The notes under the pieces: model-generated
The model's database searches: none
What the model saw: the letters and a program-made list of their open reading frames with translations, nothing else
What the model was told of the DNA's origin: nothing
Shown: positions 1 to 64,000 of the stretch, one piece after another
Layout: every line of letters starts with the position of its first letter
Numbering within the stretch: position 1 is the first letter of the stretch
Program-made: the position numbers and the translations under genes
Origin: an uncultured bacterium
GTDB lineage: Bacteria > Bacillota_I > Bacilli_A > RFN20 > CAG-826
Assembly (NCBI GenBank): GCA_949291375.1
Contig: CASEVI010000002.1
Coordinates: 104,069 to 168,068 of the forward strand
Length of the DNA: 64,000 nt
Direction of reading: 5' to 3'

Positions 1-382
1 GGATCCTGTAGCAATTACATCAAATCTACCATCTTCCTTAAAATATTTTAAAGAAGACCTAGCATTTGGACAATCTTGAATCTCATCAAATATTAAGACC
101 GTTTTATAAGGGATTAATTTAGAATTTTTTATTATTCTATTTGAATCACCTAAAGAAGAAATAAGTAAGCTAATTTTATTAATATCGAAATCACCGTCAA
201 AATAAGTTGATAATGATCTTTGTTTTCTAAAATCGAGGATAAAAGCATTTTCATAGTTTTTTCTAGCAAACTCTTTTACGATTGAAGTTTTACCAACTTG
301 TCTTAAACCTTTGATAATTAAAGGTTTTTTTATCGTCTTTCCGACTTTTTAATTCTTCTAAAATTTTTCTTCTAAATATCAT
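1..382 (-). pseudogene. AAA ATPase (AAA_14/DUF4143 type), N-terminal part, frameshifted, cut by window edge
   Basis: Reading the minus strand from the ATG at 382 gives MIFRRKILEELKSRKDDKK, then the frame breaks at a run of seven A (plus-strand T 325-331). Removing one base restores PLIIKGLRQVGKTS (Walker A), followed by KEFARKNYENAFILDFRKQ and a Walker B segment TVLIFDEIQDCP. These are the standard N-terminal elements of the AAA_14 ATPases that carry a C-terminal DUF4143 domain. The gene runs off the left edge, so its C-terminus is not visible. The slip lies in a homopolymer, so it could be a true mutation, a phase-variable site or a sequencing error. No ribosome site precedes the ATG. Confidence 0.75.
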
Positions 383-408
383 AATAATTAAATTCTAAAA
401 TTAAATTT

Positions 409-461
409 CACGTTTTTCATGCGACTTTTTTCATTATTTGCACGTTTTTCAAGCGACTTTT
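409..461. repeat. Two 21-bp direct repeats upstream of the ATPase start
   Basis: CACGTTTTTCATGCGACTTTT at 409-429 recurs with one mismatch at 441-461, a 32-bp period. Read on the minus strand the pair sits just upstream of the ATPase start at 382, in a position suited to binding a regulator, perhaps the gene's own product. Function is inferred from position only. Confidence 0.6.
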
Positions 462-633
462 GATACTTAGTGAAGTGGTAGAAAAAGAAAAACAACAAGA
501 TGAAAATTACTTATATTTTAAAAAGTTATTCTCTGATTAATTTCCATTTATCATACTGATTAATTCTATTTTTAATAATAACTTTTTTTCTTAAAGATGA
601 ACATATTTTATTAAAAATATATTACTCAAAAAA

Positions 634-660
634 TATTCGATAAATATCGTATTTTTTTAT
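634..660 (+). terminator. Terminator-like hairpin related to 10207-10236
   Basis: The core ATTCGATA-AA-TATCGTAT is followed by seven T on the plus strand. Almost the same element occurs on the minus strand at 10207-10236. No plus-strand gene clearly ends into it, only the short open stretch ending at 540. Confidence 0.4.
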
Positions 661-751
661 AGTTTTTATAGTAAATGGCCAATAATTTTCATAGGAAATG
701 GATAAATAATTTCATCACACTTGGCTATTTAATTTATTAATAAATAAATAT

Positions 752-1198
752 TTAAGCTTTTAATAAGTTAATAGGAACAACATAAATTCCTTCTTTAGTT
801 TTATAAGCACTTCCGCTAGCTACTAAGATCATTAAAAAAGAAGGTTCTTTTTCATTACTTTTATTAATTAATTTTTCTTTTAATAAAGCTAAAGACTTTT
901 TAGCTTTATTAATAGCTTCTTCTCCTCCTAATTTAATTTCACATAATCCATATCTTCCATCTTCTAATTTTAAAATAGCATCACATTCAAGTAAGGCATT
1001 ATCCCGATAATGCCTTACTTCTCCATTTAAAACACACATATATATTTTTAAATCTCTAATAGCTAAATCTTCAAAAATAAAGTAAAACTATTAAGATCAT
1101 TTATTAAATCATTTAGTAAAATATTTAAAACATTAACTGCAATAGAAACATCATTAAAATGTCTTGTAGGGGTTTGTCTTATTGATGTTTTAAAGCTA
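752..1198 (-). pseudogene. AAA ATPase (AAA_14/DUF4143 type), C-terminal remnant
   Basis: The minus strand encodes a DUF4143 tail: IRQTPTRHFNDVSIAVNVL, a one-base slip near 1078 (a T missing in the run before FEDLAIRDLKIY), then YRDNALLECDAILKLEDGRYG, LCEIKLGG and VVPINLLKA at the end. The motifs PTRHF.D, FEDLAIRDL, E.DAI and EIKLG are typical of the nuclease-fold-like end of this ATPase family. Homology starts abruptly at about 1198; the ATPase half is missing and the lipoprotein gene's terminator lies beyond. It is separate from the copy at 1-382, which is an N-terminus on the same strand. Confidence 0.8.
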
Positions 1199-1302
1199 AC
1201 TTATATTTTAATCAAGTATACAAATTTTCAATTTTAATAACGAACAAAAAAATAAAAATAGAGAGATACGCAAAGTAATGGCTATTTTTATAACATAAAT
1301 AT

Positions 1303-1336
1303 AATTTACTTTATGAGTTGAGTCATAAAGTAAATT
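1303..1336. repeat. Perfect 14-bp inverted repeat
   Basis: AATTTACTTTATGA (1303-1316) and its exact complement (1323-1336) flank a 6-nt loop. No T-run follows on either strand, so it is not a classic terminator. It lies between the ATPase remnant and the lipoprotein terminator. Confidence 0.55.
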
Positions 1337-1389
1337 TAATATTTATTTAGTGTGTATCGTTTATAAAATATTAATTAACTCTCGTATAT

Positions 1390-1430
1390 AAAAAGAGAAT
1401 ACGAGAGGTAGAAAACGTATTCTCTTTTTT
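1390..1430 (-). terminator. Terminator of the 984-aa lipoprotein gene
   Basis: On the minus strand AAAGAGAATACG and CGTATTCTCTTTTT form a strong stem closing on a U-run, 30-70 nt beyond the lipoprotein stop codon. Confidence 0.8.
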
Positions 1431-1458
1431 ATTTTTAATAATTAGAAGATATTTTTAA

Positions 1459-4413
1459 TTATTCACCTTCAATAGAATCTTCAAAAGGATTATCTACATT
1501 ATAGAAAACTGGTTTATTACCATTATTGGTTGCATTATTAACATTACTAATAGTAGTTTCATCAATAACCAATGTGCACTTATTAGCATCCGTATTAGTC
1601 ATATAAGCATAGATGTATGGGAAATAGAATTCACCATTAGAACCTTCAGCGTCTCTTTCAAAAGTTACATTAGTTAAAGTTAATGATTTATCGTTTGCGT
1701 AGCCAGAAGTTCTATTTTCAGCCCAACGATCTCCTAAAACAATATATCCTAAAGCAACGCTATTTCCATCACCCCAAGCTGTTTTAGAATAATCAACAGA
1801 ATAGGAAGATTTATCGTATTCTTTAATAGAAACTTTACAATCAGTTAAAGTAACATTGCCAGCTCTAACAATTACAGCTTGGTCATCACCACAAATCGAT
1901 GATTTATTAACTTTAACGATGGATGGAATATTAATTAATAAGCCAGTACCCATACTTCCACTTAAAGTTGAATTATTAACATCAACAATAATATTGTAGT
2001 TTTCAACTTTTGATGCATTTGTTGATAAACCAAATGAAACACCTTCGACAGTAGAATTATTGACAACTACTTTAGCGGCATCTCCATTTGGATAAATAGC
2101 ACACGAATCACTTTCGTAAGAAACGTTATCTAAATTTAACGAAGCTCCACTTTGAACAATTAATGCTCCAAGAGATACTCTATTTGGACTTGGATTGCCT
2201 GTACTTGGATCAACATCATAAACAAGACTTCCTTTTTCTTCACTACTACTTGTAATGTTTAATATTTGGCCATTACTTATAGTTGTTGATAAAGTATTAA
2301 TATTTTCCTTTTCATTGTATGTTCCCGTACTTGCGGTTTTAACAGTTAATCTTTTACCATTTAAATCAAGATTTGTTTCTTCTCTACCTTCAACTGGTAA
2401 CTTGCTTGTAGTAGTAACTTCTTTATTTAATTTAAAATATTTAACACCACTAACAACCACATTTTGATTATTCATTAAGGTTAATTGATTTGCATCATCA
2501 ATTAATAATGGATTTTCTTTACTACCATCTCCTCCAGCAAACTTAACTCCTTCAAGAGGTGTTCCTTTTAATACTTTCTTATCGCCATTATTATCCGAAT
2601 AAGTTACTTCACTATAAAGTTGACCATTAATAAAGACGTTTTGAACGGTTTCAACATCTCCTTCAACATTTGCAACTTTAACAAAATTAGATGCTTTTGC
2701 TTCAATTTTTACTCCATTAACACTAACATCTTTTGGATATTTTTCATCCTTAGCAAGTAATTCGAGTTTATCGTATGAATTATTTCCCCAACAAGCATCA
2801 AATACAGCTAATAAACCACCTTTTATAGTTGTAGTTAATCTTCCAGGTTTAGAAATAGTTTCTCCGCTATCTCCTGCTAATGTAGAAACAGTGTCTTCTG
2901 TTTCTACATTATTATACTGATATTCTGTTTTTAAATTATCTTTTGTTAATTTAACTCCATTATGAGTTAAATTATTAACATTAACATCAAAATAAGAAGC
3001 ACTATCTTGAGAAGAGTAAGTTGTTAAATCATTTTGTTGCCATAAATTAAACATGATTACTGGATTTTTGCCATTATCGTTAATGTTTAAATTTTCTAAG
3101 TTTATTGAAACAGACTTATTTTCTGAATTAGTAGTTTTTTCATAATCTGCTAATGTTAAGAAATTAGTTTTACCTTCAAAAGAAGAGTCTTTAATAGTAA
3201 TTGAAGCATCATCAGCAAATTGTTGAGCAGAAATAATTGTTCCAGTTAAACCTTTAACATCTGTATTTGAAATTTCTAAATTTGAAATAGTTGAACTTGT
3301 TAATTGAGTCATTAAAGAAACTCCGCTATCTTTTCCATCATAAGAGACTCTTACATTAGAAAGAGTAATATCACTTGTTTCAGCTTGAATCAAAGTATGT
3401 AAAGCGTTATTTCCCATTGAATCTTTACTAGTTACATCTAAAGATACATTTTCTAATGTTAAAGAACCACCTTTTCTAACATAGGAAATAATATTTTCAT
3501 CTCCATTAAATGAAGTTTCACTTCCTACTTCAGCGCTTAAAGTAATATTAGAAAGTGTTAAATCATCAGATGATGTAATAGAAGATTTGTCTGTTAATGT
3601 TAATTTAGCATTACTTCCATCTTCTTTTTTGCCATCAATAACGACAGGGTTATTATTTGTATTTCCACTAATTTCAATTTTTGAAGCGGTTAAATCTTCA
3701 TTTACATTAACTACAACTGCTTCTCCTTCTGGAGTTCCGGTTGGAACTTCAACTTTTAAAGAACCACCAGTTGTATCAGGAGTTACGGAAGTTGCAACTT
3801 TTCCACTAACGACAAAGCCACCTTCCATCATTTTAATAGCAGTTGTTTCTAAACCAGTATCGCTATAAACAACAGTTCCATTATTTTTAATATCCCAAAC
3901 AAAAGATACATCACCACTTGAATCAGTAGGAACAAAAGTAAATGTAACTTCTTCTCCTACAAGTGCTGAACCTACATTAGAAGTAATATATCCTCCTTCA
4001 ACAGGTAAAATTGTATTTGAATAAGCGGTTTCTCCTGGTTTACCTTGACTTCCAGTTGAGCCATTTAATCCATCTTTTCCATCTTCACCATCTTCACCTT
4101 TAATATTCATTTTTAAAGTCCAACCAGCTTCTTCTTTTTGATAAACATCGCCATTAGTGGTATTTAAATACATATCGCCAACCTTACCTAATGTGTCAGC
4201 TGGTTTAGAAGTTCCGGTTAACCAAGTTGAACCATCTTTCCCATCTTCTCCATCTTCTCCTGGATCTCCTTTATCTCCTTTAGGGCCAGTTTCTCCAGTA
4301 GGACCTGCTGGACCGGTATCTCCTTTATCTCCCTTTTCTCCGCTACAACTACTTAAACCTAATAAACCAATGAGTGTTAAAGCAGTTAAGGATAATAATT
4401 TTGTTTTTTTCAT
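1459..4413 (-). CDS. Collagen-like surface lipoprotein, 984 aa
   Basis: The first residues form a lipoprotein signal (MKKTKLLSL...LSSC, lipobox Cys near residue 23), so the product is expected to be lipid-anchored on the outer face of the membrane. Residues about 25-62 are Gly-X-Y repeats (GDKGDTGPAGPTGETG...), followed by a linker module WLTGTSKPADTLG...GDVYQK, a second Gly-X-Y block (GEDGEDGKDGLNG) and SNTILP. The remaining ~850 residues are rich in Asn/Ser/Thr and short beta strands (LTLSNITL, ISNTDVKGL, LTNVTF), as in parallel beta-helix surface proteins, with a FAGGDGSKENPLLID repeat-start motif around the middle. Two paralogues lie at 4930 and 10473. The start has AGAGG upstream. Binding partner and role are unknown; adhesion or surface variation is inference. 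Confidence 0.85.
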   Translation of the reverse strand: MKKTKLLSLTALTLIGLLGLSSCSGEKGDKGDTGPAGPTGETGPKGDKGDPGEDGEDGKDGSTWLTGTSKPADTLGKVGDMYLNTTNGDVYQKEEAGWTLKMNIKGEDGEDGKDGLNGSTGSQGKPGETAYSNTILPVEGGYITSNVGSALVGEEVTFTFVPTDSSGDVSFVWDIKNNGTVVYSDTGLETTAIKMMEGGFVVSGKVATSVTPDTTGGSLKVEVPTGTPEGEAVVVNVNEDLTASKIEISGNTNNNPVVIDGKKEDGSNAKLTLTDKSSITSSDDLTLSNITLSAEVGSETSFNGDENIISYVRKGGSLTLENVSLDVTSKDSMGNNALHTLIQAETSDITLSNVRVSYDGKDSGVSLMTQLTSSTISNLEISNTDVKGLTGTIISAQQFADDASITIKDSSFEGKTNFLTLADYEKTTNSENKSVSINLENLNINDNGKNPVIMFNLWQQNDLTTYSSQDSASYFDVNVNNLTHNGVKLTKDNLKTEYQYNNVETEDTVSTLAGDSGETISKPGRLTTTIKGGLLAVFDACWGNNSYDKLELLAKDEKYPKDVSVNGVKIEAKASNFVKVANVEGDVETVQNVFINGQLYSEVTYSDNNGDKKVLKGTPLEGVKFAGGDGSKENPLLIDDANQLTLMNNQNVVVSGVKYFKLNKEVTTTSKLPVEGREETNLDLNGKRLTVKTASTGTYNEKENINTLSTTISNGQILNITSSSEEKGSLVYDVDPSTGNPSPNRVSLGALIVQSGASLNLDNVSYESDSCAIYPNGDAAKVVVNNSTVEGVSFGLSTNASKVENYNIIVDVNNSTLSGSMGTGLLINIPSIVKVNKSSICGDDQAVIVRAGNVTLTDCKVSIKEYDKSSYSVDYSKTAWGDGNSVALGYIVLGDRWAENRTSGYANDKSLTLTNVTFERDAEGSNGEFYFPYIYAYMTNTDANKCTLVIDETTISNVNNATNNGNKPVFYNVDNPFEDSIEGE

Positions 4414-4579
4414 AGTTTATACCTATACCTCTAAATAATTATTTTTCAGCATTTAAAAATTGCTGAAAAATGTTTTTCTATGAAAAAAGCCTAAATTAAA
4501 AAAAAAAAAAAAACAAGTCTAGAAACACAAAAATATAACCCTATAAAAAGATAAGGAAATAGACTTGTCACTTATTATA
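4414..4579 (-). promoter_or_regulatory. Structured leader of the 984-aa lipoprotein: -10, stem-loop, 16-nt homopolymer, second hairpin
   Basis: On the minus strand: TATAAT (4579-4574), then the stem ACAAGTCTA (4521-4513 pairs with 4568-4560), a T16 tract (4513-4498), the conserved block AATTTAGGC, a hairpin TTTTTCAGCA/TGCTGAAAAA (4470-4442) and AGAGG before the ATG. The stem plus T-run has the form of an intrinsic terminator inside the leader. The same order and an identical distance (85 nt) between ATG and T-tract are seen upstream of the 1087-aa paralogue. Confidence 0.65.
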
Positions 4580-4645
4580 CATAAGATTAAGAAGATCTTA
4601 ATTAAAAGATAATATCCTTTATAACTTCCTTATTATTCTTATTAC

Positions 4646-4858
4646 CTATCTATTTCTTCCTAATATTAATTTTTCTAGACCAACATTATTAATACGCATA
4701 TAAGCAATCACTTCTAAATTATAATGTATAGAAACATTTATATAATTTTCTTCGATATCAAATATATCCTAATCATAATGCTTTAAAACTTCATTAACTC
4801 TATAACTTCTAGCCAAAATAGAAATAAATTTAATTAAAAATAGAAAGAAGATAACTAA
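4646..4858 (-). pseudogene. Possible remnant of an AlbA_2-type ATP-binding regulator (COG2865)
   Basis: The minus strand of this intergenic region has a coding-like frame with one internal TAG: ILARSYRVNEVLKHYD*DIFDIEENYINVSIHYN, ending at 4646. The pattern I..I..SY...F.IEENYI.V.I.YN resembles the segment after the GHKL-like domain of COG2865 regulators. The match is short and made by eye, so it is tentative. It overlaps the upstream regions of both flanking lipoprotein genes. Confidence 0.3.
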
Positions 4859-4861
4859 ATA

Positions 4862-4922
4862 TACCATATTTTATAAACGCTTATAAAATAGGATATACAT
4901 TACATATATAAGAGAGGTAATA
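4862..4922 (+). promoter_or_regulatory. Upstream hairpin and ribosome site of the 694-aa lipoprotein
   Basis: TTTTATAAACGCTTATAAAA near 4870-4890 is an imperfect palindrome about 40 nt before the ATG, followed by AGAGAGGTAA as ribosome site. It may be an operator or a leader hairpin; no clear -35/-10 pair was assigned. Confidence 0.35.
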
Positions 4923-4929
4923 CTAATAT

Positions 4930-7014
4930 ATGAAAGAATATAAAACTAAAAAATTAAGATTAATCTCTTTATTAGCTTTAAGTACTATAACTTTATCTTC
5001 TTTAATTAGTTGTAGTTCTATTAAAGGAGATAAAGGAGACACAGGTTCTACTGGTCCAACTGGAGAAACTGGTCCTAAAGGAGATAAAGGAGATCCAGGA
5101 AGTGATGGAAAAGATGGAGAAGATGGTTCATTATGGTTAACAGGAACATCTAAACCAATAGATTCATTAGGTAAAGAAGGAGATATGTATCTTAATACAT
5201 CTAATGGCGATGTCTATCAAAAAGAAGAAAGTGGATGGACATTAAAAATGAATATTAAAGGTGAAGATGGTGAAGATGGAAAAGATGGATTAAATGGTTC
5301 ATCGGGAAGCCAAGGAAGACCAGGAGAAACCGCATGGTCCAATACAATCCTCCCTTCTACTGATGGAGTAATCATTCCTTCTTTAGGAAGTCAAAAGGTT
5401 GGTGAAGATATTACTTTTACTTTTGATTGCGAGTCGTTAGATGAAGCTAATGGCGAAAAAATCATATGGTCAATTATAAATAAAGAAGGCGACACCAAAA
5501 CTTACGAAGGAAAAAGTGTCACTTTAAAAATGGAAGCAGGTGGTTTTGTTGTTAGTGCTCAAAAATCAGTCGGTAACATAACTATCGCAAATAGCGAAAG
5601 TGAATTAAAAGAACAATTAGAAAACTTACAGCCTGGTGAAAATACAATTATTTTAAATGATGAGGTTGAATTGAAAGCTGAAGATATTAGTTCTATTTCA
5701 ACTATGTCAAAAAATGAAATAAACTTATTAAATAATAAAAGAGAAAAATCATCATTAAAAACAGGAAAACTTGAAATTTATAGTTCTGATAATGAAAACG
5801 TTACATTAAATATTTTATCAAATGGTAATAAGAAGAAACTTAAATTCCCATTTTTGACCGTTATTGGAAGTGGTGATGTAGATTTAAGATTTAATAATGT
5901 TGATTTGATCTTAGATTTGGATTTCTCAAATTTAGATGTTAATGAAGCTCTTATATATGGACGCTTCAATTTCATTAATTCTAAAGGAGTGAATAAAATA
6001 TCTTTTAATAATTCAACATTTTCAATTGAACCAAGCAAAGAAATTTTAAATAGCGGTACATATACAATTTTAACTCCAAATTTTATTAATTTTGATGGTA
6101 AAAGTTTAGAATTCAATAATTTTGTCCAAAATAAAAGGTTTTCAAATTCTAGTTGGGGATTTATACAAATGAGTTCAAATGATGGACAGAGTATTTATAG
6201 CAGTTTAGGAAATATGAATAGTAACTTAGAAAGTATAAAAATTAATAATTCCACAATATATACAAGTGTTCCTTTTAATATATCGTCCTTTAGAAATTCA
6301 CTTTCTTTAGATATTAACATCAATAACTCAAGTTTCTATAATTGTAAACCATATAACCGACATATGAGTGATGGTTCTCCCTTAGATTACTTAATGCCTT
6401 TCTTTATGCTAGATATAGATAGAGAAATAAACAAAAATTTTAATGTTAACATCGATATTAATAATGTTTCTTATGGATTATATTGGGATGAACAATTAGA
6501 TGAATTTCCAGTATTTTTAACTGACGGCTCCCCATCAACATTTGTTTTTTATTCTACATTAAATGATAGTTATCGGAACGACGAATACCATAATTTTGAT
6601 GAATCTTTATATGAAAAAATAGACGAACATTTTAATCCTGCTAATGATTTTAATGATCTTTCTTTAAATGATAAAGTAAATATTTCACTTAATAACTTTT
6701 CATTATATGGAGAAAAAATTAATTCATTTGATGGCTTTGAAATACCTCAAGGTGAAAATATATTAAAAACTTATTATTGCGATTCTTGTCAAAAGGATGT
6801 TAATTGTATTGATTATTGTAAAACTTGGAAAGATTTATATACAAAAAGAAATAAACCATTAATAACTTATTCATGGACATTAGATTTTTGTGGACATAAT
6901 ACCAATTTACCTGAAGGAGGCTATATAGGATCTAGTGGAATGTTTATTGATAACTCTTTATATCCATCTTTATCGTTAAATAATAAAAAGATAACTTCTT
7001 TTTATAACTACTAA
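4930..7014 (+). CDS. Collagen-like surface lipoprotein, 694 aa
   Basis: Paralogue of the 984- and 1087-aa lipoproteins. Signal peptide with lipobox LISC (Cys near residue 28), Gly-X-Y repeats, the WLTGTSKP...GDVYQK linker and a second Gly-X-Y block match residue for residue over long stretches, including 56 identical bases shared with the 984-aa gene in inverted orientation. From about residue 150 the sequence diverges: Asn/Ser-rich beta-strand repeats (LSLDININNSSFYN, FNVNIDINNVSYG) and, near residue 615, a Cys cluster (YYCDSCQKDVNCIDYC) plus CGHN that the paralogues lack. Start chosen at the ATG preceded by AGAGAGG. It is divergent from the 984-aa gene. It lacks the poly-T leader seen in the two paralogues. 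Confidence 0.85.
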   Translation: MKEYKTKKLRLISLLALSTITLSSLISCSSIKGDKGDTGSTGPTGETGPKGDKGDPGSDGKDGEDGSLWLTGTSKPIDSLGKEGDMYLNTSNGDVYQKEESGWTLKMNIKGEDGEDGKDGLNGSSGSQGRPGETAWSNTILPSTDGVIIPSLGSQKVGEDITFTFDCESLDEANGEKIIWSIINKEGDTKTYEGKSVTLKMEAGGFVVSAQKSVGNITIANSESELKEQLENLQPGENTIILNDEVELKAEDISSISTMSKNEINLLNNKREKSSLKTGKLEIYSSDNENVTLNILSNGNKKKLKFPFLTVIGSGDVDLRFNNVDLILDLDFSNLDVNEALIYGRFNFINSKGVNKISFNNSTFSIEPSKEILNSGTYTILTPNFINFDGKSLEFNNFVQNKRFSNSSWGFIQMSSNDGQSIYSSLGNMNSNLESIKINNSTIYTSVPFNISSFRNSLSLDININNSSFYNCKPYNRHMSDGSPLDYLMPFFMLDIDREINKNFNVNIDINNVSYGLYWDEQLDEFPVFLTDGSPSTFVFYSTLNDSYRNDEYHNFDESLYEKIDEHFNPANDFNDLSLNDKVNISLNNFSLYGEKINSFDGFEIPQGENILKTYYCDSCQKDVNCIDYCKTWKDLYTKRNKPLITYSWTLDFCGHNTNLPEGGYIGSSGMFIDNSLYPSLSLNNKKITSFYNY

Positions 7015-7039
7015 TAAAAAGTAATTAAAGGATTTTATT

Positions 7040-7078
7040 AAATTAGGAGAGTATATCTTAACTACTCTCCTAATTTTT
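7040..7078 (+). terminator. Terminator of the 694-aa lipoprotein gene
   Basis: AAATTAGGAGAGTA and TACTCTCCTAATTTTT form a 14-bp stem with a T-run, 26 nt after the stop codon. Confidence 0.85.
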
Positions 7079-7397
7079 AAATAATTGGTTAAATAAATAG
7101 TTTTGCAGTTTGAATTATATATAAATCGTGTTTTAATAATAATTTTACAATGAATTTAATTAAAATATTTAATTTACATATAAACGACTTATTGATGTTA
7201 TTTATTTAAAATACATCGATTCTTAAATTATTTTACAAATTAAAGCAAGTATTTCTAATTTGGTTAGATGGATAGAACTTTTTAAAGATAATATTTTCCA
7301 TTTTTTAGATTTATATTACTTAACCTATTTTAAAATTGATAATGTTGTTACAGTTATGCTAGTTTTTATTTTAAAATTTATATACTATTAACTTAAA
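7079..7397. other. Gap after the lipoprotein terminator
   Basis: AT-rich. A stretch of about 45 open codons on the plus strand (near 7255-7391, reading NLVRWIELFKDNIFHFLDLYY) has no start or recognisable family and could be a fragment of a lost gene. Nothing else seen. Confidence 0.4.
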
Positions 7398-7433
7398 TTG
7401 ACAAAAAGTGGTAAAAATACCAAAAATCGTCAA
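7398..7433. promoter_or_regulatory. Inverted repeat just upstream of an ATPase pseudogene
   Basis: TTGAC and GTCAA form the outer arms and GGTA/TACC the inner arms of a 36-bp symmetric element placed directly before the GGGGGA ribosome-site-like sequence of the next gene. It looks like an operator for that gene. Confidence 0.5.
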
Positions 7434-7441
7434 GGGGGAAT

Positions 7442-8698
7442 GATATTGAATTTTTAACAGATAAATACTTAAGTCATTTAAAAAATAGAATGAATAATGG
7501 ATTAATTAAAGTAATAACTGGTATTAGAAGAGTAGGTAAATCTTATTTATTATTTAATCTATTTTATAATTATCTTTTAAGTATAAATGTTGAATCATCA
7601 CACATTATTAAAATTGAACTAGATTTAAGAGAAAATAAAAAATATCGAGATCCAGATGAAATATTATTCTTTATTAAATCATTAATAAAAGATGACAAAA
7701 AATATTATATCTTGCTTGATTAAGTTCAAATGTTAGATGATTTTGAAGAAGTTTTAAATTCCTTACTTTAATTAAATAACGTTGATATTTATGTAACAGG
7801 AAATAATTCAAAATTTCTTTCTAAAGATATAATTACTGAATTTAGAGGAAGAGGAGATGAAATACATCTCTATCCTTTAACTTTTAAAGAATACAAAGAA
7901 AACTATAATGGTGATATTTATCATGCTTGGGCTGATTATATTTTATATGGTGGACTTCCTTTAATTTTATCGATAAAAGCAGAAACACAAAAGGTAAATT
8001 ATTTAACTACTTTATTTGAAGAAACTTATATAAAAGATATTTTAGAGCATCATAAAATAATTAAAACTCAAGAATTAGAAGATTTAATTAATATTATAGC
8101 TTCTCAGATTGGATCATTATCTAACGCTTCAAAAATAGAAAAGACTTTTAAAAGTGTTTTAAATTCAAAAATTAGTATAAATACGATTAAAGAATATATC
8201 GATTGTTTAGAAGATGCATTTATTATCTCTAGAGCTTATCGATATGATGTAAAGAGAAGAAAATATATTGGAACTCCGTTAAAATTTTATTTTGAAGATG
8301 TCGGTTTAAGAAATGCTCGACTTGGTTTTAGACAAATAGAAGAAAATCATTTAATGGAAAATATTATCTATAATGAACTAAAATTTAGAGGATTTAATGT
8401 TGATGTTGGAATAGTCAATAAAAGAGAAAACGATAAAGAAGGAAAAAATATTCGAAAATCATATGAAATTGATTTTATAGCTAGTTTAGGAAATAAACGA
8501 TATTATATTCAATCAGCTTATTCTTTAACTAATAAGGAAAAAGAAAATCAAGAAATGCAATCTTTAATTAATATTAATGATTCATTTAAAAAGATAATTA
8601 TTGTTAAAGATATTATTAATATTTATCGTGATGAAAACGGAATAACTACAATGAATATTTTTGACTTCCTTTTAAATGAAAATAGTTTAGACTTATAA
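7442..8698 (+). pseudogene. AAA ATPase (DUF4143 family), near full length with two nonsense codons
   Basis: A single frame encodes about 400 residues of an AAA ATPase: VITGIRRVGKSYLL (Walker A), YILLD*VQMLDDFEEVL, VDIYVTGNNSKFLS, FRGRGDEIHLYPLTFKEY, then a winged-helix-like region and the C-terminal domain FEDVGLRNARLGFRQ and YEIDFIASLG. It is broken by TAA at 7721 and TAA at 7769. The first replaces the catalytic Glu after the Walker B Asp. No ATG is in frame near the ribosome-site-like GGGGGA (7435-7440); the ATG at 7440 leads to a stop after five codons, so the start has also shifted. Surrounding genes use TAA as normal stop, so readthrough is unlikely. Confidence 0.85.
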
Positions 8699-8727
8699 TA
8701 TTTTATTGATAATTTTTCTCAATAGCT

Positions 8728-8796
8728 TGCAAATTTCTTTACTGAATTAATGCAAATCTCTTTGTTAAAATGATGCGAATATCTATGTTAAGGGAT
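8728..8796. repeat. Three tandem 23-bp repeats upstream of an ATPase pseudogene
   Basis: Units start at 8728, 8751 and 8774 (TGCAAATTTCTTTACTG, TGCAAATCTCTTTGTTA, TGCGAATATCTATGTTA), an exact 23-bp period, directly upstream of the following pseudogene. The phasing of about two helical turns suits a repeated protein-binding site. Confidence 0.6.
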
Positions 8797-10071
8797 TAAA
8801 ATGCATAGGAAAAACAACAACTTGTAAAAAATTCTCTAAAACTATTTATAAACTTGGCCTTGAAAGAGAATTAAATAACTTAAAAATGCAACTTAACATT
8901 GATTCTTCACTAGTTTTTAATAAAGAAAAACCGATTCTTTTTGATGAGTGGCAAAACTATACTCCGCTTTTGAAATGAAATTAAAGACCAAATCGATGAC
9001 CCTTTTAGTAAGCCAGACCTTTTTTATTCACCAATTCTACTATACCTCATGCAAAAAATTACAATAAAACCAAAATAATAATATTTTTAGTGAAATAAAT
9101 TCAAAATTACATACGGTACCGGAAGATTTAAAGAAATAACAATGAGACCTCTCTCTCCTTATATGAATCTAAAGAATCAAATGGATTAATTTCTTTATTA
9201 AGCCTTTTTGATGAAAATGTAAATATAAATGGAAAAAATCTACTCTTAATATCGAGGATTTAATTTTTGCAACCGTTAGAAGCGGATTTCCTTCTTCTAT
9301 TTTTGCTAATAAAAGCGATGCAATTAAATTACCTAAAGATTATTTATCAGATCTTATTAATTATGATATAAGCGATTATGATAATGTAAAAAGAGACCCT
9401 GTTTTAACATCCGTTTTTTAAAAATATATTCTAAAAATATTTCTACTTTAGAAAAAAATCAAAGATGATTAATAAAAAAGAGGTGAAAATTTTTCATTTA
9501 GTGAATCTACTTATTATGATTATAAAAATATTTTAGAAAAATTGTTTGTTAATGAAGATGTTGATGCATGGTCACCACTTTTTAAAAGTAAAACTAATAT
9601 GAGTTCAGTTCCTAAAAAGTATTTTTCTGAACCTTCTTTAGCTATTGCGGCTTTAAATTTAAGCGTTGATTTCTTTAAAGATAATCTTATCGATTATGGC
9701 TTATTTTTTGAATCTTTAGCAATAAGAGATTTAAAGATTTATTCTTCTAGATTTGATGGAAAATATATTATTATCATGATAGAAACGGATTAGAAAGTGA
9801 TGTTGTTTTGCTATTAAACAATGGAAGATACGCTTTAATTGAAATTAAATTAAAAGATAGTCAAGCACTTATAGCAAGTAAACATTTATTAAAAATTGAA
9901 TCTTTAATTAAAAATTATAATATAAAAATAACTGATCCTTATTTAAAAATGGATCTTCCTTCTATATTAATTTGTATTGTTGGAAGTAATAATGCTTATA
10001 TAATAAATAATAAAGTTCACATTGTTCCTATTGATACATTAAAGGATAAAATAATTTTATCTTTTAATTAG
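8797..10071 (+). pseudogene. AAA ATPase (DUF4143 family), heavily frameshifted
   Basis: Pieces of one ATPase are readable in shifting plus-strand frames: GLKCIGKTTTCKKFSKT (Walker A region), KPILFDEWQNYTPLL (Walker B, DEWQ), FKEITMRPLSLYES, LIFATVRSGFPSSIFA, then 9542-9793 (KYFSEPSLAIAALNLS...FFESLAIRDLKIYSS) and 9808-10071 (ESDVVLLLNNGRYALIEIKL, VHIVPIDTL). Order and motifs follow the family from end to end, but there are at least five frame breaks or stops. The gene is clearly dead. Its C-terminal half is close in sequence to the fragment at 752-1198. Confidence 0.85.
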
Positions 10072-10375
10072 TACTTCAAAGTAATAATCACTTAACTTTG
10101 AAGTAACTTTGAAGTTTTACTTCAAAACACTTTGAAGTAAATAGTGTTTTTTTATATGTTTTTAATCATTATTTAAAATACACTTTGAAGTTTTTATTAA
10201 TAAATATATAAAAAATACGATAACTATCGAATATTTTCTTACTTCAAAGTGAATGCAGATAAGTTTGAAGTAACTTTGAAGTTTTACTACAAAGTGAATG
10301 AATAAGTTTGAAGTAAAGTTTGAAGTAACTTTGAAGTTTTACTACTAAGCGATGATTTAAGTTTGTAGTAAAGCT
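10072..10375. repeat. Cluster of degenerate TTTGAAGTAA repeats in both orientations
   Basis: The motif ACTTTGAAGT or its complement ACTTCAAAGT occurs more than ten times in 300 bp, often as a longer unit AACTTTGAAGTTTTACT. Opposite copies can form stems, for example 10-bp arms at about 10074 and 10100. Spacing is irregular, so it is not a CRISPR array. On the minus strand the longest frames read as KTSKLLQ-type repeats with stops, which could be the wreck of a repetitive linker region in a lost protein. Confidence 0.65.
10207..10236 (-). terminator. Terminator-like hairpin, minus-strand twin of 634-660
   Basis: On the minus strand AAAATATTCGATAGTTATCG is followed by TATTTTTTATA; 26 of 28 bases match the element at 634-660. 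It lies inside the TTTGAAGTAA repeat cluster. Confidence 0.4.
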
Positions 10376-10401
10376 TCTTTTTTATATTTAAAAGATTTAA
10401 A

Positions 10402-10428
10402 AAAAGAAAAACGGGAATTAAACCCGTT
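10402..10428 (-). terminator. Terminator of the 1087-aa lipoprotein gene
   Basis: On the minus strand AACGGG-TTTAATT-CCCGTT followed by TTTC TTTTT. A second AT-only hairpin (ATTTGTTTAATA arms, 10443-10471) lies directly after the stop codon. Confidence 0.75.
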
Positions 10429-10472
10429 AATCTTATATTCACTTATTTGTTTAATATTTTATTAAACAAATA

Positions 10473-13400
10473 TTATAATTTTTTATAACCTGTAATTAAA
10501 TTATCAGTAATTGTAAATAAATATTTATCTCCAACACCATCGATATCAATATTTTCATATCCATCATTAGGTGTTAAAACTAAATATAATGTATTATCTA
10601 CAATAGCATATGAAACAGTTCCAAATACATTAAATTTATCAATTTCAGTTAGTTGAACATCAGAATGGTCAACAACAAATTCATCGTATTTCATTGTTTC
10701 ATATTTTAAGTCTTTGACATTAACTAAATCACCAGATGATGTATTTAAATCTAATTTTGTTTCAATATCAAAATAATATCTTACACCATTTGATTGATCA
10801 TCACCATTTGGCCAAGTAAGATTGTTTATAGAAAGACCATAGTTCAATCTTGAACCATTATCACTAGAATAACTTGTATAAAATTTACCATCGACTGTTG
10901 AATAATAAACAGCGACATCTCCTGTTTCATCACTTAAATCATTTTTTGAAACAATATTATTAGTAATTGCTTTTGAAGTTTCATCCGCATTAACTTTATT
11001 ATCGTCAAGTCCACAAACCAAACCTTTGTAAGCGTCAGTCATTGAATTTAGGGAGCCATTTAATGAACAATTTTCTAATGTAAAATAAGAGCTTTTATCT
11101 TCGATATTATTCCAGTTTGGACTAGTTACACCTGATGCATTAGAAAATAAATAACCGACTTGATTCATAGCTCCTAATGTGCCGGTGAAACTAGAATTCT
11201 TTATTGTTGTTTTATAATTTGGTGTATAAGGAGAATAACCAAAGAACACTCCAGCACAAGTTCCTGAATTAAAAATATTAAAATTATTAATATTAACGTC
11301 TTCTACTAAAATATTGAAAACTTCATCTGAAGGATGAGCATTGAATAAGGCATTTGGAGTTATAAAACCGAAATTATTAGAATTAACAATTGTTGGCTCA
11401 CCATTACCATTAATGTCTATGTTGGAAATAGTTAAATTTTCAAGAAAACTATAAACATCATCACTGTTATTCCAAGCAACATTAAATAATTTCCCTAATT
11501 TTCCATTTGTTAAATCGATTGTTAAATTTTTAATTTCAACATCTCCATATACATTATTTAAGATAAAAGAGTTTTTACTCTCATCAGCAAAACTTATTTT
11601 ATGCCCGTTTCCATCAATGGATCCCGTGAACCATTCTAAAGAGCTATCAAGTACTAAATCTGCATTAAGTTTATAACTATAACTTTCTTTAGTTAAATAT
11701 TCGGCAGTTGCTTTTGATGTATCAGTTAATTTAGTTACTTCATTAATTAATTTCCATTGATCTAAGTTATCAACTTGTAAAGGATTTTCTGCTGTTCCAT
11801 CGCCTCCAGCAAACTTAACACCATCTACTTTAGTTGATAATGTTTCATCAACACTTCCATCATCTTTTAAATATAGTTCAGAATATAATTGACCATCAAC
11901 AAATGTATTTGTTGATGTAGCTTCAACTCCTTCTACATTAATAATTACATCTTTATTAAACATTTTTTCAGACGGTATTTTGTCATAACTTTCTTTATCA
12001 ATATTTAAAGTGAAAGAATTTTTTTCTGGTGTGTTATCGTATGCGTATAAATAGTAAGTAGGAGTTTCTGTATTTTTTTCATCTGCTAATACGCTCAAAG
12101 ATTCATTAGCGTCTCTATTTTTAATTGTGAGTCCGTCAACATTAACAGTTGAGTCTACTTCTTGATAATTTACGGTATTTGATCTATCTCCCAAAACTAA
12201 AGCAGCGCTAGGTATTTCGTTGCCTGATCCCCAATCACCATTTAAGTAATTATTATTTTTTGTAACTAAAGATGCAAAATTATTAATATTTTCTCCGTAT
12301 TCTATAGTTACATTCTTTAGAGTGACGTTTCCTTGTCTAACAAACATTCCTTGCCTATCACCAGATATAACAGTGTCTTCGATATAAACATTACAAGGAA
12401 TATTAACATATAAACCAGCATTGTCTCCATCATCTGTGTTTGAAGAAATCTCAGAAGAAATAATATTTATTTCTACATTTTGACCTTCGACAGCTGCGTT
12501 TGTTCCAAATCCATAAACACTTGACTCTACTTTAGAATTTAGGATATTTAAAGTAGATGCACTTCCTTCAGCCATTAAGCCACCTTTTGATAATAGCTCA
12601 ACATTATTTAATGTTAAGGTCGATCCATCTTTAACATTTATATCTGCAGAAGTTGTATTTGATGTTTTTAAAGAATTGTCAATAATGCCATTAGAAATTT
12701 CAACATTAGCCCCACCAGAAACAGCATAAGCATTTCCAGAATTTGGAAGATCAACATTATTTTCACCCAAGTTTAAAAATACTTCTTTTTCTTGTCCCGT
12801 TTTCCCTTCAAATAAGTTATTTATAGTGTCGGTATTAATAGTAACTTTATTTTCATTTGAAGATAAACCTTTTGCTAATTCAAAATATTTGGCACCTGTT
12901 TCGGCAATTGATTCTTTTCCTAAAGAATCAATATTATTTATATCATCAATAACTAATGCTGATTCAGCTGTTAAACCATCGCCAGAAGAAAATTTTGGGG
13001 AATCATCGCCAGTTTGAGCTTGCCCTTTTTCTATGACATTTCCAAACGCATCAACTTTTCCACCGGTATATAAGACACCATTTTCAAAATACGAAGTTTT
13101 TCCAACTTTATCAGAAGCTTCAAATTTAGCAGCTACAACAAATCCATTCTTGACCATTGTTGTTTTATAGGAATAAACACCTTCAACTGGTGCATCAATA
13201 TTAGTAATTTTCTCACCATTTAAAATTACTTCTGCAAGTGAATAATTATCATCTGGCTCAAATGTGAAAATAACTTCACTGCCTTCAACAGCGCTTCCAA
13301 GATTTACACCAATGTTTCCACCGGTTGTTGGTAAAATTGTATTTGACCAAGCGGTATCGCCTTTTGGACCGGTTGAACCATTACTTCCATTATGGCCATC

Positions 13401-13736
13401 TTTTCCATCTTCACCATCTTCACCTTGGATATTCATTTTTAATTTCCATCCATCAGCTTCTTTTTGATAGACATCACCATTAGATGTATTTAAGTACATA
13501 TCACCTAATTTACCTAAAGTATCAGCTGGTTTAGTTGTTCCAGTTAACCAAGTTGCACCATCCTCGCCATCTTCTCCATTTTCTCCAGGATCACCTTTAT
13601 CCCCTTTAGGGCCAGTTTCTCCTTGAATTCCTTGATCCCCTTTATCCCCTTTTGGACCTTGAGAAGAACAACTGCTTAAGCCTAAAATTCCAATGAGTGC
13701 TAAAGCAGTTAATGATAATAATTTTGTTTTCTTCAT
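10473..13736 (-). CDS. Collagen-like surface lipoprotein, 1087 aa
   Basis: Largest of the three paralogues. Signal MKKTKLLSLTALALIG with lipobox LSSC, then Gly-X-Y repeats (GPKGDKGDQGIQGETG), the WLTGTTKPADTLG...GDVYQK linker, GEDGEDGKDGHNG, SNTILP and a NYSLAEVILNGEKI...TMVKNGFVVAAKF segment like the beta-grasp repeats of other surface proteins. The rest is Asn/Ser/Thr-rich with many short strands (ITISS, VTLKNVTIEYG, LENLTISNIDING), suggesting parallel beta-helix folds, and the motif FAGGDGTAENPLQVDN near residue 650 is shared with the 984-aa protein. Ribosome site AGAGG precedes the ATG. Exported and lipid-anchored by inference; ligand unknown. Confidence 0.85.
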   Translation of the reverse strand: MKKTKLLSLTALALIGILGLSSCSSQGPKGDKGDQGIQGETGPKGDKGDPGENGEDGEDGATWLTGTTKPADTLGKLGDMYLNTSNGDVYQKEADGWKLKMNIQGEDGEDGKDGHNGSNGSTGPKGDTAWSNTILPTTGGNIGVNLGSAVEGSEVIFTFEPDDNYSLAEVILNGEKITNIDAPVEGVYSYKTTMVKNGFVVAAKFEASDKVGKTSYFENGVLYTGGKVDAFGNVIEKGQAQTGDDSPKFSSGDGLTAESALVIDDINNIDSLGKESIAETGAKYFELAKGLSSNENKVTINTDTINNLFEGKTGQEKEVFLNLGENNVDLPNSGNAYAVSGGANVEISNGIIDNSLKTSNTTSADINVKDGSTLTLNNVELLSKGGLMAEGSASTLNILNSKVESSVYGFGTNAAVEGQNVEINIISSEISSNTDDGDNAGLYVNIPCNVYIEDTVISGDRQGMFVRQGNVTLKNVTIEYGENINNFASLVTKNNNYLNGDWGSGNEIPSAALVLGDRSNTVNYQEVDSTVNVDGLTIKNRDANESLSVLADEKNTETPTYYLYAYDNTPEKNSFTLNIDKESYDKIPSEKMFNKDVIINVEGVEATSTNTFVDGQLYSELYLKDDGSVDETLSTKVDGVKFAGGDGTAENPLQVDNLDQWKLINEVTKLTDTSKATAEYLTKESYSYKLNADLVLDSSLEWFTGSIDGNGHKISFADESKNSFILNNVYGDVEIKNLTIDLTNGKLGKLFNVAWNNSDDVYSFLENLTISNIDINGNGEPTIVNSNNFGFITPNALFNAHPSDEVFNILVEDVNINNFNIFNSGTCAGVFFGYSPYTPNYKTTIKNSSFTGTLGAMNQVGYLFSNASGVTSPNWNNIEDKSSYFTLENCSLNGSLNSMTDAYKGLVCGLDDNKVNADETSKAITNNIVSKNDLSDETGDVAVYYSTVDGKFYTSYSSDNGSRLNYGLSINNLTWPNGDDQSNGVRYYFDIETKLDLNTSSGDLVNVKDLKYETMKYDEFVVDHSDVQLTEIDKFNVFGTVSYAIVDNTLYLVLTPNDGYENIDIDGVGDKYLFTITDNLITGYKKL

Positions 13737-13898
13737 ATTTACTTTAAATTCCTCTTAATATCTATTTTTCATGTTTAAAAACGATGAAAAATATAAATTT
13801 CTACCTAAAAGCCTAAATTTAAAAAAAAAAAAAACAAGTGTTTGGGAGAAAGTTCTTTATACTAATCGCCATTGTTACAGACTTGTGGCACATTTATA
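13737..13898 (-). promoter_or_regulatory. Structured leader of the 1087-aa lipoprotein: -10, stem-loop, 14-nt homopolymer, second hairpin
   Basis: Same layout as the leader at 4414-4579. On the minus strand: TATAAA (13898-13893), stem ACAAGT (13886-13881 with 13839-13834), T14 (13834-13821), AAATTTAGGC, hairpin TTTTTCAT/ATGAAAAA (13791-13765), AAGAGG, ATG. Arm sequences of the second hairpin differ from the first leader but still pair, and the T-tract ends 85 nt before the ATG in both. The tract length differs (14 against 16). Confidence 0.65.
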
Positions 13899-14512
13899 TT
13901 TCCCTTATGAGTTTTTATGGCTAAAAAGAGGTTGAATAGGCATAAGAAAACATAATAGTGACAAGTTATGGCCCCATTGATTTCTTTCTTCTTTTTTAAC
14001 CTTGCCAATTTGCCTTTCTGCAATTATACTTCTATTACCTTTTAAACATTAAAAGATTTCGAATCTATAAGTCACTTGTCTCACAGTCATTGAATTTACA
14101 AAACATTGTAAAAATAGAATTATTAATCAATTAAAATTTCTAATTCTATTTGTCGTTATATTTTCTTTATTTTGTTTCCTATTTCTTTTAGTAGAGGAAT
14201 TAGGAGCGGTTCTTTGACAACTATATTTTCTTTTTAATTTAATGAAGTTAACTATTTCATTATTTATTTTCGCGATGCCTTTTAAAGGTTTAGGAATTTT
14301 TAAAGTTTTTCTTTTTGAAAAGTAAAAACCATATATAAATCATCTTCCAAAGATAGTGTTTTTATGTTAGTTAAACTAACAAAGTCTAATGAAGTCTAAA
14401 AAAATATTTTACAAAAAATAAAATAAATCACTGCTAAAACTATCACTCAGAGTTTTATTTTATATTTTTAAATAAGAAAATTTAAATTTATCGTTATTAA
14501 AATCTTCTGAAC
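13899..14512. other. Long gap between the lipoprotein leader and miaA
   Basis: No intact gene. GTGACAAG-like words recur (near 13956 and, inverted, near 14090), echoing the stem of the leader. The minus strand has about 70 open codons without a start (roughly 14100-14330, FSKRKTLKIPKPLKGIAK...), of unknown origin, perhaps a gene fragment. A 17-nt palindrome TGTTAGTTAAACTAACA lies near 14365. A weak AT-rich hairpin at 14412-14462 may end miaA transcription. Confidence 0.4.
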
Positions 14513-15403
14513 TTAAATAATATTATCAATATCATTTATTGCTTCACAAATATCATTATAAACTAGTTTTTCTACACTATTAAATTGGTTATTAAAGAAA
14601 GTGTATTGTCTTTTAGCATAATTTCTTGTGTTTTTCTTAATTAATTCAATAGTTTCTTCTAATGTAGCTTTATTTTCTAAATATGGAATAAATTCTTTAT
14701 ATCCAATAGCTTTTAAACCATTAGAATTTTTATCATATTTAGAAAATAAATATTTAACTTCATCGACTAAACCACTATTAATCATGTTATCAACTCTTTT
14801 ATTAATATCTTCATATAATTTATCTCTAGGAGGTTTAATATAGATAAATTTAGTATTTTCATATAATAATTCATCTTTTTTATTATTATTAAGTTCACTT
14901 TTACTCTTTTTATGAACTTCGTTTATAAAAAGAGATCTTAATAATCTTTTGCGGTTATTAACTCCAATTTTTAAAGCATCTTCTTTATCTAGATTATATA
15001 ATTCATTATAAAGTTCTATATTAGATAAATCTTTTTTATAATCTTCATCCATTTTTATTTCTTCTTTAGTAAAAATATAATTAAAAAGAATTGCTTTTAT
15101 ATATAGTCCCGTTCCTCCAACAAAGATTAAATCATTACTTTTACTATATTTATCAATTACTTCTCTACCCTTTTTTTGAAATGTTGCTACATCATTATTT
15201 TGGCTAAGTGGTAAATAATCATATAAAAGATAATATCCTTTAGACAATTCTTCTTTTGAAGGTTTAGCGCTTCCCTTATCAAGTTCTTGATAGACTTGAA
15301 AAGAATCATAATTAACGATATATGAAAAAGGGAGTTTTTCATGTAGTTTTATAGCTAAATCACTTTTTTTAGACGCTGTTGGACCCATTATTACGTAAAT
15401 CAT
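14513..15403 (-). CDS. miaA: tRNA dimethylallyltransferase
   Basis: Transfers a dimethylallyl group to N6 of A37 in tRNAs that read UNN codons, the substrate later methylthiolated by MiaB. At 296 aa it has the family's usual length. Visible motifs: MGPTAS near residue 6, YDSFQVYQELDKGSAKPS near 33 and VGGTGLYIKAIL near 95. The Walker A reads GPTASKKS where nearly all homologues have GPTASGKT/S, so the conserved Gly before Lys is Lys; the DNA (TCTAAAAAAAGT) is unambiguous. The other family motifs are intact, so the gene is probably functional. It closes the rny-ymdB-miaB-126 aa-miaA run, 4 nt after the preceding gene. Confidence 0.93.
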   Translation of the reverse strand: MIYVIMGPTASKKSDLAIKLHEKLPFSYIVNYDSFQVYQELDKGSAKPSKEELSKGYYLLYDYLPLSQNNDVATFQKKGREVIDKYSKSNDLIFVGGTGLYIKAILFNYIFTKEEIKMDEDYKKDLSNIELYNELYNLDKEDALKIGVNNRKRLLRSLFINEVHKKSKSELNNNKKDELLYENTKFIYIKPPRDKLYEDINKRVDNMINSGLVDEVKYLFSKYDKNSNGLKAIGYKEFIPYLENKATLEETIELIKKNTRNYAKRQYTFFNNQFNSVEKLVYNDICEAINDIDNII

Positions 15404-15407
15404 ATTT

Positions 15408-15788
15408 TTATACTTTTAATTGTCTTTCTAATTCTAATTTTACTTCACTTAAAATAGAAAGAATATCATTTTTAAGTTCGTTATATTTTTTAATTAATTC
15501 ATCATTATTATATTCTTTTACCTTTAAAGCATATAAAGTAGGATCACTATTTTTTAATTCTTCAATTTCATCTCTTTTATTTAAATAATCACTTTCATTA
15601 ATTCTCATTTTTAAAGCATAAAATGCAGCTAAAAGCGATTTATCAATCGCATCTTTTTTAATTCTTAAACATTCTTCAATAATAAAATCATCATATGTTT
15701 CCGGTGAAACACCTAAATAATCAAATTCTTCATTATTAGTAGAATCTTCTTCTATAAATATTTTTTTAATTAATTCATCCTTTTCCAT
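15408..15788 (-). CDS. RicA/YlbF-like small protein candidate, 126 aa
   Basis: Lies between miaB and miaA, 4-8 nt from each, clearly co-transcribed. The product is acidic at the N-terminus and helical throughout, with LKMRINESDYLNKRDEIEEL...SDPTLYALKVKEYN in the second half. This spacing (Ser-Asp-Tyr, then about 20 residues, then D..L..L..EY) resembles the Com_YlbF fold, and in Bacillus the gene after miaB is ricA (ymcA), a member of the RicAFT complex that works with RNase Y. Its synteny with rny in this same operon supports that reading. The sequence match is weak, so a family label is provisional. Confidence 0.45.
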   Translation of the reverse strand: MEKDELIKKIFIEEDSTNNEEFDYLGVSPETYDDFIIEECLRIKKDAIDKSLLAAFYALKMRINESDYLNKRDEIEELKNSDPTLYALKVKEYNNDELIKKYNELKNDILSILSEVKLELERQLKV

Positions 15789-15796
15789 ATATTTTT

Positions 15797-17269
15797 TTAT
15801 TTAATCATTTCTCCATTAAATGAATATAATTTATCTTCTAAAATTTTAACTTTAACTAACTTGCCAATTAAAGAAGGGTCTCCATTAAAATTAACAATTT
15901 TATTATTAAACATTACTCCACTTACTTTATTTTTATCTTTTTTAGAAACAGATGTAACTAAAACTTCTTCAATCTTATTAATAAATGAAGCATTATAAAT
16001 AGGATAATATTTTTCTAGTTCATCAGTTAATCTTTTAAATCTTTCAACCTTTTCTTTATCGCTAATTTTATCTATTAATTTAGAAGCAGCAGTTCCTTCT
16101 CTAGGTGAATAAATAAAGGTGAAAGCTGAAGCATATTTTACTTTTTTAACTAAATCTAAAGTATCTAAAAATTCTTCTTCACTTTCATTAGGGAAACCAA
16201 CGATTATATCAGTAGATAAAGCAACATCAGGAATTTTAGTTCTTATTCTATCAACAAGTGCCAAATATTCTTCTTTACTATATCTTCTAGCCATTCTTTT
16301 TAATACCGAATTTGATCCACTTTGAACAGGAAGATGAATATATTTCATAATGTTATCGTGTTTAGCAATTACATCAATTACTTCATCACTAAATTCAGAA
16401 GGATAAGAAGTTAAAAATCTAACTCTTTTAATAGGTAAAGAAGCTACTTCATCTAAAAGTTTTGCAAACGTTATATTTTTATCTTTTAAATCTTTACCAT
16501 AACTATCAACATTTTGACCAAGTAAAATAATTTCTTTATATCCTAAAGAAAGTAATAATTTACATTCTTTTAAAATATCTTCTTTGTCTCTGCTTCTCTC
16601 TTTTCCTCTAGTTTGAGGGACGATACAATAAGTACAAAATTTATCACATCCAAAAGTAATATTTACATAAGCACTATAAGAATTATTTCTTCTAGTTGGA
16701 ATATCTTCAACAATTTCTCCTTCTTTACTTGAAACATCAACAATTCTTTTTTTATTGTTATTTTCCATATATAAATATAAAAGATTAAGAAGATTATCAA
16801 TATTATGAGTTCCAAAGATAATATCAATATAAGGATATTTAGTAATTAAATTATTTAAAGTATCTTTAGTTTCAACCATACATCCGCAAAGAATTAAAAC
16901 TAAATCTTTATTTTTTTCTTTTAGTTTTTTAATATTACCAATTTCAGCATAAACCTTATTATTAGCATTTTCTCTAACACTACATGTATTAATAACTATT
17001 ATTGAAGCTTCTTCTAATTTTTCTACTCTTTTAAGTCCTAAAGAAGCTAACAATCCAGCAATAGATTCTTCATCTCTAATATTAGCTTGACAACCATGAG
17101 TTTTAATAAAAAATGTATTATTTTTAATCAATCTTTCTTTTAAAAGAGGGTTATTAAGAAATAATGAAACAAAAGTTTCATTATTATAATGAATTGTATC
17201 GATATTAGTTTGATTTCTTTTAATTGCTTCAATAAATGAAGGCTTAGATAAATACATTACTTCTCTCAT
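15797..17269 (-). CDS. miaB: tRNA-2-methylthio-N6-dimethylallyladenosine synthase
   Basis: Radical-SAM methylthiotransferase that converts i6A37 to ms2i6A37. The N-terminal UPF0004 domain shows the three cluster ligands (THGCQAN, NTCSVRENA, LCGCMVE); the radical-SAM core has CDKFCTYC; the C-terminus (about 425-490) fits a TRAM RNA-binding domain. 490 aa is normal. The annotated ATG overlaps the ymdB stop (ATGA), so translation is coupled; a second in-frame ATG five codons later (MYLSKPSF) is an alternative start. Works in sequence with MiaA, encoded two genes downstream. Confidence 0.95.
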   Translation of the reverse strand: MREVMYLSKPSFIEAIKRNQTNIDTIHYNNETFVSLFLNNPLLKERLIKNNTFFIKTHGCQANIRDEESIAGLLASLGLKRVEKLEEASIIVINTCSVRENANNKVYAEIGNIKKLKEKNKDLVLILCGCMVETKDTLNNLITKYPYIDIIFGTHNIDNLLNLLYLYMENNNKKRIVDVSSKEGEIVEDIPTRRNNSYSAYVNITFGCDKFCTYCIVPQTRGKERSRDKEDILKECKLLLSLGYKEIILLGQNVDSYGKDLKDKNITFAKLLDEVASLPIKRVRFLTSYPSEFSDEVIDVIAKHDNIMKYIHLPVQSGSNSVLKRMARRYSKEEYLALVDRIRTKIPDVALSTDIIVGFPNESEEEFLDTLDLVKKVKYASAFTFIYSPREGTAASKLIDKISDKEKVERFKRLTDELEKYYPIYNASFINKIEEVLVTSVSKKDKNKVSGVMFNNKIVNFNGDPSLIGKLVKVKILEDKLYSFNGEMIK

Positions 17270-18081
17270 AAATTTTCTTTCCTTTTATCTTTTATTAAAT
17301 ATAATGGATTAATTGATAATGGTTTAAAAGTTAAATCATCAAAAGATAATACGACAGCATTAAATAATCTAACTCCATCATCTTTAAGTAGCATTAAAGC
17401 ATTATTTTTACCTAAAACTTGTCTTTTTATAACGCTTTCTACTTCATAGCCAAGTATTCCATTATAATCTCCACACATCCCTACATCTGTAATATAAAAA
17501 GTTTTATTATTAATAATTCGAGCATCTCTAGTTTGAACATGAGTATGTGTACCAATTAAAGCGCTAATTTCTCCATTAAAAGCATAAACCATTGCTTCTT
17601 TTTCTCCGCTTGCTTCTGCATGATAATCAACAATATGAATATCACTAGTATCATTTTTAATTAAAGAAGAAAGTGCAAAATAAGGATCAATTACTTCTTC
17701 TTTCATAAATGCTTTACCTAAAATTGAAGTAACTCTAATTTTTATATCGTTAACAATAAATTCTTTACTTCTTTTTTCAAAAGGAATATCACTTAAAATT
17801 TCACTTTTTGAATTAAGAGGGAGAATAATCTCATCATAATTTTTAAAAATTTCTAATTCTTCTTTTTTATCTAAATAGTGATTTCCTAAAGTAATCGAAT
17901 CGACTCCTTCATCAAGTAAAAAATTATAATGATTTAAAGAAATACCTCTTCCATTAGAAATATTTTCACCATTAGCAATCGTAAAGTCGATATCATACTT
18001 ATTTTTAATAAAAGAAAGGTTCTCTTTAAGAGCCTTTCTTCCAATTTTTCCAACTATGTCGCCGATAAAAAGAATGTTCAT
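17266..18081 (-). CDS. ymdB: YmdB-family phosphodiesterase
   Basis: Metallophosphoesterase of the YmdB group, which hydrolyses 2',3'-cyclic nucleotides and in Bacillus influences biofilm choice together with RNase Y. Metal-binding motifs are all present: FIGDIVGKIGR, ANGENISNGRG, LGNHYLDK, DYHAEASGEK and GTHTHVQTRDA. 271 aa is the usual length. It follows rny by 12 nt and overlaps miaB by four bases, matching the Bacillus order. Confidence 0.93.
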   Translation of the reverse strand: MNILFIGDIVGKIGRKALKENLSFIKNKYDIDFTIANGENISNGRGISLNHYNFLLDEGVDSITLGNHYLDKKEELEIFKNYDEIILPLNSKSEILSDIPFEKRSKEFIVNDIKIRVTSILGKAFMKEEVIDPYFALSSLIKNDTSDIHIVDYHAEASGEKEAMVYAFNGEISALIGTHTHVQTRDARIINNKTFYITDVGMCGDYNGILGYEVESVIKRQVLGKNNALMLLKDDGVRLFNAVVLSFDDLTFKPLSINPLYLIKDKRKENL

Positions 18082-18093
18082 TTTATTCCTTAA

Positions 18094-19647
18094 TTATTTA
18101 GCAGTTTCAATTGCACGATATTCTCTTATAACATTAACTTTAATTTGACCAGGATATTGCATTTCGTTTTCAATTCTTTCTTTAATATCTCTAGCAAGTT
18201 TAAATGCAGCTAAATCATCAATTTTTTCAGGGATAACATTAACTCTAACTTCTCTTCCTGATTGAATAGCATAACAATTTAAAACTCCATCATAAGATTT
18301 ACAAATATCTTCAAGTTGTTCAAGTCTTTTAATGTAAGATTCAAGTGTTTCACTTCTACTTCCAGGTCTTGCAGCTGATAAAGTATCGGCAGCAATAACT
18401 AAAGAAGAGATAACAAATTTAATTGGAACATCACCATGATGTGCTTCAATTGCATTAATAACAATTTCACTTTCACCACATTTTTTAGCAAGTCTAGCAC
18501 CAATTTCAACATGGCTTCCTTCAACTTCAAAATCACTTGCTTTACCAATATCATGAAGTAAACCAGCTCTTTTAGCAATTTGTTGATTTAATCCAAGTTC
18601 GGCTGCCATAACTCCGCAAAGTTGAGCAGTTTCAATTGAATGTTCAAGTTGATTTTGTCCATAAGATGTTCGATATTTAAGTCTTCCAACATTATAAACA
18701 AGCTCTTTATCCATTTTTCCTAAGCCAAGTTTAAAGATAGCATCTTCTCCAGCTTTTCTAATAGATTCATCAACTTCTTTCTGACATTTAGCGACAACTT
18801 CTTCGATTCTTCCAGGTTGAATTCTTCCATCTTTAACTAATGTTTGAATAGCTTTAGAAGCAATTTCTCTTCTAATTGGATTAAAACAAGAAACTGTAAT
18901 TGCTTCAGGAGTATCATCAATTAAAATATCAACTCCAAGTAAAGATTCTAAAGATTTAATGTTTCTACCTTCTCTACCAATAATTCGTCCTTTCATCTCA
19001 TCGTTAGGAAGAGAAATAACATTGACAGTTCTTTCGGTAGTTACTTCTTGAGCATGACGAGCAATAGCATTTGCAATGATATCTTTAGCAACATCATCAG
19101 CTTTATTTTCGGCTTCTTCCTCTTGCTCTTTTAAATATTTAGTAATATTAAGAGATTCTTTTTCTTCAACTCTTTTAAAGATTTCATCTCTTGCTTCTTT
19201 TTCAGTTAAATTGGCGACTTTTTCAAGTTCACCTAAAATAGAATTGATCTTGGTATCAAGAGTGGATTGTCTTTTTCTATTTTCTTCAATTTGTTTATCG
19301 ACTAATTTTTCTTTTTCTTCGACTGCTTCTTCTTTTTTAATTAATTGAGCATCACGATAATCAATTGATTGTTCTCTTTGTAAAAGCCTATTTTCTTGCG
19401 CAACGACTTCTTGTTTTCTTTCTTTGATATCTTTTTCTGCTTCTTGTTTCATTTCATAAACAGTTTGTTTTGCATCTAATGTAGCATTTTTTTGAATATG
19501 CTCAGCTTTTATTTCGGCTGCTTTAATAATTTTATCAGCTTTACTATCAGCTCTTTTTTTGGCAAAAAGTGGAATAAAATAACAAAGTAAAAAACCAATT
19601 ATAGCGCCACCAACAATACCACAAATTAAGGCTATAACCCATTCCAT
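18094..19647 (-). CDS. rny: Ribonuclease Y
   Basis: Membrane-bound endoribonuclease that starts decay of many mRNAs. Residues about 3-25 form the N-terminal membrane anchor, followed by a long charged coiled coil (about 30-190), a KH domain ([19 protein letters not shown]) and an HD domain with LLHDIGKA near residue 365. 517 aa is standard. AAAGGAG precedes the ATG. First gene of the rny-ymdB-miaB-RicA-like-miaA operon. Confidence 0.96.
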
Positions 19648-19821
19648 GTTTTTATCTCCTTTTTAAAAAATAATGTTAAAGTATCAAAACAAAATAAATT
19701 TATAATTATGGACTAATTTATAAACGTTATTTATTAAAAATTTATTTAAATATAAAAATAATTTTTATTTAAAAATATATATTTAAAAGCATCGATTTGA
19801 TACTACCACTTTATTATATCA
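19648..19821 (-). promoter_or_regulatory. rny promoter and long leader with inverted repeat
   Basis: An extended -10, TGATATAAT (minus strand, 19821-19813), lies about 165 nt before the rny ATG. The leader contains a wide inverted repeat, AGTATCAAA near 19799-19807 and TTTGATACT near 19680-19688, that would fold the AU-rich leader back on itself. Such long leaders fit autoregulation of an RNase, which is inference. Confidence 0.5.
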
Positions 19822-19879
19822 AATAGAAATCAAAATATAATAAAAAGTTAGTCGAATTCATAATTTTTTAGTCTAAAAG

Positions 19880-19945
19880 TTAAATAAAAGATGGCTTATT
19901 AATTTCTTAAAAAGGATAAGAAATAAGATATATGCCATCTTTAAT
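19880..19945 (-). terminator. recA terminator
   Basis: On the minus strand AAAGATGGC and GCCATCTTT pair across an inner AAGAAAT hairpin, followed by TTATTT. It lies 40-105 nt after the recA stop. Confidence 0.75.
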
Positions 19946-19985
19946 TTTATAGAAGTTGAAGTTTAAATATTTTTTAAAAAAAAAT

Positions 19986-21077
19986 TTAGGCTTTTATTTC
20001 AGTAGCGTTAACTTCATTGATTTTTTCAACAAGTTGTGTCTCTTGATTAACTTTTTCATCACTATTATCGCGTTTTTCTTTTATTTTTTCACGGTTATCT
20101 AAAACTTCTTTTTTTAACTTTTCAAATAATTCAGGATGTTCTTTTAAAAATTGTTTTGCAGTTTCTCTACCTTGTCCCATCCTATCACCATTATATTCAT
20201 ACCAAGCACCACTTTTTTTAATAAATCCGGCTTGAACACCTAAATCAAGAAGTTCGCCTTCTTTAGAAATGCCTTTTCCGTAAATTAAATCAAGTTTAAC
20301 ACTCTTAAATGGTGGAGCAACTTTATTTTTGACAATTTTAATAATTACGGTGTTGCCAATTACATTAACACCTTCTTTAATTGCTTCGCTCCTTCGAATA
20401 TCCATTCTAATAGTTGCATAAAACTTTAATGCCCTTCCGCCAGTTGTTGTTTCATTATTTCCATAAATTACTCCAACCTTTTCTCTAAGTTGATTAATAA
20501 AAATAATCGTTGTTTTAGTTTTAGCTAAAAGTCCAGAAATTTTTCTTAAAGCTTTTGACATCATTCTTGCTTGTAAACCAACCGAAGAATCACTCATCAT
20601 ACCTTCAAGTTCAATTTGCGGAACTAAAGCAGCAACGCTATCAACGACTATTAAATCAATCGCATTAGATTTTGTTAATGCTTCAACAATTTCGAAAGCT
20701 TCTTCGCCACAATCTGGTTGAGATAAAACGAGTTCATCAATTTTGATGCCGATTCTTTCGCTATAATCTGGATCAATAGTGTTTTCAACATCAATATAAG
20801 CGCATCTTCCTCCAGCTTTTTGAACTTCAGCTACTGCAGTTAAAGCAAGTGTAGTTTTACCACTACTTTCAGGGCCATAAATTTCAATGATCCTACCTTT
20901 TGGATAACCTCCAACTCCTAAAGCTTCATCTAAAAGTATACTTCCTGATGAAATTACTTCCATATCAATGGAATTTTTTTCGCCAAGACACATAATCGAA
21001 CCTTGGCCGAACTGATTTTTAATCTCTTTTAATACTTCATCGAGATTAGGTTGATTGATTTTTTTGTTTTGTTTCAT
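19986..21077 (-). CDS. recA: Recombinase RecA, 363 aa
   Basis: DNA strand-exchange ATPase of homologous recombination. Walker [10 protein letters not shown], the Walker B/DNA-loop segment [26 protein letters not shown] and [11 protein letters not shown] are intact, and the C-terminus carries the usual charged tail. The start used is the ATG at 21077 (MKQNKK), preceded by GAGG at a proper distance; an ATG eight codons upstream lies inside the control region and has no ribosome site. Follows cinA by 57 nt, as in many Firmicutes where the two are competence-linked. Confidence 0.96.
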
Positions 21078-21085
21078 CTTTTTAC

Positions 21086-21131
21086 CTCGTATACAATACA
21101 AGAATGCTAGAAATCAAAAAATTATTCACTT
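21086..21131 (-). promoter_or_regulatory. recA upstream element shared with the ABC fusion gene at 44740
   Basis: Minus-strand block GTGAATA, T-run, AGCATTCTTGTATT, GTATA sits between cinA and recA. Nearly the same 42 bases (one indel, few mismatches) precede the ABC gene at 44740. It does not contain an obvious sigma-A -35/-10 pair at 17 bp, so it could be an operator or an alternative-sigma promoter. Confidence 0.6.
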
Positions 21132-21134
21132 TTT

Positions 21135-21593
21135 TTAAATTTTTTCAAAAATTTTTTTAAATGCGTAGTCAGTAGCAACATCTCTGAGCTCGTTTCTTGA
21201 TAAATTATAGTGTTTTTCATAAACAAAAACTTCATTAAAAATTATTAATCCAATAAATACAGTTCCTGGAGGAACATTTGTATTTGATATTGGCCCAGCT
21301 TCGCCAGTAAAAGAAACAACAATATCACTAGAAAAAATTTCTTTTCCTTTTTTAACCATTTCTAAAGCAACTTCTTTACTGGCAACACTATATTTTTCAA
21401 TTAAATTTTTATCAATGTGAAGAAGTGTTTCTTTAATAAATGTGCTATAAGAAACAATCGAACCTAAAAATGTTTGGCTGCTTCCAGGGATATCAACTAT
21501 TTTTTTAGCAGCTAATCCTCCACTAAAAGATTCAACAAAAGAGATTGTTAAATGTTTTTCAATTAATTTTTTTACTAATTTTTCAGCAATCAT
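21135..21593 (-). CDS. cinA: CinA C-terminal domain protein (nicotinamide-nucleotide amidase)
   Basis: 152 aa, corresponding only to the C-terminal PncC-type domain of CinA: FVESFSGGLAAKKIVDIPGSS, GSIVSYS, YSVASKEVALEMVKKG, SFTGEAGP and PPGTVFIGL. The domain deamidates nicotinamide mononucleotide. The larger N-terminal MoCF-like domain found in most Firmicutes CinA is absent, as in other reduced genomes. Lies between pgsA (16 nt) and recA. Confidence 0.9.
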   Translation of the reverse strand: MIAEKLVKKLIEKHLTISFVESFSGGLAAKKIVDIPGSSQTFLGSIVSYSTFIKETLLHIDKNLIEKYSVASKEVALEMVKKGKEIFSSDIVVSFTGEAGPISNTNVPPGTVFIGLIIFNEVFVYEKHYNLSRNELRDVATDYAFKKIFEKI

Positions 21594-21609
21594 CGATATT
21601 TATTATAAA

Positions 21610-22266
21610 TTAATCTATTAAAACCTTATAGTTATCTTTTAAATAAATGAATCCACTTAAAAGTGATAAAAAACAAGAAATATAACAAATAATATCACTT
21701 ATATGCAATAAATATGGGAATGAATAATCAAAGAAAGAAAAAGGAAAACCATTTAATAAAACAAAACTAATCGCAAACATTTCGCTAACTGTTTTAGCTT
21801 TTCCAAAGATATTTGCAGCAATAACTTTTCCTTTTGAAGCGGCGATAAATCTTAATGAATCAACAATTAAATCTCTAATAATCATTAAAATTACTAAAAA
21901 GAATGGAAAAGTTAAATGTGTTGATAAACTATTAAAGTTTAAACATAAAAATACCATTATTCCATTTATTAACATTTTATCAGCTAATGGATCTAAAAAT
22001 TTTCCTAAATCAGTAACCTGATTATTTTTTCTAGCTAAATATCCATCTAAAAAATCAGTTAATGAAGCAATTAAAAATATAACTAGAATAATAATATTAA
22101 TTAGATTTAATTCAACATTATCATTAATATTTATATTTAAGGTAGAAACTTCAAATACTTTAAAATAATCTAAATAAAATAGAACAAATATACCAAATAG
22201 TAAGAGAATAGCAATTACAATTCGAGCGATTGTAATTTTAGTAGGGATGTTAATTTTCGTTTTCAT
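21610..22266 (-). CDS. pgsA: CDP-diacylglycerol-glycerol-3-phosphate 3-phosphatidyltransferase
   Basis: Makes phosphatidylglycerol phosphate, the first step toward phosphatidylglycerol. The CDP-alcohol phosphotransferase signature is complete (DFLDGYLARKNNQVTDLGKF followed by LDPLADK), and several membrane segments surround it. At 218 aa it is slightly long because of an insert near residues 30-60. A TATAAT box ends only 8 nt before the ATG and no ribosome site is visible, so the transcript is probably leaderless. First gene of pgsA-cinA-recA. Confidence 0.92.
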   Translation of the reverse strand: MKTKINIPTKITIARIVIAILLLFGIFVLFYLDYFKVFEVSTLNININDNVELNLINIIILVIFLIASLTDFLDGYLARKNNQVTDLGKFLDPLADKMLINGIMVFLCLNFNSLSTHLTFPFFLVILMIIRDLIVDSLRFIAASKGKVIAANIFGKAKTVSEMFAISFVLLNGFPFSFFDYSFPYLLHISDIICYISCFLSLLSGFIYLKDNYKVLID

Positions 22267-22300
22267 ATTTAAGAATTATAATCCATTCTTTTATTTAAAT

Positions 22301-22333
22301 AAAAGAAAAAGTTTAGATTCAAATAATCTAAAC
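22301..22333 (-). terminator. rnpB terminator
   Basis: GTTTAGATT/AATCTAAAC stem followed on the minus strand by TTTTTCTTTT, about 25 nt past the RNase P RNA 3' end. Confidence 0.85.
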
Positions 22334-22356
22334 TTATTAATCTAATAGTTAATGAG

Positions 22357-22716
22357 AATCAGTCCATAAGCCATGTTCTGTTATATACAATCATTTATCT
22401 AAGTATATTTTTATACCTATAGAATTCTTTTCTTAATTCAAGTTTTCTATTTCCTCTACCAAAATTTGAGTTTCTCACTTATGGGGTTTACCAACGTTTC
22501 ACTTCTTTTATTTCTAAAAGACTCGTCACTGTGGCACTTTATATAATTTTTACCATTGTCATATTAACTTTAGGTAAGAATTATGCCGTTACCTTCTCAT
22601 AAAGGTACCTAGTTTTATGAATTATTATCTAGCATAATCACTATAATCATCACAGATTATGTGAGCATGGACTTTCCTCTACTTAAATATTTAAGCAGCG
22701 ATTGTATAGACTGATA
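22357..22716 (-). ncRNA. rnpB: RNase P RNA, Bacillus type (class B)
   Basis: Catalytic RNA that trims the 5' leader of pre-tRNAs. Signatures on the minus strand: GAGGAAAGTCCATGCTC near the 5' end, GTGAAACG...GGTAAACCCC in the core and ACAGAACATGGCTTAT near the 3' end. The ends were set by the terminal helix ATCAGTC/GACTGAT (22715-22709 with 22364-22358). About 360 nt. It lies next to gpsB, as in Bacillus. Confidence 0.92.
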
Positions 22717-22736
22717 ATATTTTTATTTATTAAGAA

Positions 22737-23102
22737 CTATTTTAATTTTGAAGGGTCAACACCAAGACTGTAGAGCTTTTTTTCATACATTGCACATCTT
22801 TTCAATAATTCTAAATTATCTAAAGATGAAGGAGCATAAGATTCAGATTGCTTTTTTGTTTGTGACTTTAGCCCTACTAATTCTTGTTCTCTTTTTAAAT
22901 CTCGTAAAGATATTTTTAAATTTTCATTCTCTTTTTTTAATGTTGTGATTAACTCATCATTCTTTTTAATATATTCATCTAATGATGAATAATCTTTTAA
23001 AACTAAATCTAAGAATTCATCAACATCGTTAGGATCATATCCTTTATAAGAAGGAATGAATTGTTTATTTAAAATTTGATCTTTATTTAAGTTAAATTTC
23101 AT
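22737..23102 (-). CDS. gpsB: DivIVA-family cell division protein, GpsB-like
   Basis: 121 aa with an N-terminal DivIVA/GpsB lipid-binding domain (ILNKQFIPSYKGYDPNDVDEFL, where canonical is F....GY...EVD.FL) and a coiled coil (about 40-75), then a short C-terminal helix LELLKRCAMYEKKLYSLG that may mediate oligomerisation. GpsB links peptidoglycan synthases to division. Position beside rnpB supports GpsB rather than full-length DivIVA. TATAAT and GGAAGGAAA precede the ATG. Confidence 0.85.
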   Translation of the reverse strand: MKFNLNKDQILNKQFIPSYKGYDPNDVDEFLDLVLKDYSSLDEYIKKNDELITTLKKENENLKISLRDLKREQELVGLKSQTKKQSESYAPSSLDNLELLKRCAMYEKKLYSLGVDPSKLK

Positions 23103-23278
23103 ATGTTTCCTTCCGCCTATTATTATACCTAAAAATGTAAATAAAGAAAGTAATATGATTTTTAATTTATATTTTTTTACAATCTCTTTAAAATTGAATT
23201 ACTAAATATCTACTAATTACTCACTACTAAAATTTATTTAAAACTAGACGAAAAATCATTTTAAAGAACTTAAAAAAA

Positions 23279-23307
23279 TTGATATTTAAATCATATAATG
23301 ATATATT
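23279..23307 (+). promoter_or_regulatory. tRNA-Leu promoter
   Basis: TTGATA (23279-23284), 17-bp spacer, TATATT (23302-23307), 10 nt before the mature tRNA. Confidence 0.7.
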
Positions 23308-23317
23308 ATTTAGGCAC

Positions 23318-23402
23318 GCGAGAATGGCGGAACTGGTAGACGCGTACGTTTGAGGGGCGTATAGGGCAACCTGTGTGAGTTCGATTCTCATTTCTCGCAC
23401 CA
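23318..23402 (+). tRNA. tRNA-Leu (GAG)
   Basis: Type II tRNA with a long variable arm; acceptor stem GCGAGAA/TTCTCGC, TTCGATTC in the T loop, anticodon GAG in the TTGAGGG loop, CCA encoded. A single-gene unit with its own promoter and terminator. Confidence 0.93.
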
Positions 23403-23415
23403 TTAATTAAAGAAT

Positions 23416-23440
23416 AGCACGATAATTATCGTGTTTTTTT
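23416..23440 (+). terminator. tRNA-Leu terminator
   Basis: Palindrome CACGATAATTATCGTG followed by seven T. The same stem ends the five-tRNA operon at 30199. Confidence 0.9.
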
Positions 23441-23453
23441 ATTTTTTTAAAAA

Positions 23454-23487
23454 TGGCCGGTTGAATTTTTAAAAATTCACCAGCCTT
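23454..23487 (-). terminator. Terminator of the M3 peptidase gene
   Basis: GGCTGGTGAATTTTT/AAAAATTCAACCGGCC, nearly perfect, followed by a short T-run on the minus strand. Confidence 0.75.
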
Positions 23488-23516
23488 AAGAAATTTTTAA
23501 ATTTTAAAAATATTTT

Positions 23517-25211
23517 TTAATAGGACATATCATCAAAACTATTTAAAACTTTAATTTGAGGTTTGATAACTTTTTTAACATTTCCATCGATAAATGGATT
23601 TCTAAGACCGTCTTTTGTAATGAGTTCGATAAATGGATATTTACCACCCATTTTTAATAATTTGATATATTTTTTCCAAGCTTTTTCTCTGTTTTTATCC
23701 ATTTCACATTTGAATTGGAGAGCTAAAACCTGAGCTAAAGTATAATCAATATAATAGAAAGGTGAACCAAAAATATGAGATTGTCTTATCCAAATTTTTC
23801 CCTTTTCTAAATAAGGAATTGGAGAATAATCCATCCATGGACGATATTTTTTATCAATTTCTGCCCATTTTGCACATCTTTCTTCGTGAGTTGCATCAAC
23901 ATTATGGAAAACCCAGTGTTGGAATTCATCAACTTCTACTCCATAAGGAAGGAAAGAAATTGCTCCATCAAGATGAGAGAATCTATATTTATCAGCTTGG
24001 TTTCCAAAGAATTTTTCCATATATGGCCAAGCAAAAAATTCCATTGACATTGAATCGATTTCGCAAGCTTCTAATGTTGGCATTCTTTCTCCAGGGGCTT
24101 TAATTTTACTACCTAAATATCCTTGGAAAGCGTGTCCAACTTCATGAGTTAATGTATCAACATCTTGAGATGATCCGTTTGAATTAGCAAAAATAAATGG
24201 TGCTTTATATTTTGGGATATAAGTCATATATCCTCCGCCCATTTTTCCAGGTTTAGCATCTAAATCTAAAAGATGTGAATTTACCATGAAATCAAAGAAT
24301 TTCCCACTTTCTTCACTCATATCGTGATACATTTCACTAGCTTGTTTAACCAAAAATTCACTATTTCCTAAAGGAGTTGCATTTCCGCTATTGTATTCAA
24401 GATTAAAATCTAAGAAAGTTGGTCTTTTAATTCCTAATCTCTTTGCTTGTCTTTTTCTTAATTTAGCAACTACTGGGACAACATCTCTATAAATTTGGTC
24501 ACGATATCCAGCAACCATATCTTCATTATAATCCATTCTTCCTAAAGCGAGATATTGATATTCAATATAAGATTTAAAGCCCAATGTTTTAGCGATTTTA
24601 TCTCTAACATGAACTAATTTATCATAAAGTTCACCAAATTTAGCATCATTTTCTTCTAAGAAACCATAGTAAAGTTTTGCAGCTTCTAAACGTGTTTCTT
24701 TATCTTTATCAGTTAAATATATACCGATTTGGGAAAGATTTAAAATTTCACCGCGGAAAGGTAATTTAGCACTAGCTAAAAGTTTATCATATTTATTAAC
24801 AAGTTTATTTTCTTCAATGAAAAAAGGAATTGCTTTTTCATCATAAATTTTTAATGAATTTTCAACCATCTTAATATAGTGACTACCAAAAGTTTTCTCA
24901 ATGTCTTTTAAAAATGGGGAAGATATAATCGCCTTTTTAAATTTAGTGTCAAAACCATTAATAACAGGCATAATTTCACTAATTTTATCCCAAGCACGTG
25001 AATATTCTTTATTAGTTGTATCAATACTATTACGAATTGAAATAACTGTTACATCACTTTCTAAATTATCGGAATACTTAAAATAGTTTTTAATAACTTT
25101 GCATGCCTCTTTGCCATCCTTAGCATTTGATAATTTTTCTTTAAATTCATCTAATTTCTTTTCAACACTTTTAACATTTGGCACGTGTTTTTTAATTTCT
25201 TCGAATTTCAT
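23517..25211 (-). CDS. M3 family oligoendopeptidase (PepF-like)
   Basis: Cytoplasmic zinc metallopeptidase that degrades oligopeptides. The thermolysin-like motif HEVGH lies near residue 355 (TLTHEVGHAFQGY) with the downstream Glu in PTLEACEIDSMSMEFF as third zinc ligand. 564 aa and the ending IDYTLAQVLALQF...GL are typical of the PepF branch that lacks a signal peptide. GGAGG precedes the ATG. Single-gene unit with a strong terminator. Confidence 0.92.
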   Translation of the reverse strand: MKFEEIKKHVPNVKSVEKKLDEFKEKLSNAKDGKEACKVIKNYFKYSDNLESDVTVISIRNSIDTTNKEYSRAWDKISEIMPVINGFDTKFKKAIISSPFLKDIEKTFGSHYIKMVENSLKIYDEKAIPFFIEENKLVNKYDKLLASAKLPFRGEILNLSQIGIYLTDKDKETRLEAAKLYYGFLEENDAKFGELYDKLVHVRDKIAKTLGFKSYIEYQYLALGRMDYNEDMVAGYRDQIYRDVVPVVAKLRKRQAKRLGIKRPTFLDFNLEYNSGNATPLGNSEFLVKQASEMYHDMSEESGKFFDFMVNSHLLDLDAKPGKMGGGYMTYIPKYKAPFIFANSNGSSQDVDTLTHEVGHAFQGYLGSKIKAPGERMPTLEACEIDSMSMEFFAWPYMEKFFGNQADKYRFSHLDGAISFLPYGVEVDEFQHWVFHNVDATHEERCAKWAEIDKKYRPWMDYSPIPYLEKGKIWIRQSHIFGSPFYYIDYTLAQVLALQFKCEMDKNREKAWKKYIKLLKMGGKYPFIELITKDGLRNPFIDGNVKKVIKPQIKVLNSFDDMSY

Positions 25212-25258
25212 TAAATTTCCTCCAAAAAATATATTAAAATTGGAAATAATCCAAAATT

Positions 25259-25783
25259 TTAAATAATTGTTTCTTTTTCTTTTACATGAAATATTCTTTT
25301 AATAAGCTTCGTGAATTTTAAATTTCTCCAATAATTAAAACCAACAACATTCGAGTTATAAATTTGAGAAGTAATGAAAAATCTTTTATCTAAATCTTCA
25401 AAAAGATTAAAATCCATACTTACTTCTTTGTAAGCATCAATTTTATTATTAATCAAAATAGTTTTAAATTCTTTATAAACATCATCAAGTTCAAAAGAAA
25501 TATTTCTTATATCTTTAATATCGTAATCTTTATATTCGGCATACTTATTTCCTTTCAAAAAATTATTAATTTTGTCGTTATTTTCAATATATTTTTCTAA
25601 ATAAGATCCTAAAGAATATAAAACTTTACTTTTTTGAAAAATTAATAAAGATAAAGTTTTATTTTGAATATTTATTTTCTTTGAAAACGCAGACATAAAG
25701 AAAAAAGAAATAAATAAATAAACAAAATATATTACTAAAATTACCGAACAAACAATAATTAATATAACCTGCCATTTTTCCAT
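25259..25783 (-). CDS. Membrane protein, possibly LemA-like, 174 aa
   Basis: One N-terminal membrane segment (about 5-30) followed by a mostly helical cytoplasmic or external part. The layout, and the end ITSQIYNSNVVGFNYWRNL, recall LemA proteins (one membrane helix, then a helical bundle with Y N..V..YN), but the match is weak. A TATAAT lies about 45 nt upstream. No function assigned. Confidence 0.4.
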   Translation of the reverse strand: MEKWQVILIIVCSVILVIYFVYLFISFFFMSAFSKKINIQNKTLSLLIFQKSKVLYSLGSYLEKYIENNDKINNFLKGNKYAEYKDYDIKDIRNISFELDDVYKEFKTILINNKIDAYKEVSMDFNLFEDLDKRFFITSQIYNSNVVGFNYWRNLKFTKLIKRIFHVKEKETII

Positions 25784-25856
25784 AGATATTATTATTCATT
25801 ACTATTTAAATATTTACAAGTTTATTATATTAAAATAACGACTAATAAGCCATTTT

Positions 25857-25885
25857 TTGACTATAGTAATATTACTTGATAAAAT
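25857..25885 (+). promoter_or_regulatory. Promoter placing the HAD gene start at the transcript 5' end
   Basis: TTGACT, 17-bp spacer, TAAAAT; the -10 ends 8 nt before the ATG at 25894, so transcription should start at or next to the ATG. Confidence 0.75.
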
Positions 25886-25893
25886 ATTTACAT

Positions 25894-26733
25894 ATGAAAA
25901 AACCAATTTTAGCTTTAATTTATGATTTTGATAATACCCTTGCATCAACTGATATGCAAAATTTTTCTTTTATTCCGTCTTTAGGAATGAAAAAAAACGA
26001 TTTCTGGAATAAAACCAATGAATTATTTAAAGAAGAAAACATGGATAAAGTCCTTTGTTATCTTTTAGTTATGATTCAAGAATGTAAAAAGAAGGGTATT
26101 AAATTAACTAAAGAATTTTTAAAAGAATGTGGTAAAAATATCGATTATTTTAAGGGAGTAAAAACTTGGTTTGATCGAGTTAATGAATATGGGGAAAAAC
26201 ATAATGTAAAGGTAGAACATTATGTAATTTCATGTGGAAATAAAGAAATTGTTGAAGGCTGTTCCATTGCTCAAAACTTCACAAAAATCTTTGCTTGTGA
26301 ATTTTTATATGATGAAAACGGGGAAGCTTTTTGGCCTAAAGTTGCAATAAATTACACCGGGAAAACACAATATATCTATCGTATTAAAAAAGGAATTACT
26401 GATGACAATGATGACACTGAAATTAATGAAAAAATGGAAGATAAACGTGTCAGAATGGATAATATGATTTATATTGGAGATGGACTTACTGATGTTCCTG
26501 CTATGCTTACTGTTAAAGAAAGTGGTGGAAATTCAATTGCAGTTTATCCAGAAGGAAAAAGAGAAAAAATTACAAAATATTATGAAGAAGGAAGAGTTAA
26601 CTATATTTGTAAAGCCGACTATTCAAAAAATAGTGAATTAGAAAAAATCGTTAATCTTATAATTGAGCAAACTCACATTAAATCTTCCTTAGAAGAAAAA
26701 CAAAAACGTTTTGAACATGATAACAAAGAATAA
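25894..26733 (+). CDS. HAD-superfamily phosphatase
   Basis: Haloacid-dehalogenase fold hydrolase with motif I YDFDNTLAS (DxDxT), a later Lys-bearing region and motif IV GDGLTDVPAML. The substrate cannot be read. The ATG at 25894 is preferred to an upstream TTG because the promoter -10 overlaps the longer form. Starts an operon with ispD, an S1 protein and pgi; its stop lies one base before the ispD ATG. Confidence 0.85.
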   Translation: MKKPILALIYDFDNTLASTDMQNFSFIPSLGMKKNDFWNKTNELFKEENMDKVLCYLLVMIQECKKKGIKLTKEFLKECGKNIDYFKGVKTWFDRVNEYGEKHNVKVEHYVISCGNKEIVEGCSIAQNFTKIFACEFLYDENGEAFWPKVAINYTGKTQYIYRIKKGITDDNDDTEINEKMEDKRVRMDNMIYIGDGLTDVPAMLTVKESGGNSIAVYPEGKREKITKYYEEGRVNYICKADYSKNSELEKIVNLIIEQTHIKSSLEEKQKRFEHDNKE

Positions 26734-26734
26734 A

Positions 26735-27430
26735 ATGACAAGCGCAATTTTACTTTTAGCAGGTTCTTCTACTCGTTTAGAATCAGAAATAAAAAAACAA
26801 TTTATAAAATTTCATCATAAAGAATTATTTCTTTTTCCTTTAGAAACTTTTTATAAAATTGAAGAAATAAATAATATCTTTTTAGTTTGTCAAAAGGAAG
26901 ATTTTGATCATATTAATGAGGCTTTAAGTGAATATGATTTTGAAAATAAAGAAATTTATCTTGTTGAAGGTGGGTCTACTCGCCAAAAATCTGTTTTTAA
27001 TGCATTAAAATTTATTTATAAAAATAACATTGATACTGATAATGTCATTATTCATGATGTCGCTCGTTTTTTAGTTAATGAAGAAATTATTTTAGAAAAC
27101 TTAAAAGCATTAGAAAATTATGCTGGAACTACCACTTATCTTGATGAATCTGACTCGATACTTTTAATAAATACTAATTACGAAATAGAAAATTATTTAA
27201 ATCGTGATAAAATTAAAAAAGTTCAAACACCACAAGCCTTTAAATTTGATATAATAATCGAGGCTCATGAAAAATATGAGGATGTTAGCGTTAATGATGA
27301 TGCGTCTTTGTTATTAATGGAACATAAAAATATTAAATTAGTTAGAGGTTCTCCATTAAATTTTAAAGTTACAACTAATGAAGATTTAAAATTATTAGAG
27401 CTAATATTAAAAGGTAAATATGAACTTTAA
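26735..27430 (+). CDS. ispD: 2-C-methyl-D-erythritol 4-phosphate cytidylyltransferase
   Basis: Third step of the MEP isoprenoid pathway: couples CTP to methylerythritol phosphate. N-terminal nucleotide-binding loop AILLLAGSSTRL...KKQF, HDVARFLV and PQAF match the family, with some drift from AAGxGxRM. The ATG at 26735 gives the standard N-terminus; ATG 26717 and TTG 26711 are alternatives inside the HAD gene. ispF, the later step, is encoded at 37946. Confidence 0.85.
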   Translation: MTSAILLLAGSSTRLESEIKKQFIKFHHKELFLFPLETFYKIEEINNIFLVCQKEDFDHINEALSEYDFENKEIYLVEGGSTRQKSVFNALKFIYKNNIDTDNVIIHDVARFLVNEEIILENLKALENYAGTTTYLDESDSILLINTNYEIENYLNRDKIKKVQTPQAFKFDIIIEAHEKYEDVSVNDDASLLLMEHKNIKLVRGSPLNFKVTTNEDLKLLELILKGKYEL

Positions 27431-27815
27431 TTTAAAAATCGAGGAAAAAGATATAGTTGAAGGGATTGTTACCTCCATAAAAAAATATGGAGTCTTTTTG
27501 TCGTTTGAAGGAGGTTATGCGGGTTTACTTCATATAAGTGAGATTTCCTCAAATTTTGTTAATAATATTGAAAAATACTTCCATTTAGGTGATTCAGTCA
27601 CAGTTTATGTTAAAGAAGTCGATCAAACTACAAAATTTTTAAAGGTTTCGCTTAAACTCTTGCCTGATGAATTAAATCCTTATAACAAAATTTTACCATC
27701 TAAAAGAATAACCTCTTACTTAAGAGATATTGATTTTAGCAAACTAGAAAAAGCACTTCCAAAAATGATTAAAGAGGAATTAGAAAGGGAGAAGAAAGAT
27801 GAGTTTAAAAGTTAA
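27420..27815 (+). CDS. S1-domain RNA-binding protein (YugI/CvfD-like)
   Basis: 131 aa: an S1 domain (EGIVTSIKKYGVFLSF, GYAGLLHISEISS, VYVKEVD, KFLKVSLKLL) and a short lysine-rich helical tail. This is the layout of the YugI/CvfD/general stress protein 13 group, which binds RNA or ribosomes. Overlaps ispD by 11 nt and pgi by 17 nt, so translation is coupled. In Bacillus yugI also lies close to pgi. Confidence 0.85.
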   Translation: MNFNLKIEEKDIVEGIVTSIKKYGVFLSFEGGYAGLLHISEISSNFVNNIEKYFHLGDSVTVYVKEVDQTTKFLKVSLKLLPDELNPYNKILPSKRITSYLRDIDFSKLEKALPKMIKEELEREKKDEFKS

Positions 27816-29094
27816 TTTTGACTACGTAAAACAAGATCAAATGGTATCTTTTGAAGAAAATAAAAAAAGAGTTGCTTCAATTGATAAAATGATTAACGAT
27901 AGAACTGGCGAAGGACATGAATTCCTTGGTTGGCTTGATTATCCAGTTAATTATGATAAAGAAGAATTTGAAAGAATTATCAAAAAAAGTGAAGAATTTA
28001 GAAATAAATATGATATTTTAGTCGTTTGTGGTATTGGCGGTTCATATTTAGGAGCTAGAGCAGCTATCGATGCTTGTAATGGTGTTATGCCTAAAAAAGG
28101 AAGAATGCAAATTCTTTATTTAGGTAATACTCTTGATCCAAACTATTCAAGCGAAGTCTTAGAATATATTAAAGATAGAAATTTCTGTGTTTGTGTCATT
28201 TCAAAAAGTGGCACCACTACCGAAACAAGTGTTTCATTTAGAATTTTAAAAGAAATGCTTGAAGATAAATATGGAAAAGAAGGTGCAAAAGATGCTATCG
28301 TCGCAGTTACTGATAAAGAAAAAGGTGCCTTAAAAACTCTTGCCACTACTGAAGGATATGAAACATATGTTCTTCCAGATGATATCGGTGGAAGATTCTC
28401 AGTTATGACTCCAGTTGGTCTTTTCCCAATTGCCTGTGCTGGAATTAATATCCGTGAATTTATGAGAGGACTTCAAGATGCTAGAAAAGACTTCTCTTCT
28501 CCAGACATTTATCAAAATCAAGCATATCAATACGCACTTGAAAGAAACTATTTATATGATAAACTCCACTATCGTGTTGAAATGATTGCTTCCTATGAAA
28601 TGAGGCTTAAAACAATTAATGAATGGTGGAAACAACTTTTTGATGAAAGTGAAGGAAAATTAAATAAAGCGGTTTTAACTTCTTCTGCTACTTTTACAAC
28701 TGACTTACATTCATTAGGTCAATTTATTCAAGAAGGAAGTAAAATTCTTTATGAAACAATAATTTATGTTGATAATCCTACCTATGATGTAACTGTACCA
28801 TTTGATAGAGAAGATTTAGATGGATTAAATTATCTTGCAGGTAAAAATTTAAGTTATATCAATAGAAAAGCTTATGAAGGTACATTAAAAGCACATAGTG
28901 AAACAGGTAATATTCCTAATATTCGTATCAATTTGGATAAGATTGATGCTTATAACGTCGCATATCTTTTCTTCTTCTTTATGAAAGCATGTGCAATGAG
29001 TGCATATCTTCTTGGAGTTAATCCATTCAATCAACCTGGTGTTGAAGTTTATAAGAAAAATATGTTCCATTTACTTGGTAAAAAAGGTTATTAA
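27799..29094 (+). CDS. pgi: Glucose-6-phosphate isomerase
   Basis: Interconverts glucose-6-phosphate and fructose-6-phosphate in glycolysis. Motifs VCGIGGSYLGARAA, VISKSGTTTETS, DDIGGRFSVMTPVGLF and SLGQFIQEG are intact; 431 aa is right for the Firmicutes form. GGGAGAAGAAAG precedes the ATG, inside the S1 gene. Last gene of its operon. Confidence 0.95.
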   Translation: MSLKVNFDYVKQDQMVSFEENKKRVASIDKMINDRTGEGHEFLGWLDYPVNYDKEEFERIIKKSEEFRNKYDILVVCGIGGSYLGARAAIDACNGVMPKKGRMQILYLGNTLDPNYSSEVLEYIKDRNFCVCVISKSGTTTETSVSFRILKEMLEDKYGKEGAKDAIVAVTDKEKGALKTLATTEGYETYVLPDDIGGRFSVMTPVGLFPIACAGINIREFMRGLQDARKDFSSPDIYQNQAYQYALERNYLYDKLHYRVEMIASYEMRLKTINEWWKQLFDESEGKLNKAVLTSSATFTTDLHSLGQFIQEGSKILYETIIYVDNPTYDVTVPFDREDLDGLNYLAGKNLSYINRKAYEGTLKAHSETGNIPNIRINLDKIDAYNVAYLFFFFMKACAMSAYLLGVNPFNQPGVEVYKKNMFHLLGKKGY

Positions 29095-29100
29095 TAAGTT

Positions 29101-29131
29101 TAAGGATGAGCAATTTGCTCATCCTTTTTAT
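29101..29131 (+). terminator. pgi operon terminator
   Basis: AAGGATGAGCAA/TTGCTCATCCTTTTT, 12-bp stem with T-run. Confidence 0.9.
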
Positions 29132-29135
29132 TAAT

Positions 29136-29543
29136 TTATATATTAATTGAATAATATAATAAAAGTATTAAAACGACATATAAAAATATGAAGAGTGTAA
29201 ATAAGCCAATAATTATAGAAGTACATGCAAAAGAAATAATAAATATTATAGTTGCAGCAATTCCTAATATAAAACAAATTTTGTAGATGATTTTTCTTTT
29301 TAAAAAATAATTAATAAAAAATAAAATAAAGACAATACTTAAAATAAAAGTATCTAAGTTATAATAAACTGGTAGATCAAAAGGAGCTAATAAAAAAATA
29401 GATTCACTTGAAGAATCGTTAATATCTTTAATAAAAGGTCCAAACTTAACAAATATTAAAAATATTATAAAAACTAAAACTAATAATTTAATAATAAAAT
29501 GAACAACAACTGGGTTATTGAAAAATGCTTTTATTTTTTTCAT
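29136..29543 (-). CDS. Small integral membrane protein, 135 aa
   Basis: Four predicted membrane segments (about 14-34, 63-80, 85-104 and 107-130) separated by a loop rich in Ser/Asp (FIKDINDSSSESIF). No recognisable family. It converges on the pgi terminator. A TAAAAT lies about 20 nt upstream of the ATG. Confidence 0.6.
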   Translation of the reverse strand: MKKIKAFFNNPVVVHFIIKLLVLVFIIFLIFVKFGPFIKDINDSSSESIFLLAPFDLPVYYNLDTFILSIVFILFFINYFLKRKIIYKICFILGIAATIIFIISFACTSIIIGLFTLFIFLYVVLILLLYYSINI

Positions 29544-29675
29544 ATCAACATCAATATTCTATTTTATTTGCTTACTAACTTCTATTATTTTCTTAACAAA
29601 ATACCTCAAAAATTTCTTTAAAAAATTCGAACTTTTCTTTATAATGAATATGCTGTTTAGATGTTCAAATTTTTA

Positions 29676-29704
29676 TTGACTTCAGCGGTGAATATTGGTA
29701 TATT
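29676..29704 (+). promoter_or_regulatory. Promoter of the five-tRNA operon
   Basis: TTGACT (29676-29681), 17-bp spacer, TATATT (29699-29704), about 35 nt before the first tRNA. Confidence 0.75.
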
Positions 29705-29739
29705 TTATGAGCACGCAAAAATCGTGTTAAAAAAAGGAA

Positions 29740-29815
29740 GGATGTTTAGCTCAGCTGGGAGAGCATCGCCTTTACACGGCGGAGGTCAGAGGTTCGAGCC
29801 CTCTAACATCCACCA
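29740..29815 (+). tRNA. tRNA-Val (TAC)
   Basis: Acceptor GGATGTT/AACATCC, anticodon TAC in CTTTACACG, GGTTCGAGCC T arm, CCA encoded. First of five tRNAs. Confidence 0.95.
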
Positions 29816-29831
29816 ATTTATAACATAAACT

Positions 29832-29915
29832 GGAGGGGTAGCGAAGAGGCTAAACGCGGTTGACTGTAAATCAATTCCTTCGGGTTCGGCAGTTCGAATC
29901 TGCCCCCCTCCACCA
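29832..29915 (+). tRNA. tRNA-Tyr (GTA)
   Basis: Type II tRNA with a long variable arm, acceptor GGAGGGG/CCCCTCC, anticodon GTA in GACTGTAAATC, CCA encoded. Confidence 0.95.
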
Positions 29916-29932
29916 CTTACACTTTTATAAAT

Positions 29933-30008
29933 TGGGGTGTAGCCAAGAGGTAAGGCAACAGACTTTGACTCTGTCATTCCGCTGGTTCGAGTCCAGCCAC
30001 CCCAGCCA
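29933..30008 (+). tRNA. tRNA-Gln (TTG)
   Basis: Acceptor TGGGGTG/CACCCCA, discriminator G, anticodon TTG in GACTTTGACTC, CCA encoded. Confidence 0.95.
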
Positions 30009-30019
30009 TTATTACATAT

Positions 30020-30095
30020 GATTCACTAGCTCAGTTGGTAGAGCACTTGACTTTTAATCAAGGGGTCTGGAGTTCGAATCTCCAGTGAGTCACCA
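30020..30095 (+). tRNA. tRNA-Lys (TTT)
   Basis: Acceptor GATTCAC/GTGAGTC, anticodon TTT in GACTTTTAATC, CCA encoded. Confidence 0.95.
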
Positions 30096-30100
30096 TTAGT

Positions 30101-30187
30101 GCCCAGGTGGCGGAATAGGTAGACGCGCAGGACTTAAAATCCTGTGGTAGCGATACCGTACCGGTTCGATTCCGGTCCCGGGCACCA
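30101..30187 (+). tRNA. tRNA-Leu (TAA)
   Basis: Type II tRNA, acceptor starting GCCCAGG, anticodon TAA in GACTTAAAATC, long variable arm, CCA encoded. Last of the operon. Confidence 0.95.
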
Positions 30188-30198
30188 ATAAGTCAATA

Positions 30199-30226
30199 AA
30201 AGCACGATAATTATCGTGCTTTTTTA
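30199..30226 (+). terminator. tRNA operon terminator
   Basis: AGCACGATAATTATCGTGCT followed by TTTTT; same stem as at 23416. Confidence 0.9.
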
Positions 30227-30277
30227 TATATTTTTTACTTTTTAAATATTAAGATAAATGTAAAAGTAAAAAATATC

Positions 30278-30371
30278 CACCAACTTCATAAATCTAGCTA
30301 GGAATCCCAAGTTCCTAGTTTATAATGCCGTCATTTTCCGTCAATGGTGAAATTGGTGTTACTCTTTTTTA
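30278..30371. ncRNA. Candidate structured RNA or bidirectional terminator
   Basis: Outer arms CACCAACTTC (30278-30287) and GAAATTGGTG (30349-30358) pair in 9 of 10 positions; inside is a perfect 7-bp hairpin CTAGGAA/TTCCTAG (30298-30318). A T6 run follows on the plus strand and another on the minus strand. The minus reading could terminate the HAD gene at 30455; the multi-branched form is more elaborate than the other terminators here. It matches no RNA family I know (not SRP RNA, tmRNA or T-box). Confidence 0.35.
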
Positions 30372-30454
30372 TTGATAAATTTTTATTTTTTAAAGTATCC
30401 TTTGCTCAACAACGATTCAAGGTTATGAAAGGATGTTAAATCCGAACATTTAAT

Positions 30455-31246
30455 TTAATCTATGACATCAAAATGTTTTAAAGCCTTATATAAACCATCA
30501 TTTTCAATATTATCAGTTACATAAAAAGCTTCTTTCTTAGCTTCGTTTTTCCCATTTCCCATACAAATACCATATTTAACAATATGAAACATAGAAATAT
30601 CATTAATATCATCACCAAATGCCATCGTTTCTTCTTTATTTAATTTTAAATAATTATAAATATTTTCAATACCTTTACTTTTAATAAATTCCTTAGCAGT
30701 AATTTCGACATTATTTTCCGCAAAACGATTATATATTAAACCATGTTCATCACTAAATTCTTTAACTAACTTTTCTTCTTTTTCATAGCAAAGGACTTGA
30801 AACGCCAAAACATCTTCGCCTTGATATAAAGAGATATCAAGTGGAAAAGGTTCATAAAAAACTTGATAAAAATTATGAACAATATCTTTATTTGTAACTT
30901 TGATAAAATTATCTTTTAAAGTAACAACGTTATATGAAAAATTATTTTCGTCTAAAAGTTTTATGAACTCTTTGCTTAATTCTTTTGGAAAAATATCTGC
31001 GTATAAAACGTTATTATCAATCATTGCTGCTCCACCATTAGAAACAACTCGCCCGTCAATAGGAAGAAGGTTAAAAACATTCAAACCTTTTAAAGAATAA
31101 TTGCTTCTTGCTGAATTAATAATTAACTTAATTCCTTTATCATGAGCTTTTTTCAAGCCTTCAATACCTTTTTTATTAAAATCTCTTACTTTATGATCAA
31201 ATAAAGTCCAATCAAAATCTAAGAAAATTGCTTTAATTTTATCCAT
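30455..31246 (-). CDS. Cof-type HAD phosphatase
   Basis: Haloacid-dehalogenase phosphatase of the Cof group, usually acting on sugar phosphates or flavin nucleotides. Motif I FLDFDWTLFD, the cap region in the middle and motif IV MAFGDDINDISMF are present. The ATG at 31246 (MDKIKAIF) is chosen over one 12 codons upstream because a promoter (TTGAAT, 17 bp, TATATT) occupies 31282-31254 and its -10 ends 7 nt before this ATG. Confidence 0.88.
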   Translation of the reverse strand: MDKIKAIFLDFDWTLFDHKVRDFNKKGIEGLKKAHDKGIKLIINSARSNYSLKGLNVFNLLPIDGRVVSNGGAAMIDNNVLYADIFPKELSKEFIKLLDENNFSYNVVTLKDNFIKVTNKDIVHNFYQVFYEPFPLDISLYQGEDVLAFQVLCYEKEEKLVKEFSDEHGLIYNRFAENNVEITAKEFIKSKGIENIYNYLKLNKEETMAFGDDINDISMFHIVKYGICMGNGKNEAKKEAFYVTDNIENDGLYKALKHFDVID

Positions 31247-31253
31247 AAACAAA

Positions 31254-31282
31254 AATATAATGGTTAGAATAAATTTATTCAA
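31254..31282 (-). promoter_or_regulatory. Promoter for a leaderless HAD gene
   Basis: Minus strand TTGAAT (31282-31277), 17-bp spacer, TATATT (31259-31254), then 7 nt to the ATG. Confidence 0.75.
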
Positions 31283-31347
31283 TCTTTTTCATGCTTATTT
31301 CGTTAAATTAATTTGTTTATTGCATTTTTTTAAACTAAAATAAGGAT

Positions 31348-32169
31348 ATGAAAAACTTAAAGAAAATATTGCCAATTTTATTGTGTCCAATATTAATGAG
31401 TAATTCACCAGCTTACGTAGATGATACTTACATTGATAAATATTACGATTTCACAATAAATTCCATTACAAAAGACGAAAATAACGATTCGTTTTATACT
31501 TTTAATATTACAAATAAAGGTGAATATACCATTTTCCAAGATAGTGAGTTTTATTTAGAACTCGAAAATAATGTTGATACTATTAGAGCAACTATCGCAA
31601 AAGATTTTGAATCCATTATTATTCCGAATGAAACAAAAGATTTATATGTAAAAATAGCCCAACTTCCTGAAAACTATGAATTAAAAATTGAAGATGTTTA
31701 TCGTAATTTTGCTAACGCCATTAAATATGAAACATATAATAAATATGAACTTAATTCATTTAATAGACTTTTCTCTCAAAAAGTAAATAAAACATATATT
31801 ACATATAATTATGTTTTTGATGATAATATCCGTTTAAAAGGATATGGAGTTGATTATACTTTTGATGGTACTTCAAATTATGAATCTCATTATATAAATA
31901 CAGCTCAAGAATATTTGTATGAAAATTATAAAAATTATTTCACGTTTACTTTAAGTATTGATGGAAATATTTTAGAAAGTGAAATTACAGATTTAACTCC
32001 ATATTTTTACATTGCTAGTATGGAACCAAAAGAAGATGATGGTTTATATCGCGATGAAATAATTATTATAACTACTTTAGGTGTTTTAGGATTATTTACT
32101 TTAGCAACTTTTGGTTTAACAATTGGTTTAGTTGTTAAAAAAGCAAAAGAAAACAAGGAGGGAAATTAA
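31348..32169 (+). CDS. Exported membrane-anchored protein, 273 aa, tandem paralogue 1
   Basis: N-terminal signal-like segment (MKNLKKILPILLCPILMSNSPA), an extracellular domain of about 210 residues (FTINSITKDENNDSFYTFNITNKGEY...) and a C-terminal membrane helix (about 240-265) followed by a short basic tail. It resembles the next gene in the phrases F.(V/I)NSIT, YTFNITN.G.Y and the C-terminal helix, so the two arose by duplication. No family recognised. TTGTTT-17-TAAAAT ends 6 nt before the ATG; the intervening AAGGAT could also serve as a short ribosome site. Confidence 0.7.
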   Translation: MKNLKKILPILLCPILMSNSPAYVDDTYIDKYYDFTINSITKDENNDSFYTFNITNKGEYTIFQDSEFYLELENNVDTIRATIAKDFESIIIPNETKDLYVKIAQLPENYELKIEDVYRNFANAIKYETYNKYELNSFNRLFSQKVNKTYITYNYVFDDNIRLKGYGVDYTFDGTSNYESHYINTAQEYLYENYKNYFTFTLSIDGNILESEITDLTPYFYIASMEPKEDDGLYRDEIIIITTLGVLGLFTLATFGLTIGLVVKKAKENKEGN

Positions 32170-32171
32170 TT

Positions 32172-33380
32172 ATGAGAAAGAATAAATTGTTAGTTCTTGT
32201 TGGGTTATTTCCTCTTTTAATAAGTAATTCCGCTGCGCCTATTCCTTATATTGGTCATGATGCTCATTATTCAAATTTTAGTGTCAACTCAATTACTGAA
32301 GTTATTGATGAAACTGAAGATGATACACCTATTGAAGATGAAGAACCACCTGAAAGCGATCAAAAAGAAAACGAAGGTGAAAATGAAGGAGAAACAACTC
32401 CAACTGAACCAACAAAAAAAGAAAATTATTTATATACTTTTAATATTACAAACCATGGCTCATATGTAATCGATTCAGAAATTACCTTCATTATTGATAA
32501 AAAGTATGAAGTAACTTTTGTTAATGAATTCTACTCTTACCCTTCAACCGAAGATTTATATATTTTACCTGGTGAAACTAAAGATATAAAATTTGATTTT
32601 AAAGATTATTCATATATTTTTACAGATAATTTTGAATTCACTCCTTATAGTATTACAGGAAAGGAAGCTGACGCTCATCGATATAAAGAAAAGACAGTTT
32701 CAAATTTTGAAATCACTTCACGTATAGTTTCATCCGATTCTTCTTCTACTACTTTTAAAGTTCGTTATGATTTAGAAGAAATGCCTTGGTTTATATTTGT
32801 AGGTTTAAATATTCGTTATTCAAATGATAATAAACTTACCTCAACGTTTTATTCTGATCCAAATGCTTATTATTTAAATAATTCTTTAATTACAGAATTT
32901 ACTTTAGAGGGTGTAAAAAATAGTGCTGATATTAAAACTGTTGACGCAACACTTTATTTAAATGCTAACATTTCACAATCCACTGGATTAACTAAAGAAG
33001 GAAAAGCAGTTATTCTTAGTTTAATTGCAATTCTTTCAGCTTTAATTATTTTTGCACTAGTTTCTTTAATTATTGGTCTTTCCTCTTCTAAAAAAGAAAA
33101 AGAATTATATAAACAAAGAAAGATCGAAGAGGAAGAACGTTTAAAAAAAGAAAAAGAAGAAAAAGAAAGAATAAAAAGAGAGAGAAAAGCTAAAAAAGAA
33201 GAAGAAAAGAGATTGAAAAGAGAAGAAAAAGAAAAAATAAAGAAAGAAAAAGATAAAACTGAAGAAAATTCTTCTAATGTAATAGAAATAGAAACAACAC
33301 AAACTAATGAAGAAAATAATGAACTTTCTACTGATACATTAAAAGAAACCGATCCTCAAAATAATAAAAATAATAACTAA
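32172..33380 (+). CDS. Exported membrane-anchored protein with charged cytoplasmic tail, 402 aa, tandem paralogue 2
   Basis: Signal-like start (MRKNKLLVLVGLFPLLISNSAA), an acidic insert (about 45-85, EDDTPIEDEEPPES...), the same YTFNITNHGSYV core as the preceding gene, then a membrane helix near 280-305. Beyond it lies about 95 residues of alternating Lys/Glu coiled coil (KEKEELYKQRKIEEEERL-like) inside the cell, and an Asn/Thr-rich end. The long charged tail could bind cytoskeletal or cytoplasmic partners, which is inference. AAGGAGGG overlaps the end of the first paralogue. Confidence 0.7.
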   Translation: MRKNKLLVLVGLFPLLISNSAAPIPYIGHDAHYSNFSVNSITEVIDETEDDTPIEDEEPPESDQKENEGENEGETTPTEPTKKENYLYTFNITNHGSYVIDSEITFIIDKKYEVTFVNEFYSYPSTEDLYILPGETKDIKFDFKDYSYIFTDNFEFTPYSITGKEADAHRYKEKTVSNFEITSRIVSSDSSSTTFKVRYDLEEMPWFIFVGLNIRYSNDNKLTSTFYSDPNAYYLNNSLITEFTLEGVKNSADIKTVDATLYLNANISQSTGLTKEGKAVILSLIAILSALIIFALVSLIIGLSSSKKEKELYKQRKIEEEERLKKEKEEKERIKRERKAKKEEEKRLKREEKEKIKKEKDKTEENSSNVIEIETTQTNEENNELSTDTLKETDPQNNKNNN

Positions 33381-33389
33381 TGTTCTTAT

Positions 33390-33424
33390 AGAAAAGGCAT
33401 AAACTTAAGATTTATGCCTTTTTA
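33390..33424. terminator. Bidirectional terminator
   Basis: AAAAGGCATAAA/TTTATGCCTTTT between two convergent genes, T-runs on both strands. Confidence 0.9.
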
Positions 33425-33893
33425 ATAAATAAATAATCATTATTAATATTTCTAAAATAAATATAAGTAAATAAATTAAAATTAAATAAAAACTAAAATA
33501 ATTTATATAAATATATTTATTAAATATTTCTCCAATAAAATAAGATAAAAAGTTAGTAATAATTGCGATAAAAACAATGTATAAGCATAAAATTATTGGT
33601 TTAGTCTTTATTTTTAAAGAAAAAGAATAATAATCGAATTTATATAAATAAAGGAATAAGAAACTACCTTCAATAAAAGGAATTATTATTTCATAAATAT
33701 AAATAAAAATTGATGAAGTAAATAAAAATAAATAAATTATATTCATTAACAAATTTGTAAAAACATTCATTGAAATTAAAATGAATAAACCTCTAATCTT
33801 TTTAATTTTTAAAAAGAAAAAATAAATAGGAGTTTCAATTAAAAGGGTTAAAAATAAAGGTAAAAGTAAAGATGAAAAATATATCATATTCAT
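33405..33893 (-). CDS. Integral membrane protein, 162 aa
   Basis: Almost wholly hydrophobic, about five membrane segments, with a conserved-looking IETPIYFFF near residue 18 seen in many small clostridial membrane proteins of unknown role. A TAAAAT box ends 5 nt before the ATG, divergent from nfu. No function assigned. Confidence 0.55.
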   Translation of the reverse strand: MNMIYFSSLLLPLFLTLLIETPIYFFFLKIKKIRGLFILISMNVFTNLLMNIIYLFLFTSSIFIYIYEIIIPFIEGSFLFLYLYKFDYYSFSLKIKTKPIILCLYIVFIAIITNFLSYFIGEIFNKYIYINYFSFYLILIYLLIFILEILIMIIYLLKRHKS

Positions 33894-33905
33894 ATAGTAT
33901 TTTAA

Positions 33906-33934
33906 TTGATTTTATATTCTATAATCTATAAAAT
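33906..33934 (+). promoter_or_regulatory. nfu promoter
   Basis: TTGATT (33906-33911), 17-bp spacer, TAAAAT (33929-33934); the -10 ends 11 nt before the nfu ATG, predicting a leader of only about 4-5 nt. Confidence 0.7.
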
Positions 33935-33945
33935 TATTACTTGTT

Positions 33946-34245
33946 ATGGAAAATGAAGAAACAATTTTAAAAATTAAAGAAACTTTAAATAAAATTCGTC
34001 CATTTATTCAAAGAGATGGCGGAGATTGTGAATTCGATTCATTTGAAGATGGTATCGTTTATATCAATATGATTGGAGCATGCGAAGGGTGTTCATTAAT
34101 TAACGATACTTTAGAAAGTGGAATCGAAGTTATATTAATGGAAGAGGTACCTGGTGTTATTGCTGTAAGACTAGCTTCTCAAAAAGAAGAAATTAAAAAA
34201 GCTTTAAAAGAAAATGGCTATTCAAACACTTCATCTAATTCGTAA
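33946..34245 (+). CDS. nfu: NifU-like iron-sulfur carrier
   Basis: 99 aa, a lone NifU C-terminal domain that carries Fe-S clusters to target proteins: IRPFIQRDGGDCEF and GACEGCSL, where the CxxC cysteines are the cluster ligands. Substrates here may include MiaB and other Fe-S enzymes (inference). Start has no ribosome site and a very short leader. Confidence 0.9.
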   Translation: MENEETILKIKETLNKIRPFIQRDGGDCEFDSFEDGIVYINMIGACEGCSLINDTLESGIEVILMEEVPGVIAVRLASQKEEIKKALKENGYSNTSSNS

Positions 34246-34289
34246 AAATAATTTTAAGAACATCGTTTCTTCTAATTAGTTGATTAAAA

Positions 34290-34331
34290 GAAAAAATGGA
34301 TTCAAGAGTTAAGTTCTTGAATCCATTTTTA
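34290..34331. terminator. Bidirectional terminator
   Basis: AAAAATGGATTCAAGA/TCTTGAATCCATTTTT, 16 bp, between nfu and the convergent phosphatase gene. Confidence 0.9.
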
Positions 34332-35114
34332 TTAATCAAAATACCAGTTTTTTAAATTATTAACAATAATATAATAATCGTTTTGAACATTTCTCCTATT
34401 ATATTCCATAGGAGTTTTATCTAAAGAAAGAACGTAACCTCCTGCTTCAGTAACCAATAAATCAAAAGCAGCTGTATCCCATTCTTTAGTTCCGGTAGAT
34501 AAACGATAAGAAATTTCAGCTTTACCTTCAGCAATTAAGCATGCTTTATAGGCACTTCCAGCAACATCGACATGTTTAATCTTATCGCTATATTTTTTAA
34601 AGATTTCCTCTTCTTCTTTCACACTGTGATAGCGTGATTTTAAAACAGTTAAATCTTCAGTTTTGTTATTAACAAATATTTCCTCTGCTTCATTAGTTTT
34701 TAAATCAAGTTTATATGATCCATATCCTTTTAAAGCATAATAGATAAATCCATAAACTGGAACAGCAACAACTGAAGCAACAATTTTATGTTTATATGCT
34801 AAAGCAATATTAATAGTAAATTCATCATCGTAACAAACAAAATCTTTTGTTCCGTCAAGTGGATCAACAATAAAAACTAAATCATTATCTAATCTTGAAA
34901 GATTATCGGCATGTTCTTCAGTTAAAAATGAATATGTTGGAAAATATTTCCCTAAATATTCTCTAATTAATTCATCGGCTTTTTTATCAGCTTCGGTAAC
35001 TGGAGAATCATCATCTTTAGTTTCAACGTGGAAGCCATTATGATAGATATCTAAAATGACTTTACTTGCTTTTTTAGCAACTTCAATCATTCTAGATAAT
35101 TCATGAATATACAT
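34332..35114 (-). CDS. Inositol-phosphatase family protein (CysQ-like)
   Basis: Mg-dependent phosphatase fold: SPVTEADKKADELI, FLTEEHADN (metal Glu pair), VDPLDGTKDFV and KEWDTAAFDLLV form the metal site. The DxxDGT(KD)F form and TEEH favour the 3'(2'),5'-bisphosphate nucleotidase (CysQ) branch over inositol monophosphatase. 260 aa. Four nt after fba and probably co-transcribed with it. Confidence 0.85.
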   Translation of the reverse strand: MYIHELSRMIEVAKKASKVILDIYHNGFHVETKDDDSPVTEADKKADELIREYLGKYFPTYSFLTEEHADNLSRLDNDLVFIVDPLDGTKDFVCYDDEFTINIALAYKHKIVASVVAVPVYGFIYYALKGYGSYKLDLKTNEAEEIFVNNKTEDLTVLKSRYHSVKEEEEIFKKYSDKIKHVDVAGSAYKACLIAEGKAEISYRLSTGTKEWDTAAFDLLVTEAGGYVLSLDKTPMEYNRRNVQNDYYIIVNNLKNWYFD

Positions 35115-35117
35115 TAA

Positions 35118-35990
35118 TTAGAAAGCCTTTCCGTCGCTTCCGAATTCTTTAATTTTTGCTTTAGTAATCTCAACCATAGCTTCATAGCCTGGTTTTAATA
35201 ATTTACGTGGATCAAATCCTTTTTTAGCAATATCTAAATCTTTTCTTTCTTCAATATATTTTCTTGTTGCAGCAGCAAATTGAAGTTGTAATTCAGTATT
35301 AACATTAATTTTTGAAACACCTAATGAAATTGCTTTTTTAATTTGATCAGCTGGAATACCTGTTCCACCATGTAATACGAGTGGTTTTCCATTTGTAGCA
35401 GCTTGAATTTCACTTAATCTATCAAAATTTAAACCTGCCCAATTTTCTGGATAAACACCATGAATATTTCCAATACCAGCAGCTAGGAAATCAACTCCTA
35501 AACCAGCAATAGTTGCACATTCTTTTGGATCAGCTAATTCGCCTGAAGAAGTAACACCATCTTCACTTCCGCCAATTCCACCTACCTCGCATTCAATTGA
35601 TCTGCCAGTTGAATGAGCTAAAGCGATTAATTCTTTACTTTTTTCTAAGTTTTCTTCAAATGGAAAATGAGAACCGTCAAACATAATTGATGTAAATCCT
35701 GCTTCTAAACAAGCTTTTGCACCTTCATATGTGCCATGGTCAAGATGTAAAGCTACTGGAACAGTAATTTTTAAATAATCATGAATATGTTTAACCATTC
35801 CAACGACATTTTCAAAACCACACATATATTTTCCAGCGCCCTCACTAACACCTAAAATAACAGGTGATTTCATTTCTTCAGCGGCTGTTAAAATAGCTTT
35901 AATCCATTCCATGTTATTAATATTGAATTGACCAATAGCATAGTGACCAGCATGAGCTTTGTTAATCATTTCGGTTGCAGATACTAACAT
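35118..35990 (-). CDS. fba: Fructose-bisphosphate aldolase, class II
   Basis: Zn-dependent aldolase of glycolysis. Zinc and substrate motifs: LHLDHGTYEG, CEVGGIGGSEDG, LHGGTGIP and KINVNTELQ. 290 aa, typical of the Firmicutes FbaA group. GGAGGAAAG precedes the ATG. Confidence 0.94.
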   Translation of the reverse strand: MLVSATEMINKAHAGHYAIGQFNINNMEWIKAILTAAEEMKSPVILGVSEGAGKYMCGFENVVGMVKHIHDYLKITVPVALHLDHGTYEGAKACLEAGFTSIMFDGSHFPFEENLEKSKELIALAHSTGRSIECEVGGIGGSEDGVTSSGELADPKECATIAGLGVDFLAAGIGNIHGVYPENWAGLNFDRLSEIQAATNGKPLVLHGGTGIPADQIKKAISLGVSKINVNTELQLQFAAATRKYIEERKDLDIAKKGFDPRKLLKPGYEAMVEITKAKIKEFGSDGKAF

Positions 35991-36029
35991 AAATAACTTT
36001 CCTCCTTAAATCTTTAATAAATTATTTAA

Positions 36030-36449
36030 TTAATAATTATCTGATGAATCAGAATCATCATAATAACCTTCACCTGATGAACTACTTCCATCTTCATCCT
36101 CATCATCGCCAAGGTGAAGATTCTTTTCATCTTCATCCATCATATCTTCATCGGCTGATAAAGAATCTTCTTCGATATCTTCATAAATAGCATTTAAGTC
36201 AACATGAACTTTATCGAAAGTATGTCTTTCTCTTAAATCCCATTCATTATTTTTTAATGTAACAAATCTTCCATCTAAAGAAAGATTTGTGAAAAAGCCA
36301 GATATTGATGCATCTTTTCTATCCATAGTCATATCAACTTTTTCAGCGACTGCATTAAATAAATCTTTGAATGAAATTTCACCTTCATGTTCTTTTAAGA
36401 TATCATAAGCGACATCAACTAATGATTCGTTTTTGTAATCTTTGTTCAT
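36030..36449 (-). CDS. rpoE: RNA polymerase delta subunit
   Basis: 139 aa: an N-terminal HARE-HTH domain (about 1-85, SLVDVAYDILKEHEGEISFKDLF-like) and a very acidic disordered tail (DEDMMDEDEK, DDEDEDG). This is the Gram-positive delta subunit, which displaces RNA from polymerase and speeds recycling. TATAAT and GAGG upstream. Confidence 0.93.
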   Translation of the reverse strand: MNKDYKNESLVDVAYDILKEHEGEISFKDLFNAVAEKVDMTMDRKDASISGFFTNLSLDGRFVTLKNNEWDLRERHTFDKVHVDLNAIYEDIEEDSLSADEDMMDEDEKNLHLGDDEDEDGSSSSGEGYYDDSDSSDNY

Positions 36450-36504
36450 CGTTTTTTACCTCGTTAATTCACCTAAATATTATACTTTAAAAGATATTTC
36501 TATT

Positions 36505-37944
36505 CTATAATCTTTTAAGTGTTTCTTCTTTTCCTAAAATATCAATAATATTATACATTTCAATACCGTGCATTACGCCAGTTAACTTAATTCTAATTGG
36601 CATATAAATATCTTTCCCTTTTAAACCAGTTTCATTTTTTATTTCGTTAAAAATATTTTTAACATTTTCTTCGTTAGTTTCAGAAAGTTTTTCTAATTTT
36701 TCTTTGAATAATGCACAAACTTTTGAGGCGCTTTCTTTAGTTAAAACTTCTTTTTCGGCATCATCTAGTTCATCTTTTTTAATGATAATATCATTTAATA
36801 AATCAATTATTTGAGCTCCATAATTAATTTCATTTTTAAACATTAATGAAATTTCATTTTTTCTATCTTCTGAGACAGACTTTAAGAAATCAACTTTATC
36901 AAGGAATGGTTCAATAAATTTAAAATAAGTTTCTTGATCCATTTTCTTAATATATGTTGAATTAACCCGCAATAATTTCTTTTGATCAAACATTGCAGGA
37001 GATGTAGATAATCTTTTTGGATCAAAAGTTTTGATTGCTTCTTCTTTTGTAAAAATTTCTTGACCATTTGGATCTGTATATCCTAAAAGGAAAAGGAAAT
37101 TAAAGATAGCTTCAGGCGCATATCCTAAATCACGATATTGAGACATGAATTGTAATATATTCAAATCTCTTTTTGATAATTTTTTACCATTTGGATTAAC
37201 GATAATTGTCATGTGGCCAAATTTAGGAGGTTCCCAACCAAAATATTCATAAATTTGTAATTGTTTTGGAGTGTTGGAAAGATGTTCTTCTCCTCTTAAA
37301 ACATGAGTAATTTCCATTAAATGATCATCAATAACAACTGCAAAGTTATATGTAGGGATACCATTTGATTTCATAATGACGAAATCACCAATATCATCGC
37401 TATTAAAAGAAACATCTCCTCTAACTAAATCGTGAAATTTTAAAGTGTGATTGCTTGGCATTTTTAATCTGATCGAAGGAACTCGACCTTCTTTTCTATA
37501 TTTTTCTTTTTCTTCTTCAGTTAATGAAAGACATCTACGATCATATTTGAAAGATTTAACACCATTTCTAAGTTGTTCTTCTTTCATTTCTTCAAGTTCT
37601 TCTTTTGTACAATAGCATTCATATGCATAACCTTTTTCAACTAATTCTTGAGCAAATTTACGATAAATATCGAGTTTTTCCATTTGTCTATAAGGGGCAT
37701 ATTTTGGATTTGGTTTTTCTGTTGATTCATCCGGAATAATTCCAAGCCAAATCAAATCATGAAGTTGGGATTCTTCGGCGCCAGGAATATTTCTTTCAAT
37801 ATCAGTATCTTCGATTCTGAAAACAAAATCACCATTATATTTTTTTGCATATAAATAATTAAAAAGTGCACTTCTTGCTCCACCAATATGTAAATATCCA
37901 GTTGGTGAAGGAGCATATCTAACTCTTACTTTCTTTTCTTCCAT
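36505..37944 (-). CDS. gltX: Glutamyl-tRNA synthetase, 479 aa
   Basis: Class I synthetase: YAPSPTGYLHIGGARSALFN (HIGH variant HIGG) at the N-terminus and GKKLSKRD (KMSKS loop) near residue 245. The ATG at 37944 is used because GGAGG precedes it; the longer frame to 38001 lies inside ispF. In genomes with GatCAB it may also charge tRNA-Gln with glutamate for later amidation; gatCAB is present at 46461-49671, and no glnS is seen here. Confidence 0.95.
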   Translation of the reverse strand: MEEKKVRVRYAPSPTGYLHIGGARSALFNYLYAKKYNGDFVFRIEDTDIERNIPGAEESQLHDLIWLGIIPDESTEKPNPKYAPYRQMEKLDIYRKFAQELVEKGYAYECYCTKEELEEMKEEQLRNGVKSFKYDRRCLSLTEEEKEKYRKEGRVPSIRLKMPSNHTLKFHDLVRGDVSFNSDDIGDFVIMKSNGIPTYNFAVVIDDHLMEITHVLRGEEHLSNTPKQLQIYEYFGWEPPKFGHMTIIVNPNGKKLSKRDLNILQFMSQYRDLGYAPEAIFNFLFLLGYTDPNGQEIFTKEEAIKTFDPKRLSTSPAMFDQKKLLRVNSTYIKKMDQETYFKFIEPFLDKVDFLKSVSEDRKNEISLMFKNEINYGAQIIDLLNDIIIKKDELDDAEKEVLTKESASKVCALFKEKLEKLSETNEENVKNIFNEIKNETGLKGKDIYMPIRIKLTGVMHGIEMYNIIDILGKEETLKRL

Positions 37945-37945
37945 A

Positions 37946-38425
37946 TTATTTTTCCTCCAACAAAACAACACTAATGCATTCAATACCTTTACCTTTTCCA
38001 ATATAACCTAATCTTTCGTTTGTTCCAGCTTTAATCGAAACTTGAGTTAAGCCTATATTTAATATATCGGCAATATTTTCACGCATTTTATCAATAAAAC
38101 TAGCTAATTTTGGTTTTTCACAAGATATAAATATATCAATATTACTAATTTTATAATTTGTTTTATCTAATATTTCTTTTGTTTCTTTTAAAAGTTCGGT
38201 AGAAGAAACATTCTTATATTTAGGATCATTATTAGGAAAAACTCTCCCAATATCTTTATTTGAAATTCCTCCAAAGATTGCATCGATAAGTGAATGAATT
38301 AAACAATCTCCATCAGTATAAGAAACTAACCCTTTTTTATAAGGAATTTCAACTCCTCCTAAAATAAGTTTGTAGCCTCTTTTAAATTTATGAATATCTT
38401 TTCCTAATCCAATTCTAAATTTCAT
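37946..38425 (-). CDS. ispF: 2-C-methyl-D-erythritol 2,4-cyclodiphosphate synthase
   Basis: MEP pathway enzyme that closes the cyclodiphosphate ring. Metal ligands GKDIHKF (D.H) and the motif YTDGDCLIHSLIDAIFG, plus DIGRVFPNNDP and a C-terminal IKAGTNERLG, match the family at 159 aa. Sits between ychF and gltX with one nucleotide before the gltX ATG. Together with ispD (26735) shows that the MEP route is used. Confidence 0.93.
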   Translation of the reverse strand: MKFRIGLGKDIHKFKRGYKLILGGVEIPYKKGLVSYTDGDCLIHSLIDAIFGGISNKDIGRVFPNNDPKYKNVSSTELLKETKEILDKTNYKISNIDIFISCEKPKLASFIDKMRENIADILNIGLTQVSIKAGTNERLGYIGKGKGIECISVVLLEEK

Positions 38426-38437
38426 AACTTTTATAAA

Positions 38438-39541
38438 TTAAACATTAAATTTAAAGAAGAAAATGTCCCCATCTTTTGCGACATAATCTTTTCCTTCAAT
38501 TCTAATTTTTCCAGCATCTTTTAAAGCTTGTTCGTTTCCATATTTAATAATATCGTCATAAGTATATGTATCAGCTTTAATAAATCCTTTTTTAAAATCG
38601 GTATGAATAATTCCCGCACAATCAGGAGCAAGCATTCCATTTTTAAAAGTCCACGCACGAACTTCATCTTCTCCAACAGTAAAAAATGTTGATAAATCTA
38701 ATAATTTATATGTTGCAGTAATTAATTTCTCTAATCCAGAAGATGTTGCTCCCATAGTTTTTAAGAATTCTTCTTTTTCTTCTTTAGAATAAGTGGAAAG
38801 TTCAGCTTCAATTTCGCATGAAATTGCTAAAACTTGAGCGTTTTCTTTACCTGCGTATTCTTTTACAGCTTTATAATATTTATCGTTTTCAACATCACTT
38901 AAAACATCGTCACTAACATTAGCGACATAAATGATAGGTTTTGCTGTTAAGAAACCAAAATTTTTAAGAATTTTCTTTTCATCATTATTAAATGATAAAC
39001 TTCTAATTGGTTTTTCATTACTTAAAACTTCTTTAATTCTACTTAAAACATTTACTTCCAATAAAGCTTCTTTATCTTTAGAAATTCTTGCTTTATTTTC
39101 AATTTTTCCTAAACGATTAGTACATGTCTCTAAATCAGCTAAAATGAGTTCTAAATTAATTATTTCTATATCCCTTACAGGATCAACACTATTTTCAACG
39201 TGAATGATTTCATTATTTTCAAAACATCTAACAACTTCAATAATTGCATCACATTCTCTAATATTTGCTAAAAATTGGTTACCTAAACCTTCTCCTTTTG
39301 AAGCACCTTTAACTAAACCTGCAATATCAAAAAATTCAAATGTTGTATAAATAGTTCTTTTTGGATGGAAAATTTTGACTAATTCATCAACTCTTTTATC
39401 TGGAACAGAAACTATTCCTACATTTGGTTTTATAGTAGCAAAAGGATAGTTAGCAGCTTCAACTTTAGAATTTGTAATTGCATTAAAAAGTGTAGATTTT
39501 CCTACATTTGGTAAGCCAACAATTCCTGCTTTTAATCCCAT
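38438..39541 (-). CDS. ychF: Ribosome-binding ATPase YchF
   Basis: Obg-related P-loop ATPase: GLPNVGKSTLFNAITNS (G1), DIAGLVKGASKGEGLGNQFL (G3), a NVSDD segment in place of NKxD, and the C-terminal TGS domain ending DGDIFFFKFNV. 367 aa is exact for the family. AAGGGAAG upstream. First gene of ychF-ispF-gltX. Confidence 0.95.
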   Translation of the reverse strand: MGLKAGIVGLPNVGKSTLFNAITNSKVEAANYPFATIKPNVGIVSVPDKRVDELVKIFHPKRTIYTTFEFFDIAGLVKGASKGEGLGNQFLANIRECDAIIEVVRCFENNEIIHVENSVDPVRDIEIINLELILADLETCTNRLGKIENKARISKDKEALLEVNVLSRIKEVLSNEKPIRSLSFNNDEKKILKNFGFLTAKPIIYVANVSDDVLSDVENDKYYKAVKEYAGKENAQVLAISCEIEAELSTYSKEEKEEFLKTMGATSSGLEKLITATYKLLDLSTFFTVGEDEVRAWTFKNGMLAPDCAGIIHTDFKKGFIKADTYTYDDIIKYGNEQALKDAGKIRIEGKDYVAKDGDIFFFKFNV

Positions 39542-39599
39542 AATTTTTACTTCCCTTCAAAAACGATGTTATTATATCATTTTTCGAATAAAAATCATT

Positions 39600-39629
39600 T
39601 AAAAAAGGCACATTTTTGTGCCTTTTTTA
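39600..39629. terminator. Terminator of the cold-shock gene
   Basis: AAAAAAGGCAC/GTGCCTTTTTT, T-runs on both strands. Confidence 0.85.
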
Positions 39630-39640
39630 AAAGTTTATAA

Positions 39641-39850
39641 TTATTTGACAACATCAATATTAATAGCTCTTTTCCCCTTTTCACCTGTTTGAGGGTCAAA
39701 GCTTACTTTATCATTAACATTTACAGTTTTAAATCCGCTCATATTTAATGAAGAGAAGTGAAAGAAATACTCATTTCCATCATCTCCATTAATAAATCCG
39801 TATCCCTTAATTTTGTTAAAACTTTTAACATTACCATTTAGCTTTTCCAT
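39641..39850 (-). CDS. Cold-shock protein
   Basis: 69 aa OB-fold nucleic-acid chaperone; RNP1 appears as KGYGFING and RNP2 as YFFHFSS. The start is MEKLNGNVKSFN. A promoter (TTTACA-17-TATAAT) and a leader of about 40 nt with AAAGGTGA precede it. Confidence 0.92.
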   Translation of the reverse strand: MEKLNGNVKSFNKIKGYGFINGDDGNEYFFHFSSLNMSGFKTVNVNDKVSFDPQTGEKGKRAINIDVVK

Positions 39851-39899
39851 ATAATTAATTAAACGTCACCTTTCTATGGAACACACCATAATGTCGATT

Positions 39900-39928
39900 A
39901 TTATATATAAGATATAAGAATTTGTAAA
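39900..39928 (-). promoter_or_regulatory. Cold-shock gene promoter
   Basis: Minus strand TTTACA (39928-39923), 17-bp spacer, TATAAT (39905-39900). Confidence 0.75.
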
Positions 39929-39939
39929 TCGTTTATTAA

Positions 39940-42729
39940 TTAATGTAATTCCTTCTTTAAATCGAGTTTTCTTAATGGTTTTAAAATAATTATTAAGGAA
40001 ATTAAGCAAATCAAAAGAAGAAATAAAATCATTACAAAAATAGAAAATGTCGAAAAATAGAAATTTGTAGCAATTCCAAAAATTTGTGTCGATAATATCT
40101 TCATTAAAAATGAAATTGATAATAGACTTGTCAAACTTATAAAAAACGATATAAAACCATTAAATAAGTTATTCATTAAAAAGTATTTCACTATTTCAAT
40201 ATTTGAAAATCCAATCATTATTAAAATCGCAATATCTTTTTTTGATTCTAAAAAGGAAATATAATTAATAATTGAAAATAAAATTATTGAAGAAAGTAAA
40301 GCTATAGAACTAAAAATTAATAAAAATAAAAATACATAATTCATTGTTTCATTTAAAGAATTATTAATTTCTTTTAATGGAGCAACAATTTCATAATCTT
40401 TCAATTTCGAATTTAATATCTTAATTTCGTCATCATTTAATTCTTTATCAAGTAAAAAAGTAACGCTATTCACATTTAGTTCAAATCCAGAGATTAGAAA
40501 TAAATCTCTAAATAGAGAAATCGAAAAATCATTATTATGATAAATTTCTACTTTGTCGTCATCAACTATTCCACTTATTCTTAATTCAATAGTTTTAAAT
40601 TCAGGAATCAACGTTTCATCTTCATTTTCTTTAACTGATGTAATAGTTGAAACATAAATTGTTTTTCCTAATGGACTTTCTTCATTTAAAATTTTAGCCA
40701 TTCCTTTCGAGATAGCCACTTCAAAACTAGTCAAAGGATAATTCCCTTCTATATTTTTATTCATTTTTGGACTAAAACGAACAGTATTATTTTCTTGTTT
40801 TAAATAGTTTCCTTCCACAATCCCTTCAATATCTCCAAGAGAGTAATATTCTTCATAATTAATTTTATTTGAAAGATCAATTATTTCATTAATTTTGTTT
40901 AAACTTAACGAGAAAAATGTTGGTCTATAAAACCCATTTAAAATTGAACCAAAATTAACATATCCTCCATCAGTCGAATAATAATATTCACTAAAATCAT
41001 ATTCTTTTGAAAATGTATCGACAAAAGATAAATCAACACTATTTTTTAAAGCTTGATAACAATAAATACGATTTGAGTATTCATTCTCTTTTAAAGATGG
41101 ATGATAAGTTTTTTTATCTCCATCAAAAATATAGTTTCTGTATTCAGCTTCTTTTGTTAACTTATTCAACAAAGCAGAAGGAAAATTTACTGAATGAATG
41201 TAATAAACTTTTTTTAAAATCCAAGGATATTCTTCTTCTTTTTCAATTTCATTAGAAGAAGGAAACATCATTAAATTTTCAAAAACATATTCGTTGAATA
41301 AATAATCATTAGAATAAATTACGTTTTCTCTTCCAGGAATTACTCCTCTTAAAGTAAAAATTTGTTCATCTTCATATGTCCAATAATTATTTCTAACTTT
41401 TAAAAGAATCGAAGGCTTTTTCGTCTCGATATATTCGCCTAAAGCATTATAAGTTTCTTTAATATTAAGTTTTTGACATAAATCAACCATTTTTTCATTA
41501 CTTAAAGATATAACGACTTCATCTTGACTGATCTTATTATTTATTCGCGGATAAATTTCACTAACTGAATTAAAAGTAGTAACATATTTAAATTCATTAA
41601 ATGAAGAAGCACTATAATCACTAATTTCTATTGGTTCATTATAATAATTTAAAAAATATATTTCGTTTTCTTCAATAAAAAAATCTTCTAAATTGTTTAA
41701 ATAAGAACAACCTACATAATCTATTTCATCTGGATTATTGACCATTATTTCTACAACATCATCGAAAGATGCTGAATAATAAGATAAAATTCCTGCATCA
41801 TCTTCCTTTCTTTTTAATAAAATCGCATTTTCTCCACCCATTCCTTCAAACGAAGAAACTATCATATTAGTTAATCCATCTTTCAAATAAAAAGTTAGCC
41901 CACTTACTAAAAGAGAAAATGATAAAAAAGAAATTATTGCAGATGTTCTTACTTTTTTAGATTTAAATAGAGTTTTAAAATGATTAAGAATAAAACTAAA
42001 ATTAATCTTTTTCAAAGACATTTTTTTCTTTTCTTTACTTAATAAAATTCTTTCTTTTTTTAAATCATTTACTATTTTTTCTTCTTTTAAATTATTTTTT
42101 TCTAGTTTTAAAACATAATCGCTATATTTATAAGCTAATTCTTTGTTATGAGTTACAACAATTACTAAATGATCTAATGATAAGTTTCTTAAATAAGAAA
42201 ATATTTTTTTACTATTTTCATTATCTAAAGATCCACTCGGCTCATCTGCTAAAATAATTGAAGGATTATTAATTAAAGCTCTTACGATTGCTACTCTTTG
42301 TTTTTCCCCTCCACTTAAATCTTTTACAAGAGAATATTTTAAATGACTAACATCAAATTTATATAATAAATCATCAATTTTTCTTTCTTTTTTATGTTTA
42401 GAAACATTTAAACCATTAAAAGCTAAGTTAATATTGTTATAAACATTATCTTCATCAAAAAGATTAAATGATTGGAAAACAAAACCGATATTATTTATTC
42501 TAAATAACCTTCTTTCTTTTTCCTTCATTTTATTTAATGGCTTATTAAAATAATAAATATTTCCACTTGTTTCGTTTTCAATTAAAGAAAGTATATTTAA
42601 AAAAGTAGATTTCCCACTTCCTGATTCTCCTAAAACAGAATAAAATCCGCTATCTTTAAAAGTATAATTTAAATCATCAAAAATAATCTCATTATTATAT
42701 TTTTTAGTTAAACCTTCTACTTTAAGCAT
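39940..42729 (-). CDS. MacB-like ABC ATPase/FtsX permease fusion, about 929 aa
   Basis: N-terminal ABC ATPase (Walker A GESGSGKSTFLN, signature DLSGGEKQRVAI, Walker B ILADEPSGSLD, H-loop VVTHN), a membrane helix near residue 265, a very large external domain (about 290-790) and three C-terminal membrane helices with the FtsX pattern (SIALLSSIILFS...). The topology matches MacB/BceB-type mechanotransmission exporters in one chain. The ATG at 42729 is preceded by AAGGAGG within the end of the previous gene; a longer frame to 42756 lacks a site. Likely forms a heterodimer with the 669-aa fusion. Substrate unknown; export of peptide or lipoprotein, or immunity, is possible. Confidence 0.85.
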   Translation of the reverse strand: MLKVEGLTKKYNNEIIFDDLNYTFKDSGFYSVLGESGSGKSTFLNILSLIENETSGNIYYFNKPLNKMKEKERRLFRINNIGFVFQSFNLFDEDNVYNNINLAFNGLNVSKHKKERKIDDLLYKFDVSHLKYSLVKDLSGGEKQRVAIVRALINNPSIILADEPSGSLDNENSKKIFSYLRNLSLDHLVIVVTHNKELAYKYSDYVLKLEKNNLKEEKIVNDLKKERILLSKEKKKMSLKKINFSFILNHFKTLFKSKKVRTSAIISFLSFSLLVSGLTFYLKDGLTNMIVSSFEGMGGENAILLKRKEDDAGILSYYSASFDDVVEIMVNNPDEIDYVGCSYLNNLEDFFIEENEIYFLNYYNEPIEISDYSASSFNEFKYVTTFNSVSEIYPRINNKISQDEVVISLSNEKMVDLCQKLNIKETYNALGEYIETKKPSILLKVRNNYWTYEDEQIFTLRGVIPGRENVIYSNDYLFNEYVFENLMMFPSSNEIEKEEEYPWILKKVYYIHSVNFPSALLNKLTKEAEYRNYIFDGDKKTYHPSLKENEYSNRIYCYQALKNSVDLSFVDTFSKEYDFSEYYYSTDGGYVNFGSILNGFYRPTFFSLSLNKINEIIDLSNKINYEEYYSLGDIEGIVEGNYLKQENNTVRFSPKMNKNIEGNYPLTSFEVAISKGMAKILNEESPLGKTIYVSTITSVKENEDETLIPEFKTIELRISGIVDDDKVEIYHNNDFSISLFRDLFLISGFELNVNSVTFLLDKELNDDEIKILNSKLKDYEIVAPLKEINNSLNETMNYVFLFLLIFSSIALLSSIILFSIINYISFLESKKDIAILIMIGFSNIEIVKYFLMNNLFNGFISFFISLTSLLSISFLMKILSTQIFGIATNFYFSTFSIFVMILFLLLICLISLIIILKPLRKLDLKKELH

Positions 42730-42730
42730 A

Positions 42731-44740
42731 TCATTCCTCCTTAAGTTCTTTTGCAATATCGATATTTTTTGAGACTATAAGAGGTATTAATGAAGAAAAT
42801 AAAACAATTAAAAAGTAAATTAAGAATATAACTAAAATATATATAAGAGATGGATTAATTGATAAATTTATAGTTAAAAGATTATTAATTTTATTTAATA
42901 TTGGATTTTTAATAATATTAAAAACTACTAAACCGAATATAAAAGAAATTAAATAAATTAAAGTCGGTTCAAGGACATAAATTAAATCTATACTTTTTTT
43001 ATTTGAACCAAGTAAAAATAAGATTGCTCTTTCTTTTTTGCTTGATAAATATGAATAAAAAGTTAATAAAAAAATTATAAAAATTGAAGTTAAAGAAATA
43101 ATTATAATAAAAATTATCAAAGCGATAAAAAGAGTATTAATTATATCCTCAAAAGAAGAAACAATTGTTAAAGCATCGTTATAAAAACGATAATCGCCGA
43201 TATTTTTTTCATTTTTAATAAAGTTATTAAATTTATCAAAATCTTTTTCATCAATATAAACATATGAAGAATAAGAAGTAATAGGATCATTATTTTTAGA
43301 AGTTTTAAGTAAATCTAAATAAGTTTTGGTGTTATTTTCTAAACTAGAAAAATTATAAGCAACACTTAAAGAAAGGTAATTTTCAAAAAAACTATAAGAA
43401 TAATATACCTTTGGAGTACTTAAAAAATTAAATTCATCGTTTATACTTTTAATTTTAAAATTTATATCAAATTTAAATGTTTCATTAATTTCGTCTTTTA
43501 TAATTTTTGAATAAGCACTATATTCGTTTTCACTTTTAAAATTTAAAGTTATTCCTTCTTTAAAATCTTTAATATAACTCGAAACAAAAGCTTTATTAAC
43601 AATAACTTCATTATCATTTAATTCAAAAGATGGTTCAAAAGAAATATTTTCGTATGTATTCCCATCAATTGTTATAGTATTTCCTTTAAAAAAATAATCA
43701 AAATTATCTTTAATGATATAGTTATTAAAATTATTTTCTTTTAAAAAATTCATTAACTCAATATTATCTATCTTTTCTTTTTTCTCAATTGATAAAGAAG
43801 AATCGTTTATCGAAGAAGAGAAACTTCGATAAACTTCATATACATTATAAGAAGGAAATGAATAAATTAAGGATGATGTAAAATTATTGATATTAATATA
43901 AAAGGAAAATGAAAATATTGTAATAACTATTGAAAAAACAATTGATAGAGACATAAAAATATTACGTTTTATATTTTTAAATAAATTTCTTATCAATAAA
44001 GGTAAATAAAATTTAATTCTTTCTTTTCTTTTCTTTTTATTTTTAATTATATTCAAACTTTCATTTGGATTATCTTTTAAAACATTTATTAATTCATATC
44101 CTTTATCTAAAAATAAGATTAATCCATCAGCATATTTAGTTACTAAATCATGATTATGAGTTACTACTAAAACTAATGAATTTTCACTAATCTTTTTTAA
44201 TTCTTCAATTAAAGTAATTGAAGAATCTTCATCTAAAGCGCCAGTTGGTTCATCTGCTAAAATAATTTTTGGTTTGTTAATTAAAGAACGAATTAAACCA
44301 AGTCTTTGCTTTTCTCCTCCACTTAATGTATATACTTTTTGGTTTAACTTATCATTTAAACGAAATTTAAAAAGATATCTTTTAACTAAATTTTCATCAA
44401 TATCTTCTTTAATTAATGAAGTAATATTTAAATTCTCTTTTAAAGTTAAATCATTAAAAAGATTGAATGATTGAAATAAAATTCCAATATCATTTTTATA
44501 AAAGGAAGTTTTTTCTTCTTCATTCAAAGTATCAATTCTTTTATTATTAATTTTTATATAACCTTTTGTTGGTTTTAATAAACCTTCGATTAAATTTAAA
44601 AGAGTAGATTTACCACTTCCACTTTTCCCTTCAATAAAATACATTCCTTTTTCAGGGAGAAAAAATGATAAATTGTTAATAACTGGTATTTTTCTTTTGT
44701 TTATCTCAAATACCATTTGTAAATTCTTTACTTCTATCAT
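42731..44740 (-). CDS. MacB-like ABC ATPase/FtsX permease fusion, 669 aa
   Basis: N-terminal ABC ATPase (GKSGSGKSTLLN, TLSGGEKQRLGL, ILADEPTGALDE, VVTHNHD), a membrane helix near 265, an external domain (about 285-545) and three C-terminal FtsX-like helices. Shorter external domain than its partner. Starts MIEVKNL, as is usual for this family, but no ribosome site is visible; the element shared with recA runs right up to the ATG, implying a leaderless or otherwise unusual start. Ends in TGA next to the ribosome site of the second fusion gene. Confidence 0.85.
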   Translation of the reverse strand: MIEVKNLQMVFEINKRKIPVINNLSFFLPEKGMYFIEGKSGSGKSTLLNLIEGLLKPTKGYIKINNKRIDTLNEEEKTSFYKNDIGILFQSFNLFNDLTLKENLNITSLIKEDIDENLVKRYLFKFRLNDKLNQKVYTLSGGEKQRLGLIRSLINKPKIILADEPTGALDEDSSITLIEELKKISENSLVLVVTHNHDLVTKYADGLILFLDKGYELINVLKDNPNESLNIIKNKKKRKERIKFYLPLLIRNLFKNIKRNIFMSLSIVFSIVITIFSFSFYININNFTSSLIYSFPSYNVYEVYRSFSSSINDSSLSIEKKEKIDNIELMNFLKENNFNNYIIKDNFDYFFKGNTITIDGNTYENISFEPSFELNDNEVIVNKAFVSSYIKDFKEGITLNFKSENEYSAYSKIIKDEINETFKFDINFKIKSINDEFNFLSTPKVYYSYSFFENYLSLSVAYNFSSLENNTKTYLDLLKTSKNNDPITSYSSYVYIDEKDFDKFNNFIKNEKNIGDYRFYNDALTIVSSFEDIINTLFIALIIFIIIISLTSIFIIFLLTFYSYLSSKKERAILFLLGSNKKSIDLIYVLEPTLIYLISFIFGLVVFNIIKNPILNKINNLLTINLSINPSLIYILVIFLIYFLIVLFSSLIPLIVSKNIDIAKELKEE

Positions 44741-44780
44741 ATATAATACAAGAATGCTGGAAGTAAGAAAAAATATTCAC
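44738..44780 (-). promoter_or_regulatory. Element shared with recA
   Basis: Minus strand GTGAATA, T-run, then AGCATTCTTGTATTATATA, ending at the ATG. About 36 of 42 bases match the block upstream of recA (21086-21131), with a one-base indel in the T-rich part. Confidence 0.6.
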
Positions 44781-44784
44781 AAAA

Positions 44785-44818
44785 TATAAAAAAAGACTAC
44801 TTTTTTAAAGCAGCCTAA
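44785..44818 (-). terminator. Terminator of the 46-aa gene
   Basis: Minus strand GGCTGCTTT/AAAGTAGTC (two G-U pairs) followed by TTTTTTT, just after the small gene's stop. Confidence 0.75.
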
Positions 44819-44824
44819 TTTTAC

Positions 44825-44965
44825 TTAAAGATTTAAATCTTTTAAATCTAGATAAGTGACATAGTCGTTTATAAAGTTTTCCAACCCATTTTCATTTCTG
44901 TATGAATTCGTGTCTTTATAAGAATGACGTTTGCCACTCATCAAATTAATGAGTTTTTTAATCAT
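44825..44965 (-). CDS. Small protein, 46 aa, unknown
   Basis: MIKKLINLMSGKRHSY at the start, YVTYLDLKDLNL at the end: basic N-terminus, acidic C-terminus, no membrane helix and no GG-type leader. Preceded by AAAAGGAG eight nucleotides before the ATG, by a strong promoter at 45052-45080 and followed by its own terminator, all on the same strand. Codons include CTC, GGC, ACG, GTC and GAC, less AT-biased than the neighbours. I know no family. It lies directly upstream of the two ABC fusions; a link with them (substrate, regulator) is inference. Confidence 0.65.
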   Translation of the reverse strand: MIKKLINLMSGKRHSYKDTNSYRNENGLENFINDYVTYLDLKDLNL

Positions 44966-45051
44966 TCTTATCGTCTCCTTTTCGTTTTACTTAAGCTTAA
45001 ATTGATATGTATTTGGGTCATAAACATTATCTAATTTGCTTAAGGTTTATT

Positions 45052-45080
45052 AGTATAATGCGAAAAGGAATTTGTGTCAA
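45052..45080 (-). promoter_or_regulatory. Strong sigma-A promoter of the 46-aa gene
   Basis: Minus strand TTGACA (45080-45075), 17-bp spacer, TATACT (45057-45052): the best consensus promoter in the window. The roughly 80-nt leader has an inverted repeat CTTAAGC/GCTTAAG, about 35 nt apart, just before the ribosome site. Confidence 0.8.
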
Positions 45081-45092
45081 GTGATAAAATTA

Positions 45093-46442
45093 TTAGTCAG
45101 CTAAAGTTCCCATTGGATCCCAAGGAGCTAAAACAATAGGATCCTTATCATAAGCTTCAAGCTCTTCTTTCGTTAAATATTTTTTTAAGATAACTGCTTG
45201 ATAAACAAATGAATCAAACCACGATGAAGACATAATGAAATATCCTTTATTTCCAATATCTTCTCCCCAAGAATTTTCGACCTTATAACGATTGGTTTCT
45301 CCATTCTTTTTATTATAACCTGTTAAACACATGGCGTGATTCATAACAGAAGCATGGAAATCTAACATATCTTCTTTTGAAAATTTATAGTCGATATCAA
45401 ATGCGCTTAAATAATCAAAACTTAAATCATCCCAAATTCCAGCTTTTCTATTTCTATAAAAAGAAACATCGCTACCAAACCACACAATATTATTGTCGTC
45501 TATTTGTTTTTCAACTAATTCTTTGATTCTTTCCATTGGAAGATTTAAATGTTTAATCGGTTTTCCTTCAACAACATTATTTAAATAATCAATTGTATAA
45601 ACTTTATTAAAAGGTTTATCTTTGGTAGGCGAATTAATGATTGAGACATATTCATCAATTTCATTGCCAATAAATTTTTCAAAAAAAGATTTTGGAGTTA
45701 ATCCTTTTTCAATATGATAAACATCATCTTTATCATAATATTCAAAATCAAATTCAGTAGGTGGAACACCAAAGGAATTTGTTAATAAATTATAAATATT
45801 TTGTAAATATTCATTTTTTAAAGCATGAATTTCATCTTTTTTACCTTCGTTAACAAGTTTTTTTGCTTTTGAGGCAAATTTTCTAATATAAGTATTTAAA
45901 AGATGGTTTGATTCCATGGTGTTTGATGATTGGAATGTTTCATTAAAGTTATTTTTTGGTACTAAACCATATTTAACAATTAAATTTCTAAACATATCCC
46001 ATTGACCACCATCGCCAACACCATTAGTTAAAACGTGCATTAATACTCTTTCATCTGGTTCATTATCAATTAAATCAATAATTGAAGTTAGACAATAATT
46101 TGCTTTTTCGAGTTTATCACATAACGCAATGTAATTTTGAGATAATTCAAAATTCTTTAATTTTAATTTTTTAGCAATAATTTCTCTTAAAACATTTAAA
46201 CCAGCAAAAATCCAGCATCTTCCACTAGCTTTTTGGTTACAAGCTGGTAAAGTTTTTACTTCGTTTGAGAAAATAAAAGTTGTGCCGAATTCATTTTTGT
46301 TATCATAAACAACATCAGCGATTGGATTTTTAATTAAAGAATGTCTAACACAGTTATTCTTTTTATCACTTGAATATTTTTCTTTAAAAGTTTTTGATAA
46401 AGATTCGGAAATACTTTCATTTTTTACATCGATATTTTTCAT
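45093..46442 (-). CDS. pepC: Aminopeptidase C (bleomycin hydrolase family)
   Basis: Papain-like cysteine aminopeptidase, C1B family, cytoplasmic. Catalytic residues appear in order: Gln/Cys in CNQKASGRCWIFAGLN, His in HAMCLTGYN and Asn in VENSWGEDIGNKGYF. 449 aa and a C-terminal tail ending MGTLAD fit the family, whose last residues sit in the active site. AAGAGG upstream; 18 nt after gatB. Confidence 0.93.
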   Translation of the reverse strand: MKNIDVKNESISESLSKTFKEKYSSDKKNNCVRHSLIKNPIADVVYDNKNEFGTTFIFSNEVKTLPACNQKASGRCWIFAGLNVLREIIAKKLKLKNFELSQNYIALCDKLEKANYCLTSIIDLIDNEPDERVLMHVLTNGVGDGGQWDMFRNLIVKYGLVPKNNFNETFQSSNTMESNHLLNTYIRKFASKAKKLVNEGKKDEIHALKNEYLQNIYNLLTNSFGVPPTEFDFEYYDKDDVYHIEKGLTPKSFFEKFIGNEIDEYVSIINSPTKDKPFNKVYTIDYLNNVVEGKPIKHLNLPMERIKELVEKQIDDNNIVWFGSDVSFYRNRKAGIWDDLSFDYLSAFDIDYKFSKEDMLDFHASVMNHAMCLTGYNKKNGETNRYKVENSWGEDIGNKGYFIMSSSWFDSFVYQAVILKKYLTKEELEAYDKDPIVLAPWDPMGTLAD

Positions 46443-46460
46443 TTATAGACCTCTTCTTAA

Positions 46461-47885
46461 TTATTTATTTAATTCTTCAACAATAAGTTTATTTGCCACA
46501 ATTGGATCAACTTTTCCTTTATTTTTCTTCATAAGTAAACCCATAACAAACCCTTGAGCTCTTGTTTTTCCATTTTTAAAATCAGTTGGAAGAGTTGGGT
46601 TTTGAGCAATAATTTCTTGGATATCACTTCTGATTTGATTTTCATCAGAAATAATTGTTGCGCCCATTTCTTCTTTTAAAATTAATGGGGATTTATTGGT
46701 CTCAATCATTTTTGCAAAAATGTCCTTACCTTGTTTAGAATTAATTTTCTTTTCATTAAGTAAAACAACTAAATCAGCAATATCTTTAGCTTTTACATTA
46801 AACTCGTTGATTGTTAAGTTATTTTTATTTAAATAACCTAAAACTTCAGAAATTATAAAATTAGCTAAAGGTTGATAAAGATTTGTGTTTTTAGCGACTT
46901 CATCATAATAAATAGATAATTCTTTACTAGAAAGTAAAATCTTGGCATCAACTAAGTTTAATTTATAATCGTTTTCGAATCTTTCAAGTTTTTGATCATA
47001 TAATTCATTGGATGTTTTGATTGCATTTTCAATAAATTCATCACTTAAATGAATTGGAGGAATATTTCCTTCACTAAAATACTTATAATCAACAGCATCG
47101 GTTTTAACTCTCATCAATACAGTTTCTTTTTTAGCTTCATCGAAACGACGAGTTTCTTGTTGAATTGTTTCTCCTTTAATTAAAAGAGAAGCCTGTCTCA
47201 TCATTTCATAATCAATTGCAGTTTCAATATTTGCTGTTGAGTTTAAATTTTTAACTTCAACTTTAGTTCCAAATTTATCGCTCCCAAAAGGACGAATTGA
47301 AACATTAACATCGCATCTTAGTGAACCATTTTCCATTTTTCCATCGCTCACATCAAGATAAGTGACGATTTCTTTAATTTTTTCAACATATTTTCTTGCC
47401 TCTTCGCCATTTCTAATTTCTGGATAGGAAACAATTTCAACAAGAGGAATACCAGCACGGTTATAATCAAGTAATGTATAATCGCTAAAATGATGTTGCA
47501 TTGCAGTATCTTCTTCCATATGAAGTCTTTCGATACCAATTTTTTTCTTTTTACCACCAATTTCAATTTCTAAATAGCCATTCTTACCAATTGGTCGATT
47601 TTGTTGAGTAATTTGATAACCCTTTGGTAAGTCAGCATAAAAATAGTTTTTACGATCAAAAAATAATGTATGATCAATTTCCATATGTAAAGCATGGCAA
47701 ACTCTAATTGCATTAATAACGCCTTGCTTATTTAAACGAGGCAAAGAACCAGGATAAGCTAAATCTAAGTATGTAATATTTGTGTTTGGTTCGCTTTTAA
47801 AATGAATAGGCGCGTTTGAAAACATTTTTGATTTTGTTTTCATCTCAACGTGTATTTCAAGACCAATAATAGCTTCAAAATTCAT
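46461..47885 (-). CDS. gatB: Asp/Glu-tRNA amidotransferase subunit B
   Basis: Transfers ammonia to Glu-tRNA(Gln) (and Asp-tRNA(Asn) where needed). EAIIGLEIHVEM at the start, DLPKGYQITQQNRPIG, EIVSYPEIRNGEEA and a C-terminal YqeY-like helical domain. 474 aa. Follows gatA by two nt. asnS in this window makes Asn-tRNA directly, so Gln-tRNA is the likely main product. Confidence 0.95.
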   Translation of the reverse strand: MNFEAIIGLEIHVEMKTKSKMFSNAPIHFKSEPNTNITYLDLAYPGSLPRLNKQGVINAIRVCHALHMEIDHTLFFDRKNYFYADLPKGYQITQQNRPIGKNGYLEIEIGGKKKKIGIERLHMEEDTAMQHHFSDYTLLDYNRAGIPLVEIVSYPEIRNGEEARKYVEKIKEIVTYLDVSDGKMENGSLRCDVNVSIRPFGSDKFGTKVEVKNLNSTANIETAIDYEMMRQASLLIKGETIQQETRRFDEAKKETVLMRVKTDAVDYKYFSEGNIPPIHLSDEFIENAIKTSNELYDQKLERFENDYKLNLVDAKILLSSKELSIYYDEVAKNTNLYQPLANFIISEVLGYLNKNNLTINEFNVKAKDIADLVVLLNEKKINSKQGKDIFAKMIETNKSPLILKEEMGATIISDENQIRSDIQEIIAQNPTLPTDFKNGKTRAQGFVMGLLMKKNKGKVDPIVANKLIVEELNK

Positions 47886-47887
47886 AA

Positions 47888-49363
47888 TTATTTAGCCTCC
47901 TTTGTTGAAATAGTAACAGTAGAAAGGTTCTTTAAACCTAAAATATCTTCAAAATCCTTTGCGATTTCAAAAACTTTTTCATCATCAAATATTTTTCCAG
48001 TTATAGAAAGTCCAAAAGGAAGATGCTCTTTTATTCCCAAAGGAATTGTAATTGAAGGGAAACCACCAAAATTACCAATTCCAAGATAGTTATCAGCAAT
48101 TAAATAAGTATTATCAAGATTGTCACTAACTTCATTTAATGAATGAGCAGTTGTTGGAGATGCTGGGGCGATAATACAATCATATTTTTTAAATATTTCA
48201 TTAACTTTATCAACAACAACTCTTCTAACTCTTTTAGCTTTTAAATAAACTTCTTCTTGGTTTTCGCTCATTAAAGCATAAGAACCTAAAACGAATCTTC
48301 TTTTAATAAGTTCTCCAAATCCTTCGTTTCTTGTATTAAACATAACTTCTTGATAACTATTTCCATCTTTTCTATTTCCAAACTTAATACCATCTAAGTT
48401 AGCGTTATTTGAAGTAGCTTCGGAACTAGAAATAATAATATAAGCTGGATAAATAGCTTTTAAAATTGAAGAGTCAATTGAAACAACATCAACTATATTT
48501 CCTTCTTCTTTGGCTTTTTTAATTAAATTATCGAAATCACTTAATATTTTTTCATCTTTGATTGAATCGGCAACTTCTTTTAAAACAGCAATTTTATAAC
48601 TTCCTTTATTTTCTTTTAAAGGATAAATTTGATTTCTTTTTATTAATGAAGAAGTATAGTCTCTTTCATCATATTTATTTAAATAATCAAATAAAATTGC
48701 AGCATCATCGACACTTCTTGTGAAATATCCAACGTGATCTAATGAAACAGAAAATGGGAATAAACCAAATCTAGAGATAAGACCATAGGTTGGTTTATAT
48801 CCAACGAGCCCAGCATATGAGGCAGGTTTTCTAATCGAATCACCAGTATCACTTCCTAAAGCAAAAGGAACATAAGAAGCGGCTGTTACAATAGCGCTCC
48901 CACTTGAAGAACCACCTATTAAATGATTTTTAGTTTCATCATATGGATTATATTGAATTCCTTTATGACCACTTTTACCGCTTCCACCCATTGCAAGTTC
49001 ATCTAAAGTCGACTTTCCAATCATGATAGCATTATTTTCTTTTAATAATTTTATAACAGTAGCATCAAAAGAAGGAACATAACTATTTAAAATATTACTA
49101 CCAGCAGTAGTTTCAAGACCTCTAGTCGATAAATTATCTTTAGCAACATAAGGGATACCGAATAAATAATTATCAGCTGGAACTTCTTTTTTATCTAATT
49201 CTAAAGCTTCTTTTAAAGCTTCATCATAATTTGTTCCTTCCAATGCATTAAATTTATCGTTTTTACATCTTTCAATAGCTTCTTTGACTAAATCAGAAAC
49301 TTTGACTTCTTTATTTAATAAAGCTTGATGAATTTCTTTAATTGTTAAATCTAAATAACTCAT
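47888..49363 (-). CDS. gatA: Asp/Glu-tRNA amidotransferase subunit A
   Basis: Amidase-signature glutaminase subunit. The Ser-cisSer-Lys triad is seen in IGKSTLDELAMGGSG (Lys) and GGSSSGSAIVTA; FALGSDTGDSIRKPASYAG follows, where the usual triad motif is GSDTGGSIR, so one Gly is Asp here. 491 aa. Supplies ammonia to GatB. Confidence 0.95.
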   Translation of the reverse strand: MSYLDLTIKEIHQALLNKEVKVSDLVKEAIERCKNDKFNALEGTNYDEALKEALELDKKEVPADNYLFGIPYVAKDNLSTRGLETTAGSNILNSYVPSFDATVIKLLKENNAIMIGKSTLDELAMGGSGKSGHKGIQYNPYDETKNHLIGGSSSGSAIVTAASYVPFALGSDTGDSIRKPASYAGLVGYKPTYGLISRFGLFPFSVSLDHVGYFTRSVDDAAILFDYLNKYDERDYTSSLIKRNQIYPLKENKGSYKIAVLKEVADSIKDEKILSDFDNLIKKAKEEGNIVDVVSIDSSILKAIYPAYIIISSSEATSNNANLDGIKFGNRKDGNSYQEVMFNTRNEGFGELIKRRFVLGSYALMSENQEEVYLKAKRVRRVVVDKVNEIFKKYDCIIAPASPTTAHSLNEVSDNLDNTYLIADNYLGIGNFGGFPSITIPLGIKEHLPFGLSITGKIFDDEKVFEIAKDFEDILGLKNLSTVTISTKEAK

Positions 49364-49365
49364 AA

Positions 49366-49671
49366 CTAATTAACCACCTTTGGAAGTTTAACTTGGCCAT
49401 CTCTAAAAACTTTGGCATTTTCTAACATTTCTTCTTTATTAACTTCATCTTCTTTTACTGGCTCATCTTCTCTTAAAAGAGAGAATGAATCATCAATATA
49501 AGGAAAAGACATAGGTTCAACTTTATCTAATCCCTCAATTTCATCCATTAATTTAAGTTGCTTAGTGATTATTGCAAATTCATTTAAAAGAGTATCATAT
49601 TCTTCATCTTTCATATCGAACAATAATCGCTTTGCTGCATCTTGCAAAACAGCTTTGGTAACTTCTTTCAT
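49366..49671 (-). CDS. gatC: Asp/Glu-tRNA amidotransferase subunit C
   Basis: 101 aa structural subunit that wraps GatA and GatB: helical start (AAKRLLFDMKDEEYD) and the typical VEPMSFPYIDDSFSLLREDEP segment. Two nt before gatA, two nt after ligA. Confidence 0.93.
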   Translation of the reverse strand: MKEVTKAVLQDAAKRLLFDMKDEEYDTLLNEFAIITKQLKLMDEIEGLDKVEPMSFPYIDDSFSLLREDEPVKEDEVNKEEMLENAKVFRDGQVKLPKVVN

Positions 49672-49673
49672 TG

Positions 49674-51692
<2,019 letters not shown>

Positions 51693-53912
51693 TTACTCCT
51701 TTTTTCTCATTTTTTTATGAGTTCCAAGCATCTTTTTGATTCCAAAATTTTTAAAATCGACTGTTAAAATATCACCTTCAATTTTTAAAACTTTTCCTTC
51801 GCCAAATGCTTCATGAATTGCGATATCGCCAACGTTCCATTTAATATTATTTCCAACATTATAAGAAACTACACTCTCATTTCGACTTACACTCGTTGAT
51901 TTTACATTCCCAATTCCACTTCCAGCAATATTAATCTTATAAATTCGACCAGTAGCGTCACTATTTTTAGGAGATTCGGCAATAATTTTCTTTATATTTA
52001 AATTAGCTTCGCTTAAAAATTGAGAAGCACGTGAATTTCCGTGATTCATATAAGAAAAACCAGTATTATATGTAATAAAAAGTTCTTTTTTTGCTCGAGT
52101 TATAGCAACATAGGCGAGTCTTCTTTCTTCTTCTAAAGCTTTTATGCCGTTTTCAGTCACACTTCTTGCATTAGGGAAAATTCCTTCAGCAAAATTAACA
52201 ATAAAAACATAATCAAACTCTAATCCTTTGGCGGTATGAACAGTCATTAAACTAACAACATCGTCATTATCATTTATAGAATCTTGTTGAGTTAATAAAG
52301 AAATATTTTGTAAATATTCATCAAATGTAGAATCAGGATTTTCCTTTAAAAAAGATCTAATATCTTCAATTAAAGAATGAACATTGCCTATTCTTTCATC
52401 GTCATCATCAAAAGTTTCCTCTAAATATTCATAATAATTTAAATTTGAGACAAGATCAGATAAAACTTCAGAATATGATAAATTCTTATCAACAACTTTC
52501 TTTTTTGTATCTTCTAATAACGTAATCATGTCTTTTATTTTAGTAATTAATCTAGGAGAAATTGGACACATATATTGATCAATATTTAAACAATAATTAT
52601 ATAAAGAAAGGTTTCTTTCGTTAGCTTCTTTTTTAATCATTGCAATTGTCGCATCTCCAATTCCCCTTCTAGGAATATTTATGATTCTTGAAAAAGAAAT
52701 ATCATCGAGTGGATTAATTAAAAGCTTAAAATAAGCAAGGCAGTCCTTAACTTCTTTTCTTTCATAGAATTTAACACCACTATAAATTTTGTAAGGAATA
52801 TGAGAAAAAACGAGTTGACGTTCAAATTCTCTAGATGAAAAAGCTGAACGATATAAAATAGCAATATCCTTATAATTAACTTTTTTCATTAATTTTAATT
52901 CTGTAATCTTTTTAACAACATATTTTGCTTCTTCTTTTTCATCGCTTGACTCATTAACAATAATTTTTTCTCCGCCTTTTTTAGATGTAAATAAATCTTT
53001 TTTTACTCTCTCAACGTTTTTAGCAATTAAAGTATTAGCATGAGATAAAATTTCTTCGGTTGAACGATAGTTTTCATTAAGAATTATTGTATTTAAAGGT
53101 TTAAAATAATCGCCAACATCTAAAATAACTCTTTGATTGGCGCCTCTCCGGGTATAAATTGTTTGATCAGGATCTCCAACAACATAGATTCCTGCGTGTC
53201 TTCCAGCTAAAAGGGTTAAGAGTTCAAATTGGAGATCATTCGTATCTTGAAATTCATCAACTAAAATTTCAGTGAAACGATTATTATATTGTTCTTTAAT
53301 TTCAGGATAAGATTTTAAAATTAAAACAGTATAAATCATTAAATCATCAAAATCTAAACTATATTGAGCGTTTTTTCTTTTTTCGTATTCTTCAAAAAAT
53401 TCATAGCAAGGTTTATATTTACTAGCTAATTTATCTTTTTCAACGTCACTAGGAAGTTTACCTTGCATTTTATTAAAATCAATAAATTTTATAGAACGAT
53501 CAATAATATCGTCTCCTTTTCGATAACCCATATCTAAACCGATATCTTTTATTAAGTTTTCTTTATCTTCTTCATCTAAAATTGAAAAAGAACGTGGTAA
53601 ACCCAAAACTTTGATTTCTCTTCTTAAAAAATAATTACAAAAAGAATGGAATGTTGAAATTTTTAGTTCCTTTAAATCATAAGAAGGAAGCAAATTTTTA
53701 GTTCTTTCCTTCATTTCTTTGGCAACTTTATTAGTAAAAGTAATTGCTAAAAGATTATATGGATCAACATCTTTTGCTTCGATTAAATAAGCAAGGCGGT
53801 AAGTTAAAACTCTTGTTTTTCCACTCCCTGCTCCAGCAATAATACGGTTATATTTATATTCTGAAGTTACTGCTTCATATTGTTTTGCGTTTAATTCTAA
53901 GTCAAAATTCAT
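51693..53912 (-). CDS. pcrA: ATP-dependent DNA helicase PcrA
   Basis: UvrD-type superfamily 1 helicase: IIAGAGSGKTRVLTYRLAYL (motif I), ITFTNKVAKEMKER (Ia), EILVDEFQDTNDLQ (II), VGDPDQTIYTRRGA (III), LNENYRST (IV), VSLMTVHTAKGLEFDYVF (V) and RLAYVAITRAKKEL (VI). The usual SIYxFRGA of motif III reads TIYTRRGA. 739 aa. Heads the pcrA-ligA-gatCAB-pepC run. AT-rich -10-like boxes lie close to the ATG. Confidence 0.95.
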   Translation of the reverse strand: MNFDLELNAKQYEAVTSEYKYNRIIAGAGSGKTRVLTYRLAYLIEAKDVDPYNLLAITFTNKVAKEMKERTKNLLPSYDLKELKISTFHSFCNYFLRREIKVLGLPRSFSILDEEDKENLIKDIGLDMGYRKGDDIIDRSIKFIDFNKMQGKLPSDVEKDKLASKYKPCYEFFEEYEKRKNAQYSLDFDDLMIYTVLILKSYPEIKEQYNNRFTEILVDEFQDTNDLQFELLTLLAGRHAGIYVVGDPDQTIYTRRGANQRVILDVGDYFKPLNTIILNENYRSTEEILSHANTLIAKNVERVKKDLFTSKKGGEKIIVNESSDEKEEAKYVVKKITELKLMKKVNYKDIAILYRSAFSSREFERQLVFSHIPYKIYSGVKFYERKEVKDCLAYFKLLINPLDDISFSRIINIPRRGIGDATIAMIKKEANERNLSLYNYCLNIDQYMCPISPRLITKIKDMITLLEDTKKKVVDKNLSYSEVLSDLVSNLNYYEYLEETFDDDDERIGNVHSLIEDIRSFLKENPDSTFDEYLQNISLLTQQDSINDNDDVVSLMTVHTAKGLEFDYVFIVNFAEGIFPNARSVTENGIKALEEERRLAYVAITRAKKELFITYNTGFSYMNHGNSRASQFLSEANLNIKKIIAESPKNSDATGRIYKINIAGSGIGNVKSTSVSRNESVVSYNVGNNIKWNVGDIAIHEAFGEGKVLKIEGDILTVDFKNFGIKKMLGTHKKMRKKE

Positions 53913-54044
53913 AACGGTATAAATTTTAACAAATTTTAATATATAAATATATTAAAAGAATAAGTTTTTATATTGTTAGTTTCATCTTCTGTCATCATTT
54001 CTTTTTATCAATAATTTAGTTAATTTTGTCTTATAATAATAAAA

Positions 54045-54986
54045 ATGAAACTTGTTGAATATAAAAAAGATTTATTATCTTCTCTTCCCTTAATTTCTTT
54101 AATTATTGCTATTGATTTAGTACTTATTTTACTTGGGACTTTTTTACCTTTTTCGATACTTTTTATTAGTTTAATTGTTTCTTTTCCTTCGACAGTTTTA
54201 GCTGTTTTTATTAAAAAAAGATATTATCTATTATACGTATTTATCGCCTTAATTCTTGCTTTTTTACTTACTTTTGGAAATATTTTCTTTATTATTTATT
54301 ATTTTTTACCATCGTTATTACTTTCTTTTATTTTTTCTTTAGGTTTAATTAATAAAGAAAATATTTTAAAAAGTAAAAAAATAAAAATAGATAAATATTT
54401 GCTTATAATTATTCTTTCAATATTAAATTTATTTATTGAAATTATTTTAATTTATTTAGGAATTTACCTATTTAACTTTGATTTTATTAAGATTTTTTTA
54501 TCGCTTTTTAAACTAGAAAATAATCTTTATTCTTCTTATTTTATATATTTAATCATTTATATTTATGCATTTATTAATATTTTAATATCATATTTCTTCA
54601 TTAATTTTGAAATTAAAAAATTTGATAAAAATTTAATTTTTTATACTTCAAAATTTAATAAAGAAATATTAGTTATTTTAAATATAGTTATTTCTATTTT
54701 ATTAACTATTTCATCTTTTTTCTTTTTATCTTTTCCATATACTTTTTTATTTATTTCTTTTATTTTATTAGTCTTTTTAATTTATGAAGAAATTAGGAAT
54801 GATTCTTCTTATATTTTATTAATAGTTTCAATAATTTCTTTATTAATACCACTTATTTTAATAGCGTATTTAAGAAATATTGAAACTATATATTTATTCC
54901 TTTTTTTAAATATAACTCCTTTAATATCCTCTTTATTTTATTTAATAAAAAGAATAGTTATTTATAAGTTTAAGAAAATAAAATAA
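54045..54986 (+). CDS. Polytopic membrane protein, 313 aa
   Basis: About eight to nine membrane segments from end to end with almost no soluble part. The general layout recalls the DUF2232/YybS group, but no diagnostic motif is clear. TATAAT ends 7 nt before the ATG and no ribosome site is seen, so a leaderless start is likely. First of three plus-strand membrane-protein genes, divergent from pcrA. Confidence 0.6.
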   Translation: MKLVEYKKDLLSSLPLISLIIAIDLVLILLGTFLPFSILFISLIVSFPSTVLAVFIKKRYYLLYVFIALILAFLLTFGNIFFIIYYFLPSLLLSFIFSLGLINKENILKSKKIKIDKYLLIIILSILNLFIEIILIYLGIYLFNFDFIKIFLSLFKLENNLYSSYFIYLIIYIYAFINILISYFFINFEIKKFDKNLIFYTSKFNKEILVILNIVISILLTISSFFFLSFPYTFLFISFILLVFLIYEEIRNDSSYILLIVSIISLLIPLILIAYLRNIETIYLFLFLNITPLISSLFYLIKRIVIYKFKKIK

Positions 54987-54999
54987 AATAATAGTTATT

Positions 55000-55545
55000 A
55001 TGAAAGATTTTTTTAAGACATTTGGACTAGGTTTATTATATTTTATTTTATTTCCATTTTTACTTTTATATTTAATAATTATGGGAATTTATCTTCTTTT
55101 TAAAGATATTTTTTATATATTTTTATATAAAAATAAAAAATATAAGAAAAAGATTAAAGATAACGAAATTAAAGCTCAAGCAATTTTAAATAAAAATAGA
55201 TATAAAGAAGATAATAAAAAAGATGACAATGATTTAAAAATAGAAACAACTAATCCAAATAATGTAACTTATAACACTACGAATAATATTATTATCACTA
55301 ATATGGATTCTAAAGAAGTAAAGAAAAAATTAGCTTCTGATCCTGATTATTTTTTAAAACTTGCTAGAAATAATGAAAGTGAAGAAAAATATATTGAATC
55401 TCACGAAGTAAATGATGATTTTTTACTTCCTAATAAAAACGAAACTACGTTAGAAGATGATGACCCAACTTCTTTAGAGGAATCGATTAAGGAAAGCGTT
55501 AAAGAAGAAAGAGTCGATATGTCTTCTTTAAAAAGAGAGGATTAA
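55000..55545 (+). CDS. Membrane-tethered protein, 181 aa
   Basis: N-terminal membrane helix (about 8-38) with a basic stretch after it (KNKKYKKKIKDNEIKAQ), an Asn/Thr-rich middle (NVTYNTTNNIIITNMD) and an acidic C-terminus. No family recognised. Fourteen nt after the preceding gene and three nt before the next, so one operon. Confidence 0.6.
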   Translation: MKDFFKTFGLGLLYFILFPFLLLYLIIMGIYLLFKDIFYIFLYKNKKYKKKIKDNEIKAQAILNKNRYKEDNKKDDNDLKIETTNPNNVTYNTTNNIIITNMDSKEVKKKLASDPDYFLKLARNNESEEKYIESHEVNDDFLLPNKNETTLEDDDPTSLEESIKESVKEERVDMSSLKRED

Positions 55546-55548
55546 AAA

Positions 55549-56217
55549 ATGAATAAATTAATATTTTTAAGTAACTTTTTTAGTGAAAATTGGTGGAAAA
55601 TCCTCCTTATTATCTTTTTTATTGTTATTTTTGTCTTTGTAATTATTGGTCTAATTGGAGCTTTAATTCGTTTTATTATGAAAAAACAAGCTAAAGCAGT
55701 TGATAAAGATATGGGGAAATTAATTGTTTCTCGTCTTGTTGATAACGCAAAAGATTATAAAGAAATCGCAAATATTAAAAGTATGGACCGTTTTTTTAAA
55801 GCTAGTGCACTTCCTCTTTCACTTCTTTTAGTTGCATTAATTCTTTATTTAATTTATGGATTTTGTTTTTCTAGATGGACTGATTCACTTTTATCTAGAG
55901 AAACTGGAATTGGTTCTTTATTTTATTTACTTGATTTTTCTTCGATAAAATATATTCCACCTTTAGCATTAGATTGGGAAAAAATAGTTTGGTTTACACC
56001 TGCTCCATTTAAAGATGAAAGAATATTTAACTATTTTATTTTCCTTTTTACCTTTAGCGGTGGAATAATTTATTTAATTGATGTTCAAGCTTATGTTGCA
56101 AGAAAATATCGTATAAATAAAACAGCTAAAGAAATTTATAGTGCTAATTTAGATAAAATTGATCTTTCTACCTTTTATAATGGCCAAATGAAAAATGTTG
56201 ATGAAAATAATAAATAA
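55549..56217 (+). CDS. Membrane protein, 222 aa
   Basis: Membrane segments near residues 14-38, 84-104 and 158-178, linked by a soluble loop with a KAVDKDMGKLIVSRLVDNAKDYKEI segment between the first two. No family recognised. AGAGAGG precedes the ATG inside the end of the previous gene. Probably works with its two upstream neighbours. Confidence 0.6.
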   Translation: MNKLIFLSNFFSENWWKILLIIFFIVIFVFVIIGLIGALIRFIMKKQAKAVDKDMGKLIVSRLVDNAKDYKEIANIKSMDRFFKASALPLSLLLVALILYLIYGFCFSRWTDSLLSRETGIGSLFYLLDFSSIKYIPPLALDWEKIVWFTPAPFKDERIFNYFIFLFTFSGGIIYLIDVQAYVARKYRINKTAKEIYSANLDKIDLSTFYNGQMKNVDENNK

Positions 56218-56227
56218 TTTAATTTTT

Positions 56228-57250
56228 TTATAATTCTTTAACATATATTTTTGAAAAAGTATTACTATCTTCGTTTTTAGCAAATTTTAAAAATTTAAAA
56301 TTACATTTTTCATAAAAATTATCTAAATCAGTTAATAAATATATCTTTTTTAACCCCAATATTTTTAATTCGCCACAAACATAATTTAATAAACATTTAG
56401 CAATTCCTTTATTTCGATAAGATTCATTAATATATAATGCGCAAATATTTGGAGATAATCTTTTTTCTAAATGAAAATCATTTTTAATTACACCAATTCC
56501 TCCAATTATTTCATTATTATTTTTCTTATTTATTAATAAATACCATCGAGGATATATTGTTTTTTCGTCATTATTTATAAATTCTTGAATACTTTTTAAA
56601 TAAATAGAAGAGGAAATATTCCATTTAGAAGAAAAATATTTACTAGCTTTTTCTTTAAAAGTAGGTTCATCTTTTAAAGAAATTATTTTTAAAGAAGAAT
56701 CAATTAAATTAATAGATAAAATAGAGTCTATTTTTTCTTTATAAATTTCTATTGATTCTTCTTCTATTTTTTTAATAAATTCTTCTTTTCCTAAAGAATA
56801 TGATTCAATATCATAAGGAAATTTTTTAGCTAACTTTTCTTTAATATTTCCATATTCTTTTTTAATATCTTCATGATCTTTAATGTATTCTTTAAAAGCA
56901 AGATGTCTTAATAAATTATATTTATCATTTTTAGAAAAAATATGAATTTGATGGGTTCTTTCATCTCCTCCTTTTCTTAAATATCTTCTACCTTTCATAT
57001 TAAATTCGCCTAAATATTCATAACCGATTTTAATAAATTCATCTTTTTTTAAATCAACATCATCTAAAGAAGATGCACTTACCATAATATCGATAATTGG
57101 TTTTGATTTTAAATCGATGATTGAAGTTGAGCCTATATGAAAAATATTAACTAAATTATCTTTTAAGATATTTATTATTTTTTCCTTTTCTTCTTTATAT
57201 CTTTTTTTATATTCTTCATTATATTCTTTTACTACAATATGTTGACTCAT
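56228..57250 (-). CDS. GrpB-domain/GNAT acetyltransferase fusion
   Basis: Residues about 1-170 form a GrpB (UPF0157, nucleotidyltransferase-like) domain: VVKEYNEEYKKRY, FHIGSTSIIDLKSKPIIDIMV, THQIHIF and LLRHLAFKEYIKDH. Residues about 185-340 form a GNAT domain: ISSSIYLKSIQEF, PRWYLLINKKNN and CALYINESYRNKGIAKCLLNY with the acetyl-CoA loop RNKGIA. Both halves occur alone elsewhere; in one chain they suggest a small-molecule or antibiotic modifier, which is inference. AAGGAG upstream. Confidence 0.8.
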   Translation of the reverse strand: MSQHIVVKEYNEEYKKRYKEEKEKIINILKDNLVNIFHIGSTSIIDLKSKPIIDIMVSASSLDDVDLKKDEFIKIGYEYLGEFNMKGRRYLRKGGDERTHQIHIFSKNDKYNLLRHLAFKEYIKDHEDIKKEYGNIKEKLAKKFPYDIESYSLGKEEFIKKIEEESIEIYKEKIDSILSINLIDSSLKIISLKDEPTFKEKASKYFSSKWNISSSIYLKSIQEFINNDEKTIYPRWYLLINKKNNNEIIGGIGVIKNDFHLEKRLSPNICALYINESYRNKGIAKCLLNYVCGELKILGLKKIYLLTDLDNFYEKCNFKFLKFAKNEDSNTFSKIYVKEL

Positions 57251-57282
57251 ATTTTAAAAACTACTCCTTTTATATTAATAAA

Positions 57283-57325
57283 ATATCCGCATTTAAATTT
57301 AAAAATAATTAAATGCGGATATTAT
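57283..57325 (-). terminator. Terminator of the asnS-72 aa unit
   Basis: AATATCCGCATTTAA/TTAAATGCGGATATT, 15 bp, followed on the minus strand by TTTATT. Confidence 0.75.
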
Positions 57326-57354
57326 TAGTTTCAATTATTTAATTTTTTAAATGT

Positions 57355-57573
57355 TTATTTACCTATAAAAGTCATTACAACTAAATAAATAATATATACA
57401 AAAAGAAAAAAAGAAAGAATAGAAAAAGTTATAACGATTTTTTTATTTTTCTTATAATTGATTGATTTTTCTTCTTTAATCGTTTCAATTTCAACAGTTT
57501 TTGATGTTGTTCTTACTTTTGGTTTTAAATCTTTTTCATTTTCTTCGATGAAATTTTCTTTCTTTTTTGCCAT
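57355..57573 (-). CDS. Small single-pass membrane protein, 72 aa
   Basis: Charged N-terminus (about 1-45) and one C-terminal membrane helix (about 48-70, TFSILSFFLFVYIIYLVVM). Five nt after asnS. Tail-anchored layout; no family recognised. Shorter and unlike SecE in its helix, so not called SecE. Confidence 0.6.
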   Translation of the reverse strand: MAKKKENFIEENEKDLKPKVRTTSKTVEIETIKEEKSINYKKNKKIVITFSILSFFLFVYIIYLVVMTFIGK

Positions 57574-57577
57574 AAAC

Positions 57578-58957
57578 TTAATATTTTAATCCTCCTGGAG
57601 TTCTTGGATATGGTTGAACATCACGAATATTGCTTAAACCTGTTAAATACATAAGTAATCTATCAAATCCAAGTCCAAATCCACTATGAACACATCCACC
57701 ATATTTTCTTAAAGATAAATACCAATTTAAAATTTCAGTATTACCTTGGTTATCCATTCTTTCTTTTAATAAATCATAGTTATCTTCTCTTTGTGATCCT
57801 CCACAAATTTCACCAACTCCTGGAACAAGTAAATCACAAGCAGCGACAGTTTTACCATCTTTATTAAGTTTCATATAAAAAGATTTAATTTCTTTAGGAT
57901 AATCAATTAAAAATACCGGACCTTTAACGATTTCTTCGGTGATATATCTTTCATGTTCACTTTGTAAATCCATTCCCCAGAAGATATCGTTATATTCAAA
58001 TTTATGACCTTCTTCTTTCGCTTTTTTTAATATATCAATAGCTTCGGTATAAGTCATTCTTTTAAAATGGGAATTCAAAATATGATTCATTTTATCAATG
58101 ACTCCTTTTTCAATCATTGTATTGAAAAAGTTCATTTCATCAGGACAATTAACTAAAACGTATTTAATAATATATTTTAAGAAATCTTCCATTAAATTCA
58201 TGTCATCTTCTAAATCAGCAAAAGCAATTTCAGGTTCAATCATCCAAAATTCTGAAGCATGACGGGAAGTGTTTGAATGTTCAGCTCTAAATGTTGGACC
58301 AAAAGTATAAACATCTCTAAAACAAAGAGCAAATGGTTCAACATGTAATTGACCGGAAACTGTTAAACAAGCATTGGCATTAAAAAATTCAGTAGGATGT
58401 TTTAAATCTTCAACAACTTTAAAACATTGACCTGCTCCTTCTGCATCATTTCCAGTAATAATAGGGGTATGAACATACATAAAACCTCTTTCTTGGAAAA
58501 ATTTATGAATTGCAAAAGCAAGTTTGTTTCTTACTCTAAACAATGCATTAAAAGTATTTGCTCTTGGTCTTAAATAAGCGATATCTCTTAAAAATTCAAA
58601 TGAATGCCTCTTTTTTTGCAAAGGGTAATCATCACTAACATCACCTAAAACACTAGCTTCTTCAATTGAAATTTCAAAAGGTTGTTTATTTTCTGGAGTT
58701 AATTTAACTTTTCCTTTAACAAAAATAGCTGCTGCATATTTAAAATGGGAAATTTCTTCATAATTTTTTGTTTCGTTAGTATAAACAAGTTGAATGTTTT
58801 TAAAACAACTCCCATCATTAAATTCAATAAACCCGACTGAGCCATTATCTCTATTTCCTCTAATCCAGCCTTCTAAAGTAACTACAGTATTATCAGCAAG
58901 CTCATTTTTAGCAAGTTTAATAAATAAATCATGAGCTAAGTCCATCGTTCTTTCCAT
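57578..58957 (-). CDS. asnS: Asparaginyl-tRNA synthetase
   Basis: Class IIb synthetase: an N-terminal OB anticodon domain ([20 protein letters not shown]), [21 protein letters not shown] (motif 2 region) and a C-terminal [21 protein letters not shown] (motif 3). 459 aa. TATAAT and AGGAG lie upstream. Confidence 0.95.
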
Positions 58958-59009
58958 AATTTTATATTCTTATCTCCTAAAATCTTAATAATTATAACAT
59001 AATTATTAA

Positions 59010-60023
59010 TTAAAACTTATCAAAATCCTCAATTTTCCAAGATGGATCAACACCAATAGAAAGAGGAGCGAATAATTTTCTATCATAAAGATAATTCCCT
59101 ACCATCGCAATCATTGCAGCATTATCAGTTGTACACCATAATGGTGGAATGATTACTTTAATATCACTATTTTCAAAAGTTTTAGTAATTTGACTTCTTA
59201 AATAAGAGTTTGCACTAACTCCTCCAGCTAAAACAATCTCTTTAATTTCATACCTTTCGGTCGCTCTTTTTACTCTTTCAATTACTTCTTTAACGGCGAT
59301 ATCTTGGAAAGATTTTGCCATATCAGCAACTCTAATTTTATTTCCGTTTTGTTCTTCTTTATGAATTAAATTAATAACAGCTGTTTTTAATCCTGAATAA
59401 GAAAAATCTAAGGAGTTATCGTGTAAAGGGGTAGGAAGTTTATAAGTATGTTCACCTTCTTTTGCTAATTTATCAATAGCTACTCCTCCAGGATAAGGAA
59501 GTCCTAAAACACGAGCAACCTTATCATAACTTTCTCCAATTGCATCATCTTTTGTTTCACCAATAATTTTAAAATCAAGATGTTCTTTCATATAAACTAA
59601 TTCCGTATTTCCCCCACTAACAACAACTGCTAAAAGAGGAAATTTTAATTTTTCCACATATTCATTAGCATAAATATGCCCTGCTAAATGATGAACTGGA
59701 ATTAAGGGAATATTATAAATTAATGAAAGAGTTTTTGCGGCTTGAAGCCCAACATGTAAAGCACCAATTAATCCAGGGCCACGAGTAAAAGCAATGGCGC
59801 TAACATCTTCTAATTTAGTATCACTCTTTTTTAAAGCCTCATCTAAGACTGCACCAATATTTTCTAAATGTAATCTTGAAGCAATTTCTGGCATAACTCC
59901 GCCATATTTTTGATGAACTTCGATTTGAGAAGAAATTACATTTGCCTTCAATTCACCATTTTTTAAAATAGCAACGGCTGTTTCATCACAACTTGATTCA
60001 ATTGCTAAAATAATTCTATCCAT
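59010..60023 (-). CDS. tsaD: tRNA N6-threonylcarbamoyltransferase TsaD
   Basis: Catalytic subunit of t6A37 synthesis on tRNAs reading ANN codons. AIESSCDETAVAIL at the start, metal-binding HHLAGHIYAN, SGGNTELVYM, GESYDKVARVLGLPYPGG and LAGGVSANSYLR are all present. 337 aa. Acts with TsaB and TsaE encoded just upstream in the same operon; tsaC is not in the window. Confidence 0.96.
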   Translation of the reverse strand: MDRIILAIESSCDETAVAILKNGELKANVISSQIEVHQKYGGVMPEIASRLHLENIGAVLDEALKKSDTKLEDVSAIAFTRGPGLIGALHVGLQAAKTLSLIYNIPLIPVHHLAGHIYANEYVEKLKFPLLAVVVSGGNTELVYMKEHLDFKIIGETKDDAIGESYDKVARVLGLPYPGGVAIDKLAKEGEHTYKLPTPLHDNSLDFSYSGLKTAVINLIHKEEQNGNKIRVADMAKSFQDIAVKEVIERVKRATERYEIKEIVLAGGVSANSYLRSQITKTFENSDIKVIIPPLWCTTDNAAMIAMVGNYLYDRKLFAPLSIGVDPSWKIEDFDKF

Positions 60024-60025
60024 AA

Positions 60026-60469
60026 TTAATAAATCCCTCTAACCATATAAATGGCATCTTCGCCATCTTTATAATATTTTTCTTTTACAACAACTTTTTC
60101 AAATTTTAAAGATTCATATAATTTTATTGCAAAAAAATTAGATTTTCTTACTTCTAGTGTTAGGTATAAAACTTCTCCACCTTTTTTTAACTCATCAATA
60201 ACCTTTAATAATAATTTTTTAGCATATCCTTTATTTCTATCACTATCTTTAGTAACGATTTTAAAAATTGTTGATGAATCAAAAGTTATCCAATAATCAA
60301 TATAAGAAACAATTTCATTGTTGTCATCTTTTAAAATCATAAATTTAGATACTGGATTTTCATTAAATTCATATTTTAATTCCTCTAAACTCATGACTTC
60401 ATTAGTTGAAGTTTTTTCAACCGCATAAATTGCTTCAAAATCTTCTTTTTTTGCTTCTAAAATTTCCAT
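60026..60469 (-). CDS. rimI: GNAT acetyltransferase, RimI-like
   Basis: 147 aa GNAT fold with acetyl-CoA loop DRNKGYAKKLL and LTLEVRKSNFFAIKLYESLKFEKV, the typical RimI end. Placed between tsaB and tsaD as in most Firmicutes; acetylates protein N-termini in characterised members. Confidence 0.85.
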   Translation of the reverse strand: MEILEAKKEDFEAIYAVEKTSTNEVMSLEELKYEFNENPVSKFMILKDDNNEIVSYIDYWITFDSSTIFKIVTKDSDRNKGYAKKLLLKVIDELKKGGEVLYLTLEVRKSNFFAIKLYESLKFEKVVVKEKYYKDGEDAIYMVRGIY

Positions 60470-60470
60470 T

Positions 60471-61055
60471 TTAATCCTTTAAATAAACTGCTTTTAAAGT
60501 CAAAATATTCTCGACTTTACTATTTTCATTTCTTAAAAATAACATGTTATTTAAAATATCGTTTTCTTTTGACTTGATATTTAAATATTCAACTTCCCCC
60601 ATGACTTCAAATGTAGGATGTTCTTCGATATATTTTTTTACCTCTTCATTTGTTAAAACTTGATCAGGCATAATTATTTCATTATTATTATAAACTCCAA
60701 TATATGAACGAGCGCTTCTTGCATTCATTAAACAAATTGAGGGTTTATCTTTTTTCATTAACATTTGTAGTGAAGAGATTGCAAAAACAGAAATATTTAA
60801 AGCATAACCATAAATTTTTGCAATGGTTAAGGCAATTCTTACACCAGTATAAGACCCAGGACCTTTGCTAACAACAATTTCGCCAACACTTTTTGGATCA
60901 ATATTATTTCTTTTTAAAATCTTTTCGATTTCTAAAATCATAAATTCACTTTGTTTTTGCCAAGCTTTATAAATAGTTTGATCAATAACCTTATTATCTT
61001 TAGCTAAACCGACAACTAAAAGCGTATTTGATGAATCTAAAAGTAAAGTAATCAT
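60471..61055 (-). CDS. tsaB: t6A synthesis protein TsaB
   Basis: Inactive TsaD paralogue that scaffolds the t6A complex. LLLDSSNTLLVVGLAKD at the start and VSKGPGSYTGVRIALTIAK in the middle identify it. 194 aa. Overlaps tsaE by four bases and precedes rimI by one. Confidence 0.93.
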   Translation of the reverse strand: MITLLLDSSNTLLVVGLAKDNKVIDQTIYKAWQKQSEFMILEIEKILKRNNIDPKSVGEIVVSKGPGSYTGVRIALTIAKIYGYALNISVFAISSLQMLMKKDKPSICLMNARSARSYIGVYNNNEIIMPDQVLTNEEVKKYIEEHPTFEVMGEVEYLNIKSKENDILNNMLFLRNENSKVENILTLKAVYLKD

Positions 61056-61531
61056 AACTTATAAACCTCTTTTAACTCGTTAAATAAAAAATTAAATTTT
61101 TCATTTTTACTAGAAATAGTAAATTCACGTTCATTTTTTTCATTAATTTTAATAACGATATTAAGAATATCACCAAAATTAAGGAATTCTTCAATAAATT
61201 TAGGCCATTCAATTATTGCAACACCATCCCCTTCGATAACTTCTTCTAATCCAATGTTTTTATTTTCACGTGGAATGTCTTCTAAACGATAAGCATCAAT
61301 GTGATATAAAGGAATTAAAGAAGAGAAATAGCATTTTAAAATGTTGAATGTTGGAGAGTTAATTTCTTCTTTAACACCAAGTTTTTTTCCAATTCCTTTA
61401 GTTAAAGTTGTTTTCCCTGCTCCTAAATCTCCGCTTAAAGCAATAACTTCACCTCTAAAAGCTTTAGAAGCAATTATTTCTCCAAGTTTTAGTGTTTCTT
61501 CTTTATTTTTACTAATAATTTTTATTTCCAT
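61052..61531 (-). CDS. tsaE: t6A synthesis ATPase TsaE
   Basis: P-loop ATPase of the t6A complex: Walker A ALSGDLGAGKTTLTKGIG, SPTFNILKCY and YHIDAYRLED. 159 aa. Two nt after ntdP. Confidence 0.94.
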   Translation of the reverse strand: MEIKIISKNKEETLKLGEIIASKAFRGEVIALSGDLGAGKTTLTKGIGKKLGVKEEINSPTFNILKCYFSSLIPLYHIDAYRLEDIPRENKNIGLEEVIEGDGVAIIEWPKFIEEFLNFGDILNIVIKINEKNEREFTISSKNEKFNFLFNELKEVYKL

Positions 61532-61533
61532 AT

Positions 61534-62070
61534 CTATTTATTTAAACCTTCTTCCTCTTTATAACGTTCATAAAATTCACCAATTTTTTCATCAACAAAA
61601 GGGAATTTACCTTCTTTCATCATATTTTTTATTTTATTGATGTTATATTTTAAAATTGTATCAATATCTTCTCCATATTGATACTTTTCTCTATGATAAG
61701 CATATTCTTTAACATCAATAATACGAATATTATGATTTGGATATAATTTCATATCCAAATCATAATCAATATATTTAATATATCCTTTATCTTTAATATA
61801 TGGTGATGCTAAATTTACATAATAAGTGATTCCACTTTTTTTAAACATTGCAATTACATTCATCCATATATCTTTAAAAAATATCATTACTGCAGGTTCT
61901 TTTGTATACCAAACTCGAAAATTGTGTTCAATAACTTTAGTTTTAGTAGAACAAACAACAATATAATTTTCTTTTTCTTCAACAACATAAACATGATCCC
62001 AAATACGATGCATTCTTCCATCATGTTTATATCCTTGAACTTCAATCCGTTTCTTTAATAAATTATCCAT
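61534..62070 (-). CDS. ntdP: DUF402 nucleoside tri/diphosphatase NtdP
   Basis: 178 aa DUF402 protein. HDGRMHRIWDHVYVVEE, FFKDIWMNVIAMF, YVNLASPY and YIDYDLDMKLYPN carry the acidic metal-binding residues of the family, which hydrolyses nucleoside tri- and diphosphates. GGAGG precedes the ATG. Heads the ntdP-tsaE-tsaB-rimI-tsaD group. Confidence 0.9.
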   Translation of the reverse strand: MDNLLKKRIEVQGYKHDGRMHRIWDHVYVVEEKENYIVVCSTKTKVIEHNFRVWYTKEPAVMIFFKDIWMNVIAMFKKSGITYYVNLASPYIKDKGYIKYIDYDLDMKLYPNHNIRIIDVKEYAYHREKYQYGEDIDTILKYNINKIKNMMKEGKFPFVDEKIGEFYERYKEEEGLNK

Positions 62071-62091
62071 ATTTTTATTTCCTCCTTTCTT

Positions 62092-62124
62092 TTAAAAATT
62101 TAAGAAAAAATCTTAAATTTTTAA
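62092..62124 (-). terminator. Hairpin after the DUF3137-like gene
   Basis: AAAAATTTAAGA/TCTTAAATTTTT; AT-only stem on the minus strand, no long T-run. Weak terminator or spacer. Confidence 0.45.
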
Positions 62125-62156
62125 AAATTAAATAAAGATAAAATAAAAATATAGCG

Positions 62157-63212
62157 TTATTTGATAGCTTCTCTTATTTCAATAACTTTTTCTAAGTCAG
62201 CTTTACTTTTTGCAATATTTTTTAAATTAACAGATTCTTTTGTTGGAACATTGATAAAATCGTCAGCATAATCAATACCAACAAAAAGTTTTCCATTATT
62301 AAGTGAAACAATTACATCAATAATTGTTTTATCAATTTTAAATTTTTTAACAATACTTAAAAGTTTACTATTTAAAATTTCTTTAACTCTTTCATCGTTA
62401 ACATAAAAACTATATTTATCATTTCCATCAATTAATTTTAATCCGTCAAGATCATCGACTGGATAAGAATATTCTTTTCCTTTAAGTTGAAATAAACCTC
62501 TTAAATTTAAATCAACTCCTTCAAGATCAAAAACAAACATTCTTCCTAAAAATCTTGGTTGTGGTCTATTTTTTACTAAAATTGATGCGGCACAATCAAA
62601 AACTGTAAATGGTTTGTTATTAATAAAGCCACTTGAAACATTAATAGCTTTAAAAGTTTTAATATTCAAAAACATTTTTGATTCATCGAAAAGTGCTTTT
62701 TCATCAGCTGTGATTGAAAAAGTTAAATCTTTAAATCTATCGCCAGAATAAATTTCTTTATTTGTTTCACCTAAAACAAATTGAACATATTCATTTCCAG
62801 CAGCATCAAGTTTCTTTCTTTGAAATCTTGAAAAAATGAATGAACCGACTAAAAGAGCAATTGCACAGCATAAAACAACGATTGTTATCCAACTTTGGCC
62901 TTCTTGATTACCTAAAGTTAAAGCAAGCACCAAAGCTAAAACTAAAACAATAAGTAAAACTGCAGTAACAACATAGTTCCACATTTTTAACTTTTTGCCG
63001 AATTTATTAAATTCTTCTCTTTTTTCGTCGATTCTTTTAGCTAAATCTTTTTCGCTTTCTTTAACGTTCAAAACTTCTTCTTCACCATTTTCAACTTCTT
63101 CAGGATTAAATACTTTTTCTTCATTAGCATTTTCTTCTCCCTCTTTTGAAATGGCGTTTTCTTGATTTAAAGGTGTAACTTCAACCTTTTTTTCTTCCTT
63201 TTTAAAACCCAT
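62157..63212 (-). CDS. DUF3137-like membrane protein, 351 aa
   Basis: Acidic, Glu/Asn-rich N-terminus (about 1-60), two membrane helices (about 83-103 and 110-130) and a C-terminal domain with FNI-type strands (INVSSGFINNKPFTVFDCAA, GRMFVFDLEGVDL, YSFYVNDERVKEIL) resembling DUF3137 proteins. Role unknown in the family. AGGAG precedes the ATG. Confidence 0.7.
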   Translation of the reverse strand: MGFKKEEKKVEVTPLNQENAISKEGEENANEEKVFNPEEVENGEEEVLNVKESEKDLAKRIDEKREEFNKFGKKLKMWNYVVTAVLLIVLVLALVLALTLGNQEGQSWITIVVLCCAIALLVGSFIFSRFQRKKLDAAGNEYVQFVLGETNKEIYSGDRFKDLTFSITADEKALFDESKMFLNIKTFKAINVSSGFINNKPFTVFDCAASILVKNRPQPRFLGRMFVFDLEGVDLNLRGLFQLKGKEYSYPVDDLDGLKLIDGNDKYSFYVNDERVKEILNSKLLSIVKKFKIDKTIIDVIVSLNNGKLFVGIDYADDFINVPTKESVNLKNIAKSKADLEKVIEIREAIK

Positions 63213-63387
63213 AATTAATAATCTCCTAACAAAAATTCATTTATTATTATAAATGAATTAAATTTTAGTTAAAAATAAAATTAAAGTTTTACACGATATA
63301 AAAATAATAGATAAAGACAAAATGATTATTTATTTAAATTCTTCTTTACACGTGGTAATAAAAAAGAGCGATTTTCATCGCTCAATG
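63213..63387. terminator. Gap with terminator of the ABC exporter (63362-63384)
   Basis: On the minus strand GAGCGAT-GAAA-ATCGCTC followed by TTTTTT, at 63384-63362, just past the exporter stop. The rest of the gap is the AT-rich upstream region of the DUF3137-like gene. Confidence 0.8.
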
Positions 63388-64000
63388 TTATTTATAATAC
63401 TTAGCTTGTGAATCAAATAATTCTTTATAAACGCCATTAGGTAGTTTCATTAAAGATTCGTGATTTCCACACTCAATTATCTTTCCTTTATCAATAACAA
63501 TGATATTATCGCAGAATTTAGTAGAAGACATACGATGAGAAATATAAATAGCTTTCTTATTATTAACTAACTTGTCAAATAAAGAATAAATTTCTGACTC
63601 ACTTATTGGATCAAGTGCCGAGGTTGGTTCATCTAAAAATACAAAATCACTATCTTTATAAAGCGCCCTAGCAATTGCAATCTTTTGAGCTTCACCTCCG
63701 CTAACTTCAACTCCTTCTTCTAAATATTTGTATAAAGGGGTATCAATTCCTTTATCAAACTTTTTATAGTCAAAATTAACATCATCTAAGTCTTTTTTAA
63801 TTAATTCTTCATCAATTTGTTTATTTGCGGCAACATTTTCTTTTATTGAAAAAGCAAAAAGAGTGAAATCTTGGAAAACAACAGCAAATAACTTTTGATA
63901 ATCTTTAAAATTAAAACGATTAATATTAATTCCATTAACTAAAATTTCTCCTTTTTCAGGTTTATAAAATCTAGCAATTAATTTAATAATCGTTGATTTT
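63388..64000 (-). CDS. ABC exporter, C-terminal nucleotide-binding part, cut by window edge
   Basis: The minus strand runs in from the right edge at the Lys-Ser-Thr of Walker A (KSTIIKLIARFYKPEKG) and continues FAVVFQDFTLF (Q-loop), VSGGEAQKIAIARAL (signature), FVFLDEPTSALDP (Walker B) and AIYISHRMSS (H-loop), ending AKYYK and TAA at 63388. The order fits an ABCB-type exporter with its membrane domain to the right of the window. About 203 residues visible. Confidence 0.9.
   Translation of the reverse strand, partial: KSTIIKLIARFYKPEKGEILVNGININRFNFKDYQKLFAVVFQDFTLFAFSIKENVAANKQIDEELIKKDLDDVNFDYKKFDKGIDTPLYKYLEEGVEVSGGEAQKIAIARALYKDSDFVFLDEPTSALDPISESEIYSLFDKLVNNKKAIYISHRMSSTKFCDNIIVIDKGKIIECGNHESLMKLPNGVYKELFDSQAKYYK

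Follow-up and report, generated by a model that had tools for sequence, protein, structure and literature searches.

An exact 56-bp inverted repeat flanks the promoters and leader segments of two divergent lipoprotein genes, A and B, and the question is whether this repeat serves to invert the DNA between its arms. The window, that is, the whole 64-kb stretch of DNA analyzed here, corresponds to C2:104069-168068 in a genome of 12 contigs and 1.29 Mb (G000), which we compared with its relatives G002, G003, G010, G021 and G023.

A family of collagen-like lipoproteins

Gene A (1459..4413, minus strand) encodes a 984-aa lipoprotein with a signal peptide, a collagen-like stalk, a conserved module and a body that is mostly beta-strand. 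Its leader module (4003..4413, minus strand) comprises 137 aa and has the C-terminal end ..SNTILP. Gene B (4930..7014, plus strand) encodes a 694-aa lipoprotein with a leader module of 142 aa (4930..5355, plus strand), and a full-length homologue of B is present elsewhere in G003. The N-terminal modules of A and B contain a lipobox, collagen-like Gly-X-Y repeats and a GDMYLN/GDVYQKE block. A third copy is found in gene C (10473..13736, minus strand), a paralogue of 1087 aa with a leader module of 136 aa (13329..13736, minus strand; 99-100% identical across three species). Gene C adjoins miaA (14513..15403, minus strand), which is a constant flank of the C locus in these three species.

Collagen repeats were the sole Pfam match over the cut-off and were found in A, B and C. 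The lipobox Cys was identified by eye in an L-S-S-C or I-S-C motif which, together with the Gly-X-Y repeats, marks these proteins as collagen-like surface lipoproteins, in agreement with the first-pass annotation of A and B as divergent surface lipoproteins. The predicted structure of the A body consisted largely of beta strands and resembled beta-helix proteins only weakly; the model was poor (pLDDT 56), and we therefore take the fold as a hint only. A search for literature on such a lipoprotein family in uncultured Bacilli found nothing relevant.

Short or broken reading frames lie among the lipoprotein genes (752-1039, 8354-8698 and 9542-10071), and some resemble AAA_14/DUF4143 ATPases. These ATPases are intact in G003 (L043), suggesting that the broken frames of the window are decayed copies.

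The 56-bp inverted repeat

The exact arms lie at 4061..4116 within A and at 5242..5297 within B, as had been reported, and the adjacent bases mismatch at both sides. In both genes the 56-nt tract encodes KMNIKGEDGEDGKDGLN. It is embedded in longer imperfect arms of 333 nt with 85% complementarity, located in the leader modules of A (4003..4335) and B (5023..5355) and separated by 687 nt. The 64-kb window contains no longer exact inverted repeat; the next longest, of 31 nt and 27 nt, both occur between members of the same family.

Because the arms are clearly homologous, the sole question was whether 56 identical nucleotides exceed what paralogy would leave. Among codons for the same residue in A and B, synonymous differences numbered 0 of 18 inside the tract vs 32 of 103 outside. 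Under the genome codon bias, with codons treated as independent, 5.2 synonymous differences are expected in the tract; at the outside rate the probability of none is ~0.01, a value that precedes correction for the choice of the best stretch, the tract having been chosen post hoc. When codon columns were shuffled, 13 of 20,000 shuffles gave a 56-nt run. The exactness of the tract is thus a mild excess, weakly unusual given codon bias, such as local gene conversion or constraint could produce. Further, gene C matches 31 nt of the tract exactly, and the same 29-mer from the tract is kept in gene C and in genes of G003. The 56-bp repeat is the best-preserved stretch of a common family leader and ordinary for its family; its inverted orientation reflects nothing more than the divergent arrangement of the two genes.

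Proposed inversion at the A/B locus

The first-pass annotation had proposed that a 1.1-kb inversion at the repeat exchanges the leaders of A and B. In silico inversion of the 1,125 bp enclosed by the repeat gave two open genes, one of 689 aa (A leader and B body) and one of 989 aa (B leader and A body). The repeat is thus frame-preserving as proposed, but we found no sign that A/B inverts. The same annotation had offered C as a third partner in inversion. This part fails on orientation: C is oriented as A, so that recombination between A and C would delete or convert, not invert.

In the relatives, module gene pairs at the same locus were in direct orientation, and A/B was the only inverted module pair seen. 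The longest exact direct repeats of these same-locus genes measured 104 nt in G003, 47 in G021, 44 in G010 and 38 in G002. Since direct pairs can be identical over as much as 104 nt, inversion is not the reason for the A/B repeat, and long exact repeats are a property of the family rather than of inversion. Gene B was absent from the A/B locus in all relatives compared.

Exact inverted repeats flanking a promoter and leader segment are present at A/B; a dedicated recombinase nearby, or a core site, was not found. No serine recombinase or invertase was detected in the whole G000 genome and no tyrosine recombinase on the contig of the window; the two Xer genes of G000 lie on other contigs in housekeeping neighbourhoods. 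No short recombination site was found near A, B or C.

Inversion junctions in a sister cluster

Four sister genes, V, W, X and Y (C2 83-101 kb), lie outside the window, 6-21 kb away, and have another collagen-like leader in common. Compared with G000, the W-Y interval of G003 is inverted; in G021, the V flank continues into the W gene, in the opposite orientation. Upstream of the sister collagen-leader lipoproteins (in loci L009, L043 and L056) we found a 24-bp palindromic site (9-6-9), GTTCTAATT-TTTAAG-AA(A/T)TAGAAC. Sites of this type in G000 are located at C2:83097 (V), 92812 (W), 97591 (X) and 98063 (Y); the 24-bp form itself precedes W, X and Y only, and V is preceded by a degenerate form of 23 bp. 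The G003 junction is sharp at the palindrome, with W-type flank before it (90.7%, 151 nt) and Y-type flank after it (80.9%, 262 nt). In G021, the close similarity of the V and W leaders leaves the position of the junction less precise. For each inversion one junction was seen and the second was not. These between-species junctions argue that inversion is a real process in the genus.

Between the X and Y sites lie ~450 bp that separate divergent genes and are a candidate for an invertible promoter segment. Contig C16 of G003 (end of L043) stops 2 nt beyond its X site; a sample with both orientations would account for this, and ordinary assembly breakage might do so as well. Contigs C12 and C34 of G023 (start of L131, and L132) likewise terminate at or within a sister leader or site, and simple breakage at the repeats, or a sampled population of mixed orientation, could be the cause.

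In G002, the inverted leaders of the sister genes are identical over 104 and 176 nt, with a tyrosine recombinase alongside. This 400-aa enzyme (locus L130, G002 C7:5000-24000, at 15703-16905, minus strand) directly adjoins the sister-family cluster and is a candidate dedicated invertase; relatives of it are present in G000 (C5:69176, 48%), G003, G021 and G023.

A search of the window for the 24-bp site returned one match with three mismatches, at 41685, which is at chance level, and the site was rejected for A/B/C. The sister cluster thus supports inversion at A/B only by analogy.

Exchange of bodies behind conserved leaders

Recombination between leader and body, the other element of the earlier proposal, was seen in the family between species; at A/B itself, the direct pairs of the relatives and the lack of a recombinase on the contig and of a short site speak against inversion. 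At the C locus, the leader protein of G000_C is 100% identical to that of G021_3 (136 aa) and 99% identical to that of G003_d, but behind these leaders G021_3 and G003_d carry bodies that resemble the A body (46-47%) and not the C body. Between G000 and G021 the DNA of this locus is 95-100% identical from -900 to ~+400, dips over the T tract only, and then collapses. G003 is nearly as similar, and leader, promoter and the upstream 900 bp are ~97% identical in the three species. All three also share the 3' flank (C2:114043-114408), to which TTTGAAGTAACTTTGAAGTTTTACT repeats at 10087-10363, immediately downstream of C, belong.

Different bodies also follow three leaders of 98% identity in G003 and two near-identical ones in G002. 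Gene A is itself a mosaic: its promoter and start resemble G021_2, the later part of its leader G021_1, and its body G021_3. The end of the module is thus a body-exchange boundary on the time scale of species. The module may act as a homology anchor, at which general homologous recombination would swap bodies or convert leaders; exchange was observed between species only, and its rate could be slow.

T tracts in the proposed promoters of A and C

A run of 16 T (4498..4513, minus strand) lies within the proposed promoter of A, between the TTG of a putative -35 element (4514..4516, minus strand) and a putative -10 element, TAGGCT (4488..4493, minus strand; spacer 17 bp), and is a candidate slippage switch that the first-pass annotation had not mentioned. 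In the 5' leader of A, a hairpin (4442..4470, minus strand; TTTTTCAGCA..TGCTGAAAAA) was recognized by eye, and by the same inspection it persists in relatives with changed sequence. The proposed promoter of C contains a run of 14 T (13821..13834, minus strand) and again TAGGCT as putative -10 element (13810..13815, minus strand; spacer 16 bp). Both the T16 of A and the T14 of C lie 84 nt before the ATG. The box TAGGCT is a poor match to TATAAT.

In the whole G000 genome only three T runs of at least 11 nt were found, all of 14-16 nt, and two of them precede A and C. The third (C1:6187-6200; L066/L083) lies 93 nt upstream of a gene for a 210-aa secreted protein (MLKRKLLMTVLPLLTAGVLVGSGFSSW). 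In 96 kb of G000, runs numbered 117 (7 nt), 2 (8 nt) and 1 (9 nt), followed by one of 14 and one of 16 nt. In the multi-gene loci fetched from G000 and its relatives, all A/T runs of at least 12 nt were sense-strand T runs located 33-170 nt upstream of a module gene; these loci had been chosen for holding module genes, so the association is partly ascertained, and the whole-genome count of G000 is free of that choice. In module-bearing genomes of the genus, the T runs of 14 nt or more that we inspected lay before module genes, apart from that before the secreted-protein gene of G000; in genomes without close module genes, such runs were mostly located elsewhere.

The tracts have a common layout: CTTG or CTTGCG, the T run, a gap of four or five bases, and then TAGNNT. 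The implied spacers are bimodal, 16-19 bp in ten genes and 10-11 bp in three, and in the promoter of G003_d the TTG itself is lost. A promoter homopolymer thus occurs in several members of the family (T16 in A, T14 in C, and most relatives); B has no tract. Its length varies between constant flanks in the C orthologues, with T14, T9 and T7 behind 400 nt of upstream sequence that is ~97-98% identical. All tract lengths were read from the consensus sequence of one MAG per species, and the variation is between species only.

We infer that A and C may be switched on and off by slippage in a T tract that spaces the -35-like TTG from the -10-like TAGNNT. About 14-17 T's would give the 16-19 bp spacer needed by sigma-A, and 7-9 T's would not. 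Gene B, having no T tract, would not switch in this manner. Counting against slippage, a T tract directly upstream of the -10 box in Mycoplasma agalactiae was shown to cause no switching (PMC2268961). We also considered the T tract as a terminator and rejected this from the layout, because B is divergent and the end of miaA lies ~680 nt upstream of the C tract.

Weighing the explanations

Taken together, A, B and C probably form a family of collagen-stalk surface lipoproteins with a common leader and exchangeable, mostly beta-strand bodies, in which the leader marks the site of body exchange and the T-tract promoters are a likelier fast switch than inversion; this is the account that the sequence comparisons support best. 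As an on/off switch, the T tract is likelier than the 56-bp repeat. That the repeat is instead a working inversion site, with RecA or a recombinase inverting 1.1 kb and so exchanging the leaders and promoters of the two bodies, appears improbable. After such a flip, the T-tract promoter would drive one body and the promoter of B the other. The repeat is suited to this, being exact, in frame and close (1.1 kb) and yielding two intact genes; inverted sister genes 6-21 kb away have recombined between species, those of G002 combine long identical inverted leaders with an adjoining recombinase, and there is precedent in Ureaplasma mba/UU172 (PMC3047005). However, the direct pairs of the relatives show that the repeat needs no inversion, B is missing from this locus in them, and both the 24-bp site and a recombinase are absent, from the A/B/C region and from the contig, respectively. 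Further, the A and B leaders beyond the tract are merely ~85% alike, and frequent inversion with conversion should homogenise them.

Rather doubtful, though somewhat less so, is plain paralogy, by which A and B are old duplicates whose identity comes from constrained residues and little codon choice (K, N, E, D, I, M) in a genome of 26% G+C, with no switching and no useful rate of recombination. The probability of ~0.01 that remains after codon bias and before correction, and the 29-mer shared with C and G003, are in keeping with it. It leaves unexplained the clean replacement of bodies behind near-identical leaders at the C locus, and the three outlier T tracts.

It is conceivable, if unlikely, that the region is one surface-diversity island with three layers: T-tract spacer promoters at A and C, body exchange via the collagen-like leader, in which A and B would now and then invert at the 56-bp repeat, and, in the sister family, site-specific inversion at the 24-bp palindrome. 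If true, antigen variation of the Mollicute style (homopolymer promoters, reassortment of leaders and bodies, and inversion) would extend beyond the classic mycoplasmas to a genus of uncultured Bacilli. Existing metagenome reads allow a culture-free check of the predicted switches, for which the T tracts, the 24-bp site and the C locus of the three species supply exact coordinates.

Comparison with known systems

In Mycoplasma hyorhinis, according to the passage of PMC10502178 that cites Citti and Wise (1995), each vlp gene has a homopolymeric A tract in its promoter and switches by slippage. As far as that passage describes vlp, both are families of surface lipoproteins in which each gene has its own promoter with a long homopolymer of varying length. 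Unlike vlp as given there, the homopolymer here consists of sense-strand T residues flanked by -35-like and -10-like boxes, the proteins have a collagen-like stalk, and the switch is a candidate only; the likeness drawn here is one of layout. In vmm of Mycoplasma mycoides, the length of a repeat changes within the promoter spacer (PMC10502178), and on/off control via the -35/-10 spacer length is likewise proposed here; vmm is a single gene with a dinucleotide repeat, in contrast to a homopolymer in several genes.

The vpma genes of M. agalactiae undergo Xer1 inversions at sites in the 5' UTR (PMC2268961). The sister family outside the window resembles them in its conserved short site upstream of genes, with an inversion junction there, whereas A, B and C have no short site and the recombinase is not adjacent in G000. 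Both systems have a T tract that precedes the -10 box, although that of vpma does not switch. In Ureaplasma mba/UU172, inversions were demonstrated and the described mba repeats are 21 nt (PMC3047005), compared with 56 nt at A/B, where inversion is merely possible; in both cases, inverted repeats within coding N-terminal paralogues can yield in-frame chimeras. In vsa of Mycoplasma pulmonis, a 5' region is joined to silent 3' regions (PMC10502178, PMC3047005). The family described here similarly combines a kept leader with alternative bodies, but each gene has its own leader and the exchange is between species only.

Follow-up and report, generated by a model that had tools for sequence, protein, structure and literature searches.

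Homopolymer tracts as probable promoter-spacer contingency loci of a collagen-stalk lipoprotein family in a genus of uncultured Bacilli

Two lipoprotein genes on the minus strand of a 64,000-nt stretch of DNA (the whole stretch analysed, hereafter the window) are each preceded by a long homopolymer, T16 in leader 1 (upstream of the 984-aa gene) and T14 in leader 2 (upstream of the 1087-aa gene; Table 1). Comparison with homologous leaders in the genus suggests that these T-tracts are probably promoter-spacer contingency loci, of the type known from Mycoplasma hyorhinis vlp, through which a family of lipoproteins with collagen-like stalks would undergo phase variation. The tract would form the spacer of a sigma-70-type promoter that drives the lipoprotein gene, with a −35 element beginning TTG before it and a TANNNT −10 element after it. 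Replication slippage would add or remove T's and alter the spacing of the two elements, and each lipoprotein would be randomly and heritably ON or OFF in a given cell, as in M. hyorhinis vlp. With T14–T17, the elements lie 16–19 nt apart and the promoter could fire; with T7–T9, the distance shrinks to 8–11 nt, at which the promoter is expected to be off. As assembled, the two window promoters have spacings of 17 and 16 nt, which would correspond to the active-length state.

Table 1. Positions of the lipoprotein genes and leader features in the window
Feature	Position	Strand	Basis or remark
984-aa lipoprotein: signal peptide/lipobox, collagen-like stalk, variable ectodomain	1459..4413	-	Sequence and profile search
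1087-aa lipoprotein, same family: lipobox, collagen-like stalk	10473..13736	-	Sequence and profile search
694-aa divergent paralogue	4930..7014	+	Sequence; N-terminus 81% identical, no tract upstream
T16 tract, leader 1 (A16 on + strand)	4498..4513	-	Proposed slippable promoter spacer
Proposed −35 TTGTTT, leader 1	4511..4516	-	Overlaps first three T's; TTG precedes 10/10 usable long tracts
Proposed −10 TAGGCT, leader 1	4488..4493	-	17 nt from TTGTTT; weak, 3/6 consensus bases
5' UTR hairpin ATTTTTCAGCA/TGCTGAAAAAT, leader 1	4441..4471	-	Just past expected start site
Ribosome-binding-site-like AGAGG, leader 1	4428..4432	-	Sequence
Inverted repeat ACAAGTCTA ... TAGACTTGT, leader 1, 38-nt loop	4513..4568	-	Terminator stem of the sequence-only reading; not conserved
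Alternative upstream promoter-like TTAAGA-16-TATAAT, leader 1	4574..4601	-	1 found vs 3.1 in shuffles
T14 tract, leader 2	13821..13834	-	Sequence
Proposed −35 TTGTTT, leader 2	13832..13837	-	Sequence
Proposed −10 TAGGCT, leader 2	13810..13815	-	16 nt from TTGTTT
5' UTR hairpin ATTTTTCAT/ATGAAAAAT, leader 2	13764..13792	-	Sequence and folds

In the sense direction, leader 1 runs from TATAAT (4579–4574) through ACAAGTCTA (4568–4560) and TAGACTTG (4521–4514) into the T16 tract, which is followed immediately by AATTTAGGC and then by a hairpin, AGAGG, and the ATG. Leader 2 has the order TATAAA, ACAAGT (13886–13881), CACTTG, T14, AAATTTAGGC immediately 3' of the tract, a hairpin, AAGAGG, and ATG. 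An earlier sequence-only reading of this DNA had described the T16 and T14 tracts, ATTTAGGC, a second hairpin in each leader, and an equal distance from tract to start codon; all of these are real, and the distance is 84 nt in both leaders. That reading also recognized no known riboswitch, in agreement with an Rfam search in which six matches reached the gathering score in the window and none of the families covered either leader. A search for phage DNA resembling the leader gave no match.

The N-terminal 137 residues of the lipoproteins were found in 11 of 59 relatives (E ≤1e−10) and in 8 of 26 genus genomes (E ≤1e−15). We compared the sequences preceding 26 family genes in seven of these eight family genomes (all but G012); L017, whose N-terminus is cut by a contig end, L008–L011, which match over only about 58 residues, L012, and the more distant L019–L022 and L028–L030 were excluded. 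Ten members have one long T-tract (T14–T17), one (L033) has several T-runs at a contig end, five have short T7–T9 tracts (L013, L024, L036, L018, and L016), two have G10 (L026 and L034, both in G010), one has a TA array (L037 in G021), and seven have no promoter-region tract (L006, L074–L077, L038, and L039), although a T7 is present at the ribosome site of L038 and L039. When L033 was left out of the spacing count, every usable long T-tract (10/10) had TTG before it and TANNNT after it, at 16, 16, 16, 17, 17, 17, 17, 17, 18, and 19 nt, and none of these ten leaders had a TANNNT at 14–15 or 20–26 nt from the TTG. In the five short-tract leaders, the elements are 8–11 nt apart or the TTG is lost (L036). 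The homologous promoters of G010 read TTGCAA-AATCGAG10T-TATTAT (17 nt) and TTGCAA-ACTCAG10TGT-TATTAT (18 nt), and upstream of L037, TTGAAA and TATAAT flank eight TA units at 16 nt (counted by eye). In other words, judged by sequence anatomy, a repeat lies between −35- and −10-like elements at about 17 nt not only in the ten long T-tracts but also in the G10 and TA versions.

Tract length also differs between nearly identical loci. The leaders of L007 (T14, in the window's own genome), L024 (T9, G021), and L036 (T7, G003) are 95–97% identical and their N-termini 99–100% identical, a comparison across three species rather than among strains. The proposal of the sequence-only reading that changes in tract length could phase-vary surface proteins is thus well supported by the anatomy, given these T14/T9/T7 leaders, the kept spacing, and the occurrence of G or TA repeats in place of T.

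Several observations count against the spacer model. The −10 element of the window's group, TAGGCT, is weak, with three of six consensus bases, and a standard promoter scan did not report it; in leader 1, the scan reported the upstream TTAAGA-16-TATAAT instead. Seven of the 26 family members lack a promoter tract. The tract lengths are bimodal, at 7–9 and 14–17 with none between, a gap that simple one-base slippage does not predict. Other TANNNT candidates, formed by the tract end and the next bases, lie 10–13 nt from the TTG in several leaders, and L093 and its homologue L096 (T14/T15) show no clear fit. We considered whether T9 and T16 might bring different −35 elements (NNNACA or TTGTTT) to 17 nt; CTAACA-17 suits L013, but L024 and L018 have poor hexamers, and this dual −35 idea is not claimed. 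The weak −10 and the lack of a clear spacer promoter at L093/L096, despite their T14/T15, would suit a different role for the tract, that of an A/T-rich upstream or bending element with a graded tuning effect on a promoter elsewhere and no spacer switch. We consider this unlikely, because TTG and TANNNT are kept at 16–19 nt across T, G, and TA repeats and a G-tract is not A/T-rich.

The sequence-only reading had also placed a −10 upstream of a conserved “ACAAGT stem” and suggested that stem and T-tract form an attenuator. The TATAAT is indeed present, but promoter matches of this kind occur at chance level (Table 1), and the stem itself did not hold up. In leader 1, ACAAGTCTA/TAGACTTGT forms 9 bp, extendable to 10, with a z of −3.6; the leader 2 stem has 6 bp and a 41-nt loop, is not used by the minimum-energy fold, and has a z of +0.3. 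At a cut-off of z −2 or below, the stem before the tract was significant in 3 of 15 related leaders, namely L005 (which is leader 1), L032 (z −2.5), and L014 (z −5.8, a different stem). In an alignment of nine leaders, the left arm ACAAGTCTA is constant in L005, L032, and L013, whereas the right arm TAGACTTG changes to AAGACTTG and AACACTTG without compensation. The covariation score was 0.025, and 496 of 500 shuffles scored at least as high. Speaking for the stem, pairing persists in 73.7% of cells, against 32–53% in slid versions. A terminator scan of leaders 1 and 2 found none in either. For attenuation, transcription would start at the upstream TATAAT, which is common to L013 and L032, and the ACAAGTCTA/TAGACTTGT hairpin with the U-tract would end the transcript early, tract length or an antiterminator setting the read-through. 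The stems of leader 1, L032, and L014 agree with such a mechanism, but 12 of the 15 leaders, leader 2 among them, have no significant stem, the loop is long (38–41 nt), and no stable stem directly before the U-tract is kept in the homologues. Furthermore, G and TA repeats at the same place cannot act as a terminator U-tract, judged from their sequence, although they can act as spacers. Together with the uncompensated right-arm changes, the covariation score below its shuffles, and the negative terminator scan, this makes attenuation improbable, and we rejected a terminator or attenuator as the main reading. A tract that does resemble part of an intrinsic terminator occurs elsewhere in the genus, at L143 (G019:C4:62430), where a strong inverted repeat lies directly before T17.

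In the promoter-spacer reading, transcription would start a few bases past TAGGCT, and because this start lies just after the tract, the tract is proposed to be untranscribed and the second hairpin would be near the 5' end of the mRNA. As had been claimed, this hairpin has a different sequence in each leader and yet can pair in both, over 11 bp (leader 1) and about 9 bp (leader 2). Single-sequence folds predict this stem in all nine close-group leaders, with only modest departure from shuffles (z −3.6 to 0.0). MAFFT did not align the two stem types in register, so the hairpin is described here from these folds and from a single compensatory change in L031, C-G to T-A, noted by eye. Its position suggests a stabilizing role, which may be regarded as a guess.

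The lipobox and collagen-like stalk of the encoded proteins suggest that the tracts precede surface-exposed products. In L007 and L024, the leaders are 97% and the N-termini 100% identical, but their next 150 residues match over only 42; that stretch of L024 instead resembles L005 (58% over 151 residues) and L036 (95%). Similarly, L014, L023, and L031, all from one genome, have N-termini 98–99% identical, and their next 150 residues show no match or at most 39% identity. Since the leaders and N-termini are alike and the downstream residues are not, the putatively switchable front end is joined to different ectodomains. Mosaic genes with a near-identical leader and N-terminus on unrelated or differently related ectodomains comprise the window genes at 1459–4413 and 10473–13736, L013, L014, L023, L024, L031, L032, and L036. 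The leader and N-terminus might mainly be a recombination platform for ectodomain swapping, the tract being a by-product or breakpoint, as the near-identical front ends of L007/L024 and of L014, L023, and L031, with their divergent or unrelated following domains, could suggest. As a sole explanation this seems very unlikely, because it leaves unexplained the kept spacing and the G and TA repeats at the same place in other species; recombination and phase variation can both hold together. Elsewhere in the window, a low-complexity A/G-rich repeat array lies at 33090–33267 within the ORF at 32172–33380.

Besides T16 and T14, the longest A or T run in the window is 9 nt. With P(T|TTT) and P(A|AAA) taken from the window itself, the expected numbers are about 25 runs of at least 9 (3 found), about 4.2 of at least 11 (2 found, i.e., no excess), and 0.30 of at least 14 (2 found). 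As runs of at least 11 are no commoner than expected, what stands out is not their number but the absence of lengths between 9 and 14. On both strands of the whole 1.29-Mb genome, there are three T-runs of at least 11, against roughly 85 extrapolated from the window, and all three precede secreted or surface genes in the sense direction, indicating that long runs are strongly depleted in this genome except before such genes. Two are the window leaders, and the third (L093, G000:C1:6187–6200) is a T14 followed at 93 nt by a 210-aa gene whose product has a signal-like sequence at its N-terminus. Homologues of L093 from other species are preceded by tracts of T, G, or C.

Among the 26 genus genomes, 12 contain T-runs of at least 11, 38 in total. 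Of the 16 such runs in G000, G002, G003, G021, and G023, 14 precede surface or secreted genes and are in the sense direction, three of these belonging to the L033 leader; of the remaining two, L147 is at a contig end and L148 falls within an ORF. The remaining 22, in G001, G005, G011, G013, G014, G019, and G025, are mostly elsewhere, and only L096 clearly fits. The T-tract association therefore holds for the lipoprotein-family genomes and not for the whole genus; three genomes with the family (G010, G012, and G015) have no T-runs of at least 11. Some long T-runs fall within apparent ORFs of fragmented assemblies (G005, G013, G014, and G023; L088, L089, L097, L105, L145, L148, and others), either as real frameshift sites or as assembly artefacts. 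MutL (PF01119) was detected in none of the 26 genus genomes, and MutS domain I (PF01624) in one (G012, two weak hits), whereas the same searches were positive in 11 of 14 control genomes. As some of the genomes are incomplete, mismatch repair appears rather than is certain to be absent; its absence would raise homopolymer slippage and could explain the purging of long runs elsewhere.

Poly-G tracts of at least 8 nt occur in 18 of the 26 genus genomes (G makes up 11% of the window). We scored all 46 tracts in both orientations (92) as promoters with the tract in a 15–19-nt spacer, using matrices based on the textbook consensus and 200 flank shuffles as the null. Twelve reached a score of at least 9, compared with 0.95 expected and a maximum of 4 in the shuffles; all 12 were on the G strand and TTGACN-TATAAT-like. 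Anchoring the set on the nearest TTG gave a muddied profile, in which no single spacing had more than 4 of 17, since that TTG is in many cases not the −35; two-element scoring was used instead. Genes downstream of the poly-G promoters include pilin-like proteins (N_methyl domain) and a secreted-looking family with a GSGFSAWYF-type signal, which may resemble TasA/SipW-type signals. For the latter family, we compared 11 tracts in 10 genomes, of T (2), G (7), or C (2); 10 of the 11 are within 110 nt of the start codon, the G10 of L124 being 180 nt away. At L125 (G000:C2:227449), TTGACT and TAAAAT flank a G10 at a spacing of 16 nt, and a 69-aa ORF containing repeats follows after 41 nt.

Other poly-G tracts are intragenic, for example at the start of lipoprotein-like genes and in a type I restriction specificity gene. 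At L082 (G000:C3:23097 and 25003), two tracts lie just inside small ORFs, where G9 keeps a 115-aa frame open and G10 puts a 116-aa frame out, like the ON and OFF states of translational phase variation. A G9 is located inside the genes of L116 (G001) and L123 (G016), of which the former matches a type I restriction specificity subunit, making a phase-variable methylation system possible.

Taken together, these results raise a broader interpretation to which we give an even chance: that this whole genus of uncultured Bacilli, with hardly any mismatch repair detected in it, possesses a multi-locus repertoire for phase variation in which the place of the repeat, the promoter spacer, is fixed, its type turns over among T, G, C, and TA, and the leader with the collagen-stalk N-terminus is an exchangeable cassette on unrelated ectodomains. 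Different repeat types at one spot in homologous promoters offer a comparative test of selection on spacer length versus repeat identity. A search of titles and abstract openings in open-access PMC found no literature on phase-variable collagen-like lipoproteins in uncultured Bacilli. A 2025 review names as a major open question why genomes rich in phase-variable loci are seemingly restricted to pathogens, and whether this reflects database bias (PMC11868660); the presence of such loci in an uncultured genus, at collagen-like lipoproteins, pilin-like proteins, and other secreted proteins, would bear on that question as posed there.

By sequence anatomy, the window loci resemble three known systems. 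The vlp genes of M. hyorhinis encode a surface lipoprotein family with poly-A in the promoter region, and changes in its length switch transcription (PMC10502178). The present family likewise has a promoter-region homopolymer at each gene, but differs in having coding-strand poly-T, not poly-A, collagen-like stalks, and G or TA repeats in relatives, and its switching is predicted from anatomy. The vmm gene of Mycoplasma mycoides SC, a surface protein gene, has a dinucleotide repeat in its promoter spacer (PMC10502178); the repeat of L037 is similarly placed between −35 and −10, whereas the window genes have a mononucleotide tract. In Streptococcus pyogenes R28, the T-tract between Spy1336 and Spy1337 gives little or no transcript at 9T and abundant transcript at 10T (PMC7098570). 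That tract, too, is a T homopolymer upstream of a surface-protein gene, but it belongs to one divergent gene pair and is mostly 9 or 10 T long, whereas here a paralogous family has T14–T17. Finally, the collagen-like Gly-X-Y stalk on a surface protein recalls Scl1/SclA and Scl2/SclB (NCBIfam NF038330 and NF038329), although the present proteins score far under the cut-offs of those families and are lipoproteins, not LPXTG-anchored proteins.
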